DNA of 50,205 bases from Dehalococcoidia bacterium (GTDB lineage Bacteria; Chloroflexota; Dehalococcoidia; DSTF01; JALHUB01). Each line of letters starts with the position of its first letter. The first letter of the stretch is position 1. Positions 1 through 50,205 of this stretch are shown here, one piece after another. The stretch covers positions 1 to 50,205 of the forward strand of contig JASEFU010000010.1 in NCBI GenBank assembly GCA_030018455.1. The letters run 5' to 3'. The notes below the pieces were generated by a model. It was not told the DNA's origin and did not search any database. It saw only the letters and a list, made by a program, of their open reading frames with translations. The translations under genes were made by a program, and so were the position numbers.

Positions 1-1251
1 GGCGTCCGCCGAGCGCATGAGGAAGAGAAAGCGGCAGGCGTCCCTCCCCACCTCGTCGATGACCTCCCGTAGCGTCACGATGTCGCCGGAGCGCTTGGAG
101 ATGCGCACGACCTCGCCGCCGCGCTTGAGCGTGACGAGCTGGCCGATGATCACCTCCAGGCGTGACGGGTCGACGCCGAGTGCGGAGACAGCCGCCTTCA
201 GCCGCGACACGTGCCCCTGGTGGTCGGCGCCCCAGATGTTGATGACGCGGTCGAAACCGCGGATGAGGAACTTGTCGTAGTGGTAGGCGATGTCGGAGGC
301 GAAGTACGTGGGCACGCCCGTCGAGCGCACGAGCACGTTGTCCTTGTCCTCGCCCAGTTCGCTGCTCGCGAACCAGACCGCGCCTTCCTTTTCGGTCACG
401 TGGCCGCGCTCGCGCAGGAGCCGCATCATCTGGTCGTAGCGGCTGTCGGGCCCGTAGAGGGTGGACTCGCGGAACCAGACGTCGAACGTAACACCCATCG
501 CCGCCAGGTCGTCGCGGATCTTTTCCAGCATGCGCCTCAGCCCGATGTCGCTGAACTCGGGCGGTGGGTCGGGCGCGAACTCGTACGGCCCCACGAAGCG
601 ATCGCCGTACTCGTCACGGATTTCGTGCGCGAGGTCGATCACGTACTCGCCCGGGTAGCCGTCGGCGGGTATCTCGGCGTCTTTCCCGAACAGTTGCAGA
701 TAGCGCGCGTGCAGCGTGCGGGCGAAGATCTTCACCTGCGTCAGCATGTCGTTGACCAGGTATTCCTCCTCGACCCGGTATCCCGCGGCCTTCAGCGCGT
801 TCGCCAGGGTGCTGCCTATGGAGGCCCAGCGGCCGTTCCCCACGTGCAGCGGGCCGGTCGGGTTAGCGCTCACGTACTCGACCTGGACCCTGCGGCCTTC
901 GCCCAGCGGCACGTTGCCGTACGCTTCCCCTTCGCGCAGCACCGCCTCCGTCTGCTGCGCCAACCACTCCTCGTTGAGGCGGAAATTGATGAAACCGGGA
1001 GCCGCGACGCTCACCTCGCCTATTGCGGCGTGCGGCTTGATGTGGCGGGCAATGCTCTCCGCCACCGACATCGAGTCGACGCGGCCCGCCCGCGCCAGGC
1101 GGAGGGCGAGACTGGAAGCGTAGTCGCCGTGCTCCGGTCGTTGCGGCCGCTCGATCTCCACTTCGGGCAGGGCCACCGAGGGCAGGTCGCCCTGCTCGCG
1201 CGCCTCTTGAGCGGCTTCCGCCACCAGCCCAGCGATCTCTTGCTTGATCAT
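1..1251 (-). CDS. argS: Arginyl-tRNA synthetase, C-terminal part beyond window
   Basis: Class I aminoacyl-tRNA synthetase that charges tRNA-Arg with arginine in the cytoplasm. 417 codons are present; the anticodon-binding C-terminus lies outside the window. The N-terminal ArgS additional domain covers roughly residues 1-115. The HIGH-type ATP-binding signature follows as VEYVSANPTGPLHVGNGR, with HVGN at residues 136-139. The last visible residues (LFLMRSADA) fit the part of the catalytic domain just before the DFD motif. The ATG at 1251 is the first usable start; an ATG just upstream is out of frame and stops at once. It lies 82 bp downstream of an acyltransferase gene on the same strand and may be read from the ino1 promoter or a local one. 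Family assignment is secure. Confidence 0.95.
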   Translation of the reverse strand, partial: MIKQEIAGLVAEAAQEAREQGDLPSVALPEVEIERPQRPEHGDYASSLALRLARAGRVDSMSVAESIARHIKPHAAIGEVSVAAPGFINFRLNEEWLAQQTEAVLREGEAYGNVPLGEGRRVQVEYVSANPTGPLHVGNGRWASIGSTLANALKAAGYRVEEEYLVNDMLTQVKIFARTLHARYLQLFGKDAEIPADGYPGEYVIDLAHEIRDEYGDRFVGPYEFAPDPPPEFSDIGLRRMLEKIRDDLAAMGVTFDVWFRESTLYGPDSRYDQMMRLLRERGHVTEKEGAVWFASSELGEDKDNVLVRSTGVPTYFASDIAYHYDKFLIRGFDRVINIWGADHQGHVSRLKAAVSALGVDPSRLEVIIGQLVTLKRGGEVVRISKRSGDIVTLREVIDEVGRDACRFLFLMRSADA

Positions 1252-1333
1252 GTTGTTGCCCTCATCAAAGCCTCGGACGAGGTCTAGCCTCGCCCCAACC
1301 CCGTATTATAAGCAAAGAAGCGGCAGCGGTGAA

Positions 1334-2221
1334 TCAGGGGGACTTTTCCCTCCCCGGCTGCTCCCAGAACCGGTCCAGCACCATCCACTGTCCAGGGTCC
1401 ATCCGCAGGTACTTCTCGATGTAGGCAACGACCTTTTGCGTGTTGGCCAGCGCGTCCGCGGCCTCGTTGCCCGTGCGCGTCATCTCGATGGGCGGCTCCG
1501 TGTACACCTCGAAGTGCTTCCCGTGCGTCCGCCGGCAGAACATGGGAATGAGCACGGCGTCCGTCCGCAGCGCGAGGTGGGCCGCGCCCACGGGCAGACG
1601 CACCTCGTGGCCGAGGAACGGCATCGGCACGCCCGTGCGCTGGATGTCGCGGTCGCAAAGAATTGAGACCGCCCTCCCTTCCGAGAGCCAGCGGAGCGCC
1701 TCTTTCATCGTCGAAAGGCTGACGGGGCGAAAGGTCTGCCCCTTGCTCTCGCGCAGACGGTGGATGAAATCGGAGAGCCGTTTCGGCTTGAGGGGTTCGG
1801 TGATTCCCAGCGCCCTTATGCCGATGGCGCCCGCGGCCTGCAACACGAGCTCCGGGTTGCCCAGGTGCGCGCTCGCCACGACGACGCCCCGTCCGGAACT
1901 GACGGCTTCGAGTACGTAGTGCAGGTTATGCGTCGTCAGGTTGTTCTCGTAGAACTTCGCCACGTTCAGCCGCGGCATCTGGAGGAGGTCGGCGTAGTAG
2001 AAGGCGAGGTTGCGGAAGGCCTCCTTCGCTTTCGCGCGCACCTGCGCGGGGTCGGTGTCGGGCCCCATTATCACCCTGATGTTCGCCTGGACGTTCCGTC
2101 GCAGCCGGGGGCGAAGGTAGTAGACGAGGGTCGCCGCGCGGGCAGCGATGAAGTAAGCGGCCGCGGTGGGGAGCCAGCCCAATAGCCGGTAAATGAGAAC
2201 GAAGGCGAGGTACTTGAACAT
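1334..2221 (-). CDS. LpxL/HtrB-family lysophospholipid acyltransferase (second of pair)
   Basis: 295-residue membrane-associated acyltransferase of the LpxL/HtrB/PatA family, which moves acyl chains onto lipid or glycolipid acceptors at the inner face of the membrane. Visible features are a hydrophobic N-terminus (residues 1-35), the HX4E catalytic motif in SAHLGNPEL (H119, E124) and the conserved LCDRDIQRTGVPMPFLG segment. The ATG at 2221 is chosen because the open frame upstream runs into the preceding gene, whose stop is only 17 bp away. It is probably co-transcribed with that paralogous acyltransferase and with ino1. Beside an inositol-phosphate synthase, and with no LPS gene nearby, an acyltransferase acting on an inositol or mannosyl lipid (PatA-like) is more likely than a lipid A enzyme. 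The substrate is inferred. Confidence 0.85.
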   Translation of the reverse strand: MFKYLAFVLIYRLLGWLPTAAAYFIAARAATLVYYLRPRLRRNVQANIRVIMGPDTDPAQVRAKAKEAFRNLAFYYADLLQMPRLNVAKFYENNLTTHNLHYVLEAVSSGRGVVVASAHLGNPELVLQAAGAIGIRALGITEPLKPKRLSDFIHRLRESKGQTFRPVSLSTMKEALRWLSEGRAVSILCDRDIQRTGVPMPFLGHEVRLPVGAAHLALRTDAVLIPMFCRRTHGKHFEVYTEPPIEMTRTGNEAADALANTQKVVAYIEKYLRMDPGQWMVLDRFWEQPGREKSP

Positions 2222-2237
2222 AGAGGCCGCGGCGACC

Positions 2238-3146
2238 TCAGGGTTCGGGCGCCAGGGCCCGCTCTCTCTGCGGTACCCTGGCCGACCGGTTCCAGAGGGG
2301 GTGGAAGATGAACCACTGGTCGGGATCGTGGCGGATGAGCCGCTCGAGCGACCACATGATCTGCTGCGTAAGGCGGCGGACGTCCTCCTCCTCGTCGCCC
2401 GTCTTCTCAAACGCGAAGTCGAAGTCGACAACCGGCCGGATCTTGTCCTCCTCGCCTCGCACTCGCAGGAGGACCGCCGGCATGACGCGGGCGCCCGTCC
2501 GCAGGGCGATGCGGGCGGGCCCTACCGGCACCTCCATCGGCGAGCCGAAGAAGTCGACTTTCGCTGTGCCGCCGGGCTCCGGCGCGTCGATGAGCAGGGC
2601 GAGGATCTCTCCCCGCCGCAGGGCGCGGATGATGCCGGGCCCCACCTTCTCCATCGGCGTCACTTTCATCCCCAGGTGCCGGCGCGACCCCTGCACGAGA
2701 GCGTTCATCTGCGGATAACGGAACGTCTCCGCTACCACGTTCACCGGGTAGCCGTAGGCGGCGAGTCCGGCCGCGCCCATGTCCCAGTTGCCGAAGTGTA
2801 GGGTTATGAAGATAACGCCCCGGCCCGCAGCCATCGCCTCGTCGATGCGCTCGATATGATCGAAGACGATGCGGCGCCGCACCTCTTCCGGAGTCGAGTC
2901 GAAGAAGTGGATGAAGTCGATCACGTACTTGCCAAAATTCCGGAACGAGCGGCGGGCGGCGAGGCTTATCTCCTTCTCGTTGTCCGTGTTCAGCACCCGC
3001 GCCATGGCGTCCTTGAGGGCGCGCCGCTGCTCCCGAAAGAACAGGTAGCAAATGTCGGCAATGATCCGGGCGAAAAAGTAACCAACTTTGGGAGGGAAGG
3101 GACGTGCCAGGACGATTATGAGTCGGAAGATCCAGTAGACAATCAT
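2238..3146 (-). CDS. LpxL/PatA-family acyltransferase (first of pair)
   Basis: 302-residue member of the same acyltransferase family. The catalytic HX4D motif is in [11 protein letters not shown] (H117, D122). It is followed by a lysophospholipid-acyltransferase core with [10 protein letters not shown] and the acceptor-site-like [18 protein letters not shown]. The N-terminus is amphipathic or hydrophobic, with no cleavable signal. Its start overlaps the ino1 stop by 4 bp (ATGA), which shows translational coupling. In Actinobacteria, PatA acylates phosphatidylinositol mannosides and is encoded near inositol-lipid genes; this neighbourhood suggests a comparable role. It differs clearly from the next gene (HFGNWD against HLGNPE), so the two probably act on different positions or acceptors. 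Confidence 0.86.
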
Positions 3147-4219
3147 GCTTCGCTCTGCGCGATAAACTCCTCTACCATTTCACGGGCGCGGTCGTCGGTG
3201 AACTGCTGCGGCGGCGACTTCATGAAGTACGCGGAAGGGGCAATGAGGGCCCCGGACATGCCCCTGTCGAGCGCCAGCTTGCAGCACCGTATGGCGTCGA
3301 TCACCACACCGGCGGAATTGGGACTATCCCACACCTCGAGCTTGAGCTCCAGGTTCAGGGGCACGTCGCCGAAGGTCGTCCCTTCCATGCGAATGTGGCA
3401 CCACTTGCGGTCCTGAAGCCAGGGGATGTAGTCGCTGGGCCCCACGTGGATGTTCTCTTCCGGCAGCTCGTAGTCGAGCTGTGAGGTGACAGCGCCCGTC
3501 TTTGATATCTTCTTCGACTCCAGCCGCTCCCTCTCTAGCATGTTGAGAAAGTCGGTGTTGCCGCCGAAGTTGATCTGGTACATGCGGTCGATGCGGACGC
3601 CGCGGTCGCGGAAGAGGCGCGTCAGGACGCGGTGGACGATCGTCGCGCCCACCTGCGACTTGATGTCGTCGCCGATGACGGGCAGCCCGCGGTCGGTGAA
3701 CCGGCCCTGCCAGTACGGCTCTCGCGCGATGAAGACGGGAATGCAGTTGACAAAGCCGCAGCCGGCCGTGAGCACCTGCTCTACGTACCACTTCGTCGCT
3801 TCCTCTGAGCCGACGGGCAGATAGTTGATGACGACGTGCGTCTCCGTCCGGCGGAGTATGTCGACAATGTCGTCGGTCGGGCCCGGGGCCTTGCGGATGA
3901 TCTGCGACAGGTACTTGCCGAGGCCGTCGTGCGTCATGCCGCGGTGGACGCGCACCCCCAGCTTGGGGACGTCGGCGAAGCGGTAGGTGTTGTTGGGGGG
4001 GGTGTAGATAGCTTCAGCGAGGTCTTTGCCCACCTTGTTGGCGTCGATGTCGAAGGCGGCCACGAACTCGATGTCGCTTATGGCGTAGCCGCCGAGCTCG
4101 GCGTGCATGATCCCGGGGATCACCGCGCCGGCCTTCGCTCCGCGGTAATAGGTGACGCCCTGAACGAGGGAGGAGGCGCAATTCCCTACGCCGATGATGG
4201 CAACGTTAATCTTGCCCAA
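3143..4219 (-). CDS. ino1: Myo-inositol-1-phosphate synthase
   Basis: Converts glucose-6-phosphate to L-myo-inositol-1-phosphate with NAD, the committed step to inositol lipids and soluble inositol compounds. The protein is 358 residues, close to the short bacterial/archaeal form. The Rossmann motif is at the N-terminus ([16 protein letters not shown]). The conserved [32 protein letters not shown] and [20 protein letters not shown] blocks all follow. The start is taken as TTG at 4219: it has a strong AGGAG box about 8 nt upstream and puts the Rossmann strand at residue 3 or so, as in homologues. Longer in-frame starts lie inside the promoter. The gene is translationally coupled to an acyltransferase downstream. 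No phosphatidylinositol synthase or mannosyltransferase is in the window. Confidence 0.95.
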
Positions 4220-4220
4220 C

Positions 4221-4238
4221 CTTATCTCTCCTGATAAG
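4221..4238 (-). promoter_or_regulatory. Hairpin holding the ino1 ribosome-binding site in its loop
   Basis: On the minus strand, CTTATC and GATAAG form a perfect 6-bp inverted repeat whose 6-nt loop (AGGAGA) is the Shine-Dalgarno box of ino1. The TTG start follows directly. The pairing is seen in the sequence. Whether it presents or hides the ribosome site is inference. Confidence 0.5.
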
Positions 4239-4268
4239 CGTTCCAGTGGAGCGGGCAAAACCCGCTGC

Positions 4269-4298
4269 ATTCTAGCAGTTGGCCTGTCTGAGCGGCAA
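4269..4298 (-). promoter_or_regulatory. Sigma-70-type promoter for ino1
   Basis: Minus strand: -35 TTGCCG (4293-4298), an 18-bp spacer and -10 TAGAAT (4269-4274). Transcription would start near 4262, giving a leader of about 43 nt. The leader contains a second small inverted repeat (AGCGGG/CCCGCT, 4250-4266) and the RBS hairpin. Confidence 0.55.
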
Positions 4299-4465
4299 GC
4301 TCTAATTCTAATGTAGCGCAATGGCCGCCGTTCGGCCAGTCTGCCGTCGGGCGCGTCGAGAGGTTGGCTCCGCCCGAAAAAAGGGGACAGCGACCCAGAC
4401 GGTCGCCATCCCGGGGCGCTACAGAGGGACTACTGGCTTAGAGAAAGGAAGTCGTGCTGGCCGGC

Positions 4466-4606
4466 CTAGCCCTTGCCGATGCGATACATCTTCGTGCCGC
4501 AGACGGGGCACTCGCCCTTCGTCGCCGGCTTGCCGTTCTTCATCGTCACCTTCTGGGCGTTCTTCATCTCCCTCGTCTGTCGGCACTTTAGACAGTATGC
4601 CTGCAT
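4466..4606 (-). CDS. Small zinc-finger protein, DUF5679-like
   Basis: 46-residue basic protein with two CxxC pairs: AYCLKCRQTREM near the N-terminus and GECPVCGTKMYRIG near the C-terminus. They should bind one zinc ion as a ribbon. The central MKNGKPATKG stretch and the spacing match the DUF5679 family seen in Actinobacteria and Chloroflexota, whose function is unknown. The ATG at 4606 has an AAGGGAG box about 10 nt upstream. It is on the same strand as ino1 but about 245 bp ahead of it. The gap holds the ino1 promoter, so the two are probably separate units. Confidence 0.8.
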   Translation of the reverse strand: MQAYCLKCRQTREMKNAQKVTMKNGKPATKGECPVCGTKMYRIGKG

Positions 4607-4941
4607 CCGATGTTACTCCCTTCTTAAGAACTGCGGGGTCTTACCCCCGCCCTTTCTCGGCGCCTTCGCCGTCACACCCAATGTTGCTTGCATGATAGCC
4701 GTTCCTGAGTCCGTGTCAAGAGATTTGGCCCCAATTGACCCCATTTGCCTCCACCAATACTTTTTCGGGCATCTGCCGTGGCTAGAGGGCGTGCTTGAAA
4801 GAATCTGCTGCATGTTTACATAAAAGGGTTGACAGTGCGGGGGGGGCAGTATCGTCCAAGTATTAACAGGCAAGGATATGGTAGGAAGTTTCATAACGCG
4901 CCGGCGCGGGCACACGACCCAAACGACGCAGGCGATGAAGC
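4607..4941. other. Intergenic stretch, no gene recognised
   Basis: No convincing coding frame. It is less GC-rich than its surroundings around 4700-4830. It holds a GC-rich inverted repeat near 4624-4641 (GCGGGG/CCCCGC on the minus strand), a run of eight G near 4840 and a TTGACA-like hexamer at about 4829 without a good -10. It reads as degraded sequence next to the gene remnants that follow. Confidence 0.4.
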
Positions 4942-5064
4942 GTGAATAACGGCCTTCTTCCTCCGGTCGCTTTCGAGGGCCGTCTGGTCAAGCTGCGACC
5001 CGTCGTTCGCGATGACTACCCGCTGATCTTTACGTGGAGGATCGACGCCTACTCCGAACCGGGC
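4942..5064 (+). pseudogene. Remnant of a GNAT-type acetyltransferase N-terminus
   Basis: From a GTG at 4942 the frame encodes about 40 residues containing AFEGRLVKLRPVVRDDYPLI and FTWRIDAYSEPG. This resembles the first strand and helix of GNAT N-acetyltransferases (G-R-L-V-x-L-R-P-...-D-...-W-R). The similarity ends abruptly near 5064 and no acetyl-CoA-binding motif follows. I read it as a truncated gene fused to unrelated sequence. This is a judgement by eye on a short segment. Confidence 0.4.
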
Positions 5065-5254
5065 TGGCAATGTGTACGTACGAATGTACAACGGATATAC
5101 CAGCGGATCGCACACGCTCTACGATACGAAGATCGCTTGGACCGACGGCAGTGAGATCAGCAGCGCATGTTCCCAGAAGGTGAATATTCCTGTGGGCGGC
5201 GCCCCCAAACAGTGCAATTTCCCACGTACAGGAGGCGGCGTCGTCAGGACGTAG
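5065..5254 (+). pseudogene. Remnant of the C-terminus of a secreted-type protein
   Basis: A frame different from the preceding remnant encodes about 62 residues ending at a TAG: GNVYVRMYNGYTSGSHTLYD and DTKIAWTDGSEISSACSQKV, then a glycine-rich end with a second cysteine. The Thr/Ser/Tyr-rich, beta-strand-like composition resembles the tail of an extracellular protein. No start or RBS precedes it. I do not recognise the family. Confidence 0.3.
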
Positions 5255-5359
5255 GCGAGCCCCCTGGGCCCGAGCGCTGATTACGTATATGCCGACGTAG
5301 CCTTCGGGCCGTGACAGAGAGACTCCTTCGCTGATCAGGCGAGGAGGAAGGAGATCAAG

Positions 5360-5674
5360 ATGAGACGGATAGCCATCACCGCCGTCCTGACGGTCCTGGC
5401 TGCTGTGGCACTCTACCCCCGGCTAGCCGGACGATGTGCAGAGGCTCTGCTTTTGAGTGGCGAGACTCCTGAGGCCTCAGCAACGGTCGTGAGTGCCCCC
5501 GTTCCCCCGGTGAGCGGCGGTGACGGGGCGCTGCCCGCCAGCGGCGCGCCTCAATCAGAGCGTGGCTTGGGCTGGGCGCCGTCAGCGGCCGTCGGCGTAC
5601 TGGGCCTGTCGGCCGTGCTGATGGTCGCGTGGGCAGTCTCCGGGCGGTCGGGTAGACGGAGTCACGAGCGCTAG
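5360..5674 (+). CDS. Small secreted protein with LPASG-type wall-sorting signal
   Basis: 104 residues behind a strong GGAGGAAGGAG box and an ATG. The N-terminus is a signal peptide (two arginines, then a hydrophobic run to about residue 20). A Ser/Pro/Gly-rich middle follows. The C-terminus has LPASG (near residue 58), a hydrophobic helix (roughly 70-93) and the basic tail SGRSGRRSHER. This order matches sortase-anchored surface proteins, with Ser in place of Thr in LPxTG. No sortase is in the window, and a simple double-membrane-anchored peptide is the alternative. It converges with truB. Confidence 0.55.
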   Translation: MRRIAITAVLTVLAAVALYPRLAGRCAEALLLSGETPEASATVVSAPVPPVSGGDGALPASGAPQSERGLGWAPSAAVGVLGLSAVLMVAWAVSGRSGRRSHER

Positions 5675-5703
5675 TTCAGGGTTGGCGGTCACTGGGGCGG
5701 GCG

Positions 5704-6618
5704 TCAAGGCGGGCGGAACACCTTTTCCGGCCGCCAAACGAAGCCAGCGCCCTCGTAGCGCAGGAGCGCGACGAGCAGTCCGTCCTGCGAATAAGCGCGG
5801 CACAGCGTGCCTTCGGCAACCGACGCGGCCCTCGTGGCGTCAAGCGGCGTCAGCTCGACGGCGCGTCCGTGGGCCGCCCATTCGCGCGTCTCCTCGCCGA
5901 GGATTGCGGCGTATCTGTCCAGTAGCGCGCAGTCGAGCGCATAAAGGAGCTCCTCCCACGTTGCGTCCTCGAAGGCCTGCTGTAGCTCACCCATCGTGAT
6001 GGAGCAGCGCGCTTCGAACGGCCCTACCGCCAGGCGGACGAGGTGTTCCAGGTGCGCCCCGCAGCCCAGACGCTCCCCCAGGTCGAACGCGAGTGTGCGC
6101 AGGTAAACGCCGCGCCCCGATTCCACCTCGATGGTCACGATAGGCGGCTCGAACGCCAGGAGCGATATCGAGTAGACGCGCACCTGCCGCGGCTGCGCCT
6201 GCGCCGGCTTCCCCGACCGCCCCAGCCGGTAGAGCGGCGTCCCTTCGTGCTTCACGGCGCTGAACGCGGGCGGTATCTGGCTGATCTCGCCGGCGAACGA
6301 AGGAAGGACGTCTTCCACCATCTGTCGCGTCACGCCCGAGGGGTCGCCTGTGCGCACGACCTCGCCCTCGCCGTCGTACGTATCAGTGACGATGCCGAGG
6401 CGGATGCGCGCGCGGTACCGCTTGCCAGCGTCGAGCAGGTACTCGACGATACGTGTGGCGCGGCCGATGCATACGGGAAGGACGCCCTCGGCCGTCGGAT
6501 CGAGCGTTCCTGCGTGGCCGACGCGCCGCGCCCTCGTGCGACGCCGCACCACGCGCACGACGTCGAAAGACGTCCACCCGGGCGGCTTGTAGACGTTGAG
6601 TATGCCGTCGGCGCTCAA
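5704..6618 (-). CDS. truB: tRNA pseudouridine-55 synthase
   Basis: Makes pseudouridine at position 55 in the T-loop of tRNAs. The protein is 304 residues, normal for TruB. The N-terminal NVYKPPGWTSFDVV motif and the catalytic GHAGTLDPTAEGVL motif (Asp40) are intact, followed by the KRYRARIRLGIVTDTYDGEG strand and a C-terminal PUA-like region (about 230-304). The start overlaps the rbfA stop by 4 bp (ATGA). It is the last gene of the nusA-infB operon, where truB commonly sits. Confidence 0.96.
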   Translation of the reverse strand: MSADGILNVYKPPGWTSFDVVRVVRRRTRARRVGHAGTLDPTAEGVLPVCIGRATRIVEYLLDAGKRYRARIRLGIVTDTYDGEGEVVRTGDPSGVTRQMVEDVLPSFAGEISQIPPAFSAVKHEGTPLYRLGRSGKPAQAQPRQVRVYSISLLAFEPPIVTIEVESGRGVYLRTLAFDLGERLGCGAHLEHLVRLAVGPFEARCSITMGELQQAFEDATWEELLYALDCALLDRYAAILGEETREWAAHGRAVELTPLDATRAASVAEGTLCRAYSQDGLLVALLRYEGAGFVWRPEKVFRPP

Positions 6619-6974
6619 CCCGGGCCCTTCTCCTGCTCCTCAACCTCCCGCAGCAGGTCGAGCACGTGGGCGCCCTGTTCGAGGGAGTCGTCGCGGCGGA
6701 AGCTGAGCCGGGGCGTGCGGCGCAGGGACAGGCGGCGGCTGAGCTCGTGGCGCATGAAGGCGGCGGCGGCCTCCAAGCCCTTCAGCGTCTCTTCCCGCTC
6801 TTCCTCGCTCCCCAGCACGCTGACGAACACCTTTGCGTGGGCGAGGTCGGCGGACGTTTCAACGTGGGTTACGGTGATCAGTCCGCCCAGACGGGGATCC
6901 TTTACCTGGCGGCGCAGGAGGTAGCTTATCTCCTCGCGGAACTGGTCGTTGAGACGTTCGATGCGCCTGCTCAT
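6615..6974 (-). CDS. rbfA: Ribosome-binding factor A
   Basis: 119-residue KH-fold factor that binds the 30S subunit during late 16S rRNA maturation. The N-terminal MSRRIERLNDQFREEISYLL helix and the DPRLGGLITVTHVETSADLA strand are typical. A conserved LRRTPRLSFRRDDSLEQGAH block follows. Its place between infB and truB is the standard bacterial order. About 52 bp separate it from infB, and it overlaps truB by 4 bp. Confidence 0.95.
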   Translation of the reverse strand: MSRRIERLNDQFREEISYLLRRQVKDPRLGGLITVTHVETSADLAHAKVFVSVLGSEEEREETLKGLEAAAAFMRHELSRRLSLRRTPRLSFRRDDSLEQGAHVLDLLREVEEQEKGPG

Positions 6975-7026
6975 GATGAGGCTCTTTCAGGTGGAGGCTT
7001 CCTGTGGGAGGAACGACGGCGCCCGG

Positions 7027-8856
7027 TCAGGAGACGCGCTCGCGCCGGTAGAAGGAGAGAACGTCTCCTTCCTGGAAGTCGTGGAAGTCGCTGAGGCCGA
7101 TGCCGCACTCGTAGCCTGCCTGCACTTCGCGCACGTCATCTTTGAACCGCTTCAAGCTTGCGACCGTGCTGCGCGCGATCACTTCTCCCTCACGCTCCAC
7201 GTTGGCGAGAGCGCCGCGCGTAACCGTACCGTCGCGCACGTAGCATCCGGCGATGTTGCCGACGCGGCTAATCTTGAATACCCGGCGCACCTCCGCGTGA
7301 CCCTCGACGACGTCCCTGTACACGGGCTCGTGCAGCCCTTTCAGCGCCTTTTCGATGTCCTCCACCAGCTCGTAGATGACGCTGTAGAGATGCACGACAA
7401 TGCCTTCGTTCTCCGCCAGGCGCCGCGCGCCCGGCTCCGGCCGCGTGTTGAAGCCGACGACAATGGCGTTCGAAGCAAGCGCCAGGTTAATATCGGACTC
7501 TGTGATGCTGCCCGATGCGGCGTGGATGACGTTCACCCGCACCTGCTCCGTGCTCAGGCGCTCCAGCGAGTCGCGTATCGGCTCGATGCTCCCCTGGACG
7601 TCGGTCTTCAAGACGACGTTGAGCTCCTTGACCTTGCCGGCGCTTATCTCACCGAAGAGCGTCTCCAGGCTGACCGCCCGTTGCTCTCGCAGGGCGGCGG
7701 CCTCGCGCTGACGCTGGCGTTCCTGCACCACCGCCCGCGCCGTCTTCTCGTCCGGCACTACGGTGACCACCTCTCCGGCCTGCGGTACGGCGCTCAGCCC
7801 CAGCACCTTTGCCGGGGAGCCCGGCCCCGCCGATTTGATGTGGCGGCCGTGCTCGTTGAACATTGCTTTTATCTTGCCGTAAGTCTCGCCGATGATTATC
7901 GAGTCGCCCTGCTTCAGCGTTCCCGTCTGCACGAGGACGGTAGCCATCGCGCCCCTGGTCGTGTCGAGACCTGCCTCGACGACGACGCCCCGCGCCGGCC
8001 GATCGGGGTTAGCCTTCAAATCGGCCACCTCGGCGACCACGAGGATGTTCGCCAGAAGATCGGGAATGCCTTCCCGTGTCTTCGCCGATACGGGCACGCA
8101 GATGACGTCGCCGCCCCATTCCTCCAGCATCAGGCCATGCTCCGCGAGCTGCTGCTTGACGCGGTCGGGGTTTGCGCCCGGCAGGTCGATCTTGTTCAGC
8201 GCCACAACGATGGGGACGCCCGCCGCCTTCGCGTGTGAGATCGCCTCTATCGTCTGCGGCATAACGCCGTCGTCCGCCGCGACAACGAGGACGGCGATAT
8301 CGGCGACCTTGCCGCCGCGCGCCCGCATGGCTGTGAACGCTTCGTGGCCGGGGGTGTCGAGGAAAGTGATCCGCTGGCCATCGACCGTAACCTGGTAGGC
8401 GCCGATGTGCTGGGTCATGCCGCCGGCCTCTTCGGCGGTGATGTTGCTCTCGCGGATGACGTCGAGGAGGCTTGTCTTGCCGTGGTCGACGTGGCCCATG
8501 ATGGTGACGACGGCCGGCCGCGGTTGCAGGTTGCCTTCCTCCTCTTCGCCGACAACCTTCTCCGCCTCCTCCAGCGCTCCGCGGACCTCCGGCGGTTCCG
8601 CCGCGGCTGCCGGCTCCGGCTCGAAGCCGAGGTCGTGCACGATGATCGCCGCCGTATCGTAGTCGATCACCTGGTTGATGCTGGCCATGATCCCATTCTT
8701 GATGAGCTCTTTGATGACCTCGATCGGCGACATGCCGACAAGGTCACTGAGCTCCTTCACGGTCAGAGTGCGTGGGATCTCGACCGTCTTCTGGCCGTTC
8801 CCTGAGGGGGCGGTCGATTTCGTTGTGGCGCGGGAGCCGCGGGTCTCCTTGTTCAT
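7027..8856 (-). CDS. infB: Translation initiation factor IF-2
   Basis: GTPase that brings initiator fMet-tRNA to the 30S subunit and promotes subunit joining. At 609 residues it is a short form, lacking the long N-terminal extension of enterobacterial IF-2. Visible parts are an IF2-N module (about 30-80, [20 protein letters not shown]), the G1 motif GHVDHGKT (121-128), DTPGHEAF (G3), ALNKID (G4), and domain II to C2 at the C-terminus. It starts 7 bp after the ylxR stop, so it is clearly in operon. Confidence 0.97.
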
Positions 8857-8863
8857 GTCGTGC

Positions 8864-9181
8864 TCAGGATGCCTTCTCGCCCGGTTCCGGCTTCAGGAAC
8901 TCGTCGGCGTACGCCTTGAGGGCCTCTCTGTCCGCTTCCTGGAGCCGAACGCGAAGAGCCTTTCCCAGTCTTTCTTTCTTAAGCGCTTCTTGCCAGCACT
9001 CGTAGCGCCGGCAGAGGTACGCGCCCCGTCCTGCCTTCTTCCCCGTCTCGTCGACCTCGACGTTCCCCGCCGGTGTGCGGACGAGCCGTATGAGGCCGCG
9101 CTTGACGGATATTTCGCGGCAGCTCACGCAGGTGCGCAGGGGCGCAGCCTTCTTCTCCACCGTCTGTGCTACTCTTCCCAT
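8864..9181 (-). CDS. rnpM: YlxR/RnpM-type RNA-binding protein
   Basis: 105-residue basic protein of the DUF448 (YlxR) family, recently linked to RNase P modulation in Bacillus. The conserved TCVSCRE box is near residue 18. GRGAYLCRRYECWQEALKK and the basic helix after it form the rest of the domain. Its start overlaps the nusA stop by 13 bp. The nusA-ylxR-infB order is the same as in Firmicutes. Confidence 0.9.
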   Translation of the reverse strand: MGRVAQTVEKKAAPLRTCVSCREISVKRGLIRLVRTPAGNVEVDETGKKAGRGAYLCRRYECWQEALKKERLGKALRVRLQEADREALKAYADEFLKPEPGEKAS

Positions 9182-10629
9182 TCGTCGAGTTCTTCGTCGT
9201 AAAGGGGCCGGCGGCTCTTCTTCTGCCGCTTCACGCGGGCGGCTTCCGCTTCCTTTTCGGTCTCCGCCCCTTTGCGGCCCTTGACACGTTTCTTGCCGGC
9301 GGGAGCGGGACGAAGCAGCTCTTCCGCAAAGCGGATGTGCGGCTTCGCTTCGGCGGGGGCAGGCACCTCAGCGATTGGCGCTTCGGCCTCTGCCTCGGCG
9401 GCGGCCGGCTCCGCCTCCTCTTCCGCCCGAGCGGCGGCGAGCACCGCTTCTTCCTCCGGCGTGAGGGGCCGTTCTTCTTCTGCAGGGGCTTCTGCTCGCT
9501 GCGCCTCGGCTTCGGCGACGGCGGCTGCAGGGGCCGTCTTCGCGGCTTTCTTGGGAGCGGGCGCCGCTTCCGCCTCAGCCTCCGGCGCGACCTCTTGCTG
9601 CGCAATCGACTCGCTGCGGATGTCGATCCGCCAGCCTGTCAGCTTGGCCGCCAGGCGGGCGTTCTGCCCTTCCTTGCCGATGGCGAGTGAGAGCTGCCGG
9701 TCAGGCACGATCACCGAAGCTGTGTTCTCGGCCTCGTTCACGCTGACCCTGACCACCTGGGCCGGGCTGAGGGCGTTGGCGACAAAGCGGGCGGGATCGG
9801 GGTCCCACTGCACGACGTCGATCCGCTCGCCGCCCAGCTCGTTCACGATGTTCTGTATGCGGATCCCCCGCAGGCCCACGCACGCTCCCACGGGGTCGAT
9901 CCCCTCCTGCGACGACCACACGGCCACCTTGCTGCGGTAGCCGGCCTCGCGCGCGATAGAGCGCAGTTCTACGGTGCCCTTGAAGATCTCCGGCACCTCT
10001 AGCTCGAACAGGCGGCGCAGGAGGTTCTTGTGCGTCCTGGAGACGGTGACCTGCGGCCCCTTGTTCGACTTGAAGACTTCCAGCAGGTACAGCTTCAGAC
10101 GCTGTCCCGGCCGGTAGTGCTCCGTCTTCACCTGCTCCTGCGGCGGGAGCACCGCCTCCGCCTTCCCAAGATCGATGATCACGTTCTTGCCCTCGAAGCG
10201 CTGCACGATGCCGGAGACGATGTCGCTCTCCTTGCCCGAGTACTCCTCGAACACGAGCTCGCGCTCCGCCTCCCGCAGACGCTGGAGGACGACCTGCTTC
10301 GCCGTCTGGGCGGCGATGCGGCCGCCGTCCGTGGGCTTCGTCTCGAACTCGATGACGTCGCCGACGACGGCGTCGGGCTTGAACTTGCGCGCCTCCTCGA
10401 CGGTCAGCTCGATGCGGGGGTCGGTCACCTCCGCCGCCACCGTCTTCTGGTTGAAGACGCGCACGGCGCCCGTCTCGCGGTCAATGCGGACGACGACGTT
10501 GCTGACGGCCGTCTGGTCCTTCTTGTAAGCGGAGGCCAGCGCCGATTCCACCGCCTCGAGCACCATCTCACGGGGCAGGTTCTTCTCCGCCGCCAGTTGC
10601 GTTATTGCCATTAAGAAGTCGCTTTTCAT
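9169..10629 (-). CDS. nusA: Transcription termination/antitermination factor NusA
   Basis: Binds RNA polymerase and nascent RNA and modulates pausing, termination and antitermination. Domains are the N-terminal RNAP-binding region (about 1-120), S1 (about 130-200) and two KH domains (about 200-345, with GACVGLRGIRIQNIVNELGG and IGKEGQNARLAAKLTGW). The last 120 or so residues are a low-complexity Ala/Glu/Lys/Pro tail ending in an acidic YDEELDEWEE. The ATG at 10629 (MKSDFL, giving 486 residues) is preferred, because a longer in-frame start would lie inside the leader terminator. rimP, normally upstream, is missing here. Confidence 0.95.
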   Translation of the reverse strand: MKSDFLMAITQLAAEKNLPREMVLEAVESALASAYKKDQTAVSNVVVRIDRETGAVRVFNQKTVAAEVTDPRIELTVEEARKFKPDAVVGDVIEFETKPTDGGRIAAQTAKQVVLQRLREAERELVFEEYSGKESDIVSGIVQRFEGKNVIIDLGKAEAVLPPQEQVKTEHYRPGQRLKLYLLEVFKSNKGPQVTVSRTHKNLLRRLFELEVPEIFKGTVELRSIAREAGYRSKVAVWSSQEGIDPVGACVGLRGIRIQNIVNELGGERIDVVQWDPDPARFVANALSPAQVVRVSVNEAENTASVIVPDRQLSLAIGKEGQNARLAAKLTGWRIDIRSESIAQQEVAPEAEAEAAPAPKKAAKTAPAAAVAEAEAQRAEAPAEEERPLTPEEEAVLAAARAEEEAEPAAAEAEAEAPIAEVPAPAEAKPHIRFAEELLRPAPAGKKRVKGRKGAETEKEAEAARVKRQKKSRRPLYDEELDEWEE

Positions 10630-10674
10630 ACCAGACAAGAACCCCTTGACCTCCGGCTCACCCGTCCGGTCAAT

Positions 10675-10696
10675 AAAAAAGTGGGTTCCACCCACT
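10675..10696 (-). terminator. Intrinsic terminator in the nusA leader (attenuator)
   Basis: Minus strand: stem AGTGGGT/ACCCACT (7 bp, 3-nt loop GGA; 10680-10696) followed directly by six T (10675-10680). It lies between the nusA promoter and the nusA ATG, so it must act on nusA-operon transcripts, as an attenuator. Premature terminators ahead of rimP-nusA operons are known in other phyla. Confidence 0.75.
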
Positions 10697-10722
10697 CCCG
10701 AAGAGTTTCCAAGTCTGAGGCT

Positions 10723-10751
10723 AATATATCACTTCAGAGGTGCGTTTGCAA
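10723..10751 (-). promoter_or_regulatory. Sigma-70-type promoter of the nusA operon
   Basis: Minus strand: -35 TTGCAA (10746-10751), a 17-bp spacer and -10 TATATT (10723-10728). Predicted start near 10716, giving a leader of about 87 nt that contains the terminator hairpin. Confidence 0.65.
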
Positions 10752-10838
10752 GGGTCGAGGGGCTAAAATGCGCCTGGGCGGGAGCGCCTTGAGGGGTGAC
10801 GAGAGAAGGCCGAAAGGCGTTTTTTGTATGAGGCGTGT

Positions 10839-11561
10839 ATGAAGTTTCTCGGCTTTGGCTGGCGTAAGGAACAGCTGCGGGCCCGCTTCTATCCGGCGGA
10901 TTTCCGCGGGATGTACAGGCGCTTCGAGGACGCGATACGCGAGCTCAGCGAGGGCGCCGCGCTCGTGCTGGACGCCGGGTGCGGCAGCGGGCGCGTCTTC
11001 CGCTACGAGACGGCCGCGGGCGCGCGCGTCGTCGGCGTGGACGTGACATCGGAGCTGCGCGGCAACCCCAACATCGGCGACGGCGTGCGCGGCGACGTGA
11101 CGTCGCTCCCCTTCCGCGACGCCGCGTTCGATCTCGTGCTGTCGAGCCACATGATCGAGCATCTCCGCGAGCCGGAGCGGGCGTTTCGCGAGATGGCGCG
11201 GGTGCTGCGAGGGGGCGGCCGCCTGCTGCTGCTCACGCCGAACCGCTTCCACTACGTGCCGCTCGTCGCGTCGATGTTGCCGCAGCGCCTGCACGTGAAG
11301 ATAAACCGCTCGCGGGGCGTCGATGCGCAGGACGTCTTTCCGACGCTCTACCGCGCGAACACGCCGGGAAAGCTGCGGCGTCTGCTGGAGGGGGCGGGGC
11401 TGACGGTTGAGCGTCTGGAGCGCTTCGAGACGGAGCCGGAGTACCTGGCGTTTCATCCGCTGGCGTACGCGGTAGGGGTGGGGTACGAGCGGTTGGTCAA
11501 CCGGTTCGGCTTCCTGGCGGCGCTGCGCGTCAACCTCGTCGCCGTCGCCCGCAAAGACTAA
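10839..11561 (+). CDS. SAM-dependent class I methyltransferase
   Basis: 240-residue Rossmann-fold methyltransferase. Motif I is VLDAGCGSGRVFRYE (about residues 45-60). The acidic GVDVTSE (motif II), the GDVTSLPFRDAAFDLVLSSH block (motifs III-IV) and LRGGGRLLLLTPN follow. This is the Methyltransf_11 pattern used by many small-molecule, lipid and quinone methylases. The substrate cannot be told. The ATG at 10839 has GAGG about 6 nt upstream; an in-frame TTG at 10824 is less likely. It is divergent from the nusA operon and convergent with proS. Confidence 0.85.
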   Translation: MKFLGFGWRKEQLRARFYPADFRGMYRRFEDAIRELSEGAALVLDAGCGSGRVFRYETAAGARVVGVDVTSELRGNPNIGDGVRGDVTSLPFRDAAFDLVLSSHMIEHLREPERAFREMARVLRGGGRLLLLTPNRFHYVPLVASMLPQRLHVKINRSRGVDAQDVFPTLYRANTPGKLRRLLEGAGLTVERLERFETEPEYLAFHPLAYAVGVGYERLVNRFGFLAALRVNLVAVARKD

Positions 11562-11628
11562 CGTTGGCTGGTTGGCGGGTGGCCGTGTCGTTCACGGCGC
11601 GGGGATAGTAATGCCTCCAATGCGCAGC

Positions 11629-13332
11629 CTAAGTCTCGCTACGATTGCGGTCGGCAATGGCGGCAACGGCAGAAGAGAGTGGAACGAGCGACGATTCCGT
11701 CTCCCGGCGACTCCTCAACTCCACGCTGTCTTTCGCGAGCGTGCGCGGACTGACCGTCACCCGCAGCGGCATCCCCAGCAGGTCGGCGTCGTTGAACTTG
11801 ACCCCCGGCGACTCCTCGCGGTCATCGTACAGCACCTCGACCCCCGCCGCCTGGAGGTCGGCGTACAGCTTCTCGGCGGCCTCGCGGACCGGTGGCGTCT
11901 CCACGTTCAGCGCCACCAGGTGTACGTGGTAGGGCGCCACGCTCGCCGGCCAGATGATGCCCTTATCGTCGTGGTTCGCTTCGATCACTGTGGCAAGCAG
12001 CCGCTCGACTCCGATGCCGTAGCAGCCCATGACGACAGGCCGCGCCTTCCCCTCGCTGTCGAGGAACGTCGCGCCGAGCTTGTCGCTGTAGACTGTGCCC
12101 AGCTTGAAGATGTGCCCCATCTCGATGGCGCGGTGCAACTCGAGCGGCGTGCCGCAGCGGGCGCAGGCGTCGCCCGCCCGGGCGAGGGCGATGTCGCGGA
12201 CGACGTCGGCCCGCCAATCGCGGTCGTAGTTAAGGTTGCGGAGGTGGGTGTCGGGCTTGTTGGCGCCGCCCACGAGGTTCGGCGAGTCGAGGACGGAATC
12301 GTCAGCGACCACTTTCACGCCGCGCAACTCCGCGGGCGACGCCGACCCCGCGACCAGGCCCGCCTCCTGGACCTCGCGGTCGTCCATCAGGCGCAGCTCG
12401 CCGCCGCCGAGAGCGTTGCGCAGCTTCGTCTCGTTCACTTCGAGGTCGCCGCGTATGGCGACGAAGACAGGCTGCCCGTCGGAGGCGTAGAAGACCGCCT
12501 TGAGCGTCTTCTCGCGCGGGATGCCGAGGAATTGCACAAGGTCGTCTATCGTTTTCTGGCCGGGCGTGGCGATCTCCTCCACGGGCAGCGGCTCTTCCGG
12601 CTCCACGCGTTGCTTCTGGAAGTCGGCCCGCTCCGTGTTCGCCGCGTAGCCGCACTCAGGGCAGATGAGGACGGAGTCCTCGCCCACGGGCGTCAGGTGC
12701 ATGAACTCCTGATTATCGCGCCCGCCGATGGGGCCGGGGTCGGCCTCGACGACGACCGTGGGCACGCCGCAGCGGTCGAATATGCGCTTGTAGGCGCGCA
12801 GCATCTTCTCGTAGCTGACGTCGAGGCCGGCGTCGTCGGCGTCGAAGCTGTAGAGGTCTTTCATCGTGAACTCGCGCGTCCGCATGAGACCGCCACGGGG
12901 GCGCGGCTCGTCGCGGAATTTCGTCTGCATCTGGTAGACGAGCACCGGCAGGTCGCGGTAGCTCTGCACCAATCGCTTGAACAGGTCGACCACCACCTCC
13001 TCGTGGGTCGGCCCGAGGGCGAGCTCGCGCTCGCGGCGGTCCCGCAGCGTGAACAGTATCTGGCCGAACGCTTCCCGTCGGCCCGACTCCTCCCACATGT
13101 CGAGCGGCTGGAGGGCGGGCAACATCACCTCCTGGCCGCCGGCGGCGTCCATCTCCTCGCGGATGATCTGACGTATCTTCAGCAAAGCGCGCCAGCCGAG
13201 GGGGAGGTAGCTGTAAACGCCGGCCGTGAGTTGCTGGATCAGCCCTGCCCGAAGAAGGAGCTGGTGGTTCGGCGTCTCGGCCTCAGCGGGGACGTGACGA
13301 AGCGTCTTGCTGAAGAGGTGGCTCATGCGCAT
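11629..13332 (-). CDS. proS: Prolyl-tRNA synthetase
   Basis: Class II synthetase charging tRNA-Pro; 567 residues, the usual bacterial long form. Visible are the MRMSHLFSKTLRHVPAEAE start, motif 2 with RDEPRPRGGLMRTREFTMKD, a CPECGYAAN zinc-like element, the inserted YbaK-type editing domain (about 225-395), motif 3 (GIGVERLLATVIEANHDDKG) and an anticodon-binding domain. The editing domain would remove mischarged alanine. It is the last gene of the long rpsB-to-proS string, after a 141-bp gap, so it may also have its own promoter. Confidence 0.96.
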   Translation of the reverse strand: MRMSHLFSKTLRHVPAEAETPNHQLLLRAGLIQQLTAGVYSYLPLGWRALLKIRQIIREEMDAAGGQEVMLPALQPLDMWEESGRREAFGQILFTLRDRRERELALGPTHEEVVVDLFKRLVQSYRDLPVLVYQMQTKFRDEPRPRGGLMRTREFTMKDLYSFDADDAGLDVSYEKMLRAYKRIFDRCGVPTVVVEADPGPIGGRDNQEFMHLTPVGEDSVLICPECGYAANTERADFQKQRVEPEEPLPVEEIATPGQKTIDDLVQFLGIPREKTLKAVFYASDGQPVFVAIRGDLEVNETKLRNALGGGELRLMDDREVQEAGLVAGSASPAELRGVKVVADDSVLDSPNLVGGANKPDTHLRNLNYDRDWRADVVRDIALARAGDACARCGTPLELHRAIEMGHIFKLGTVYSDKLGATFLDSEGKARPVVMGCYGIGVERLLATVIEANHDDKGIIWPASVAPYHVHLVALNVETPPVREAAEKLYADLQAAGVEVLYDDREESPGVKFNDADLLGMPLRVTVSPRTLAKDSVELRSRRETESSLVPLSSAVAAIADRNRSET

Positions 13333-13473
13333 AGGGCATCCTCAATTCGGGGGCTTTTTTCGAGAATAGAGCACGAGCGAGGGTGGGTCAATGGCGGGCC
13401 GCATCGCGCCGGCCCGGCGTGCGGGCAAGATGCCGCCCCATACTGAACCGGCGAAGGTCGCGGGGGAACGTTT

Positions 13474-13758
13474 TCAGTGGAGGTCCCTCAGCCGGAGGTG
13501 GCCCCAGTAGACCGTGGCGATTGTAAAGAGAAGCCCGCCCATGAACGCGATTGGCATGCTGATGAGCAGGCTCCTGTCGTCCGTGAACCCGAGCGCGGGG
13601 ACCAGCAGGCCGCCCACTATGCCTCCAACGATGGACAGCGGCAGCGTCAGCAGGACGTCCTGCCCGTGGTGAACGACGGCAAGCACAAGCCATGGGAGCA
13701 CGCCGATGCCCGCCCAGAGGAGAAGGAGTATGGCGATGGCGAAGGCGTCGAAGTTCAC
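13474..13758 (-). CDS. Small three-helix membrane protein, family not recognised
   Basis: 94 residues, almost all hydrophobic. Three probable membrane helices lie at about 5-28, 35-56 and 65-85, with a glycine-rich IVGGIVGGLLVPALG turn between the first two and a short basic tail. It starts 3 bp after the ispG stop and is surely co-transcribed. No catalytic motif is seen. The position between ispG and proS suggests a membrane accessory role, but no function can be assigned. Confidence 0.7.
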   Translation of the reverse strand: MNFDAFAIAILLLLWAGIGVLPWLVLAVVHHGQDVLLTLPLSIVGGIVGGLLVPALGFTDDRSLLISMPIAFMGGLLFTIATVYWGHLRLRDLH

Positions 13759-13761
13759 GAC

Positions 13762-14835
13762 TCACCCTCCGGTGAGGAACTTCTCTCCCTCCTCGATGAG
13801 GGCCGCGAGAAAGTCCCTTTCCTCCACGGTCCGCACTATCTCTCCCCGCCTGAATATCACGCCTCGTTCTTTGCCCCCGGCGAGCCCCACATCCGCCTGT
13901 CGCGCTTCGCCGGGGCCGTTGACGACGCAGCCCATAACGGCAACCGTTATCGGCTTGCCGAGCTTGCGGAAGTGTTCCTCAACCCGCTCCGCCAGCGGTA
14001 TGAGGTCGATCTCAGCGCGGCCGCAGGTGGGGCAGGCGATGACCGTCGCGCCACGGCGCCGCAGCCCCAGCGCGCTGAGTATCTCCCAACAGACGGGTAT
14101 CTCCTGCGTCGGATCGGCGGCGAGGGAGACACGGATCGTGTCGCCGATGCCCTCGGCCAGCAGTATGCCGATGCCGACGGCGCTGCGGACGGCGCCCGCC
14201 GCCGGCGTGCCCGCCTCCGTCACGCCGAGGTGGAACGGGTAGGGGACCTTCGGGGCGAGCAGACGGTTGGCCTCCACCATCGTGGGGACGTCGAACGCCT
14301 TGAGCGAGACCTTAATCAGGTCGAAGTCCATCTCTTCGAGGAGGCGTATTTCCCACAACGCCGCCGCGACCATCCGCTCGGCGGTGGAGGGCGGCAGTTC
14401 GCCGTCTTGGAGCGGAGGCAAAGGCGGCAGGCTGCCGGCGTTCACCCCCACGCGGATGGGCGCGCCGCGCGCCTTCGCTTCTCGCGCTATCTGGCGCACC
14501 TTCTCGGGGTCGCGTATGTTCCCCGGGTTCAAGCGCAGTGCGTGCACACCGGCGCGCAGCGCTGCCAGCGCCAGGCGGGAGTCGAAGTGGATATCGGCGA
14601 CGAGCGGCACCGGGGTATGACGCACGATCTCGGGCAGGGCGTCCGCCGCGCGACGGTCAGGCACCGCCACGCGGACGATCTCGCAGCCCAACTCGGCGAG
14701 ATCGTATATCTGGCGCAGGGTCGAAGCGGAGTCCTCCGTCCTCGTGTTCGTCATCGATTGGACGACAATGGGCGCCCCACCGCCCACCGTCACGTCGCCG
14801 ATGTGTACTGCTTTGCTGGGCCTGCGCGCCGTCAA
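13762..14835 (-). CDS. ispG: 4-hydroxy-3-methylbut-2-enyl diphosphate synthase
   Basis: Iron-sulfur enzyme of the MEP isoprenoid pathway converting MEcPP to HMBPP. 357 residues, the bacterial short form. The TIM-barrel N-terminus (VVQSMTNTRTEDSASTLRQI) and the cluster-binding IACPTCGRAEIDL and MGCVVNGPGEARQADVG motifs are intact, giving three cysteine ligands. Its start overlaps the rseP stop by 4 bp. With dxr and uppS in the same string it links isoprenoid precursor supply to undecaprenyl lipid synthesis. Confidence 0.96.
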   Translation of the reverse strand: MTARRPSKAVHIGDVTVGGGAPIVVQSMTNTRTEDSASTLRQIYDLAELGCEIVRVAVPDRRAADALPEIVRHTPVPLVADIHFDSRLALAALRAGVHALRLNPGNIRDPEKVRQIAREAKARGAPIRVGVNAGSLPPLPPLQDGELPPSTAERMVAAALWEIRLLEEMDFDLIKVSLKAFDVPTMVEANRLLAPKVPYPFHLGVTEAGTPAAGAVRSAVGIGILLAEGIGDTIRVSLAADPTQEIPVCWEILSALGLRRRGATVIACPTCGRAEIDLIPLAERVEEHFRKLGKPITVAVMGCVVNGPGEARQADVGLAGGKERGVIFRRGEIVRTVEERDFLAALIEEGEKFLTGG

Positions 14836-15899
14836 CGGAAGAAACTCTCGCCCCTTATGATGCGCACGATATCAAAGTAACTGATGACCACAAAGAGCGT
14901 CATGAAGAAGACCAGCCCGATCAGGTGCACCAGCGCCTCCCGCTGGGGCGCGATGCGCCGGCCGCGACGCAGTATTTCGAGCAGCACGAAGACGATGCGT
15001 CCGCCGTCGAGCATGGGCAGAGGGAGTATGTTTATCACCGCCAGGTTGATGCTGAGGAGCGCCGCCAGGTCGGTAAGCGACTTCCATCCCGCTTCCTTCA
15101 CCACCTCACCCGTTGCCTGGGCGATGCCCACCGGGCCCGCCACCTGCGGGCTGCTCGCGCCCTTGATCCAGGCGATCACCTCGTTGCGGGCGAGCTTCAG
15201 GGCGTCGAAGGACGCGCGCCAGCCCAGTGGCACGGCCTTCCATGGCGGGTACGATTGCATCTCCGTGAACGGGTACTGGGGCGCTATCTGAATGCCCGTC
15301 GGCCCCTGGCCCTCGGGCGGCGCCCATCGCGCCCTGACCCGCAGGTCAACGAACTCGCGGCCCCGCTTCACCGTCATCGTCATCGTCTCGCCCAGGTTAA
15401 GCCGGATGTTGTAGCTGGCCTCCTGCGTGTTCTTGATCTCTCGCCCGTTTATCTCGTAGATGATGTCGCCGGTCTGCAACCCCGCTTCCTCTGCCGGCGA
15501 CCCGGCCACGACCTCGTTTATGATGGGCCGCCCGACCGAGACCTCCCTGGGGATCATGTAAGCGACACTGAACAGGACGATGGCGAGCACGAAGTTCATC
15601 AACGCCCCCGCCGAAAGGACGATGATGCGCACCGGCCGCGACTTGGCGGCGAGGCTGGCGGGATCGGAGGGGTCTTCCTCGCCGAGCAGGCGCACGAAGC
15701 CGCCGAGGGGCAGGGCGTTGACCGAGTACTCCGTGTCGCCGCGCTTCACGGCGGCGAGACGCGGCGGGAAGCCTACGCCGAACTCGAGCACGCGCACGCC
15801 GAACAGCTTCGCGGCGGTGAAGTGCCCGATCTCGTGCACGAGTATCAGCAGCACGATGATGAAGAAGAAGGGCACGAATGAATTGATAATGTCGCTCAC
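14832..15899 (-). CDS. rseP: RseP-type site-2 (M50) membrane zinc protease
   Basis: Intramembrane metalloprotease that cleaves membrane-bound regulators or signal-peptide remnants. 355 residues. The first helix carries the zinc-binding HEIGH motif (22-26). A PDZ domain is at about 125-205 (SPAEEAGLQTGDIIYEINGR). The third zinc ligand is in NILPLPMLDGGRI near residue 300. Helices at the C-terminus complete the core. It overlaps both dxr and ispG by 4 bp. The dxr-rseP pairing is widespread. Confidence 0.94.
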   Translation of the reverse strand: MSDIINSFVPFFFIIVLLILVHEIGHFTAAKLFGVRVLEFGVGFPPRLAAVKRGDTEYSVNALPLGGFVRLLGEEDPSDPASLAAKSRPVRIIVLSAGALMNFVLAIVLFSVAYMIPREVSVGRPIINEVVAGSPAEEAGLQTGDIIYEINGREIKNTQEASYNIRLNLGETMTMTVKRGREFVDLRVRARWAPPEGQGPTGIQIAPQYPFTEMQSYPPWKAVPLGWRASFDALKLARNEVIAWIKGASSPQVAGPVGIAQATGEVVKEAGWKSLTDLAALLSINLAVINILPLPMLDGGRIVFVLLEILRRGRRIAPQREALVHLIGLVFFMTLFVVISYFDIVRIIRGESFFR

Positions 15900-17050
15900 G
15901 TCTTCGCTCTCACAAGGTCGTCGGCCTGCTTCCGCGCCCAGGCGTCGGCCTCAAGCACCTCGCTCAGGTCCGGCTCCGCCACGGGCTCGTGCCTGTCCAG
16001 AGTCTCCTGGATTACCGACGCAATTTCCATGAAGCCGATGCGTCCGGCCAGGAAGTGCCCGACTGCCACCTCATCGGCGGCGGTGAGCACGGCTGGACAG
16101 GTGCCGCCTCGATGCCCCGCCTCGAGCGCCAGGGCAAGGCAGGGGAACCGCTTGAGATCGAGCTGCTCGAAGTGGAGCGCTCCCACCTGCTTGAGGTCGA
16201 GATGCGGCAGCGAGGGCATAGGGAGACGCTCGGAGTAAGAGAGGGCGTACTGTATGGGCAGCCGCATGTCGGGCAGCCCGAGTTGCGCCTTAAGGGAGCC
16301 GTCCGCGAACTCCACCAACGAGTGGACGATGCTCTCGCGATGCATCACTACTTCAATCCTCTCGAAAGGCACGCCGAAGAGCCAGTGCGCCTCTATGGCC
16401 TCCAGCCCCTTGTTCAGCAGCGTCGCCGAATCGATGGTTATCTTGCGCCCCATGCGCCAGGTCGGGTGCCGCAGCGCCTCTTCCGGCGTGACCCGTCGCA
16501 GCTCTTCCAGGCTCTTGTCCCTGAAAGCTCCCCCAGAAGCGGTGAGAATGATCCGGCTGACGTCGGAGTGCTTCTCGCCGCGCAAGCACTGCCAGATCGC
16601 GCTGTGCTCGCTATCGACAGGACGTATCTCGCCGCTGCCCTCGGCCATCGCCTGCATGACGAGCTTCCCCGCCATGACAAGCGCCTCCTTATTGGCCAGC
16701 GCCACGCTCTTGCCCGCGCGCAGCGCCGCCAGCGTCGGGAAGAGGCCGGCCTTGCCGGATGTGGCCGCCACCACGATGTCCACCTCGGGGTGGACCGCCA
16801 TCTCCTCCAGCGAGGCCCATTGGGCGCCTCTAAAGGCTATAACGCCCCCGGGCGCCGGTTCGTTTCCGCTGTGGCAGATGAGACGGGGCGAAAACTCCCG
16901 CGCCTGCTCTTCGAGGAGTGTGACGTTCCGCCCCGCAGCGAGGGCGATGATACGGAAACGATGACGCAGCCCTCGCACCACGTCGAGGGCCTGACGTCCG
17001 ATGGATCCCGTGGAGCCGAGTACCGCGAGGCCTTTTACGGAAGTACCCAC
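15896..17050 (-). CDS. dxr: 1-deoxy-D-xylulose-5-phosphate reductoisomerase
   Basis: First committed MEP-pathway enzyme, making MEP with NADPH and a divalent metal. 384 residues. NADPH motif GSTGSIGRQALDVV is at the N-terminus. The metal/substrate motif PVDSEHSAIWQCL and LTASGGAFRD are present, and the C-terminal helical domain is complete. The start is a GTG at 17050, overlapping cdsA by 16 bp; the motif position supports it. Confidence 0.96.
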   Translation of the reverse strand: MGTSVKGLAVLGSTGSIGRQALDVVRGLRHRFRIIALAAGRNVTLLEEQAREFSPRLICHSGNEPAPGGVIAFRGAQWASLEEMAVHPEVDIVVAATSGKAGLFPTLAALRAGKSVALANKEALVMAGKLVMQAMAEGSGEIRPVDSEHSAIWQCLRGEKHSDVSRIILTASGGAFRDKSLEELRRVTPEEALRHPTWRMGRKITIDSATLLNKGLEAIEAHWLFGVPFERIEVVMHRESIVHSLVEFADGSLKAQLGLPDMRLPIQYALSYSERLPMPSLPHLDLKQVGALHFEQLDLKRFPCLALALEAGHRGGTCPAVLTAADEVAVGHFLAGRIGFMEIASVIQETLDRHEPVAEPDLSEVLEADAWARKQADDLVRAKT

Positions 17051-17823
17051 GTCAAGTAATAGTATACCACCACGACCGTCAGCAGGACGCTATCGAGCCG
17101 GTCCATCAGGCCGCCGTGGCCGGGTATGAGGTGGCTCGCCTCCTTGATCTCCATACTCCGCTTCAGCTTCGACTCGACGAGGTCGCCGAGCTGGGCGGCG
17201 AGCGGCAGCAGCAGCGCAAGGGGAATGATGAGCGCGGCCTCCTTGCGCAGCCCCAGGAAGTAGTTGAAGAGGAGGACGGCGGCCAGGCCGGCGGCAAACC
17301 CGAAAAACGCCCCCTCGACCGTCTTGCCCGGGCTGACGGACGGCGCGAGCGCCCTCCGGCCGAAGGCGCGCCCGCCGAAGTAGGCGGCGGTGTCGGTGGC
17401 GAAGACGGAGAAGACCGTCAGGTACACCCAGTCGCGCCCGTCGTCGAGGTCGCGCAGCAGCACGAGGTGGCTCCCCAGCCAGCCGAGGTAGAGCACGGCG
17501 CCGGCGGTCCAGAACCAGTCCGTGAGCGCCGTCGGGGTGTCGCTCGTGAACGTGATCCAGAGGAGCGGGATGACGACGAGGCCCGTGACTACCCACGTCA
17601 TCCAGTCGAGGCCGAGGTGCGCGGCGACGGCCAGGAAAGCGGATAGTCCGGCGCTCAGGACGGCGAGCGGTTGGAGCCAGGTGCCGCGGGCGTTGTGGAA
17701 CTCGAGCGTGGCGACGAGGAGGATGAGGGCGACGACGGAGGCATACCACCATTCGCCGGCCCAGATGAGCAGGACAATCAGCGGCAAGGCGACGATTGCG
17801 CTAGCGACCCGCAGCTTCAGCAT
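17035..17823 (-). CDS. cdsA: Phosphatidate cytidylyltransferase (CDP-diacylglycerol synthase)
   Basis: Integral membrane enzyme making CDP-diacylglycerol from phosphatidate and CTP, the branch point to all phospholipids, including phosphatidylinositol. About 262 residues and eight membrane helices. The C-terminal family signature is seen as SPGKTVEGAFFGFAAG and HLIPGHGGLMDRLDSVL. The ATG at 17823 is chosen for its AGGAGG box; an upstream in-frame ATG adds an unlikely hydrophilic stretch. It follows uppS by about 50 bp. Confidence 0.95.
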   Translation of the reverse strand: MLKLRVASAIVALPLIVLLIWAGEWWYASVVALILLVATLEFHNARGTWLQPLAVLSAGLSAFLAVAAHLGLDWMTWVVTGLVVIPLLWITFTSDTPTALTDWFWTAGAVLYLGWLGSHLVLLRDLDDGRDWVYLTVFSVFATDTAAYFGGRAFGRRALAPSVSPGKTVEGAFFGFAAGLAAVLLFNYFLGLRKEAALIIPLALLLPLAAQLGDLVESKLKRSMEIKEASHLIPGHGGLMDRLDSVLLTVVVVYYYLTWVLP

Positions 17824-17876
17824 GCGTCCTGCCTCCTGAGTTTCCCGGCTGCTCTCTGCCGGGCGCATCCCTTCGT

Positions 17877-18578
17877 CTAGCCGACGCCGCCGAAGCGCCG
17901 TTCGCGGCGGGCGTACTCCTGCAGCGCCTTCTCCATCTCCTCCGGCCCGAAGTCCGGCCAGTAGACAGGCGTCGAATAATACTCGGCGTATGCTGCCTGC
18001 CAGACGAGGAAGTTGGAGAGCCGCATCTCGCCTGCGGTGCGGATGACGAGGTCGGGGTCGGGCAGACCGGCCGTGTACAGGCGGGCGGCGAACGCGTCCT
18101 CGTCGATCTCCTCCGGCGAGAGCCCTTCGGCGGCGATCCGCCGCGCGGCGTCAACGATCTCGGCACGCCCACCGTAGTCGAACGCCACCGCCACCGTCAT
18201 CCGCGTATTGTCCTTCGTCAGGTCGACGGCATCCAGCACCTGCTTTCGCAGCTCGGGCGAAAGGTGCTCGAGGCTGCCGAGGTGGACGAGCCGGACGCCC
18301 TTCTCATGCAACTCGCGTATTTCCCGCTTGATTACCGTTCCCAGCAGACGGAGGAGGGCGCGGACCTCGGCCCGGGGGCGCCGCCAGTTCTCTGTGGAGA
18401 AGGCGTAGAGGGTCAGGTAACGGACGCCGCGGTTACCCAGGTAGTCGATGATACGGCGGATGTTTTCCGTGCCGGCGCGGTGTCCCGCCTGGCGCGACAA
18501 GCCGCGTTCCTTCGCCCAGCGGCCGTTGCCGTCCATGATGATGGCGACATGATTCGGAAGCTTCATTGGCACCGGCAT
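17877..18578 (-). CDS. uppS: Isoprenyl (undecaprenyl) diphosphate synthase
   Basis: cis-Prenyltransferase that builds the C55 carrier for wall polymer synthesis. 233 residues. Motifs seen are the catalytic MDGNGRWA (Asp16), YAFSTENWRRP, FDYGGRAEIVDA, and DLVIRTAGEMRLSNFLVWQ with YAEYY. The start is uncertain between the ATG at 18578 and a second one four codons on (MKLPNH); neither has a clear Shine-Dalgarno. A 285-bp gap separates it from frr. Confidence 0.95.
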   Translation of the reverse strand: MPVPMKLPNHVAIIMDGNGRWAKERGLSRQAGHRAGTENIRRIIDYLGNRGVRYLTLYAFSTENWRRPRAEVRALLRLLGTVIKREIRELHEKGVRLVHLGSLEHLSPELRKQVLDAVDLTKDNTRMTVAVAFDYGGRAEIVDAARRIAAEGLSPEEIDEDAFAARLYTAGLPDPDLVIRTAGEMRLSNFLVWQAAYAEYYSTPVYWPDFGPEEMEKALQEYARRERRFGGVG

Positions 18579-18863
18579 GTGACGGGACCGCCGCGCGATG
18601 GCGGCGGCAAGACGGCATTGCGCTCCCGGTCGAAAAGCAAGATTCGCGGCGCGCCGGACGCGGAGGTGCAGGGGGCGAAGCCCTCTGCCGGGGGGTTGGG
18701 GCGGTGCCCCGTCAAACTGAGATGGGGAGGCCGCGAGCCGCCCTTTCTGGAAGGGGCGTGCGACGTGGCCGGCACATCGATCGGCTTTTTCAGCGATCTC
18801 CCGATATTCACCGGCCCGGAGGAATGCGCCCGAAGCATCATGAGGCGAAGAACGTACACGGAT
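18579..18863. repeat. Intergenic palindrome-rich element between frr and uppS
   Basis: Unusually long gap for this operon. It holds clustered short hairpins: GGGC-GAA-GCCC (18673-18683) and GGGGC-GGT-GCCCC (18698-18710), followed by a G-rich stretch. The look is that of a dispersed intergenic repeat of GC-rich bacteria. Only one copy is present, so the repeat nature is inferred. It may hold a processing or attenuation site. Confidence 0.4.
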
Positions 18864-19421
18864 CTAGATCTCCAGCAGCTCCGCTTCCTTCTCTTTACCC
18901 AGCTTGTCTATGTCCTGGATGTAGCGGTCGGTGAGCTTCTGCAACTGCTCCTGCGCCCGCCTGTCCTCGTCTTCCGACACCTTCTTTTCCTTGTCGAGCA
19001 GCCGCAGCTCCTCGACCGAGTGCCGGCGGACGTTGCGGACGGCCACCCGGCCTTCTTCCACCTTCTTGTGCACCACTTTCACCAGCTCCTTCCGCCGCTC
19101 TTCCGTAAGCTGGGGGATGGCGAGCCGGATGCTGTGGCCGTCGTTGATGGGGTTGAGCCCGAGGTCCGACTTCTGGATCGCTTTCTCGATTGCCCCCAGC
19201 GCTTGCCGGTCCCATGGCTGGATGGTGATGAGACGCGGCTCGGGCGCGGTTATGGTGGCAAGCTGATTAAGGGGAAGAGTGCTGTCGTAATAGTCCACCT
19301 TGAGCTGCTCGACCAGGCCCGGCCGCGCGCGACCGGTACGGATGGAGTCCAGCTCTCGCTGGAGCACGCTCACGGCGTTCTTCATGCGTCGTTCCGCTTC
19401 GGCAAGCGTCTCGTCTATCAT
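18864..19421 (-). CDS. frr: Ribosome recycling factor
   Basis: 185-residue factor that with EF-G splits post-termination ribosomes. The full-length two-domain L-shape is supported: helix I has RRMKNAVSVLQRELDSIRTG, then NQLATITAPEPRLITIQPWD, and the C-terminal coiled coil is rich in Glu and Lys. It starts 33 bp after the pyrH stop. The pyrH-frr order is nearly universal. Confidence 0.97.
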   Translation of the reverse strand: MIDETLAEAERRMKNAVSVLQRELDSIRTGRARPGLVEQLKVDYYDSTLPLNQLATITAPEPRLITIQPWDRQALGAIEKAIQKSDLGLNPINDGHSIRLAIPQLTEERRKELVKVVHKKVEEGRVAVRNVRRHSVEELRLLDKEKKVSEDEDRRAQEQLQKLTDRYIQDIDKLGKEKEAELLEI

Positions 19422-19454
19422 CGGCGTCGTACCTCTTTCGAGAAGGAGTTGCGA

Positions 19455-20729
<1,275 letters not shown>

Positions 20730-20734
20730 CGTCT

Positions 20735-21598
20735 CTATCTTTCCTCTTCCGTTGGGGTCTCTGCCTCGGGAGTCTCCGCGCTGGTGGTGGTCTCTTCCGG
20801 CGCTGCTTCCTCCTCGCCTGCTTCCTCTCCCCGCTCCTCGGGGCCCGGCTCCTCGGGGGAGACGCTGTACGTCTGCCCGGCGAGCACCTCCGCCTCCTCT
20901 GGGGTGTACTCTCGCAGCGCCAGCCCCTCGAGCACGGCGTCGGCGATGCGCGACGTGACGAGCCGCACGGCGCGGATCGCGTCGTCGTTCGAGGGGATAG
21001 GGTACTCTATTTCGTCGGGGTTGCCGTTGGTGTCGACCATGGCAACGATGGGGATGCCCACGCGGCGCGCTTCCGCCACGGCGATGCGCTCGGCCGTGGT
21101 GTCGACGATGAACAGAGCGCCGGGAAGCTGGGTCATCTCCTTGATGCCGCCGAAGTGCCGGTTCAGCCGCTCGATCTCCTTGTCGATCTTCAGCACTTCC
21201 TTCTTCGGGAGGCGGTCGTATTCGCCGCGGGCCTTAGCGTCCTCCAGCCGCACCAGGTGGTCAATGCGGCTCTGAATAGTGCCGAAATTGGTGAGCGTGC
21301 CGCCGAGCCAGCGGTTATTGACGTACGGCATGCTGCAACGCCGGGCCTCGCTCTCGATGGAGTCCTGCGCCTGGCGCTTCGTGCCCACGAAGAGCAGCGT
21401 CTGCCCGCCGGCGACGACGTCGCGGACGAAGTCGTAGGCGCGCTGCAGGTACTGGACGGTCTGCTGGAGGTCGATGATGTGGATGCCGTTCCGTTCGGTG
21501 AATATGAACTGGCGCATCCGGGGGTCCCAGCGCTGGGTCTGATGACCGAAGTGGACGCCGGCCTCGAGAAGGGATTTCATGCTCACTGGTGCTGCCAA
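20735..21598 (-). CDS. rpsB: 30S ribosomal protein S2
   Basis: Small-subunit protein S2. The conserved [20 protein letters not shown] start, [17 protein letters not shown] and [20 protein letters not shown] are present. The C-terminal 50 residues are a Glu/Ala/Thr-rich tail beyond the S2 fold. The start is taken as TTG at 21598 (M-A-A-P-V-S-M-K), because AGGAGG lies just upstream and homologues have a few residues before MK; the ATG at 21580 is the alternative. First gene of the long operon. Confidence 0.95.
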
Positions 21599-21641
21599 TG
21601 GTCCTCCTGCGAATGCGGGAAATGCGCTAACTGCAATAACC

Positions 21642-21667
21642 CGCCCGCTTTCTATTCGTAGCGGGCG
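21642..21667 (-). promoter_or_regulatory. Leader hairpin upstream of rpsB
   Basis: An 8-bp perfect inverted repeat (CGCCCGCT/AGCGGGCG, 10-nt loop) in the predicted 5' leader, between the promoter and the start. It has no T-run, so it is not a terminator. It could be the S2 or EF-Ts autoregulatory site known in other bacteria, but no consensus was recognised. Confidence 0.4.
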
Positions 21668-21676
21668 AGCCAACTC

Positions 21677-21706
21677 ACTATAGCATAGGGCGCTATCGCC
21701 AGGCAA
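21677..21706 (-). promoter_or_regulatory. Sigma-70-type promoter of the rpsB operon
   Basis: Minus strand: -35 TTGCCT (21701-21706), an 18-bp spacer and -10 TATAGT (21677-21682). Transcription would begin near 21670, giving a leader of about 70 nt. Confidence 0.6.
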
Positions 21707-21745
21707 CGGTGCGCGCTCCCCCGGGCCTCTTGTGCCCCCTTCGGG

Positions 21746-21775
21746 TTGCCTCTTAAGCTTATTCTAGTCTAAAGT
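21746..21775 (+). promoter_or_regulatory. Possible promoter for the fmdB-type gene
   Basis: Plus strand: TTGCCT (21746-21751), an 18-bp spacer and TAAAGT (21770-21775). It is weak but correctly placed about 30 bp before the TTG start and its GGAGG box. Confidence 0.3.
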
Positions 21776-21806
21776 AATATCTAGGTAAGCACTTCGGAGG
21801 TCTCCC

Positions 21807-22109
21807 TTGCCGACGTATGAGTATCGCTGTACCCAGTGCAGCCATCAGTTCGAGAAGCGAGAGGGCTTCGACGCCCCCTCTCTCCAAACTTGTCCCCAGT
21901 GCGGCAGCGAAGCACGACGCGTGCTGTACCCGCCGCCCATACTCTTCAAGGCCCAGGGCTTCTACGTGACCGATAACCGCAGGCCTTCGCCCGTCGGCTC
22001 GTCCGCCCCGGAAGTCGAGTCGGTGACGGCTGTGGAGACGAAGAAGGAGCCGGCAGCCGAAAAGCCCGGAGGCGACGGCGCCAAGGCGTCGGAGGCGGCC
22101 GCGGGGTAA
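21807..22109 (+). CDS. FmdB-type zinc ribbon protein
   Basis: 100-residue protein. The N-terminus is a FmdB/CxxC_CxxC_SSSS ribbon (YEYRCTQCSHQFEK then TCPQCGSEARRVLYPPP). The C-terminal 40 residues are a disordered, Ala/Glu/Lys-rich tail. The start is TTG at 21807, with GGAGG six bases upstream. These ribbons are often named regulatory, but their function is unproven. It is followed 6 bp later by dtd and probably co-transcribed with it. Confidence 0.85.
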   Translation: MPTYEYRCTQCSHQFEKREGFDAPSLQTCPQCGSEARRVLYPPPILFKAQGFYVTDNRRPSPVGSSAPEVESVTAVETKKEPAAEKPGGDGAKASEAAAG

Positions 22110-22115
22110 GAGCCG

Positions 22116-22580
22116 TTGAAGGCGGTCATCCAACGGGTAACCCGCGCTTCTGTTTCGGTCGACGGCGAGAGCCTCGGCCAGATCGGCGCCGGCCTGGTGG
22201 CGCTTGTCGGCGTCGCCCAAGACGACACCCCGGAAGACGCCCGCCGCCTGGCGGAGAAGACGGCCGAGCTTCGCATCTTCAGCGATCCCGAGGGCCGCTT
22301 CAACCTGTCGCTGCTCGATACAGGTGGGCAAGCGCTCGTCGTCAGCCAGTTCACCCTCCTCGCCGATTCCCGCAAAGGGCGGCGCCCCAGCTTCACGCGC
22401 GCCGCCGCGCCTGAGATCGCGCGGCCCCTCGTCGAGCGGTACGAGGCGGCGCTGCGCGAGAGGGGGATAACGGTTGTTAGTGGCCGCTTCGCCGCCCACA
22501 TGATGGTCGAGCTGGTGAACGACGGCCCCGTCACGATCATCCTCGACACCGCCGATCTCGAGAGGCCGCGCCGCGGCTAG
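22116..22580 (+). CDS. dtd: D-aminoacyl-tRNA deacylase
   Basis: Removes D-amino acids (and glycine from tRNA-Ala) from mischarged tRNAs. 154 residues. The chirality-selecting cross-subunit motifs are intact: [17 protein letters not shown] and the C-terminal [11 protein letters not shown] with Gly-cisPro. The TTG start gives the expected [18 protein letters not shown] beginning. Confidence 0.95.
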
Positions 22581-22606
22581 ACCCCTTCCGCGCACGTCTG
22601 TATACT
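22578..22606 (+). promoter_or_regulatory. Possible promoter for the L,D-transpeptidase gene
   Basis: Plus strand: TAGACC (22578-22583), a 17-bp spacer and TATACT (22601-22606), just after dtd. The -35 overlaps the dtd stop codon. Moderate match. Confidence 0.4.
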
Positions 22607-22622
22607 GTCGAAAAACGCTCGC

Positions 22623-23366
22623 ATGCAAGGGGCTGTGACGACGATGCGGGGCAGAGTGTTGCGCGTTCTCCTTCTCGGGCTCTCCGTTCCAGCCGTTATC
22701 GCCGTCCTCGTCTTCTTCCTCGTGTCGTGGTCCGATGCGACAGACGAAGACGCTTCTCCGCAAGAACCGCAGGCAGCGGCGGCGCCCGACTGGGACGTGA
22801 CGGAAGCCCAGGCGGAGATCTTCCTCTACGAGGTGGTGGCGGCGAGAGAGGCGACGCGCCTCGCTCCCACGCCCACGCCCGAGCCGACTCCCACGCCCGT
22901 GCCGTCGCCGTTCGAGATCGCGCAGGCCGAGCTGCCGTACGCGGTCCCGCCTCCCAACGTGGCCTACGGGCCTGAGGAGCGCTGGATCGGGGTCAATGTC
23001 ACTACGCAACGGGCGTATGCCTTCGTGGGCGGCAAGGCAGTCTACGTGGCTCTGGTGACGACAGGCATGCCCGGCTACGAGACGCCGCTGGGCGAGTTCC
23101 GCATCAACTACCGCAAGGAGAAGGACATCATGGACTCGGAGACCATGGGTGTCCCTCACGACGACCCCGAGGGCTACTACCTGGAGGACGTGTACTTCGC
23201 GCAGTATTTCGCCCCCGGGTATGCGTTGCACTCCAACTACTGGCGCCCGATAAGCTACTTTGGTAACGTTGCCTCCAGCCACGGTTGCGTGGGCATGCTT
23301 TACGACGACGCCAGGTTCTTCTGGGACTTCGCGACCTACGGGACACGCATCGTGGTCTACCGGTAA
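22623..23366 (+). CDS. Membrane-anchored L,D-transpeptidase (YkuD)
   Basis: 247 residues. An N-terminal membrane anchor lies at about 12-35. A Thr/Pro linker (TPTPEPTPTPVPSP, about 82-97) crosses the wall space, and a YkuD catalytic domain (about 118-247) follows. The domain has YALHSNYW and the active-site SHGCVGM, with Cys222 as the nucleophile. Such enzymes make 3-3 peptidoglycan cross-links or attach proteins to the wall. The catalytic signature is not that of a sortase. The second ATG (22644) is an alternative start. Confidence 0.9.
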   Translation: MQGAVTTMRGRVLRVLLLGLSVPAVIAVLVFFLVSWSDATDEDASPQEPQAAAAPDWDVTEAQAEIFLYEVVAAREATRLAPTPTPEPTPTPVPSPFEIAQAELPYAVPPPNVAYGPEERWIGVNVTTQRAYAFVGGKAVYVALVTTGMPGYETPLGEFRINYRKEKDIMDSETMGVPHDDPEGYYLEDVYFAQYFAPGYALHSNYWRPISYFGNVASSHGCVGMLYDDARFFWDFATYGTRIVVYR

Positions 23367-23405
23367 GCGGTGGGGGCAAACAGCTTGCAAGTGGAGAGGG
23401 AGCAC

Positions 23406-24095
23406 GTGAACAAGGTCTACGCAACCGCCGTTGAAGCCATCGCCGACGTCGAGGACGGCGCCGTTATCATGTTCGGCGGCTTCGGTTCCGCCGGCAGCCC
23501 CACCAACCTCATCCTCGCCCTCGCCGAGAAAGGCGTCAAAGACCTCACAGCCATCTCCAACAACATCGGCCTCGGCGACAAGCTCGATGTCCTTGTGCAG
23601 AACAAGCAACTTAAGAAATTCATCGGCTCGTTCCCCATTCGCGCCACCACGAATCGCCGCGACTGGCTCTTCGAAGCGTTCAAAGCGGGCGAGGTCGAGG
23701 TCGAGGTCGTGCCGCAGGGGACGCTCGCCGAGCGCATGCGCGCTGCCGGGGCCGGCATCGGCGGGTTCTACACGCCGACGGGCGTGGGCACCGTCGTCGC
23801 CGAGGGCAAAGAGGAGCGCGTGATCGACGGCGTGCGCTACCTGCTCGAATACCCTCTGCGCGCCGATTTCGCCTTCATCAAGGCCTATAAGGCCGACACG
23901 CTGGGCAACCTGGTCTACCGCATGTCGACGCGCAACTTTAACCCCGTTATGGCGACAGCCGCCCGCGTCACTATCGTGGACACGGAGGAAATCGTCCAGC
24001 CCGGCGAGCTGGACCCTGAGGCGGTCGTAACGCCGGGCGTATTCGTCGACCGCATTGTGAAAGGCCCCAAGCATGACCTCCATGGGTTTGAGTAG
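23406..24095 (+). CDS. scoA: 3-oxoacid CoA-transferase subunit A
   Basis: Alpha subunit of a family I CoA-transferase that moves CoA between succinyl-CoA or another acyl-CoA and a 3-oxoacid. 229 residues from the GTG at 23406, which has GAGGGAG just upstream; a GTG 36 bp earlier is less likely. The VIMFGGFGSAGSPTNLI motif is the family CoA-loop signature. GGFYTPTGVGTVVAEGKEER and RADFAFIKAYKADTLGNLVY are typical. It overlaps scoB by 23 bp. The exact substrate (acetoacetate, 3-oxoadipate or another) cannot be told. Confidence 0.88.
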   Translation: MNKVYATAVEAIADVEDGAVIMFGGFGSAGSPTNLILALAEKGVKDLTAISNNIGLGDKLDVLVQNKQLKKFIGSFPIRATTNRRDWLFEAFKAGEVEVEVVPQGTLAERMRAAGAGIGGFYTPTGVGTVVAEGKEERVIDGVRYLLEYPLRADFAFIKAYKADTLGNLVYRMSTRNFNPVMATAARVTIVDTEEIVQPGELDPEAVVTPGVFVDRIVKGPKHDLHGFE

Positions 24096-24741
24096 GGAGC
24101 TCATCGCCCTGCGCGTCGCCCGCGAGCTGCGCGACGGCATGGTCGTTAACCTGGGCATCGGCATCCCCACGCTCGTCTCCGACTTCATTCCCCCCGGCGT
24201 TACCGTCATCTTCCAGGCCGAGAACGGCATCCTCGGCTACGGCCCGACGACCGCCGACGAGAGCGAGATCGACTGGGACCTCATAAACGCCGGCGGCCAG
24301 CCCGTCCTCCTGCTGCCCGGCGCCTGCTTCTTCCACAGCGCCGACTCCTTTGCCATGATCCGCGGCGGCCACATCGACCTCAGCGTGCTCGGGGGTCTCC
24401 AGGTCTCGGAGAAGGGCGACCTCGCGAACTGGATGGTTCCCGCGCGCGGCACCGGCAGCATCGGCGGGGCGATGGACCTGGCGGTTGGCGCGCGACGCCT
24501 CATCGTCGCCATGGAGCACACGACGAAGACGGGCGAACCGCGCATTGTGAAGGAGTGCACCTACCCCCTGACGGCGGTCAACGTCGTCGACCTCATCGTC
24601 ACCAACCTCGCCGCCATCGAAGTGCGGCCCGAGGGTCTCGTCGTCACCGAGCTGGCGCACGGCGTCTCGTTCGACCTCGTGCAGTCGCTGAGCGAGCCCT
24701 CGCTCATACCGTCACCGGACCTCCGCGAGATGGAGCTGTAG
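24073..24741 (+). CDS. scoB: 3-oxoacid CoA-transferase subunit B
   Basis: Beta subunit, 222 residues, carrying the catalytic glutamate in QAENGILGYG (Glu50). VVNLGIGIPTLVSDFIP at the N-terminus and GGHIDLSVLGGLQVSEKGDL are family hallmarks. The last part is DLVQSLSEPSLIPSPD. The overlap with scoA shows coupled translation. A heliorhodopsin gene starts 60 bp after its stop on the same strand, with its own strong RBS and no terminator between them. Confidence 0.88.
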   Translation: MTSMGLSRELIALRVARELRDGMVVNLGIGIPTLVSDFIPPGVTVIFQAENGILGYGPTTADESEIDWDLINAGGQPVLLLPGACFFHSADSFAMIRGGHIDLSVLGGLQVSEKGDLANWMVPARGTGSIGGAMDLAVGARRLIVAMEHTTKTGEPRIVKECTYPLTAVNVVDLIVTNLAAIEVRPEGLVVTELAHGVSFDLVQSLSEPSLIPSPDLREMEL

Positions 24742-24801
24742 CCGCGGTTGACCACCGTGGCAAGCCAGACGCAGCACTAGCCGTCGAAGGAGGGACTCTT
24801 C

Positions 24802-25584
24802 ATGACCGCTCTTCCCTACGAACCCCAGTACACCCGTCTCCGCTGGTTCAACGCGGGCATGGGCCTGCTCCATCTCCTGCAAGGGCTGGCGATACTCGCG
24901 CTCAGCACCGGTCTGACCCTGCCCCTGCGCACGACCTTTCTCGACGCGACGGGCCCGCCGGGGACAGGCGTCGATACGGTTACGCGCACCGTCTTCGACA
25001 TCCAGCTCGCGCCGATGATCGCCGCCTTTCTGTTCATCTCGTCGATCGCCCACTTCGTCACCGCGTCGCCGGCCGTCTTCCCGTGGTACGTCGAGAACTT
25101 GAAGCGGCGCATCAACTACATCCGCTGGTTCGAGTACTCGGCGAGCGCGTCGGTGATGATCGTCGTCATTGCCCTGCTCAGCGGCATCTTGGACCTGCCG
25201 ACCCTCGTCCTCCTGTTCTCCCTGAACGCAACGATGATCTTCTTCGGCCTGATGATGGAGAAGCACAACCAGACGACGGAAAAGACGGACTGGACGGCTT
25301 TCGTCCTAGGCTGCTTCGCGGGCATCGTGCCGTGGGTGATCATTGTGTGGGCGTTCACCGGCGCGGTGCTGACCTCGGACGAGGGCGACGTGCCGGCGTT
25401 CGTCTACGGCATCGTCGCCTCGCTCTTCGTCTTCTTCAACATCTTCGCCGTGAACATGGTGTTGCAGTACGCGAAGGCCGGGCCCTGGCGCGACTACCTG
25501 TTCGGGGAGAGGATGTACGTCCTGCTAAGTCTGACGGCAAAGTCCGCCCTCGCGTGGCAGGTCTTCGCCGGCACCCTGAATTAG
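24802..25584 (+). CDS. Heliorhodopsin
   Basis: Retinal-binding seven-helix protein of the heliorhodopsin family (inverted topology compared with type-1 rhodopsins). 260 residues. Helices lie at about 15-36, 65-88, 104-127, 132-152, 164-188, 197-222 and 237-257. The retinal Schiff-base lysine is K247 in LTAKSALAWQVFAG. The counterion glutamate is E111 in RWFEYSASASVMI. The cavity histidines match H24 (GLLHLLQG) and H84 (SSIAHFV). The S243 region and the WRDYLFGERMYVLLSL block are diagnostic. A long first extracellular loop (about 38-64) fits the beta-hairpin of the family. No proton-pump motif is present. The ATG has AAGGAGGG upstream. Known roles are debated: light sensing, photoprotection, or regulation of neighbouring enzymes. 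Confidence 0.95.
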   Translation: MTALPYEPQYTRLRWFNAGMGLLHLLQGLAILALSTGLTLPLRTTFLDATGPPGTGVDTVTRTVFDIQLAPMIAAFLFISSIAHFVTASPAVFPWYVENLKRRINYIRWFEYSASASVMIVVIALLSGILDLPTLVLLFSLNATMIFFGLMMEKHNQTTEKTDWTAFVLGCFAGIVPWVIIVWAFTGAVLTSDEGDVPAFVYGIVASLFVFFNIFAVNMVLQYAKAGPWRDYLFGERMYVLLSLTAKSALAWQVFAGTLN

Positions 25585-25805
25585 CCTCACCGGGCCCCAG
25601 GGCGGGCTCCGGGGTCGGAGCGCACGGTAGGGCCGGCGGCGATCGCAAAGCCGGCGTGACGGCAGGCGCGTCGCCGTTTTGTGCATGAGTCCTTTACATT
25701 TCTTCCCGCGTCGATCACGCGCGGTGCACGCACCCCTTCTATCATCTCGTCATCGGTCAGGCGCCGTCACGGGTTGACGGACATTACAGGAGGAGGCAAG
25801 GAATC
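25585..25805. other. Intergenic region between heliorhodopsin and GYD gene
   Basis: 221 bp with no gene seen. It begins with GC-rich inverted repeats (25590-25650) that may end the heliorhodopsin transcript, but no T-run follows. A TTGACG hexamer lies close to the next gene, without a clear -10. Confidence 0.35.
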
Positions 25806-26096
25806 GTGCCGACTTATCTGACGCTGTGGAAATGGACCGAGCAGGGGGCGAAGAACGTCGCTGGGGCCGTCGAGCGCGCTCAGGGCTTCAAGGCCGATAT
25901 CGAGCGCCGCGGGGGGAAGGTCATCGCCTTCATGTGGGCCCTGGGCGAGTATGACGGTTTCGTCCTGGCCGAGGCGCCGGACGACGAGACCGTCACGTCG
26001 GCGCTGCTCGGCGTCGCGCAAGCGGGGAACGCGAAGACGCACACGTTCCGGGCGTTCAACGAAGAGGAGATGAAGAAGATCATCGAGAAGATGTAA
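25806..26096 (+). CDS. GYD-domain protein
   Basis: 96-residue small protein of the GYD family (PF08734-type), a ferredoxin-like alpha/beta fold of unknown function. The signature is WALGEYDGFVLAEAPDDE at about residues 45-62, and TYLTLWKWTEQGAKNV opens the domain. The start is a GTG at 25806, with AGGAGGAGG and AAGGA upstream. It may belong to the heliorhodopsin unit or have its own promoter. It converges with the DinB-like gene. Confidence 0.85.
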   Translation: MPTYLTLWKWTEQGAKNVAGAVERAQGFKADIERRGGKVIAFMWALGEYDGFVLAEAPDDETVTSALLGVAQAGNAKTHTFRAFNEEEMKKIIEKM

Positions 26097-26102
26097 TCGG
26101 CC

Positions 26103-26840
26103 TCAAGGCGCGCGCAGTTCGGGCGGGCCGAGCAGCACCCACGTGCGGCGCTGGATGACCTCCGCCGTGTGCGCCCGCTCGTGGGAGATCATCCGTCTTA
26201 TCACCTTGCGCGCCGTCCACTCCTGGGGCTCCGTCTGGCCCGGCCGCAGCGGCCTGAATACTCTCCGCCGCTCCTCTTCCGATAGCGAGCGCAGCAGGGC
26301 CAGCGTCTTCTCGCGCTCTTCCGCCGGGTCCGCCACCTCCTCGAAGAGCCCTTTCGCCGCGCCGTCGCGCAGCCCGTCGCGATAGTAGACTTCGGTCTGG
26401 AAGACGTGCCGCAGGACGCCGCGGATGCCCCTGACGTCCGGCGCCCAGGGGTCGAACGAGGCGAACGCCGACGCCGGCGGCTCCCAGTCGAGGATGGCGT
26501 CCGGCACGTCGCGGACGGCGTCCAGCAGGTCGGCCCTCGCGTACTGCATGCGCGCGATGAGGGTCTCGAGCTCTTCGCTGCTAAGGGGCGCGCGGTCGGC
26601 ATCGAAGAGGGAGTCGGGACGCGAAGTTGCGTCGAGGGTCTCGGTGGTCTCCCATCCCTCCGGGTCGTCGATGGCTTCGCCGTGGCGCCGCAGCCAGGCA
26701 ACGTGCTCGGCGACGGCAAGGGGCAGCATGCGTGCGATTTCATCCATGTCGCGCCCGCCGGCGAGGCAGCCGGGCAGGTCGAGGACCCAGGCCTGGAGCC
26801 GCGCTCCGAGCGTGACGAGGCCGACGCGTAGCTTCATCAT
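26103..26840 (-). CDS. HicB-like / DinB-like fusion protein
   Basis: 245 residues. Residues 1-55 (ARLQAWVLDLPGCLAGGRDM, then EIARMLPLAVAEHVAWLRRH) look like the HicB-type antitoxin fold (UPF0150). From about 90 on, the sequence is a DinB-like four-helix bundle with three likely metal ligands: H145 (LRHVFQTE), H220 and H224 (MISHERAHTAEVIQRR). DinB-like proteins include thiol-dependent transferases and damage-inducible proteins. It is third in the activase operon, 10 bp after the dehydratase-like gene. No HicA toxin is nearby, so the HicB part is probably a ligand-binding module. Function unknown. Confidence 0.6.
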   Translation of the reverse strand: MMKLRVGLVTLGARLQAWVLDLPGCLAGGRDMDEIARMLPLAVAEHVAWLRRHGEAIDDPEGWETTETLDATSRPDSLFDADRAPLSSEELETLIARMQYARADLLDAVRDVPDAILDWEPPASAFASFDPWAPDVRGIRGVLRHVFQTEVYYRDGLRDGAAKGLFEEVADPAEEREKTLALLRSLSEEERRRVFRPLRPGQTEPQEWTARKVIRRMISHERAHTAEVIQRRTWVLLGPPELRAP

Positions 26841-26850
26841 TCGCCGCCGG

Positions 26851-28428
26851 TCAGGAGCGGCGCTTGCGGCCCATGCGCCGCGCGATGTCGGCCGCGAAGT
26901 TCGCCGCCGTCCCCACGACGCCCTTCGTCTGCGGTATCGCCCGCATCGCCATCGATAGCTCCGGGTGCGCCCGCGCGTACGCCCGCACCTCGTCCAGCGT
27001 CACCCCATAGCTGTCGAGGACGCGTTGCATCTCCTCGCGCGCCTTTTCCTTCGCCTCCTGGAGCTTCATCTGGACGCGGCTCTTCACCAGCACCTCGCCG
27101 TCGCCCGTCGTCTCGATGGGCACGAACACCGTGTCGACGAGGTCGCTCACAACCTTCGCCTGCACGCCGTCGCTAACCGTGCTGGGCATGCACCCGAACG
27201 GCTTCACCGATATGAGCATGTGCGCCTTCGAGTGCTTGACCATGTATATGTGCTTCGTCACCTCGAGGTGGCCCTCGCCGGCGATGAGCCGCTTCTCGTA
27301 ATAGCCTTCCGAGTACTTGTCGAGCTTGCTCATGACGGGCAGCGGCTGCGGCTTGAAGTTCATCAGCGCGCGGTAGAACAGGTACACCGTCTCCGCCAGC
27401 AGCTTGCCGGCGCGCAGCCCCAGCCAGACGAGCCAGGGGTTGGCGGTGCCCATGCCCTTCTCGTCCGGCTTCACGAACAGGCGGTCGAGCACCTTCAGCT
27501 CGTTCAGCCAGATCATGTACTCGAACCACGCGCCGATCGTCTCCCGCGCCACCTCGGCGCCCTCGTCTTCCAGCCACTTCAACAGCAGGTGGTTCGACTC
27601 GCCTTCCGCGTGTTTGAGGAAGAATTCGCCCGTCACTTTCACACGCGGCTTCACCCGCAGGTAGTCCATCTCGACCTCGTTGAACAGCTTTCTGATGCCG
27701 ACCATCGTCTTGCGGGCGGAATGGCCCTCGCGGGCGGCGATCCGCAGGCGGCGCAACGCTTCTGCGGTCACGGCGTCCGTCTCGCCCGGCCTGACCTCGT
27801 ACGGCCGCACCTGCGAAGCGATATCGGCCACGAGATCGGCTGAGATCGCTACCCGGCCGCCGCGCCAGAACGTGATGGGCCGGATGCGCACCCCCGCCGA
27901 TTCCTGGTCGATGTCCAGCCCGTGGGCGATGTCGATCATGGCGATGCGGAAGTTGGGGAAGCCCGCCGCCTTCAGCGCCTTGCGCATGTCCGCCTCGTAC
28001 ATTCCCATGCGGCAGGGCCCGCAGTCGGACGCCCAGAACATGGCGTACTGCCGCTCGATCTCGCTGTCGGACATGCCCTGCTTCCGAAGGTCGAGCAGGA
28101 ACTTCAGCAGGCTGCCGATGGTGTAGTACGTGGGGTTGCACTGCCCGCGGTTGCAGTACTCCTTGCCGATGGACAGACATTCGTTGTCCGGCGTGGGAAG
28201 GATCTGCGCCTTGTAGCCCTCGCGTTCCAGCACGCCGAGCAGGACCTGCTGGAGGGTGTCGGGGAGGCCGCAGTAGACGACGGTCGTCTCGCCCTTTCGA
28301 ATCGGGACGGGCGGCTCCTCGGGCCGCTTGAAGTGACGGACGGGCGGCTCGGCGAGTCCCATCTCCTCCCTCAGCGAGCGGCGGTAGGCCTCGATCCGTG
28401 CCTCGATATCGGTTTCCGATAGCGCCAT
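26851..28428 (-). CDS. 2-hydroxyacyl-CoA dehydratase-like protein (activase partner)
   Basis: 525-residue protein of the HgdB-like (COG3581-type) family that pairs with the large tandem activase. The N-terminal half has many cysteines suited to an iron-sulfur cluster: C84 and C92/C97 (NECLSIGKEYCNRGQCNPTY) and C136/C139 (ASDCGPCRMGMYEA). FGCMPSTVSDGV lies near the end. The C-terminus is helical and basic. It follows the activase by 7 bp with a GGTAGGAGA box. The pair recurs in anaerobes and Chloroflexota. Its substrate is unknown, and no classical alpha/beta dehydratase subunits are here. Confidence 0.8.
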   Translation of the reverse strand: MALSETDIEARIEAYRRSLREEMGLAEPPVRHFKRPEEPPVPIRKGETTVVYCGLPDTLQQVLLGVLEREGYKAQILPTPDNECLSIGKEYCNRGQCNPTYYTIGSLLKFLLDLRKQGMSDSEIERQYAMFWASDCGPCRMGMYEADMRKALKAAGFPNFRIAMIDIAHGLDIDQESAGVRIRPITFWRGGRVAISADLVADIASQVRPYEVRPGETDAVTAEALRRLRIAAREGHSARKTMVGIRKLFNEVEMDYLRVKPRVKVTGEFFLKHAEGESNHLLLKWLEDEGAEVARETIGAWFEYMIWLNELKVLDRLFVKPDEKGMGTANPWLVWLGLRAGKLLAETVYLFYRALMNFKPQPLPVMSKLDKYSEGYYEKRLIAGEGHLEVTKHIYMVKHSKAHMLISVKPFGCMPSTVSDGVQAKVVSDLVDTVFVPIETTGDGEVLVKSRVQMKLQEAKEKAREEMQRVLDSYGVTLDEVRAYARAHPELSMAMRAIPQTKGVVGTAANFAADIARRMGRKRRS

Positions 28429-28435
28429 CGTTCTC

Positions 28436-31400
28436 CTACCTTGCTGCTGTCTGCACGCCGAGCAACTGTCGGCGGTACTCCTCGACCCGCCGCTCGACCT
28501 CTTCCGACAGCTCGCGGCGCCGCCGCATGTCCTCCTGCCGTCGCCTCAGGAAGTAGTCGATGGTCTCCACGCGCAGCTTTATCGACCCCACGGGCCGGTT
28601 CTCATCGAGGTCGTGGAAGGTGAAATAGGGGGTGTTCGCCGCCTCCAGTATCCCTTCGATGACGTTGTAGATGGGGGCATCGAGGCCGCACTTGAAGGAA
28701 GAAACGTCGATGCCGACGAGGTTGGGATGACGGGCGACGTACTTCGCCGCCCACACCTTGCGGCTGGTGTTTTCGCTGAACGTGTGCTTCCAGACGTCGT
28801 GGATGTCCGTCGCGTCGGGGATGTCTCCGCGCCGCAGCTCTTCGCCAAACAGCCGCTCGATAATGTCGTCGTCCACGGGCAGCGAGTCGATGCTGAAGAC
28901 GGGGTAGCCGAGCCGCTGGATCATCTCCGGTATGCCGTGGTGGATGCCGGGGTCGTTGTGGTACGGGCGCCCCAGCAGCACGACGCCGATCCGCTCCTCG
29001 CGCTCGAGCTGGTCGAGCGTCTCCCGCGCGCGCCGTCGCAGGCCCTCGCGGAACGCCTCCAGCGCGCGGTAGCCTTCGCGCAGGGCGGCGGCGTTCTCCT
29101 CTTCGCTCGCTCCCAGGAGGCCGCGGAAGAAGCTCAGCATCTGCTTTTGGAAAAGGTTGGGCTCGCCGAGGTGGAGCACGGGGTCGTAAAAGGCGACGCC
29201 TTTCTCCGCGAAGGCGTCTTTTTCCGTGGTGAACGCGGCCTTCACTACCTCCGGTATCCCCTGCACGGTGGGGCAGGCCCAATTCGACTGGCAGTCGTGG
29301 ATGTCGCTGGGAACGTTCATGATGATGGGGAAGAAGATGACGTCGACCTGCTTCTTGTACAGCAGGTTGTGGACGTGGGAGACGGCGATCTTCGCCGGGA
29401 AGCAGGGGTCGATCGAGCCGCGGCGCGAGCCCTCGCGGTACATTTGGTCGTCCGTGTAATCGGACCAGACGATGTGGCTGTGGGGGACGCCCAGGCTTTC
29501 GAGGTAGGCGGTGAAAAGTGGCGCGTGCGAGTACATGGTGAGGAGGCGCGGCATTCCGATCCGCATCGTCGCCCGCCGCGCCCGCGCTCCGCCGCCGTTC
29601 GAGCCGTCGCGCCCGAAGAGGAAGCGCCGCTTCTGCGCAAGCCGGCCGTTGGCGCGCTCCGGTGAGTAGCTGCGGAACGCCTCCCGCGCCGCGATCTCGA
29701 CGAAGTTCGGGTTCGCCTTCTTGACGGCGTTCTCGCGGATGTTGAACGCCCGCACGTCGTCGAGGCTCTCCTGCATCCCTCGCTCGCACGTCGCCGAGAT
29801 GAAGCGGGTCGTGTGCTCGGGGGACGTCTGGATGTCGACGAAGGTGCGCAGGCACTTGTTCTTGCAGAAGCTGCAGCGGGTCGATTCGTCGCGGGTAGCG
29901 GTGAAGGTGAGCGCCTCCACGCGCTCAAAGCCGATGAAGCTGCTCCCCCCGCCATCGCAGACGCGGATCGCCTCTGTGGCCGCGCCCAGCGCCCCGCTTT
30001 CGCCGGCGTGCGGGTGGACGTGTATCCGGGCGTCGGGTACGCGCGCGCGGATGAAGTCGTACTGCGCTTTCACCACCGCCAGGTTGTAGTGCGTGCCGCC
30101 CTGGAGCAGGAACGTCTTGCCGAAGCGGGCGAGGTTCGTCTCCTGCACCACGTACAGCCAGACGTTCTTGGGCAGGGTAAGCGCCAGGCCGGCCATGATC
30201 TCCGGCGGCGACCAGCCGAGCTGCTGGAAGTGGGAGATGTCCTGCTCAAGGAAGACGGCGCAGCCGTAATGGAAGTTGGGCGCGCGCTCCGCGCTCAGAG
30301 CGACGTCCGCCCAGCGGCTGATGTCGTAGCCGAAGCGCGCCGTCGTGCTCTGGAGGAAGTAGCCGTTGCCGGCCGAGCACTGGGTGTTGAGCTTGAAGTC
30401 CTTGACGGCGCCGCTCTTCATGATGATGACTTTGATGTCCTGCCCGCCCACGTCGGCGATGACGTCGACGTCCGGATAGTAGCGGAGGGCGGACTGCGCG
30501 TGCGCCACCGTCTCCGGAATGGCGATGTCGGCGCCCAGCGCTTCCTTCAGCAGGTCCTTCGCGTAGCCGGTCGTCGCCATGCCGAGGATGCGGACGGTCG
30601 CGCCCTGCTCCCGCACCTGACGCCACAGCTCGCCGAGCACGTCCTTCGCGTCCTGGAGGGGGTTGCCTTTGCAGAGCTGGTAGGCTTTCGCGAGCAGATT
30701 GCCTTCGCGGTCGACCAGCACCGCCTTTGTCGAGGTCGACCCGCCGTCCAGCCCGATGTACCCTTCGACCACCTGTCCGGGTGAGAAGACGGCGGGCGTG
30801 AACGGCCGGGGGGCGTAGAGCCGCCTGAACTCCTCGATGTCCTCGCCGGGGGCGAACGGGCCGCGCTGGCCCGTCTCCTCCTTCCCCCTGCGCCGTCCCT
30901 GCTCGATGTACTCTCTTAAGGCCTGCGTGCCGGCGTAAGCGGCGCCTGGGCCATCTTCCTGCTGTCCGTAGAGGGCGGCGCCCAAAGCGGCATAGTATAG
31001 CGAGTTCTCAGGGACGACGATAAGCTCCTCGGGGTCGCGATCGCCGACGGCGAGTCCCCGTTCGCGCCACAAGGGCGGGATATGACGGCGCCACGCCTCC
31101 TGCAGACAGGGGAAGAACGTGTTCGGGCCGCCGAGCAGCAATACGCGCGGCCGCAAAACGTTCCCCCGCGTGAGGACGCTGAGGTTCTGCTGCACGATCG
31201 CCTCGAAGAGGGAGACCATCAGCTCTTCCGATGACACGCCCTGCTTCTGGAGGCTGTTCATGTCGGTCTCGGCGAAGACGCCGCACTTGCCGGCAATCGA
31301 GTGCACCTTCGTGTTGCCGTAGCGCATGGTGCGGAGTTGCGCTGGGTCGAAGTGGAGCTTAGCCGCTATGCGGTCGATGACGGCCCCAGTGCCCCCAGCG

Positions 31401-31870
31401 CACTTATCGTTCATGTTGGCGAGCTTGTGCTTCCGGCCCGTCTTCGGGTCCTGGCGCCAGATGATGATCTTGGCGTCCTGGCCGCCTAGCTCGATAACGG
31501 AGCCGATGTCGGAGCAGAGGGCTTCCGCCGCCAGGGAGACGGCGTTCACTTCCTGCACGTAGCGAGCGCCGATGTAGGGGGCGAGGGCGCCGCCGCCGCT
31601 GCCGGTGACGAAGACCCGAAAACGCTCCGCCGGGGCCTGGAACCGCGCCTCTATCTCCTCGAGCAGCGCGAGAACTGTCTCCGGCTGGCGGGTGCCGTGC
31701 AGGCGGTAGTCGGCGTGGAGGATGTCCTTGCTGTCAGGGGCGACGATTACGTACTTGACGGCGGTGGAGCCGACGTCGAGCCCGATGATGAGGCCGCCGG
31801 CGGGCGGTTCCCTGACATCCCGCCCTGTGCCCGGCTCGGCCGGCGAGTCGGCGCCTGTCGGATCCTTCAC
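28436..31870 (-). CDS. Tandem BadF/HgdC-type activase with DUF2229-like domain
   Basis: About 1144 residues. Two acetate/actin-superfamily ATPase domains are joined head to tail: the first at about 27-305 (IIGLDVGSTAVKYV; cysteines C157 in NDKCAGGTG and C196), the second at about 370-640 (GYIGLDGGSTSTKAVLV; C498 in NTQCSAGNG and C537). Each has the cysteine pair that in HgdC binds a bridging 4Fe-4S cluster at a dimer interface. Next come a CxxCxxxC motif (about 666-673) and C695, then a COG3580/DUF2229-like region. Such activases inject low-potential electrons with ATP. The GTG at 31870 has AGAGG six bases upstream and is preferred over a TTG two codons earlier. Confidence 0.85.
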   Translation of the reverse strand: MKDPTGADSPAEPGTGRDVREPPAGGLIIGLDVGSTAVKYVIVAPDSKDILHADYRLHGTRQPETVLALLEEIEARFQAPAERFRVFVTGSGGGALAPYIGARYVQEVNAVSLAAEALCSDIGSVIELGGQDAKIIIWRQDPKTGRKHKLANMNDKCAGGTGAVIDRIAAKLHFDPAQLRTMRYGNTKVHSIAGKCGVFAETDMNSLQKQGVSSEELMVSLFEAIVQQNLSVLTRGNVLRPRVLLLGGPNTFFPCLQEAWRRHIPPLWRERGLAVGDRDPEELIVVPENSLYYAALGAALYGQQEDGPGAAYAGTQALREYIEQGRRRGKEETGQRGPFAPGEDIEEFRRLYAPRPFTPAVFSPGQVVEGYIGLDGGSTSTKAVLVDREGNLLAKAYQLCKGNPLQDAKDVLGELWRQVREQGATVRILGMATTGYAKDLLKEALGADIAIPETVAHAQSALRYYPDVDVIADVGGQDIKVIIMKSGAVKDFKLNTQCSAGNGYFLQSTTARFGYDISRWADVALSAERAPNFHYGCAVFLEQDISHFQQLGWSPPEIMAGLALTLPKNVWLYVVQETNLARFGKTFLLQGGTHYNLAVVKAQYDFIRARVPDARIHVHPHAGESGALGAATEAIRVCDGGGSSFIGFERVEALTFTATRDESTRCSFCKNKCLRTFVDIQTSPEHTTRFISATCERGMQESLDDVRAFNIRENAVKKANPNFVEIAAREAFRSYSPERANGRLAQKRRFLFGRDGSNGGGARARRATMRIGMPRLLTMYSHAPLFTAYLESLGVPHSHIVWSDYTDDQMYREGSRRGSIDPCFPAKIAVSHVHNLLYKKQVDVIFFPIIMNVPSDIHDCQSNWACPTVQGIPEVVKAAFTTEKDAFAEKGVAFYDPVLHLGEPNLFQKQMLSFFRGLLGASEEENAAALREGYRALEAFREGLRRRARETLDQLEREERIGVVLLGRPYHNDPGIHHGIPEMIQRLGYPVFSIDSLPVDDDIIERLFGEELRRGDIPDATDIHDVWKHTFSENTSRKVWAAKYVARHPNLVGIDVSSFKCGLDAPIYNVIEGILEAANTPYFTFHDLDENRPVGSIKLRVETIDYFLRRRQEDMRRRRELSEEVERRVEEYRRQLLGVQTAAR

Positions 31871-31992
31871 GTTCAACCTCTAGGTAGCAACCGCCGGGGC
31901 CCCGTTGTGGAAACCGCGTCCTGCAAGTCCGATCGCTCTGCCCCTCGCGACGGACCGACGTGCCAGGAGAGGCCTATCTCCCAGGGACTCCT

Positions 31993-32022
31993 ATCATACC
32001 AGCTTGATAACGATGCCTTCAA
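31993..32022 (-). promoter_or_regulatory. Sigma-70-type promoter of the activase operon
   Basis: Minus strand: -35 TTGAAG (32017-32022), an 18-bp spacer and -10 TATGAT (31993-31998). Transcription would start near 31986, with a leader of about 115 nt. Confidence 0.6.
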
Positions 32023-32139
32023 CGGGCGAATAGGCGACAGTCGGGGGAGCGGCAATTGCGAGCGGGCGATGGACGTGGTGGTATGATGTTTGAGAAGAGC
32101 CGGCGGCCCGAAGAGGCTGTCCGTCTACAGGGGGCAAGG

Positions 32140-32571
32140 ATGCGCGAGAGAAGAGACGTCTTCGTCTGGCGAGAGGAGCCGGAGCCATCGGTGTGGCTTG
32201 TCGCGGCGGCGATACGCTGGGCGATTAACGCCGTCGCCCTCTGGGTGGCGGCGGGGCTCGTCCGCGGCATCGACATCGACGGGCTAGGGTCGCTGCTGGT
32301 GACGGCGGCGGTCTTCGGGCTGGTCAACGCTTTCATAAAGCCGCTGGCTCAGCTCATCGGCCTTCCCATCACCTGTCTGACGCTGGGGCTCTTCGCGCTC
32401 GTGATCAACGCCGCGATGCTCGGCCTCGCCGCCTGGATTGCCGATGCCCTCGGAGCCGACGTTCACATCGACGGGTTCCTGGCCGCGTTCCTGGGCGCCC
32501 TTCTCGTCAGCTTCGTCAGCACGGTACTGAGCGCGTTTGTCGGGAAGCCGCTGCGCCGCGTCCTCCTCTGA
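32140..32571 (+). CDS. Phage-holin-4-type small membrane protein
   Basis: 143 residues with a 30-residue basic N-terminus and four membrane helices. It matches the COG1950/Phage_holin_4_2 pattern: IRWAINAVALWVAAGLVRGI, then AVFGLVNAFIKPLAQLIGLP and LGLFALVINAAMLGLAAW. Despite the name these are ordinary chromosomal membrane proteins of unknown role. The ATG at 32140 is chosen for the purine-rich box GGGGGCAAGG; upstream ATGs lie in the probable promoter (TATGAT at 32082). It is divergent from the activase operon. Confidence 0.75.
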   Translation: MRERRDVFVWREEPEPSVWLVAAAIRWAINAVALWVAAGLVRGIDIDGLGSLLVTAAVFGLVNAFIKPLAQLIGLPITCLTLGLFALVINAAMLGLAAWIADALGADVHIDGFLAAFLGALLVSFVSTVLSAFVGKPLRRVLL

Positions 32572-32580
32572 AACAACGCC

Positions 32581-32916
32581 CTACGGCGGCTCCTGCTCGC
32601 CCGGCGGCTCGTCTGAGTCTTCCGGCGCCGCAGGATAGAGGATGTCCTGCTCCCTGAACTCCTCGCGGACGTCGCGGGCGAACTCATCGTCCAGCTCCGT
32701 CATGTCGAGTCCTTCCGCGTTCAGCATTGCCCGCAGCTCTTCCTCCGAATCGGTTATAGGCGAGAAGACGACGCCGCCCAGCTCTCCCTCCAGCCGCTCG
32801 TACCAGCGCGCAAGCGACCACACGAAGACCCTGCCCTCTTCGGGTTCGTCCGCGTTGGTGGCGAATACCCTCTGGTCCGTTTCTCGCACGAAGAGGTCCT
32901 GCTCTTCCATTGCCAT
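32581..32916 (-). CDS. Acidic hypothetical protein
   Basis: 111 residues, rich in Glu and Asp. It contains RVFVWSLARWYERLEGELGG, a mid-region SEEELRAMLNAEGLDMTELD, and a Pro/Glu tail (DEPPGEQEPP). No membrane segment or signal is seen. It ends 9 bp from the convergent membrane-protein gene. MEEQDLF (32910) is an alternative start. No family is recognised, but the codon pattern looks real. Confidence 0.55.
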   Translation of the reverse strand: MAMEEQDLFVRETDQRVFATNADEPEEGRVFVWSLARWYERLEGELGGVVFSPITDSEEELRAMLNAEGLDMTELDDEFARDVREEFREQDILYPAAPEDSDEPPGEQEPP

Positions 32917-33111
32917 TTGCGCCGTGGCTCCTTTACCTTCTTGCGAATCTCTTGCCGGGGCGCGGTGCCGCGCCTTTGCACTCCATCATCCTATGGAAAG
33001 GCGCGGAATCCATTGCCCGCCGGTCAAGCGCGGCCGACGAGGAGGACCACGCAGGCCGTCGGCGGCTGCCGTGGGGAAGTCGTGAAGAGGCCTGTGGTCC
33101 GGGCGAAGGTG

Positions 33112-33792
33112 TTAGCGGGAAACGGGAATGACAAGCGTATCGCCGGCTGCAAGCTGGGCGTCGGGCGAGAGGCCGTTGCGGGACGCCAGCTCTGCGGGGC
33201 TTATCGTGTACTCGCGGGCAATGCTCCAGAGGGTGTCTCCCTCTACCACCATGCGCACGCCCTCGCCCTCGGTGGCGCCGGGGCCGCTTGCGTACTCGAC
33301 GGCCGGCCCGCTGTCGTATTCGATCACCGGCTCGACGACAAGCTCGACGACGGGCTCAACGAGAGGGGCGATGGCGGCGCCGGCGACCTCCGAGACTTGC
33401 TCGCGGGGCGGTTGCGCAGGCTGCGCCCGTCGCGCGAGAAGTAGCTGGACGTCGGCCGTCAGGCCTTGTGAGGCGTCCGGCGCAGACGCGGGAAGAGAGT
33501 TGTTCGCCTTCGATTCTTCCGCCAGCCGGGCCGCCATGGCGTCCGGACGGTAGGCCGCGGGCGCGAAGGTGTCGGCGCGGTCCAGAGAGAGAAAAGCGGC
33601 GGCGGTCACGGCAAACCCGATGAAGCAACCCAGCGCAATCATGCCGATCGACTTCAGGAGGGGGTCGGCAGGCGCCTCAGGCATGATGATGCAGTCGATA
33701 TCGCCGAAAGCGGCGAGCGGCGGCTCGTGCTGCTGAAAAGCCGGTTCTTCGTTCGCGGGAACAGTCTCAGATACGATGGCGCCTGTCTCCAT
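33112..33792 (-). CDS. Membrane-anchored LysM protein
   Basis: 226 residues. A cytoplasmic N-terminus of about 45 residues is followed by one membrane helix (IGMIALGCFIGFAVTAAAFL, about 49-68), a low-complexity Pro/Val/Glu-rich spacer (about 95-175) and a C-terminal LysM domain (about 178-226: VVEGDTLWSIAREYTISPAE, then NGLSPDAQLAAGDTLVIP). LysM binds glycan of peptidoglycan, so it should tether the membrane to the wall. Its start is 160 bp from the divergent c-di-GMP protein gene. Confidence 0.8.
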   Translation of the reverse strand: METGAIVSETVPANEEPAFQQHEPPLAAFGDIDCIIMPEAPADPLLKSIGMIALGCFIGFAVTAAAFLSLDRADTFAPAAYRPDAMAARLAEESKANNSLPASAPDASQGLTADVQLLLARRAQPAQPPREQVSEVAGAAIAPLVEPVVELVVEPVIEYDSGPAVEYASGPGATEGEGVRMVVEGDTLWSIAREYTISPAELASRNGLSPDAQLAAGDTLVIPVSR

Positions 33793-33951
33793 TTGAGCGA
33801 CACTCCCTGTCTAGCCCAATACAGGATTGCCCGCGCGCCGCCCCGCCGTCAATCGGGACAATCCCTTATTGCCGCGGAGCCTGCCATACGCGCCGGAGCA
33901 GTCCCGCATCTGCGGTAAGGGCCGCGAGCGTCCGAAAATCATTCAGGAGTT

Positions 33952-36900
33952 GTGCAGGATGGAGAACACGCTCCTCAAAGCTCTCATTGTGCAGGACGTC
34001 GCAGGAAGTTGACTCTTAGACCAAGGACAATCGGCCGGCGCTACGCGCTCGCGGTGCTCGTCCTGGCGCTGCCGCTCTGTGCTCTCGCTGCGGTAGCGGC
34101 GTGGCACGGGCACGACGAGTCGTCGTCGCGTCGCGATTTGGAGAAGAGAAGCCTCGCGGCCGCTGCCCTCGACGATGCTCGCGCTCGCGTCTTCCTCAGC
34201 ACGCTCTACATCGGCGCCGCCGCCTTCTTCGAAGACCCCACGCCGTTTCTCGACAATTACGCTGCGGCGCGGTCGCGAGTACGAAGCGATCTGGCCGAAG
34301 CGCGCGCGATATTCGACTCTCTCGGCGCTACTGAAGAGCTCGCCGCCATGGACGATATCCTGGGGCAGACGGCTTCGCTCGAGAGCCGCAGCTCTTTCCT
34401 CTTCAGTTTTCCTTCGCTCCCTGTCACCGAGCGCGTTGATGTCCTGAGGCAGTCCTACGTCTCCTTGTGGCCGGATGTCCAGACCCTGACATCGTCCCTC
34501 AACACCTTCGTCGATCAGCAGCATGAGAAGCTGTCGCAGGAAAGACTGGCAGCCGACACGAACGCCAATCTCACGCTCGCGCTGCTGCTGACGTTCTGCT
34601 TTTTCGCTTTCGTTGCCGGATCGGCGGCGTTCGTCCTCATCCTCTTCTCCATAGTCCGTCCCATACAGGCCCTCAAGCGCGACCTCCAGGCGATCTCCGA
34701 CGGCGGCTCGTCTCGCCTTGTGACTGTCTCAGGCCCGGAAGAGGTGGCGTCTCTGGGACGGCATATCAACGAGATGGTGGAGCGCCGAAGAAAGGTGGAG
34801 GAGGCGCTCCATGAGAGCGACGAAAGGTATCGCACGCTCTTCGAACGCTCTCTCGATGCAGTATACGTGCACGACTTCGAAGGACACTTCCTCGATGCCA
34901 ACGACGCGGCTCTTCGCCTGCTCGGGTACTCGCGCGAGGAGATAATAGGACTGTCCTTCGCCGATCTCCTCGACGATTCCCAGCTCGATGTCGCCATGGC
35001 CACGACCCGCGAGCTCGCCACCACAGGCCGGCAGGCGAGACCGGTCACCTACCGTCTTAAGCGCAAGGACGGGACGTATATCGAGATGGAAACGGCGGCG
35101 GCCGTCGTGCACAACGATGGGCAGCCGGCGGCCATCCAGGGCGTGGCCCGCGACATCACCGCGCGCAAAGAAGCGGAGGACGCGCTGCGCGAGAGCGAGG
35201 CCAAGTACCGTCACATCTTCGAGACCGTGCAGGACATCTTCTACCGCACCGATGCCAGAGGCATTATCACGGAGATAAGCCCTTCCGTCGAACGCTGGGG
35301 ATACAAGCGCGAAGACCTCATAGGCACGCAGGTGCTTGACGTCTACGAGAACCCTCGGCAGAGGGCGGCCCTTCTCAAGGCGCTATTCGAGAAGGGCGAG
35401 GTGACGGACTTCGAGGTCCGCCTTGTTGCCGCCAACGGGGAGGTGAGGGATGCCTCCGTGGGCTCGCACCTCATTTATGCCGCCGACGGCAGTGTTGCCG
35501 GCGTGGAGGGCTTCCTGCGTGACATCCAGGAGCGCAAGCAGATGGAGCGGGCGCTGCGGGAGCAGATGCGCCGCGACGCTCTCACCGGCGTGCTCAACCA
35601 CGCGGCCATCGTCGAGGAACTGCGCAAGCTCGTCGGCGGCGGCGAGAAGGCGTCCTGCGCCGTGGCCATGACCGATGTCGACGGGTTGAAGGCGATAAAC
35701 GATACCTTCGGTCACAGCGTCGGCGATAAGGTGCTTAGTACAGTGGCGCGCGCGCTTTCGAGGGACGGGGCGCTCGTCGGGCGGTACGGCGGCGACGAAT
35801 TTATCTCCATCCTGCCCGGCGCCGATCGCGACGCGGCGGAGAACTACCGGAGGGAGGTCCTTAAGAGACTGGGAAGGACAAGGATGCGCGACCCCAAGAG
35901 CGGGACGCCTGTTCGCGTGGTGGTGAGCGTGGGTGTCGCCATCTCACCCATCGAAGCGAACCGGATAGAAGACCTGATAAACCTCGCCGACGGCGGCATG
36001 TATGAGACGAAGAGACAGCGTCTCGTCGGCGTGTCGGCGCCGGACGCCCTTGACGAACTGGCGTCGAGGATTGTGGGCCAGATCGTCCCGCTGCTGACCT
36101 CTCCCGGCGAGCTGGGAGAAAAGCTGCGGCTGGTGGGCCGGAGACTATCGATCGCCCGCGAGTACGACGCCGTCAGCTTCGTTCTCTTTCCCGAGGGTGA
36201 AGACGCGATCGTCAACACCTTTGCCCGCCTCCCGAAGAAGCTCGCCGATGAGTGGAACGAGGAGCAGCGCAGAAAAGGAAGGGCCCTGCTTGCGACGCGC
36301 GACGTGCTGGAACAGGGGCGGGCAGTCATCCTCGACAACCTGCCGGAAGACGGGCGCCTCACCGAGAAGGAGCGCCGCTTGATGCGACTGGCCGGTCTCA
36401 AGGCGGCGCTTGCCGTGCCCATGGTATGGCGCAAGGAACTCATCGGCATTCTGTGCGTGGCGAGCAAGCGAGAGGCCGCTTTTGGCCCCCGCGACGCCCG
36501 CTTCCTGACGGCCGTTGCCGCCCAAGTGACGGCGCTCGTCAGCATGGCCACGCTTGTCGAGCAGTTGCGCTCCGCGTCGCAGCAACTCTCCCGCGCGCAC
36601 GCCGAAACCGTGCTGCTGCTTGCCGCCGCCGCCGAAGCCCACGACCGGACGACGGGAGAACACCTCCAGAACGTCTGCCGGATATCGGAGAAGATTGCCA
36701 TCGAGCTGGGGTGGGAAAGGGACAAGGCGGCAGAGCTCGGGCTGGCCGCCGTGCTCCACGACATCGGTAAGATACGGGTCGCCGATTCCGTGCTCGCGAA
36801 CAACGGCAAGCTGACGGATGAGGAATGGGAGCTGATGAAGCGCCACGCAGTATGGGGCGAGGAGTTCCTGGCCGGGCGTTCCGGCTTCGAGCTCGCGGCG

Positions 36901-37191
36901 ACGATCGCCCGCTCTCACCACGAACGCTGGGATGGACAGGGCTACCCCGACGGCCTGCGGGGAGAACAAATACCGCTGGCGGCTGCAATCGTGGCCGTCG
37001 CCGATGGCTTCGACGCCATGATCAGCGATCGGCCCTACCGTCCGCGTCGCTCAATCTCCGCCGCCATCCAGGAGATCGCCGCCTGTTCGGGAAAGCAGTT
37101 CAGCCCAGAAGCCGCCGAGGCTATGATGAGGCTGTACCGGCGGAAAGCCCTCTACGGGCTGCCGCGTCGCCAGAACCAGGAAGCAGCTTAG
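33952..37191 (+). CDS. PAS-PAS-GGDEF-GAF-HD-GYP cyclic-di-GMP protein
   Basis: 1079-residue membrane sensor able in principle both to make and to break cyclic-di-GMP. Order: TM1 (about 28-48), extracytoplasmic domain (about 50-205), TM2 (about 207-233), HAMP (about 235-285), two PAS domains (about 285-405 and 410-535), GGDEF (about 540-690; G613-F617 intact), a GAF-like domain (about 710-870) and HD-GYP (about 885-1065; HDIGK at 936 and HHERWDGQGYPDGL). The usual RxxD inhibitory site before GGDEF is absent (RDGA there). The start is doubtful: the GTG at 33952 has its RBS too close, and a TTG near 34011 is possible. Confidence 0.88.
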   Translation: MQDGEHAPQSSHCAGRRRKLTLRPRTIGRRYALAVLVLALPLCALAAVAAWHGHDESSSRRDLEKRSLAAAALDDARARVFLSTLYIGAAAFFEDPTPFLDNYAAARSRVRSDLAEARAIFDSLGATEELAAMDDILGQTASLESRSSFLFSFPSLPVTERVDVLRQSYVSLWPDVQTLTSSLNTFVDQQHEKLSQERLAADTNANLTLALLLTFCFFAFVAGSAAFVLILFSIVRPIQALKRDLQAISDGGSSRLVTVSGPEEVASLGRHINEMVERRRKVEEALHESDERYRTLFERSLDAVYVHDFEGHFLDANDAALRLLGYSREEIIGLSFADLLDDSQLDVAMATTRELATTGRQARPVTYRLKRKDGTYIEMETAAAVVHNDGQPAAIQGVARDITARKEAEDALRESEAKYRHIFETVQDIFYRTDARGIITEISPSVERWGYKREDLIGTQVLDVYENPRQRAALLKALFEKGEVTDFEVRLVAANGEVRDASVGSHLIYAADGSVAGVEGFLRDIQERKQMERALREQMRRDALTGVLNHAAIVEELRKLVGGGEKASCAVAMTDVDGLKAINDTFGHSVGDKVLSTVARALSRDGALVGRYGGDEFISILPGADRDAAENYRREVLKRLGRTRMRDPKSGTPVRVVVSVGVAISPIEANRIEDLINLADGGMYETKRQRLVGVSAPDALDELASRIVGQIVPLLTSPGELGEKLRLVGRRLSIAREYDAVSFVLFPEGEDAIVNTFARLPKKLADEWNEEQRRKGRALLATRDVLEQGRAVILDNLPEDGRLTEKERRLMRLAGLKAALAVPMVWRKELIGILCVASKREAAFGPRDARFLTAVAAQVTALVSMATLVEQLRSASQQLSRAHAETVLLLAAAAEAHDRTTGEHLQNVCRISEKIAIELGWERDKAAELGLAAVLHDIGKIRVADSVLANNGKLTDEEWELMKRHAVWGEEFLAGRSGFELAATIARSHHERWDGQGYPDGLRGEQIPLAAAIVAVADGFDAMISDRPYRPRRSISAAIQEIAACSGKQFSPEAAEAMMRLYRRKALYGLPRRQNQEAA

Positions 37192-37207
37192 GACTTCTCG
37201 GGCAAGA

Positions 37208-37242
37208 CGAAGAAAGGAAACCATCTGGCCCCCTTTCCTTCG
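37208..37242. terminator. Possible bidirectional terminator between convergent genes
   Basis: Inverted repeat CGAAG-AAAGG / CCTTT-C-CTTCG (ten pairs with one bulged C) between the c-di-GMP protein and the convergent small membrane protein. No T-run follows, so a Rho-independent mode is unsure. Confidence 0.35.
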
Positions 37243-37292
37243 CCTGACCTCGTTCTTCGGGCCGCAACCCCGGCAGAGCTACGCCTTCCTGT

Positions 37293-37454
37293 TCAGTACC
37301 AGCGACCGGCCCTCGTGCCGAAGAACAGATTGAAGATCAGCACGACTATCGCCGCAATAAGGAGTATCCAGATGAACGCTCCCCAGTTGACGGCGAAACC
37401 GACCAACCACAACACCAGAAGAACCAGGAAAAGCAGCCACAACAGAGCGATCAT
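37293..37454 (-). CDS. Lmo0937-type (DUF5670-like) tiny membrane protein
   Basis: 53 residues with two membrane helices (about 2-21 and 25-46) and the conserved LVGFAVNWGAFIWILLIAAI stretch ending in a short basic FGTRAGRWY tail. This matches the Lmo0937/DUF5670 family, whose function is unknown and which is often stress-induced. The ATG at 37454 has an excellent AAAGGAG box. It is 66 bp downstream of the YggT-like gene and probably co-transcribed. Confidence 0.75.
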   Translation of the reverse strand: MIALLWLLFLVLLVLWLVGFAVNWGAFIWILLIAAIVVLIFNLFFGTRAGRWY

Positions 37455-37520
37455 TCGTTTCTCCTTTCGAGACTGCCTCCGCGACCTTGCCTTAAGCTTT
37501 GCCCCGGATGCTCCTCGACT

Positions 37521-37961
37521 CTAACGCTCGATCGTAACCGGTCGCCCACCACGGGGGCCGAGGGCGTACATCACCATCCGGATAAGCGCGATCAGAAAGA
37601 CAGCCAGCACCAGGTACACGACCATCGCGATGATTATCGCGGGCTCGAAGACTCCGCTGTCGACGCTCCGGCTCTCGATAATGCCGGTGAATGGTCTGAT
37701 CATCTGGTCGGTGACGCCGTAGATGAAATCCACGAAGTTATTGCCCTCGTTCGCGCTCGCCACTTTAAATCCCAGGCGGAAACCGAGCGCGGACTCGGTC
37801 AGCAGCGTCAGAATCGCTACAATCGTCACCATCAGGGCGGCCAACGCCGCTGCCGGCTCCCATGGCTGCTCCTCCTCGACGATCTCCTCTTCCACCATTG
37901 GCCCTTCCGCTGCCGGCTCGTGCATCTCTGTGCGGCTGCGTCGCCGAAGGATCCTGAACAT
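37521..37961 (-). CDS. YggT-like membrane protein
   Basis: 146 residues. A 40-residue acidic N-terminus (VEEEIVEEEQPWEP) is followed by a helix at about 38-58, a soluble segment VDFIYGVTDQMIRPFTGIIE and a second helix at about 112-133. The FIYxVTDxxIRPF segment resembles YggT-family proteins, linked elsewhere to cell division and osmotic stress. The ATG at 37961 has an AAGGAGGGG box. It is divergent from the cysteine-rich protein gene. Confidence 0.65.
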   Translation of the reverse strand: MFRILRRRSRTEMHEPAAEGPMVEEEIVEEEQPWEPAAALAALMVTIVAILTLLTESALGFRLGFKVASANEGNNFVDFIYGVTDQMIRPFTGIIESRSVDSGVFEPAIIIAMVVYLVLAVFLIALIRMVMYALGPRGGRPVTIER

Positions 37962-38104
37962 CGACCCCTCCTTAACCGTCTTCAACTTCCTGTTTACATA
38001 ATAGGTGTCGATTGTGGACGGGGCGTGCTCGTTGATTGCGAATGTGTCAAGGAAACGTGAATGCTCCGGTTCGGGCGCATGTTCGCGCGGCCGGGCGGAA
38101 GCGC

Positions 38105-38133
38105 GTGACAATTTGGGGTGCTTCGACTATAGT
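38105..38133 (+). promoter_or_regulatory. Promoter giving a leaderless transcript
   Basis: -35 GTGACA (38105-38110), a 17-bp spacer and -10 TATAGT (38128-38133). The -10 ends 7 nt before the ATG at 38141, so transcription would begin at or next to the A of the start codon. No Shine-Dalgarno is present. Confidence 0.6.
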
Positions 38134-38140
38134 TGTCGCA

Positions 38141-39145
38141 ATGAAGCTGGTGGCTGTCCCCATAGCGGCTATCGTCGCCGCGATCTCATTTGCGATCACC
38201 GCAATCGCGCCCGCGCTCGGTGCCCCCGCGGCGCTGGCGCAGGAGCGGGCGAATTGTCCCAACGGCTTCTTTTGGGAGCGGATGTCGGGCCAGTGCTGCG
38301 TCCAGGACAGGGCCACGCTCCCCGGGTACGGCAGGATTGGCTACACGGGAAACAGCCTCTGCGCGGAGGGATACGAGGGCATCTATGAGCAGCGCTCAAC
38401 GACCGACGGAAAGGGCCCTCCCGGATGCCCGCAGTACACCTCGTTCGCTTTTCTTGTGGAGTGCGTCACTCCCGGGGATTGGGACAAGCGCGCGCAGGAA
38501 CTGGCGAGGGAACGAGACAAGAGGGACGAGCCGGTCGGCGGCGCCGCGAGCACCCTGTACGGGGGAGGCGGAAAGCCTTCGAAGGAGGAGGTCGCGGGCG
38601 CGGGAGCGGCAGCCGCCGTTCTAACAGCCGGCGCCGTCGCCGCGACTCGCAGCGGGGTCCCGGCCGGCCGCAGGCGGCTCGAACGACTCCTGCGCGACGC
38701 CGACCGCCGGTACCGGCGGCTTCTCCAGCAGGAGGACGTCGCTTACCGGGAATGGCAATCGATGAGGAAGACGGCGGAATGGTACATTGACCGCGCGCTC
38801 ATACACCTGATCGGCCCCAGCCTGTTCGCCGCCGGCTCGATCACCGCCGGGGCAAGCGCAATGCTTCTGGCCGAGAAAACGGCCCTGCTCTCCAAGTTGC
38901 TCATCGGCGGCGGCGCTGCGTCGATCGGCGTGGCGACCGAAGTGGTGCCTCCCGGCGATGCCCTGCGCCAGGCCCAGGCCGCTTGGGAGCAGTACAAGAA
39001 GCTTTCTCCCAAGGTGGAGAAGGCCTTCACGGAGTGGCGGCAGGCGCGAAAGGCGTCGGCAGAGATGAGATCGAAGGTCGACGCGCTGCAGCGCGAACTG
39101 GACGCGACGCCGGCCTGGACTGCAACCGCGCCGTTCAAGATATAG
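38141..39145 (+). CDS. Secreted cysteine-rich, coiled-coil protein of unknown family
   Basis: 334 residues. A signal peptide (about 1-33, ending APAALAQ) precedes a domain with six cysteines (about 37-108: ANCPNGFFWERMSGQCCVQD, NSLCAEGYEG, GCPQY, ECVTPG), fit for three disulfides. A charged linker, a short hydrophobic Ala/Gly segment and a long helical region rich in Arg/Glu follow, interrupted by two hydrophobic stretches (about 225-270). It may be anchored in the membrane with the cysteine domain outside. No known family is recognised. The next two genes are close on the same strand. Confidence 0.6.
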   Translation: MKLVAVPIAAIVAAISFAITAIAPALGAPAALAQERANCPNGFFWERMSGQCCVQDRATLPGYGRIGYTGNSLCAEGYEGIYEQRSTTDGKGPPGCPQYTSFAFLVECVTPGDWDKRAQELARERDKRDEPVGGAASTLYGGGGKPSKEEVAGAGAAAAVLTAGAVAATRSGVPAGRRRLERLLRDADRRYRRLLQQEDVAYREWQSMRKTAEWYIDRALIHLIGPSLFAAGSITAGASAMLLAEKTALLSKLLIGGGAASIGVATEVVPPGDALRQAQAAWEQYKKLSPKVEKAFTEWRQARKASAEMRSKVDALQRELDATPAWTATAPFKI

Positions 39146-39193
39146 CCACCGAAATCGGTCGGGCGGCTAGAGCGAGCGAGAAAGCGAAGAGAG

Positions 39194-39814
39194 ATGGAAG
39201 CACTGACCATTCAGGAGATAGCCGGCTGGCTGGGGCAGGTGCGGGTGCCCGCTGTAAGCGTCGGCGTGATCGGTGAGAGGAGCGTCAACTTCACCGTCGG
39301 CGGCGCGCTGGAGATGACCGTCGAGGCGGCGGGGGACACGCTGTCGGTGTCGGGCGAGCGGGCGCTCCCCGATGAGGCGCAGGCCGCGCTCGCTTCCGTC
39401 CGCCTGGAGGACGTAGTAGCGAGCATCGCCCGGGCGGCGGCCGTGCCGATGACCGCCTCGACCCAGCAGTCGGGCGCGAAGCAGCGAGTCGCGTTCACGG
39501 CGCCCCTCTTCGCCGACGGCCTCACCCGCAACGAGCTGGCTTCCGCCGTCTGGTGCGTGTGGAACGCCCACGACCTCCTGGTGCGGCAGATCGAAAGCTA
39601 CAGGCAGATCGAGGCCATTTCGGCGGAGATGCAGGCGCTTCGTGAGCAGGAGGCGGAAGCGCCCGCAGCAGCGGACGTCGGGCCGGAAGCGCTTGCCGGC
39701 GCCGACGTGGCCGGGGCGCCGGACGCGGTGACTTTGTTCTGCCCCCGGTGCGGCAACCGGGTCAGGCCGGGGGCGCGCTTCTGCAACAAGTGCGGCGGCG
39801 CGCTCGAAGGGTAG
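39194..39814 (+). CDS. Soluble protein with C-terminal zinc ribbon
   Basis: 206 residues. The body (1-150) is a predicted alpha/beta domain of no known family, starting MEALTIQEIAGWLGQVRVPA and containing a coiled-coil-like segment near 130-155. A short Ala/Glu spacer leads to a C-terminal double-CxxC ribbon (CPRCGNRVRPGARFCNKCGG). Such ribbon tails are common on otherwise unrelated bacterial proteins. It is followed 6 bp later by a membrane protein with a similar tail, so the two are likely partners. Confidence 0.65.
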   Translation: MEALTIQEIAGWLGQVRVPAVSVGVIGERSVNFTVGGALEMTVEAAGDTLSVSGERALPDEAQAALASVRLEDVVASIARAAAVPMTASTQQSGAKQRVAFTAPLFADGLTRNELASAVWCVWNAHDLLVRQIESYRQIEAISAEMQALREQEAEAPAAADVGPEALAGADVAGAPDAVTLFCPRCGNRVRPGARFCNKCGGALEG

Positions 39815-39820
39815 CGTGAC

Positions 39821-40399
39821 GTGGACGAAGTCTACCAGGCAATTGCGCTGATCGCCGCTGCGGTGGCGGTGCTCGGCGCGCTCACTACGGTGCTGCGCCT
39901 ACACGGCGAGCGTCCGTTCTCGGCGCTGGGCGTTATTGTTGCCGCTCTCGGCGCTCTCGCCGCTGTCGTTCTCTATTCGCTCACCTTCGACGTGGAGTTG
40001 AAGCAGGAGGCCATCTCGGGACTGGTCGCCGGTGGCGCCGTTGCCGGCCTCGTCCTCGGCTTCAAGCTACCGCTGTACGTCGGCGGCGGCTCCGTCGTGT
40101 CGCGAATGGCGGGGTGGCACCTGGCCCTGCCCGGTCTGGCTGTGGCGGCACTACAGATAGAGGGCGTCCGCGGCTCGATGGACGGCGTGGTCTTCAGCCT
40201 GGCCGCGCTGTATGCTGCGACGGCGCTCGCGGTTGCAGCGTGCGCCGCGCTCCTGCTCCGACGCGTTGGTCTCAGGCAGGCGCGCGTCATCGCGGCTGAG
40301 GAAACGCAAGCGCAAGAGGTCGCTTTGTGCGCGGCGTGCGGAGCGAGGCTTTCCACGGGAGCGCGCTTCTGCCGCCGCTGCGGCTCGGCGGTCCCTTGA
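39821..40399 (+). CDS. Four- to five-helix membrane protein with C-terminal zinc ribbon
   Basis: 192 residues from a GTG. Hydrophobic helices lie at about 5-24, 33-53, 63-82, 95-112 and 120-145. The end is a zinc ribbon (CAACGARLSTGARFCRRCGS) facing the cytoplasm. The tail shares the GARFC core with that of the preceding protein. No family is recognised for the membrane part. Confidence 0.65.
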   Translation: MDEVYQAIALIAAAVAVLGALTTVLRLHGERPFSALGVIVAALGALAAVVLYSLTFDVELKQEAISGLVAGGAVAGLVLGFKLPLYVGGGSVVSRMAGWHLALPGLAVAALQIEGVRGSMDGVVFSLAALYAATALAVAACAALLLRRVGLRQARVIAAEETQAQEVALCAACGARLSTGARFCRRCGSAVP

Positions 40400-40427
40400 C
40401 GTCGCCCGTTCCGCCCGTCACGTTCTA

Positions 40428-40455
40428 TTGACAGGCGCCTGCCCGCCGTTATGAT
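40428..40455 (+). promoter_or_regulatory. Strong promoter of the amino-acid ABC transporter
   Basis: Consensus -35 TTGACA (40428-40433), a 16-bp spacer and -10 TATGAT (40450-40455). It lies about 45 bp before the ATG of the binding protein. Confidence 0.7.
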
Positions 40456-40462
40456 CTGATCA
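40452..40462 (+). promoter_or_regulatory. Palindromic operator candidate at the ABC transporter promoter
   Basis: Perfect inverted repeat TGATC-T-GATCA overlapping the -10 and likely start site. A repressor bound here would block transcription. The regulator is unknown. Confidence 0.35.
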
Positions 40463-40498
40463 ATTTTGGCCGGAAGGAAGCCGGCAAAGGAGGAAACG

Positions 40499-41365
40499 AT
40501 GCGTAGCCGGAGATGGTTCAAGGTATTGTGGCTTGTGGCTCTGATAGCAGCCGTGCTCGCACTCTTCGCCGCCTGCGGAGATGACGAGGAGGAAGAGACC
40601 GGAGAGACGCCGGCGGCGGGTACCCCTGCGGAAGAAGGCATAGCCGAGCTGGAAGACGGCGTGCTCCAGGTCGGGTCGGACATCGCCTACGCGCCGATCG
40701 AGTTCTACGAAGAAGGGACGCAAAACCCCCAGGGACTGGACATCGACCTGGCGAGGGCGCTGGGCGAAGAGCTGGGAGTGCGAGTAGAGTTCATCAATAC
40801 CGGCTTCGACGCCATAATCGGCGCTCTCGAAGCCAACCGCTTCGACATCATCATGTCGGCGATGACGGTCACCGAGGAGCGGGAGAAGGAAATCGACTTC
40901 ATTCCTTACTTCAATGCCGGCACCGACATCCTGGTGGCCGCAGGCAACCCCAAGAACATCGAATCGATTGAAGACCTTTCGGGCCTGACGGTAGGCGTCC
41001 AGATCGCGACCATACAGGTCGACCAGCTCGAGGCGGCCAACGAGGAGCTAAAAGCGGCGGGCAAGCCGGAGATCAACGTGCTGATCTTCGACCAGAACCC
41101 CCTGGCGGTCGAGCAGCTACGCGCCGGACGGGCCGACGCCGTCATCGCCGACTCGCCGGTCGTCGCCAACGACGCCCGTCTCTCGGACGGCGATCTCGAG
41201 GCGTTGGGCCTGGCAATCGATGCCGCCCCCTACGGGATCGGCGTCCGCAAGGACTCGCCCGAGTTGAAGGCTGCCCTCGAAGAGGCCCTTGAGACGCTGA
41301 TAGACAACGGCACGTACGACGAGATTCTCGCGAAGTGGGGCCTTAAGGGCGGCGCAATCGACTAG
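40499..41365 (+). CDS. Polar amino-acid ABC transporter substrate-binding lipoprotein
   Basis: 288 residues. A lipoprotein signal ends in LFAAC, so the mature protein is lipid-anchored outside the membrane, followed by an acidic/Thr-rich linker. The family 3 solute-binding fold is shown by LQVGSDIAYAPIEFYEEG, GLDIDLARALGEELGVRVEF and DIIMSAMTVTEEREKEIDF. Substrates of this family are polar amino acids (Gln, Glu, Arg, His). The ATG at 40499 has AAAGGAGG upstream. A hairpin after the stop may make this transcript more abundant than the permease. Confidence 0.92.
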   Translation: MRSRRWFKVLWLVALIAAVLALFAACGDDEEEETGETPAAGTPAEEGIAELEDGVLQVGSDIAYAPIEFYEEGTQNPQGLDIDLARALGEELGVRVEFINTGFDAIIGALEANRFDIIMSAMTVTEEREKEIDFIPYFNAGTDILVAAGNPKNIESIEDLSGLTVGVQIATIQVDQLEAANEELKAAGKPEINVLIFDQNPLAVEQLRAGRADAVIADSPVVANDARLSDGDLEALGLAIDAAPYGIGVRKDSPELKAALEEALETLIDNGTYDEILAKWGLKGGAID

Positions 41366-41405
41366 GGCGCGTCTCCTCCTCCCTGCCGTAGCAAGCGTTA
41401 GCGCT

Positions 41406-41444
41406 GAAGCCCCCTGGCCGCAGGTTGCCGGTCAAGGGGGCTTC
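41406..41444 (+). terminator. Terminator-like hairpin between binding protein and permease
   Basis: Perfect 9-bp stem GAAGCCCCC/GGGGGCTTC with a 21-nt loop, followed by TGTTAGTTTCTT. It is likely a partial terminator that lowers expression of the permease and ATPase. Confidence 0.55.
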
Positions 41445-41503
41445 TGTTAGTTTCTTCATTGCTAAACGAAAGAATCAGGGCAGGCCAAGAGGAGGCGGCA
41501 GCG

Positions 41504-42277
41504 ATGATCGTTCCCCTTCCGTCAATCGACTTCGAGCCGGACGTCGTCTGGAGATTCCTGTTCAATCCGCTCATTCTGGAAGGGGCGCGCACGACGATCA
41601 TTGTCGCCGTCCTTGCGCAGATACTGGGCGTGGCGCTGGGCGTGATCTCTGCCCTGATGCGCATGTCGAAGAACCCCCTGATCAGCGGTCCCGCCAACTT
41701 CTACGTATGGTTCTTTCGCGGCACGCCCCTCCTCCTGCAACTCCTGTTCTGGTTCAACGGCATCCCGCAGTTGCTCGGCAGCAACCCCGACGTGGCGCAG
41801 TTCCTCAGCCCGTTCCGCGTCGCCGTTTTCGGTCTGGCGGTGAACGAAGGGGCCTATATGACCGAGATCGTGAGGGCGGGAATCGAGTCTGTAGAGAGGG
41901 GCCAGATGGACGCCGCGAAATCGCTCGGAATGACCACCGGCATGGCGATGCGGCGCATCGTACTGCCGCAGGCGCTTCGAGTCATCATTCCTCCCACCGG
42001 CAACGAGTTCATCGCCATGCTCAAGAACTCGTCCCTCGCCCTGGTCATCGGTCTTGTCGAACTGCTGAACGCGGCGCGGTTTACCTACTCCTACAACTAT
42101 AAGATGATGGAGCTACTTGTCGTCGCGTCCATCTGGTACCTTACGATGACGACGGTGTTCAGTCTGGTTCAGGCGGAGATCGAGTCGCGCCTGGCGGTCG
42201 GGGTGCGCGAGCGGCCCCCGACGCTGTTCGGGCGGATGACGGAGGCGTTCGGCGTCGCGCGCACGCGCCTTCACTAG
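41504..42277 (+). CDS. Polar amino-acid ABC transporter permease
   Basis: 257 residues of the HisM/GlnP type. Membrane helices and the ATPase-docking EAA loop (AAKSLGMTTGMAMRRIVLPQ) are seen, along with VWFFRGTPLLLQLLFW and LKNSSLALVIGLVELL, which are typical of the family. The ATG at 41504 has AGAGGAGG upstream; an in-frame start 45 bp earlier lies nearer the hairpin. It is followed 3 bp later by the ATPase. As a single permease gene it probably forms a homodimer. Confidence 0.93.
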   Translation: MIVPLPSIDFEPDVVWRFLFNPLILEGARTTIIVAVLAQILGVALGVISALMRMSKNPLISGPANFYVWFFRGTPLLLQLLFWFNGIPQLLGSNPDVAQFLSPFRVAVFGLAVNEGAYMTEIVRAGIESVERGQMDAAKSLGMTTGMAMRRIVLPQALRVIIPPTGNEFIAMLKNSSLALVIGLVELLNAARFTYSYNYKMMELLVVASIWYLTMTTVFSLVQAEIESRLAVGVRERPPTLFGRMTEAFGVARTRLH

Positions 42278-42280
42278 CTG

Positions 42281-43060
42281 ATGATGACAACAGATAACGA
42301 TCGGGCAATGATCCGCTGCATCGATGTGCACAAGCGCTTCGGCAAGCTCGAGGTCTTGCGCGGCGTGAACCTGGACGTCGCCCGCGGCGAAGTGGTCGTG
42401 ATCGCCGGGCCCAGCGGTTCCGGCAAATCGACCCTTCTGCGCTGCATCAATCATCTGGAGAGGGTCGATAAAGGGCGCGTTTACATCGACGGCCAGCCCC
42501 TCGGCTATCGCGAGGTGAAGGGGAAGTTCGTGGAGAAGAGCGAGCGGGAAGTGGCGAAGATGCGCGCATCCATCGGCATGGTATTCCAGCGCTTCAACCT
42601 CTTTCCGCACCTCACGGCCCTCGGCAACGTTGTTAATGCTCCTATCCACGTGCGCAAGATGAAACGGAGCCAGGCGCTGGAGGCCGGCAAAGCGATGCTC
42701 GAAAAAGTCGGCCTCGGCGACAAGCTCGACGCCTACCCGAACCAGCTTTCGGGGGGACAGCAGCAGCGCGTCGCGATCGCCCGCGCCCTGGCGATGGAGC
42801 CGAAGGTGATGCTGTTCGACGAGCCGACGTCGGCGCTCGACCCCGAGCTCGTGGGCGAGGTGCTCGAAGTAATGAAGTCGCTGGCGCGCGACGGGATGAC
42901 GATGATCGTCGTTACCCACGAGATGGGGTTCGCGCGCGAAGTGGCGGACCGCATCATGCTTATGGACGGGGGCGTCATCGTCGAAGAGGGAACCCCCGCC
43001 GGTTTCTTCAACAATCCTCAGCACGAGCGCACGAGGCTTTTCCTCAGCAAGATACTTTAG
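42281..43060 (+). CDS. Polar amino-acid ABC transporter ATPase
   Basis: 259 residues of the GlnQ/HisP type. Walker [11 protein letters not shown]-loop [11 protein letters not shown], signature [16 protein letters not shown], Walker [15 protein letters not shown] and the switch histidine in [15 protein letters not shown] are all intact. It lies 3 bp after the permease. An SDR gene follows after 36 bp. Confidence 0.95.
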
Positions 43061-43096
43061 TTTCTGCGGATAGCGAGTCGCGGGAGGTGACCGAGA

Positions 43097-43855
43097 ATGA
43101 GATTGGCAGGCAAGGTAGCGCTTGTGACAGGCGCCGGCTCGATAGGGCCGGGAATGGGCAACGGCAAGGCGGCGGCCATACTCTTCGCGAGAGAGGGCGC
43201 CAGCGTCGTCGCCGTCGACCTTAATCTGGAAGCGGCCGAGGAAACGGTCGGCATCATCAGGGGTGAGGGCGGCGACGCCATCGCCTTGCAGGCAGATGTG
43301 ACGAAAGAGGCGGACATCCGGGCGATGGTGGAAGCGGCGGTCGCGAAGTACGGCAAGATCGACATTCTCTTCAACAACGTCGGCGGCGCCCGCGGCGAGG
43401 CGGGACTGAAGGTCGCGCCGGAGGACTGGGACGCCACGTTCGAGATAAACGTCAAGAGCGTGCTCCTCGTCTGCAAGCACGTGGCGCCGGTGATGATAGA
43501 GAACGGCGGCGGCGCAATAGTCAACAACTCCTCGATGGCGGGTGTCTTCTCCCACCCTCTCTTCGCTTACTCGGCGTCGAAGGCGGCGGTTATCGCCCTC
43601 ACGCGGTGCCTCGCGGTGTCTCTAGCAAAGCACAACATCAGGGTAAACTGCGTCGCGCCCGGCTTCATGGACACGCCGATGGTGGCGGCGATAATGGACG
43701 AGCGGCGTAGGCGGACCGTGGAGACGAGGGTACCGATGAGACGGCACGGCCTGGCGGAGGAGACGGCGCAGGCGGTGCTCTTCCTCGCCTCACCGGAGGC
43801 GTCCTTCATCACCGGGCAGACCATCCCCGTCGACGGCGGGCTTTCCGCAGTGTAA
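43097..43855 (+). CDS. Short-chain dehydrogenase/reductase
   Basis: 252-residue classical SDR. The glycine-rich cofactor motif is TGAGSIGPGMGNGKA (with a short insert), the NNVGGARGE strand is present, and the active site has VNNSSMAG (Ser) and YSASK (Tyr, Lys). The C-terminal VPMRRHGLAEETAQAVLFLA and ITGQTIPVDGGLSAV fit the FabG-like group. Asp near VAVDLN suggests NAD preference. The substrate is unknown. It may be read through from the ABC genes. Confidence 0.9.
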   Translation: MRLAGKVALVTGAGSIGPGMGNGKAAAILFAREGASVVAVDLNLEAAEETVGIIRGEGGDAIALQADVTKEADIRAMVEAAVAKYGKIDILFNNVGGARGEAGLKVAPEDWDATFEINVKSVLLVCKHVAPVMIENGGGAIVNNSSMAGVFSHPLFAYSASKAAVIALTRCLAVSLAKHNIRVNCVAPGFMDTPMVAAIMDERRRRTVETRVPMRRHGLAEETAQAVLFLASPEASFITGQTIPVDGGLSAV

Positions 43856-43926
43856 AGGGGCGCGCGCCCCGTTGCCGGAGCGCGCAGGAAGGGCAAGTGC
43901 GGGGGCGGGGTTCTTCAAGTTGGCCG

Positions 43927-43997
43927 GGTCGCTGCGCCGGGAGTTCTGCACTTCTTCTTCCCGACTCGTTCCCTCCGGTTCCCCCGGCGCAGCGACC
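43927..43997. terminator. Long inverted repeat between convergent genes
   Basis: Perfect 15-bp arms GGTCGCTGCGCCGGG (43927-43941) and their complement (43983-43997) around a 41-nt pyrimidine-rich loop. Placed between the SDR gene and the convergent PDZ gene, it may stop transcription both ways or be a mobile-repeat remnant. No T-run is seen. Confidence 0.45.
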
Positions 43998-44031
43998 AGC
44001 CGTCCAAATCTTCTGTTCCAATTAGAGCGGA

Positions 44032-44967
44032 CTATCCTTCGGTCAGGGAGCGGTCCCAGCTTCGCGCCGGCAGATCGAATCCGCCTGCGTCATCGGGCGC
44101 CGGCAGGTCGAGACCGCGCATGCCGGGTCCCATCATCCTCGGCCCGACGCCGCGAAACCAGCCATGACCGCCTCTGCCTCCAAAGAACGGAAGCATGCCG
44201 CAGCCGCCGCCCTTGATCACGGCGCGCAGGTTGCCGTCGACGGAGACGACCGCCACGCGGTCTCCGCTCTCAAACGCGCCGAGGTCGTTGGGGCGGAGCA
44301 GCACGTCGTCGCCTATGGTGTACGTCTGGGACCCGCCGGCGTTCAGGTCGACCGTAATCTTTGCGGCGCCGGCGTCGACCGCGCTCACCGTGCCCAGATC
44401 GACGCTGACGGTGTGGCTCTCGCCGTCCTTATCGGTGAGCTGGAAAGAGCCGCCGAGGATGTGGCTGTAAAGCTCGTCCCTGGGGATATCGTTCAGCTCC
44501 GGCAGGAACGGGTGAGCCTCAGGCAGCGGCTCGGGCCTTGCCTCTAGGGTAACAGTAACGTCCTGGGCGGCGCCCTCCCTGAGGATCGACAGCGTGAGCG
44601 TGTCGCCGGCGTTCTTGTCCCTGATGGCGGCGAGCAGCGCTTTCATGTCGTCGACCGCGGCGCCGTCGACCGCCGTAATCACGTCGCCGCGCTGCAGCCC
44701 CGCCTTGTCCGCCGGGCTATCGGCGATGACGGCGGCGATGGTAAGGCCGTCGGAAGTCAGCCTGACCTGCGCGCCCAGCCACGGCGCCTCGTCGACGTCC
44801 GTCTCCTGCCCGGCGACGGCGGCGGAGAAGATATCGTCCTGCCCCGTCGAGGCGGCAAGGGCGCTCGTCGAGCCGCCGCCGCTCCAGGCCCTGATTCCCA
44901 GGGCCGCGCCGGTCGCTATCGTTAGTACGGCCCCGATAAGCGCTACCGCCAGGATAGGTCTCTTCAC
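44032..44967 (-). CDS. Membrane-anchored PDZ-domain protein without protease domain
   Basis: 311 residues from a GTG with AAAGGAG upstream. An N-terminal membrane anchor (about 5-24) precedes a PDZ domain (about 62-140: PWLGAQVRLTSDGL, SPADKAGLQRGDVITAVDGA). A beta-rich domain (about 165-255, SHTVSVDLGTVSAVDAGAAK) and a Gly/Met/Arg-rich tail follow. No HtrA catalytic triad is present, so it is a binding or scaffold protein outside the membrane. It is divergent from the two-component genes and may share their regulation. Confidence 0.78.
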   Translation of the reverse strand: MKRPILAVALIGAVLTIATGAALGIRAWSGGGSTSALAASTGQDDIFSAAVAGQETDVDEAPWLGAQVRLTSDGLTIAAVIADSPADKAGLQRGDVITAVDGAAVDDMKALLAAIRDKNAGDTLTLSILREGAAQDVTVTLEARPEPLPEAHPFLPELNDIPRDELYSHILGGSFQLTDKDGESHTVSVDLGTVSAVDAGAAKITVDLNAGGSQTYTIGDDVLLRPNDLGAFESGDRVAVVSVDGNLRAVIKGGGCGMLPFFGGRGGHGWFRGVGPRMMGPGMRGLDLPAPDDAGGFDLPARSWDRSLTEG

Positions 44968-45051
44968 ACCCCTTCTCCTTTCACTACATCCGCTTCAATG
45001 CTGCCATGGTAGCCGGCGGGTCTTAAAGTAAGCTTGGAAAATAGTTAGAAT

Positions 45052-45086
45052 TCTTTAATGTATCTTTAATCTTTGCCCTTTATCAT
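45052..45086 (+). promoter_or_regulatory. Promoter with response-regulator-type direct repeats
   Basis: Two TCTTTAAT repeats exactly 11 bp apart (45052-45059, 45063-45070) lie over the -35 region of a TATCAT -10 (45081-45086). This is the layout used by PhoB/OmpR-type activators. It suggests autoregulation of the response regulator, and perhaps control of the divergent PDZ gene. Confidence 0.5.
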
Positions 45087-45115
45087 TCATGTCGCCTGCC
45101 GGCCTGGAGGAGCGC

Positions 45116-45799
45116 ATGTACATCCTTGTCGTCGAAGACGAACGCCGCCTGGCGCGGGCGATCTACCGGCTTCTCGAAGAGGAGGGGCACACGGTCGATC
45201 TCGCGCACGACGGCGAAGAGGGGCTGGCCCTCGCCCTCGACGGCTCGCACGACGTGATCGTTCTCGACGTGCTGATGCCGCAGATGAACGGCCTGGAGGT
45301 CTGCCGCGCCATACGGAACAACCGCATCGACACGCCGATCCTGCTCCTGACCGCGCTCGACAGCGTCGAAGACAAGGTGAGGGGGCTTGACGCCGGCGCC
45401 GACGACTACCTTCCGAAGCCGTTCGCGTTTCAGGAGCTGCTGGCCCGGCTGCGCGCCCTCGGCCGGCGCAAGGTGCGCGATCACGAGCCGTCGCTCCTCC
45501 AGGTTGGCGACCTGACGCTCGACCTGAGAAGGCGCCGGGCGCAACGGGCCGGGCGCAACATAGAGCTGAGCCCGAAGGAGTTTGCCCTCCTCGAATACCT
45601 CATGCGCAACGAGGGCCGGGTGCTGACCCGCTCCCAGATCCTCGACCACCTCTGGGGGTACGACTACACGGTGGAGTCCAACCTGGTCGACGTGTACATC
45701 TCCTACCTTCGCCAGAAGCTCGACCACGGCCGGCCGGACAAGCTGATCCGGACGGTGCGGGGAATCGGCTACGCTCTGGAGGCAGACCGTGTTCACTAG
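45116..45799 (+). CDS. OmpR-family response regulator
   Basis: 227 residues. The receiver domain has the acidic VVEDE pocket, phospho-acceptor Asp51 (VLDVLMPQ), the LTA switch threonine and the KPF lysine. The C-terminal winged-helix domain (about 130-222) has SPKEFALLEYLMRNEGRVLT and RTVRGIGYAL. The ATG at 45116 (MYILVVEDE) has GGAGG upstream; a longer start lies inside the promoter. It overlaps the sensor kinase gene by 11 bp. Confidence 0.94.
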   Translation: MYILVVEDERRLARAIYRLLEEEGHTVDLAHDGEEGLALALDGSHDVIVLDVLMPQMNGLEVCRAIRNNRIDTPILLLTALDSVEDKVRGLDAGADDYLPKPFAFQELLARLRALGRRKVRDHEPSLLQVGDLTLDLRRRRAQRAGRNIELSPKEFALLEYLMRNEGRVLTRSQILDHLWGYDYTVESNLVDVYISYLRQKLDHGRPDKLIRTVRGIGYALEADRVH

Positions 45800-47066
45800 G
45801 GCGCGCTGGAAGCTGACGCTCGCCTTCGCCGGGGCGCTGGCCGTCATCCTGGCGCTCACGGGCACCGCCGTCTATCTGAGTGTCCGCGCCACGCTGTACA
45901 ACCGCGTGAACGACGATCTGAAGGCGCGGCTCGAGCGGGAGGTCCCGCCGCTAGCGGCGCGTCTCGTCAACGCTTCGCGGATGGGTCAGCCCTTTCACCA
46001 GATACCCATCGGCCCCTCTTCGGCGGCGGCAGGCTACTTCTATGCCCTGGTCGGAGAGGACAGGGCTGTCGTCGTCAGCTCCACTTCCGTTCAGCCGCAA
46101 GACCTGGCGGGCGCAGAAGCCGAGCAGCGCGCGCTGACGCAGGGTTCGACCTTCGTGGATGTCGAGTCGTCGGAAGGAGACACCCTGCGCATCTACGTCA
46201 GAGCCGTGCGCGGCCCCGGCGGACAGAACCTCTTCCTCGAAGTCGGGCGGAGCATCGAGCCGGAGCAGACGCTTTTGCGCGGCCTGCTCTTCGTTCTCGT
46301 CGCCGGCGGGGGCGCGGGCCTTGTGCTGGCGTTGATTGGAGGGTTCTTCATCGCCGGCCGCGCCCTGCGCCCGATTCAGGCGGCCATGGACCGTCAGAAC
46401 ACCTTCGTCGCAGATGCCTCTCACGAGCTGCGCACGCCCCTCGCCCTCATCCGCGCCAGCGCCGAACTGCTTCAGCGCCACCGGGACGATACCGTGCAGG
46501 CGAACATGGAATCGGTCGACGACATAATCTGCGAGACCGACCGGCTGAGCAATCTCGTCGGCCGGATGTTGAGCCTGGCGCGCGCCGATGCCGGCCAGGC
46601 GCCGCTGGAGTTGACGGACGTGGACATGCGGGAGCTAACGGAGGACGTCGTTCGGCAGGCGCGGAAGCTGTGCGGGCCGGAGCGAATACCGCTCGACGTG
46701 CCGGCGGACGGGCCGTTGACGGTGAGGGGCGACGCGTCGCGGCTGCGCGAGCTTCTGTTTATCCTGCTCGATAACGCGATCAAGTACGGCGACGCGCGGG
46801 AGCCGGTCGGCGTCACCCTCCACCAAAGCGACGGCAAGCTACTGCTTCGCGTCTCCGATAAGGGGCAGGGCATCCCCGAGCACGCCCTGCCGCGGGTCTT
46901 CGACCGCTTCTACCGCGTCGACAAGGCGCGCTCCCGCGAGAAAGGCGGCGCCGGGCTGGGCCTCGCCATCGCCAGGTGGATCGTCGAGGCGCATGGGGGG
47001 ACGATACGAATCGACAGCGTCGAGGGAGAGGGCACCTCCGTCACCGTCGAGCTGCCGGCGGCTTAG
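45789..47066 (+). CDS. Sensor histidine kinase
   Basis: 425 residues from a GTG. Two membrane helices (about 8-28 and 164-186) enclose an extracytoplasmic sensor domain of about 135 residues. The HisKA helix pair has phospho-acceptor H212 in DASHELRTPLALIRAS. The ATPase domain has the N-box LLFILLDNAIKYGD, the G1 box VSDKGQGIPEH and the G2 box GGAGLGLAIARWIV. It is the partner of the preceding regulator. The HAMP domain is short or absent. Confidence 0.93.
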   Translation: MFTRARWKLTLAFAGALAVILALTGTAVYLSVRATLYNRVNDDLKARLEREVPPLAARLVNASRMGQPFHQIPIGPSSAAAGYFYALVGEDRAVVVSSTSVQPQDLAGAEAEQRALTQGSTFVDVESSEGDTLRIYVRAVRGPGGQNLFLEVGRSIEPEQTLLRGLLFVLVAGGGAGLVLALIGGFFIAGRALRPIQAAMDRQNTFVADASHELRTPLALIRASAELLQRHRDDTVQANMESVDDIICETDRLSNLVGRMLSLARADAGQAPLELTDVDMRELTEDVVRQARKLCGPERIPLDVPADGPLTVRGDASRLRELLFILLDNAIKYGDAREPVGVTLHQSDGKLLLRVSDKGQGIPEHALPRVFDRFYRVDKARSREKGGAGLGLAIARWIVEAHGGTIRIDSVEGEGTSVTVELPAA

Positions 47067-47074
47067 AGGCGCCC

Positions 47075-47509
47075 TCAGGGGCCGATGTGCGTGAAGCGGG
47101 TCGATACGAAGGCGTCGAAGTACTGCGTCCCCGAGGCCGACGCCGTCAGCCCCGCCTGCGGGCCGAGCCGGACGAAATCGAGCAGGTAGGCGCTCGTGTT
47201 CAGGTTGTTGAGTGACTGGCGGAATGAGCCGTCGACGTAGAAGCGGAACGGCACGCTCGCGCCCGACTGCCAGGCGATTTCGATGGAGTGGGGGGTGTTG
47301 TTGGCGATAGTGAACCAGCTTGTGGTGGATGTGCCGCCGGCGCGGGCGACCGTTGCGCGCACCTGGTAGGTGCCGCCGCGCGCGTTCTGGCGTCTGTACT
47401 CAACGCTGAAGATATTGGTCCCGGCGGCGTTGAAGCCGGCGAATATGGTTTGTTGCTGGTTGTTGCCGGTGAGCGCGCCGTTGGGGTTGAAGTAGAAGCG
47501 CGCGTGGTA
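47075..47509 (-). repeat. Copy A of a 435-bp near-identical repeat
   Basis: Codes the C-terminal part of the subtilisin's lectin-like domain. It aligns without gaps to 49771-50205 (offset 2696). Outside the last 21 bp at the stop end, only four differences occur in 414 bp, and all appear synonymous. Confidence 0.9.
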
Positions 47510-49195
47510 TGATGTCTCGGCCGCGGGCGAACCGTCGGTCACGTACATCGCCGCCGTGCCGCTGGTCGCCGCCTGCATTCCCTTCGTTCCAAAGATTGCC
47601 GCCTCCGCCGATACGCTGAGATCGCCGCCGTTCGTCTCCGCTGAAGTCCATGCGCTGAAGTTGCCGGACTCGAAGCCGTCCGCGAAGACGGGATCGACGA
47701 CAGGGGTCGCCGTCGGTGGAGGAGGAGTCGCCGTGGGGTCGGGGATCACGGAAGGAATCGGTACCGGCGTGGGGGTAGCCCCCGGCGGAGACGATAGCCA
47801 CTTGTATGAGGCGTAGACGTCGGGCAGCCCGTACCCGTAGATGTTGTCGGGGCCGGCGTCGCCCAGGTCGGCCGCTCCATTCAAAAGCGCCTGCCGCTGC
47901 TGCTCTGCGGTCAGGCCGGGGTAGGCATCGAGCAGCAGCGCGAGCGCCCCCGCGACGTGCGGAGCGGCCACCGATGTGCCGGTCGCGTCATAGTACAGGC
48001 CATACCTGTCGGTCGTCCTGATGTTCACTCCGGGCGCTACAACCTCGGGATAGATGCTCGTTTGTTCGCCGCAAGCGGACGGGCCGCGGCTGCTGGAGGC
48101 GTACAGCAGGCGGTTATCGTCCACAGCGCCGACGGCGAACGCCTCCGGGTTGTTGGCGGGACTGACGCTCGACGATGCGTTCGGCCCGTAGTTGCCGCCG
48201 GCGAAAACGGGGACGATGCCCGCGGCCAGCAGCGCCTGTAAATCGAGCTGGAATTCAAGGCTGCACCCGGGGCTGCCGTACGACCACGAGTTGTTGACGA
48301 CGTGGGGCGCGTCCGCGGTGCCGGGGTTGCCGTCGGGATCGAGCAGCCACTGGAACCCCTGATGGATCGCCGTGGCGGTCGCTGAGCCCTGGTCGTTAAA
48401 GATCTTGACGGCGACCCATGTCGCCTCCGGCGCCACGCCGATCGCCGTCCCGCCGGCGTCGCCGCCGACCATCACCCCCATCGTCCACGTCCCGTGCCCG
48501 CTGAGGTCCGCCGGACTTGTCGGATGCTGGCCGTAAGGGTCGTACCAGCTATTCGTCCCGCCGCGCCATTTCGAAATGAGGTCGGGATGGTTCACGTCGA
48601 CGCCCGTATCCATATTGGCGACGACGATACCCTGTCCGCGCCAGCCGAGGGCCCACAGAGCGGGCGCGTTCACCAGCGCTACGTTCGGCTCCGGCTCGCC
48701 CGCCGCCGCTGGCGACGCGGGGACGACGTCGATCTCGTCCGGCGTTATGCTTGCGACCTCCGGGCGGGCGGCCAGCTCCTCGATGACGTCTTTCGTGGCC
48801 GTTACCGCCAGCCCGTTAAACACCCAGAAGTCGGTCGCCCGCGCCACCTTCCCCTGCAGCGCCCGCGCCAGCAGGAGGCCCTTGAGCCCGCGTTGAGTCG
48901 CCGCCGCCTTGTCCTTCAGCCTCCGCTCGACCTCTCGAAGACGGGCCGGCCGGTTCGCGCTTTTCACTTGGTCGAGGTCGGCCTGCTCACGAAGCGTTAC
49001 GATCACCGATATCATCCCATCGGGCGGCAGCGCGCGCAGCGCCGACTCCACTGCCGGCGCGACGCGGGCCGTCGCCTGCGGGTGGGCATCGTCGCCGGTC
49101 TGCGCCGCCGTGAGGCTCGCCCGCCCGGCGAGCGCCATCAGGAAGACGAGCAGCGGCGCCATTGTAGCTGCCGCCAACAGGATCCGCTTTTTCAT
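47075..49195 (-). CDS. Secreted S8 (subtilisin-type) protease with C-terminal lectin-like domain
   Basis: 706 residues: signal peptide (1-32), an I9-like propeptide (about 60-160), a subtilase catalytic domain (about 170-465) with Asp196 (NMDTGVDVNHPD), His234 (GHGTWTMG), oxyanion Asn335 (FAGGN) and Ser408 (GTSVAAPHVAG), a Pro/Thr linker (about 470-502) and a concanavalin-like domain (about 503-706, VFADGFESGNFSAW). The protease acts outside the cell. The tail likely binds a surface or a glycan. The ATG at 49195 is chosen; a GTG 24 bp upstream is less likely. The last 435 bp are nearly repeated in a second gene downstream. Confidence 0.9.
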   Translation of the reverse strand: MKKRILLAAATMAPLLVFLMALAGRASLTAAQTGDDAHPQATARVAPAVESALRALPPDGMISVIVTLREQADLDQVKSANRPARLREVERRLKDKAAATQRGLKGLLLARALQGKVARATDFWVFNGLAVTATKDVIEELAARPEVASITPDEIDVVPASPAAAGEPEPNVALVNAPALWALGWRGQGIVVANMDTGVDVNHPDLISKWRGGTNSWYDPYGQHPTSPADLSGHGTWTMGVMVGGDAGGTAIGVAPEATWVAVKIFNDQGSATATAIHQGFQWLLDPDGNPGTADAPHVVNNSWSYGSPGCSLEFQLDLQALLAAGIVPVFAGGNYGPNASSSVSPANNPEAFAVGAVDDNRLLYASSSRGPSACGEQTSIYPEVVAPGVNIRTTDRYGLYYDATGTSVAAPHVAGALALLLDAYPGLTAEQQRQALLNGAADLGDAGPDNIYGYGLPDVYASYKWLSSPPGATPTPVPIPSVIPDPTATPPPPTATPVVDPVFADGFESGNFSAWTSAETNGGDLSVSAEAAIFGTKGMQAATSGTAAMYVTDGSPAAETSYHARFYFNPNGALTGNNQQQTIFAGFNAAGTNIFSVEYRRQNARGGTYQVRATVARAGGTSTTSWFTIANNTPHSIEIAWQSGASVPFRFYVDGSFRQSLNNLNTSAYLLDFVRLGPQAGLTASASGTQYFDAFVSTRFTHIGP

Positions 49196-49215
49196 GGGAG
49201 TTCCCTTTTGTGACT

Positions 49216-49698
49216 TCACTTCGCGATCAGGTGCTCGAGCCGCACGTCGCCGATGACGACGGTGACGGCGGACCCCGGCTTCACCGAGTTCTCAACGTTG
49301 GGGTAGAGGATGAAGTAGGTCTGGCCCGTCTCCGGACGCGTTTCCTCCGGAGCCTGCTGGGAGGGGAGCGTTTTCCCGCTCTCCTCGGCGATCAGTGTGG
49401 GCGCTTCCGCGCCCGGGCCGAGCACCTGCGCCGCCTTCGCCGCGTCCGTCACCTGGTAGCGCAGGTCTACGAGCCCTCCGCCGGCGGTGACGGCGACGAG
49501 GGTGATGCGGATGCCGTATTCCTCCTCGAGCGCGGCCGCGCCCGAAGGCTCCGGCTGCTCCTTGCCGGCCTCGCCCGAGCCGCACGCCACGCCCAGCGCA
49601 AGCGCCAGCGCGACGATGAAGATCAACGGGCCGTGCGGCGTTCCCCTCCTGACTGACGCATCCCTCCCCTGTGTGCTGTCTTCCGTTATCTCTCTCAC
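49216..49698 (-). CDS. Lipoprotein, family not recognised
   Basis: 160 residues. A basic N-terminus of about 24 residues and a hydrophobic run end in a lipobox cysteine (LGVACGSG). The mature part has a Glu/Pro/Gln linker and a beta-rich domain (about 65-160) with EYGIRITLVAVTAGGGLVDL and PGSAVTVVIGDVRLEHLIAK. No family match comes to mind. It ends 20 bp before the subtilisin start on the same strand, so the two are probably co-transcribed. Confidence 0.65.
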   Translation of the reverse strand: MREITEDSTQGRDASVRRGTPHGPLIFIVALALALGVACGSGEAGKEQPEPSGAAALEEEYGIRITLVAVTAGGGLVDLRYQVTDAAKAAQVLGPGAEAPTLIAEESGKTLPSQQAPEETRPETGQTYFILYPNVENSVKPGSAVTVVIGDVRLEHLIAK

Positions 49699-49770
49699 CC
49701 AGACCTCGTTTGTTCGGGAGGGGGCCAGGAGGCGGGTCCCGGCCCCCTCATGCGTTGCTGTTGTCGTCGC

Positions 49771-50205
49771 TTACGGCCCGATGTAAGTGTTGCGGGTCGA
49801 TACGAAGGCGTCGAAGTACTGCGTCCCCGAGGCCGACGCCGTCAGCCCTGCCTGCGGGCCGAGCCGGACGAAATCGAGCAGGTAGGCGCTCGTGTTCAGG
49901 TTGTTGAGTGACTGGCGGAATGAGCCGTCGACGTAGAAGCGGAACGGCACGCTCGCGCCCGACTGCCAGGCGATTTCGATGGAGTGGGGGGTGTTGTTGG
50001 CGATAGTGAACCAGCTTGTGGTGGATGTGCCGCCGGCGCGGGCGACCGTTGCGCGCACCTGGTAGGTGCCGCCGCGCGCGTTCTGGCGTCTGTACTCGAC
50101 GCTGAAGATATTGGTTCCGGCGGCGTTGAAGCCGGCGAATATGGTCTGTTGCTGGTTGTTGCCGGTGAGCGCGCCGTTGGGGTTGAAGTAGAAGCGCGCG
50201 TGGTA
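49771..50205 (-). CDS. C-terminal end of a second gene with the same lectin-like domain
   Basis: Open to the window edge, so only the last 144 codons are seen. The protein sequence is identical to the end of the subtilisin up to the STR tripeptide; the final residues are NTYIGP instead of FTHIGP. The upstream part is unknown; it could be another protease or a different protein with the same tail. It lies 72 bp ahead of the lipoprotein start on the same strand. Confidence 0.8.
   Translation of the reverse strand, partial: YHARFYFNPNGALTGNNQQQTIFAGFNAAGTNIFSVEYRRQNARGGTYQVRATVARAGGTSTTSWFTIANNTPHSIEIAWQSGASVPFRFYVDGSFRQSLNNLNTSAYLLDFVRLGPQAGLTASASGTQYFDAFVSTRNTYIGP
49771..50205 (-). repeat. 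Copy B of the 435-bp near-identical repeat
   Basis: Partner of 47075-47509. The match still holds at the window edge, so the full repeat is longer than what is seen here. Confidence 0.9.

Follow-up and report, generated by a model that had tools for sequence, protein, structure and literature searches.

A complete heliorhodopsin gene in a Dehalococcoidia genome without recognised retinal-synthesis genes, in a gene neighbourhood specific to that genome

What heliorhodopsins do is still largely an open question, to which the genes around them have so far offered the main clue. The 50,205-nucleotide stretch of a Dehalococcoidia genome analysed here (the window) holds such a gene behind those of a CoA-transferase and an L,D-transpeptidase, and the question is whether this setting reveals what the protein does and where its retinal would come from. 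The window comprises bases 1-50205 of an 80,218-base contig in a 2.38-Mb genome that is 97.7% complete. A stray contig is excluded because G+C is uniform along the window (about 65%) and the same contig carries rpsB, tsf, pyrH, frr, nusA, infB, rbfA and truB (the first four read from translations).

The heliorhodopsin gene (24802..25584, plus strand) begins with ATG, encodes 260 amino acids and is preceded by a Shine-Dalgarno-like sequence, AAGGAGGG (24787..24794, plus strand), read directly in the sequence. A sequence-only reading had claimed a complete heliorhodopsin gene here and had named a profile search as a possible refutation; that search places the protein inside the family, with full-length matches to Pfam PF18761 (327 bits, cut-off 26.7, profile positions 1-242 of 242) and to the NCBIfam equivalog NF038020, 'heliorhodopsin HeR' (338 bits, cut-off 100). 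The closest solved structures by sequence are the heliorhodopsins 6is6, 7clj, 9ljj, 6su3 and 6uh3. A structure model predicted from an alignment with 24 relatives (pLDDT 92) has seven long helices, with strands at residues 39-48 and 58-68 in a long extracellular loop 1, and in a fold search it matches 6is6 with Z 33 and an rmsd of 2.1 Å over 248 residues; the top fold matches are all heliorhodopsins (Z 33 to 28), with no type-1 rhodopsin above Z 22.7. The gene is a genuine, ordinary, full-length and new heliorhodopsin of the known family.

Residue mapping bears out the further claim that K247, E111, H24, H84 and S243 are intact: H24, H84, E111, S243 and K247 align with H23, H80, E107, S237 and K241 of 48C12, so that the SxxxK motif of helix 7 (S243-x3-K247) and the helix-3 glutamate counter-ion (E111) are both present. 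The hydrogen-bond network of 48C12 (N16, H23, Q26, S76, H80, Y92, R104, E107, S111, E149, E230, S237, K241 and W246; PMC9726877) is complete in the window protein, with 14 of 14 residues (N17, H24, Q27, S80, H84, Y96, R108, E111, S115, E153, E236, S243, K247 and W252). In an alignment of 68 heliorhodopsins (the window protein, two solved proteins and 65 other loci), 29 columns, among them those of E111, S243 and K247, show no variation apart from gaps, a pattern that points to strong constraint on the lysine as on the rest. By analogy with the solved proteins, the window protein would bind retinal. At the positions that separate long-wave from short-wave heliorhodopsins (PMC7807009), it has M152, M219 and A246, matching the class that absorbs below 540 nm, to which it may be assigned on these residues. 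K100, R101, R102 and R108, together with K225, R230 and R237, lie in or beside loops that, by a reading of the sequence, would face the cytoplasm were the N terminus internal, as it is in 48C12.

The pocket is not uniform within the class. Eight heliorhodopsins (L069, L073, L079, L087, L088, L090, L091 and L094) have leucine at both positions corresponding to H24 and H84, as well as A74F and S248A, and keep E111, S243 and K247; they form one Dehalococcoidia clade with full support. Two of the genomes that carry this double-leucine form (G150 and G127) belong to family f47, and one of them (G127) additionally has a normal copy.

Heliorhodopsin is present in both genomes of the window's family (G000 and G001), in 40 of 197 genomes of the class and in 39 of 301 genomes of the phylum sample, as determined by whole-genome family searches, which were used in place of a single-protein genome scan that recovered only five relatives. 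Phylogenetic analysis of 65 heliorhodopsins groups the window protein with those of G154 and G185, from another family of the same class (support 98), with that of an order-mate, G169, next to this group (support 88). The sequences from G154 and G185 are its nearest full-length relatives (about 70% identical, or at most 68% when measured in the tree alignment, with a DegV gene beside both), and the heliorhodopsin fragment of the sister genus (G001) is 75% identical over 57 residues. Tree and taxonomy do not agree cleanly: archaeal, Asgard and Trueperaceae sequences, several of them on long branches, stand among those of the Chloroflexota, so transfers across lineages appear likely from the sequences. 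A viral origin of the window gene was considered and dropped, no relative having been found in viral contigs by the search used.

The neighbours named by the earlier reading are confirmed by profile matches. Upstream, on the same strand, are genes for a YkuD L,D-transpeptidase (22623..23366, plus strand; PF03734, 77 bits) and for subunits A (23370..24095, plus strand; TIGR02429, 287 bits) and B (24073..24741, plus strand; TIGR02428, 294 bits) of a 3-oxoacid CoA-transferase; a GYD-domain protein gene (25806..26096, plus strand; PF08734, 88 bits) lies 221 bp downstream. From the L,D-transpeptidase to the heliorhodopsin the spacing is 3 bp, a 23-bp overlap of the subunit genes, and 60 bp; this closeness makes a single four-gene transcript beginning with the L,D-transpeptidase possible, and does not support a functional tie between the genes. 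A single, weak sigma-70-like site lies at 22578-22606 (mean of 0.5 expected in shuffles), and no terminator-like site was found between the subunit B and heliorhodopsin genes. Two weak terminator-like hairpins between the heliorhodopsin and GYD genes (25652-25674) are no excess over chance (mean of 1.5 expected); the GYD gene is probably a separate unit.

Elsewhere in the window, 26851-31876 encodes a 1146-residue two-module BcrAD/DUF2229 acyl-CoA dehydratase activase and a partner of 525 residues without a match in Pfam or NCBIfam. A HAMP-PAS-GGDEF-GAF-HD signalling protein is encoded 8.4 kb downstream of the heliorhodopsin (33952-37191), and a response regulator and histidine kinase pair at 45089-47066. 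At 2238-4321, a lipid A acyltransferase-family gene adjoins one for myo-inositol-1-phosphate synthase, which suggests what we take to be acylation of an inositol lipid, not an outer membrane.

The neighbours had also been put forward as the best clue to the function of the protein, an expectation that fails on comparison with 65 other heliorhodopsin loci, covered mostly up to 7 kb per side where the contig allowed, by ORF clustering and by tblastn searches using the neighbour genes from the window. Among these loci, nothing matches the window's L,D-transpeptidase, GYD or DinB genes, and the CoA-transferase has a single hit, weak and partial (34%, E 6e-4). The sister genus has a CoA-transferase pair 83% and 85% identical to that of the window; it lies between thiolase-like and xylanase-like genes (names read from translations) on a contig without heliorhodopsin, and the neighbours of that genome's heliorhodopsin fragment differ from those in the window. 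Because it is absent from the 65 loci and broken in the sister genus, the arrangement is specific to the window genome, and the CoA-transferase/L,D-transpeptidase/GYD neighbourhood was rejected as a functional clue; a neighbourhood seen once can mislead. The only neighbour common to another locus is the downstream BcrAD-type activase with its partner, a pair that also follows the heliorhodopsin L074 (genome G153) at a distance of about 0.6 kb; one occurrence in 65 is not evidence of a link.

Other genes do recur beside heliorhodopsins in this sample, namely DUF2177, DegV, DUF1295, photolyase and MerR-B12 genes, none of which adjoins the window gene. DegV and DUF2177 are among the neighbours previously reported (PMC9385722, PMC11109279). 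PMC11109279 distinguishes ten heliorhodopsin groups, each with a dedicated operon partner, and none of the window's neighbours matches the ten partner genes listed there. Genes of the DegV family, which bind fatty acids, lie 13-175 bp from the heliorhodopsin, or once overlap it, at six loci (L064, L081, L088, L091, L075 and L080), of which the last two hold the closest relatives of the window protein; DegV is a possible carrier of lipid or retinal.

The absence of retinal-synthesis genes from the window, noted earlier, extends to the whole genome. Three families were sought there without a match: phytoene synthase, by a search that detects it in 7 of 14 control genomes; the RPE65 family, by a search that detects two controls; and Blh/Brp, by a search in which two Blh-annotated Pantoea plasmids, added as positive controls, both scored 70-75 bits and the window genome gave no match. 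The retinal would therefore have to come from outside or be made by another route. Of the two sources that the sequence-only reading had allowed, the outside stands, and another part of the genome is unlikely, as the searches of a genome 97.7% complete revealed no gene for carotenoids or retinal; the organism appears unable to make retinal, unless the missing 2% holds such a gene or a different pathway exists. Photolyase was not found in the genome, which leaves exposure of the organism to light without support. Cytochrome bd is present, and for heme-copper oxidase the search gave only one match, below threshold (18.8 bits). The two genomes of the family to which the window belongs have cytochrome bd and lack heme-copper oxidase, which is present in 11 of 11 other sampled genomes of the order.

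Rhodopsin-bearing Chloroflexi have been stated, with data not shown, to be capable of lacking blh and diox1 (PMC7734400); the absence of phytoene synthase here goes beyond that. Among 55 heliorhodopsin-bearing genomes of the phylum, 53 lack both cleavage families and 43 lack phytoene synthase as well; COX1 and cytochrome bd are both missing from 25, and 22 are without any of these genes. Because the set's 25 genomes that lack heliorhodopsin had been chosen by hand, no association is claimed. The point worth keeping is that heliorhodopsin is common in genomes without a known retinal route, its lysine invariant nonetheless. Three single-contig genomes of 1.36-1.52 Mb (G014, G050 and G099), probably Dehalococcoides, carry heliorhodopsins (L058, L061 and L065) with the full residue set and DUF2177 directly upstream; phytoene synthase, a known retinal cleavage enzyme, COX1, cytochrome bd and photolyase were not found in them. 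Should these size-based identifications hold, the carriers include cultivated Dehalococcoides and Dehalogenimonas, and the source of retinal could be tested in culture.

The explanation that we favour, and consider reasonably probable, is that the window protein is a green-light sensor, not a pump, that uses scavenged retinal and acts on a partner perhaps encoded elsewhere. Retinal on K247 would absorb green light and isomerise; the Schiff-base proton would pass to E111 and on to the region of H84 and H24; and the resulting change of shape would reach both faces of the membrane and a partner at the basic cytoplasmic loops, which are proposed as an interaction surface in PMC11109279. The light-sensing role is assigned by analogy: some other heliorhodopsins are reported to regulate partner proteins, mostly the products of adjacent genes (PMC9529153, PMC9769723, PMC11109279). 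The partner of the window protein need not have its gene nearby. As the organism is without known retinal-making genes, its chromophore would probably be scavenged from other microbes or from organic matter.

That the heliorhodopsin is instead co-transcribed with the upstream CoA-transferase, L,D-transpeptidase or both, and places them under light control, seems very unlikely. Heliorhodopsins of other species bind their operon neighbours (PMC9529153, PMC11109279), and the close spacing on one strand, with no terminator-like site found between the subunit B gene and the heliorhodopsin gene, would suit such an arrangement; however, the 60-bp gap exceeds the under-10-bp criterion of PMC8612252, these genes accompany 0 of the 65 other heliorhodopsins, the sister-genus pair is flanked by thiolase-like and xylanase-like genes, and no paper in the literature collection searched names both heliorhodopsin and CoA-transferase. 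A light-driven ion transporter resembling the viral V2HeR3 is the hardest reading to credit: one viral heliorhodopsin transports protons (PMC9448325), whereas the window protein has the residue set of the cellular type represented by 48C12 and TaHeR, for which no pumping is reported (PMC7807009, PMC8612252).

The remaining alternatives concern the chromophore. It is unlikely, though deserving of some weight, that in this lineage the protein functions with no retinal at all, either as an apo-protein or bound to some other ligand; the want of retinal genes, photolyase and heme-copper oxidase in the genome and the DegV genes that adjoin heliorhodopsin in parts of the class would fit, but the Schiff-base lysine, the counter-ion and S243 do not vary in the alignment, which is what one would expect if binding of an aldehyde is still important, and the related solved proteins bind retinal. 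Known retinal-forming cleavage consumes O2, and at least 22 heliorhodopsin-bearing genomes lack both COX1 and cytochrome bd, which argues against synthesis in the cell by a route without a recognisable phytoene synthase or known cleavage enzyme; invariance of the lysine across many genomes without known retinal genes speaks for such a route, which we regard as improbable without dismissing it. Its precedent, Aurantimicrobium minutum, has neither blh nor diox1 and yet produces retinal, but it retains carotenoid genes (PMC7734400), whereas in the window genome not even phytoene synthase was found. A speculative and rather doubtful reading may also be offered, in which heliorhodopsin, in this lineage and in many related, partly oxygen-free ones, retains the lysine pocket despite the lack of means to make retinal because it senses scavenged retinal-like aldehydes, or is a regulator in its apo form, and is not a permanently loaded light receptor.

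This putative green-light sensor, probably supplied with retinal from outside, can be set against systems already described. Within the same class, the heliorhodopsins of Chloroflexota, including SAR202 Ca. Lucifugimonas marina, belong to the same family; SAR202 isolate JH545 has two of them, each one gene downstream of a photolyase (PMC10444878), and a single-contig genome of the class (G190) likewise has two, each downstream of a photolyase, whereas the window genome is without photolyase and its gene has a different neighbourhood. A monoderm host is a stated trait of heliorhodopsins (PMC8612252). In comparison with 48C12 (PDB 6su3, 6uh3), the window protein is 42-43% identical and has all 14 network residues, but M152 and M219 replace Q148 and Q213, which predicts a pigment of shorter wavelength. 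TaHeR of the Thermoplasmatales archaeon SG8-52-1 (PDB 6is6), although archaeal and different in the sequence and length of extracellular loop 1, is 48-49% identical over about 248 residues, has the same fold, and shares with the window protein the retinal and proton-network residues and the M/M/A colour-tuning set.
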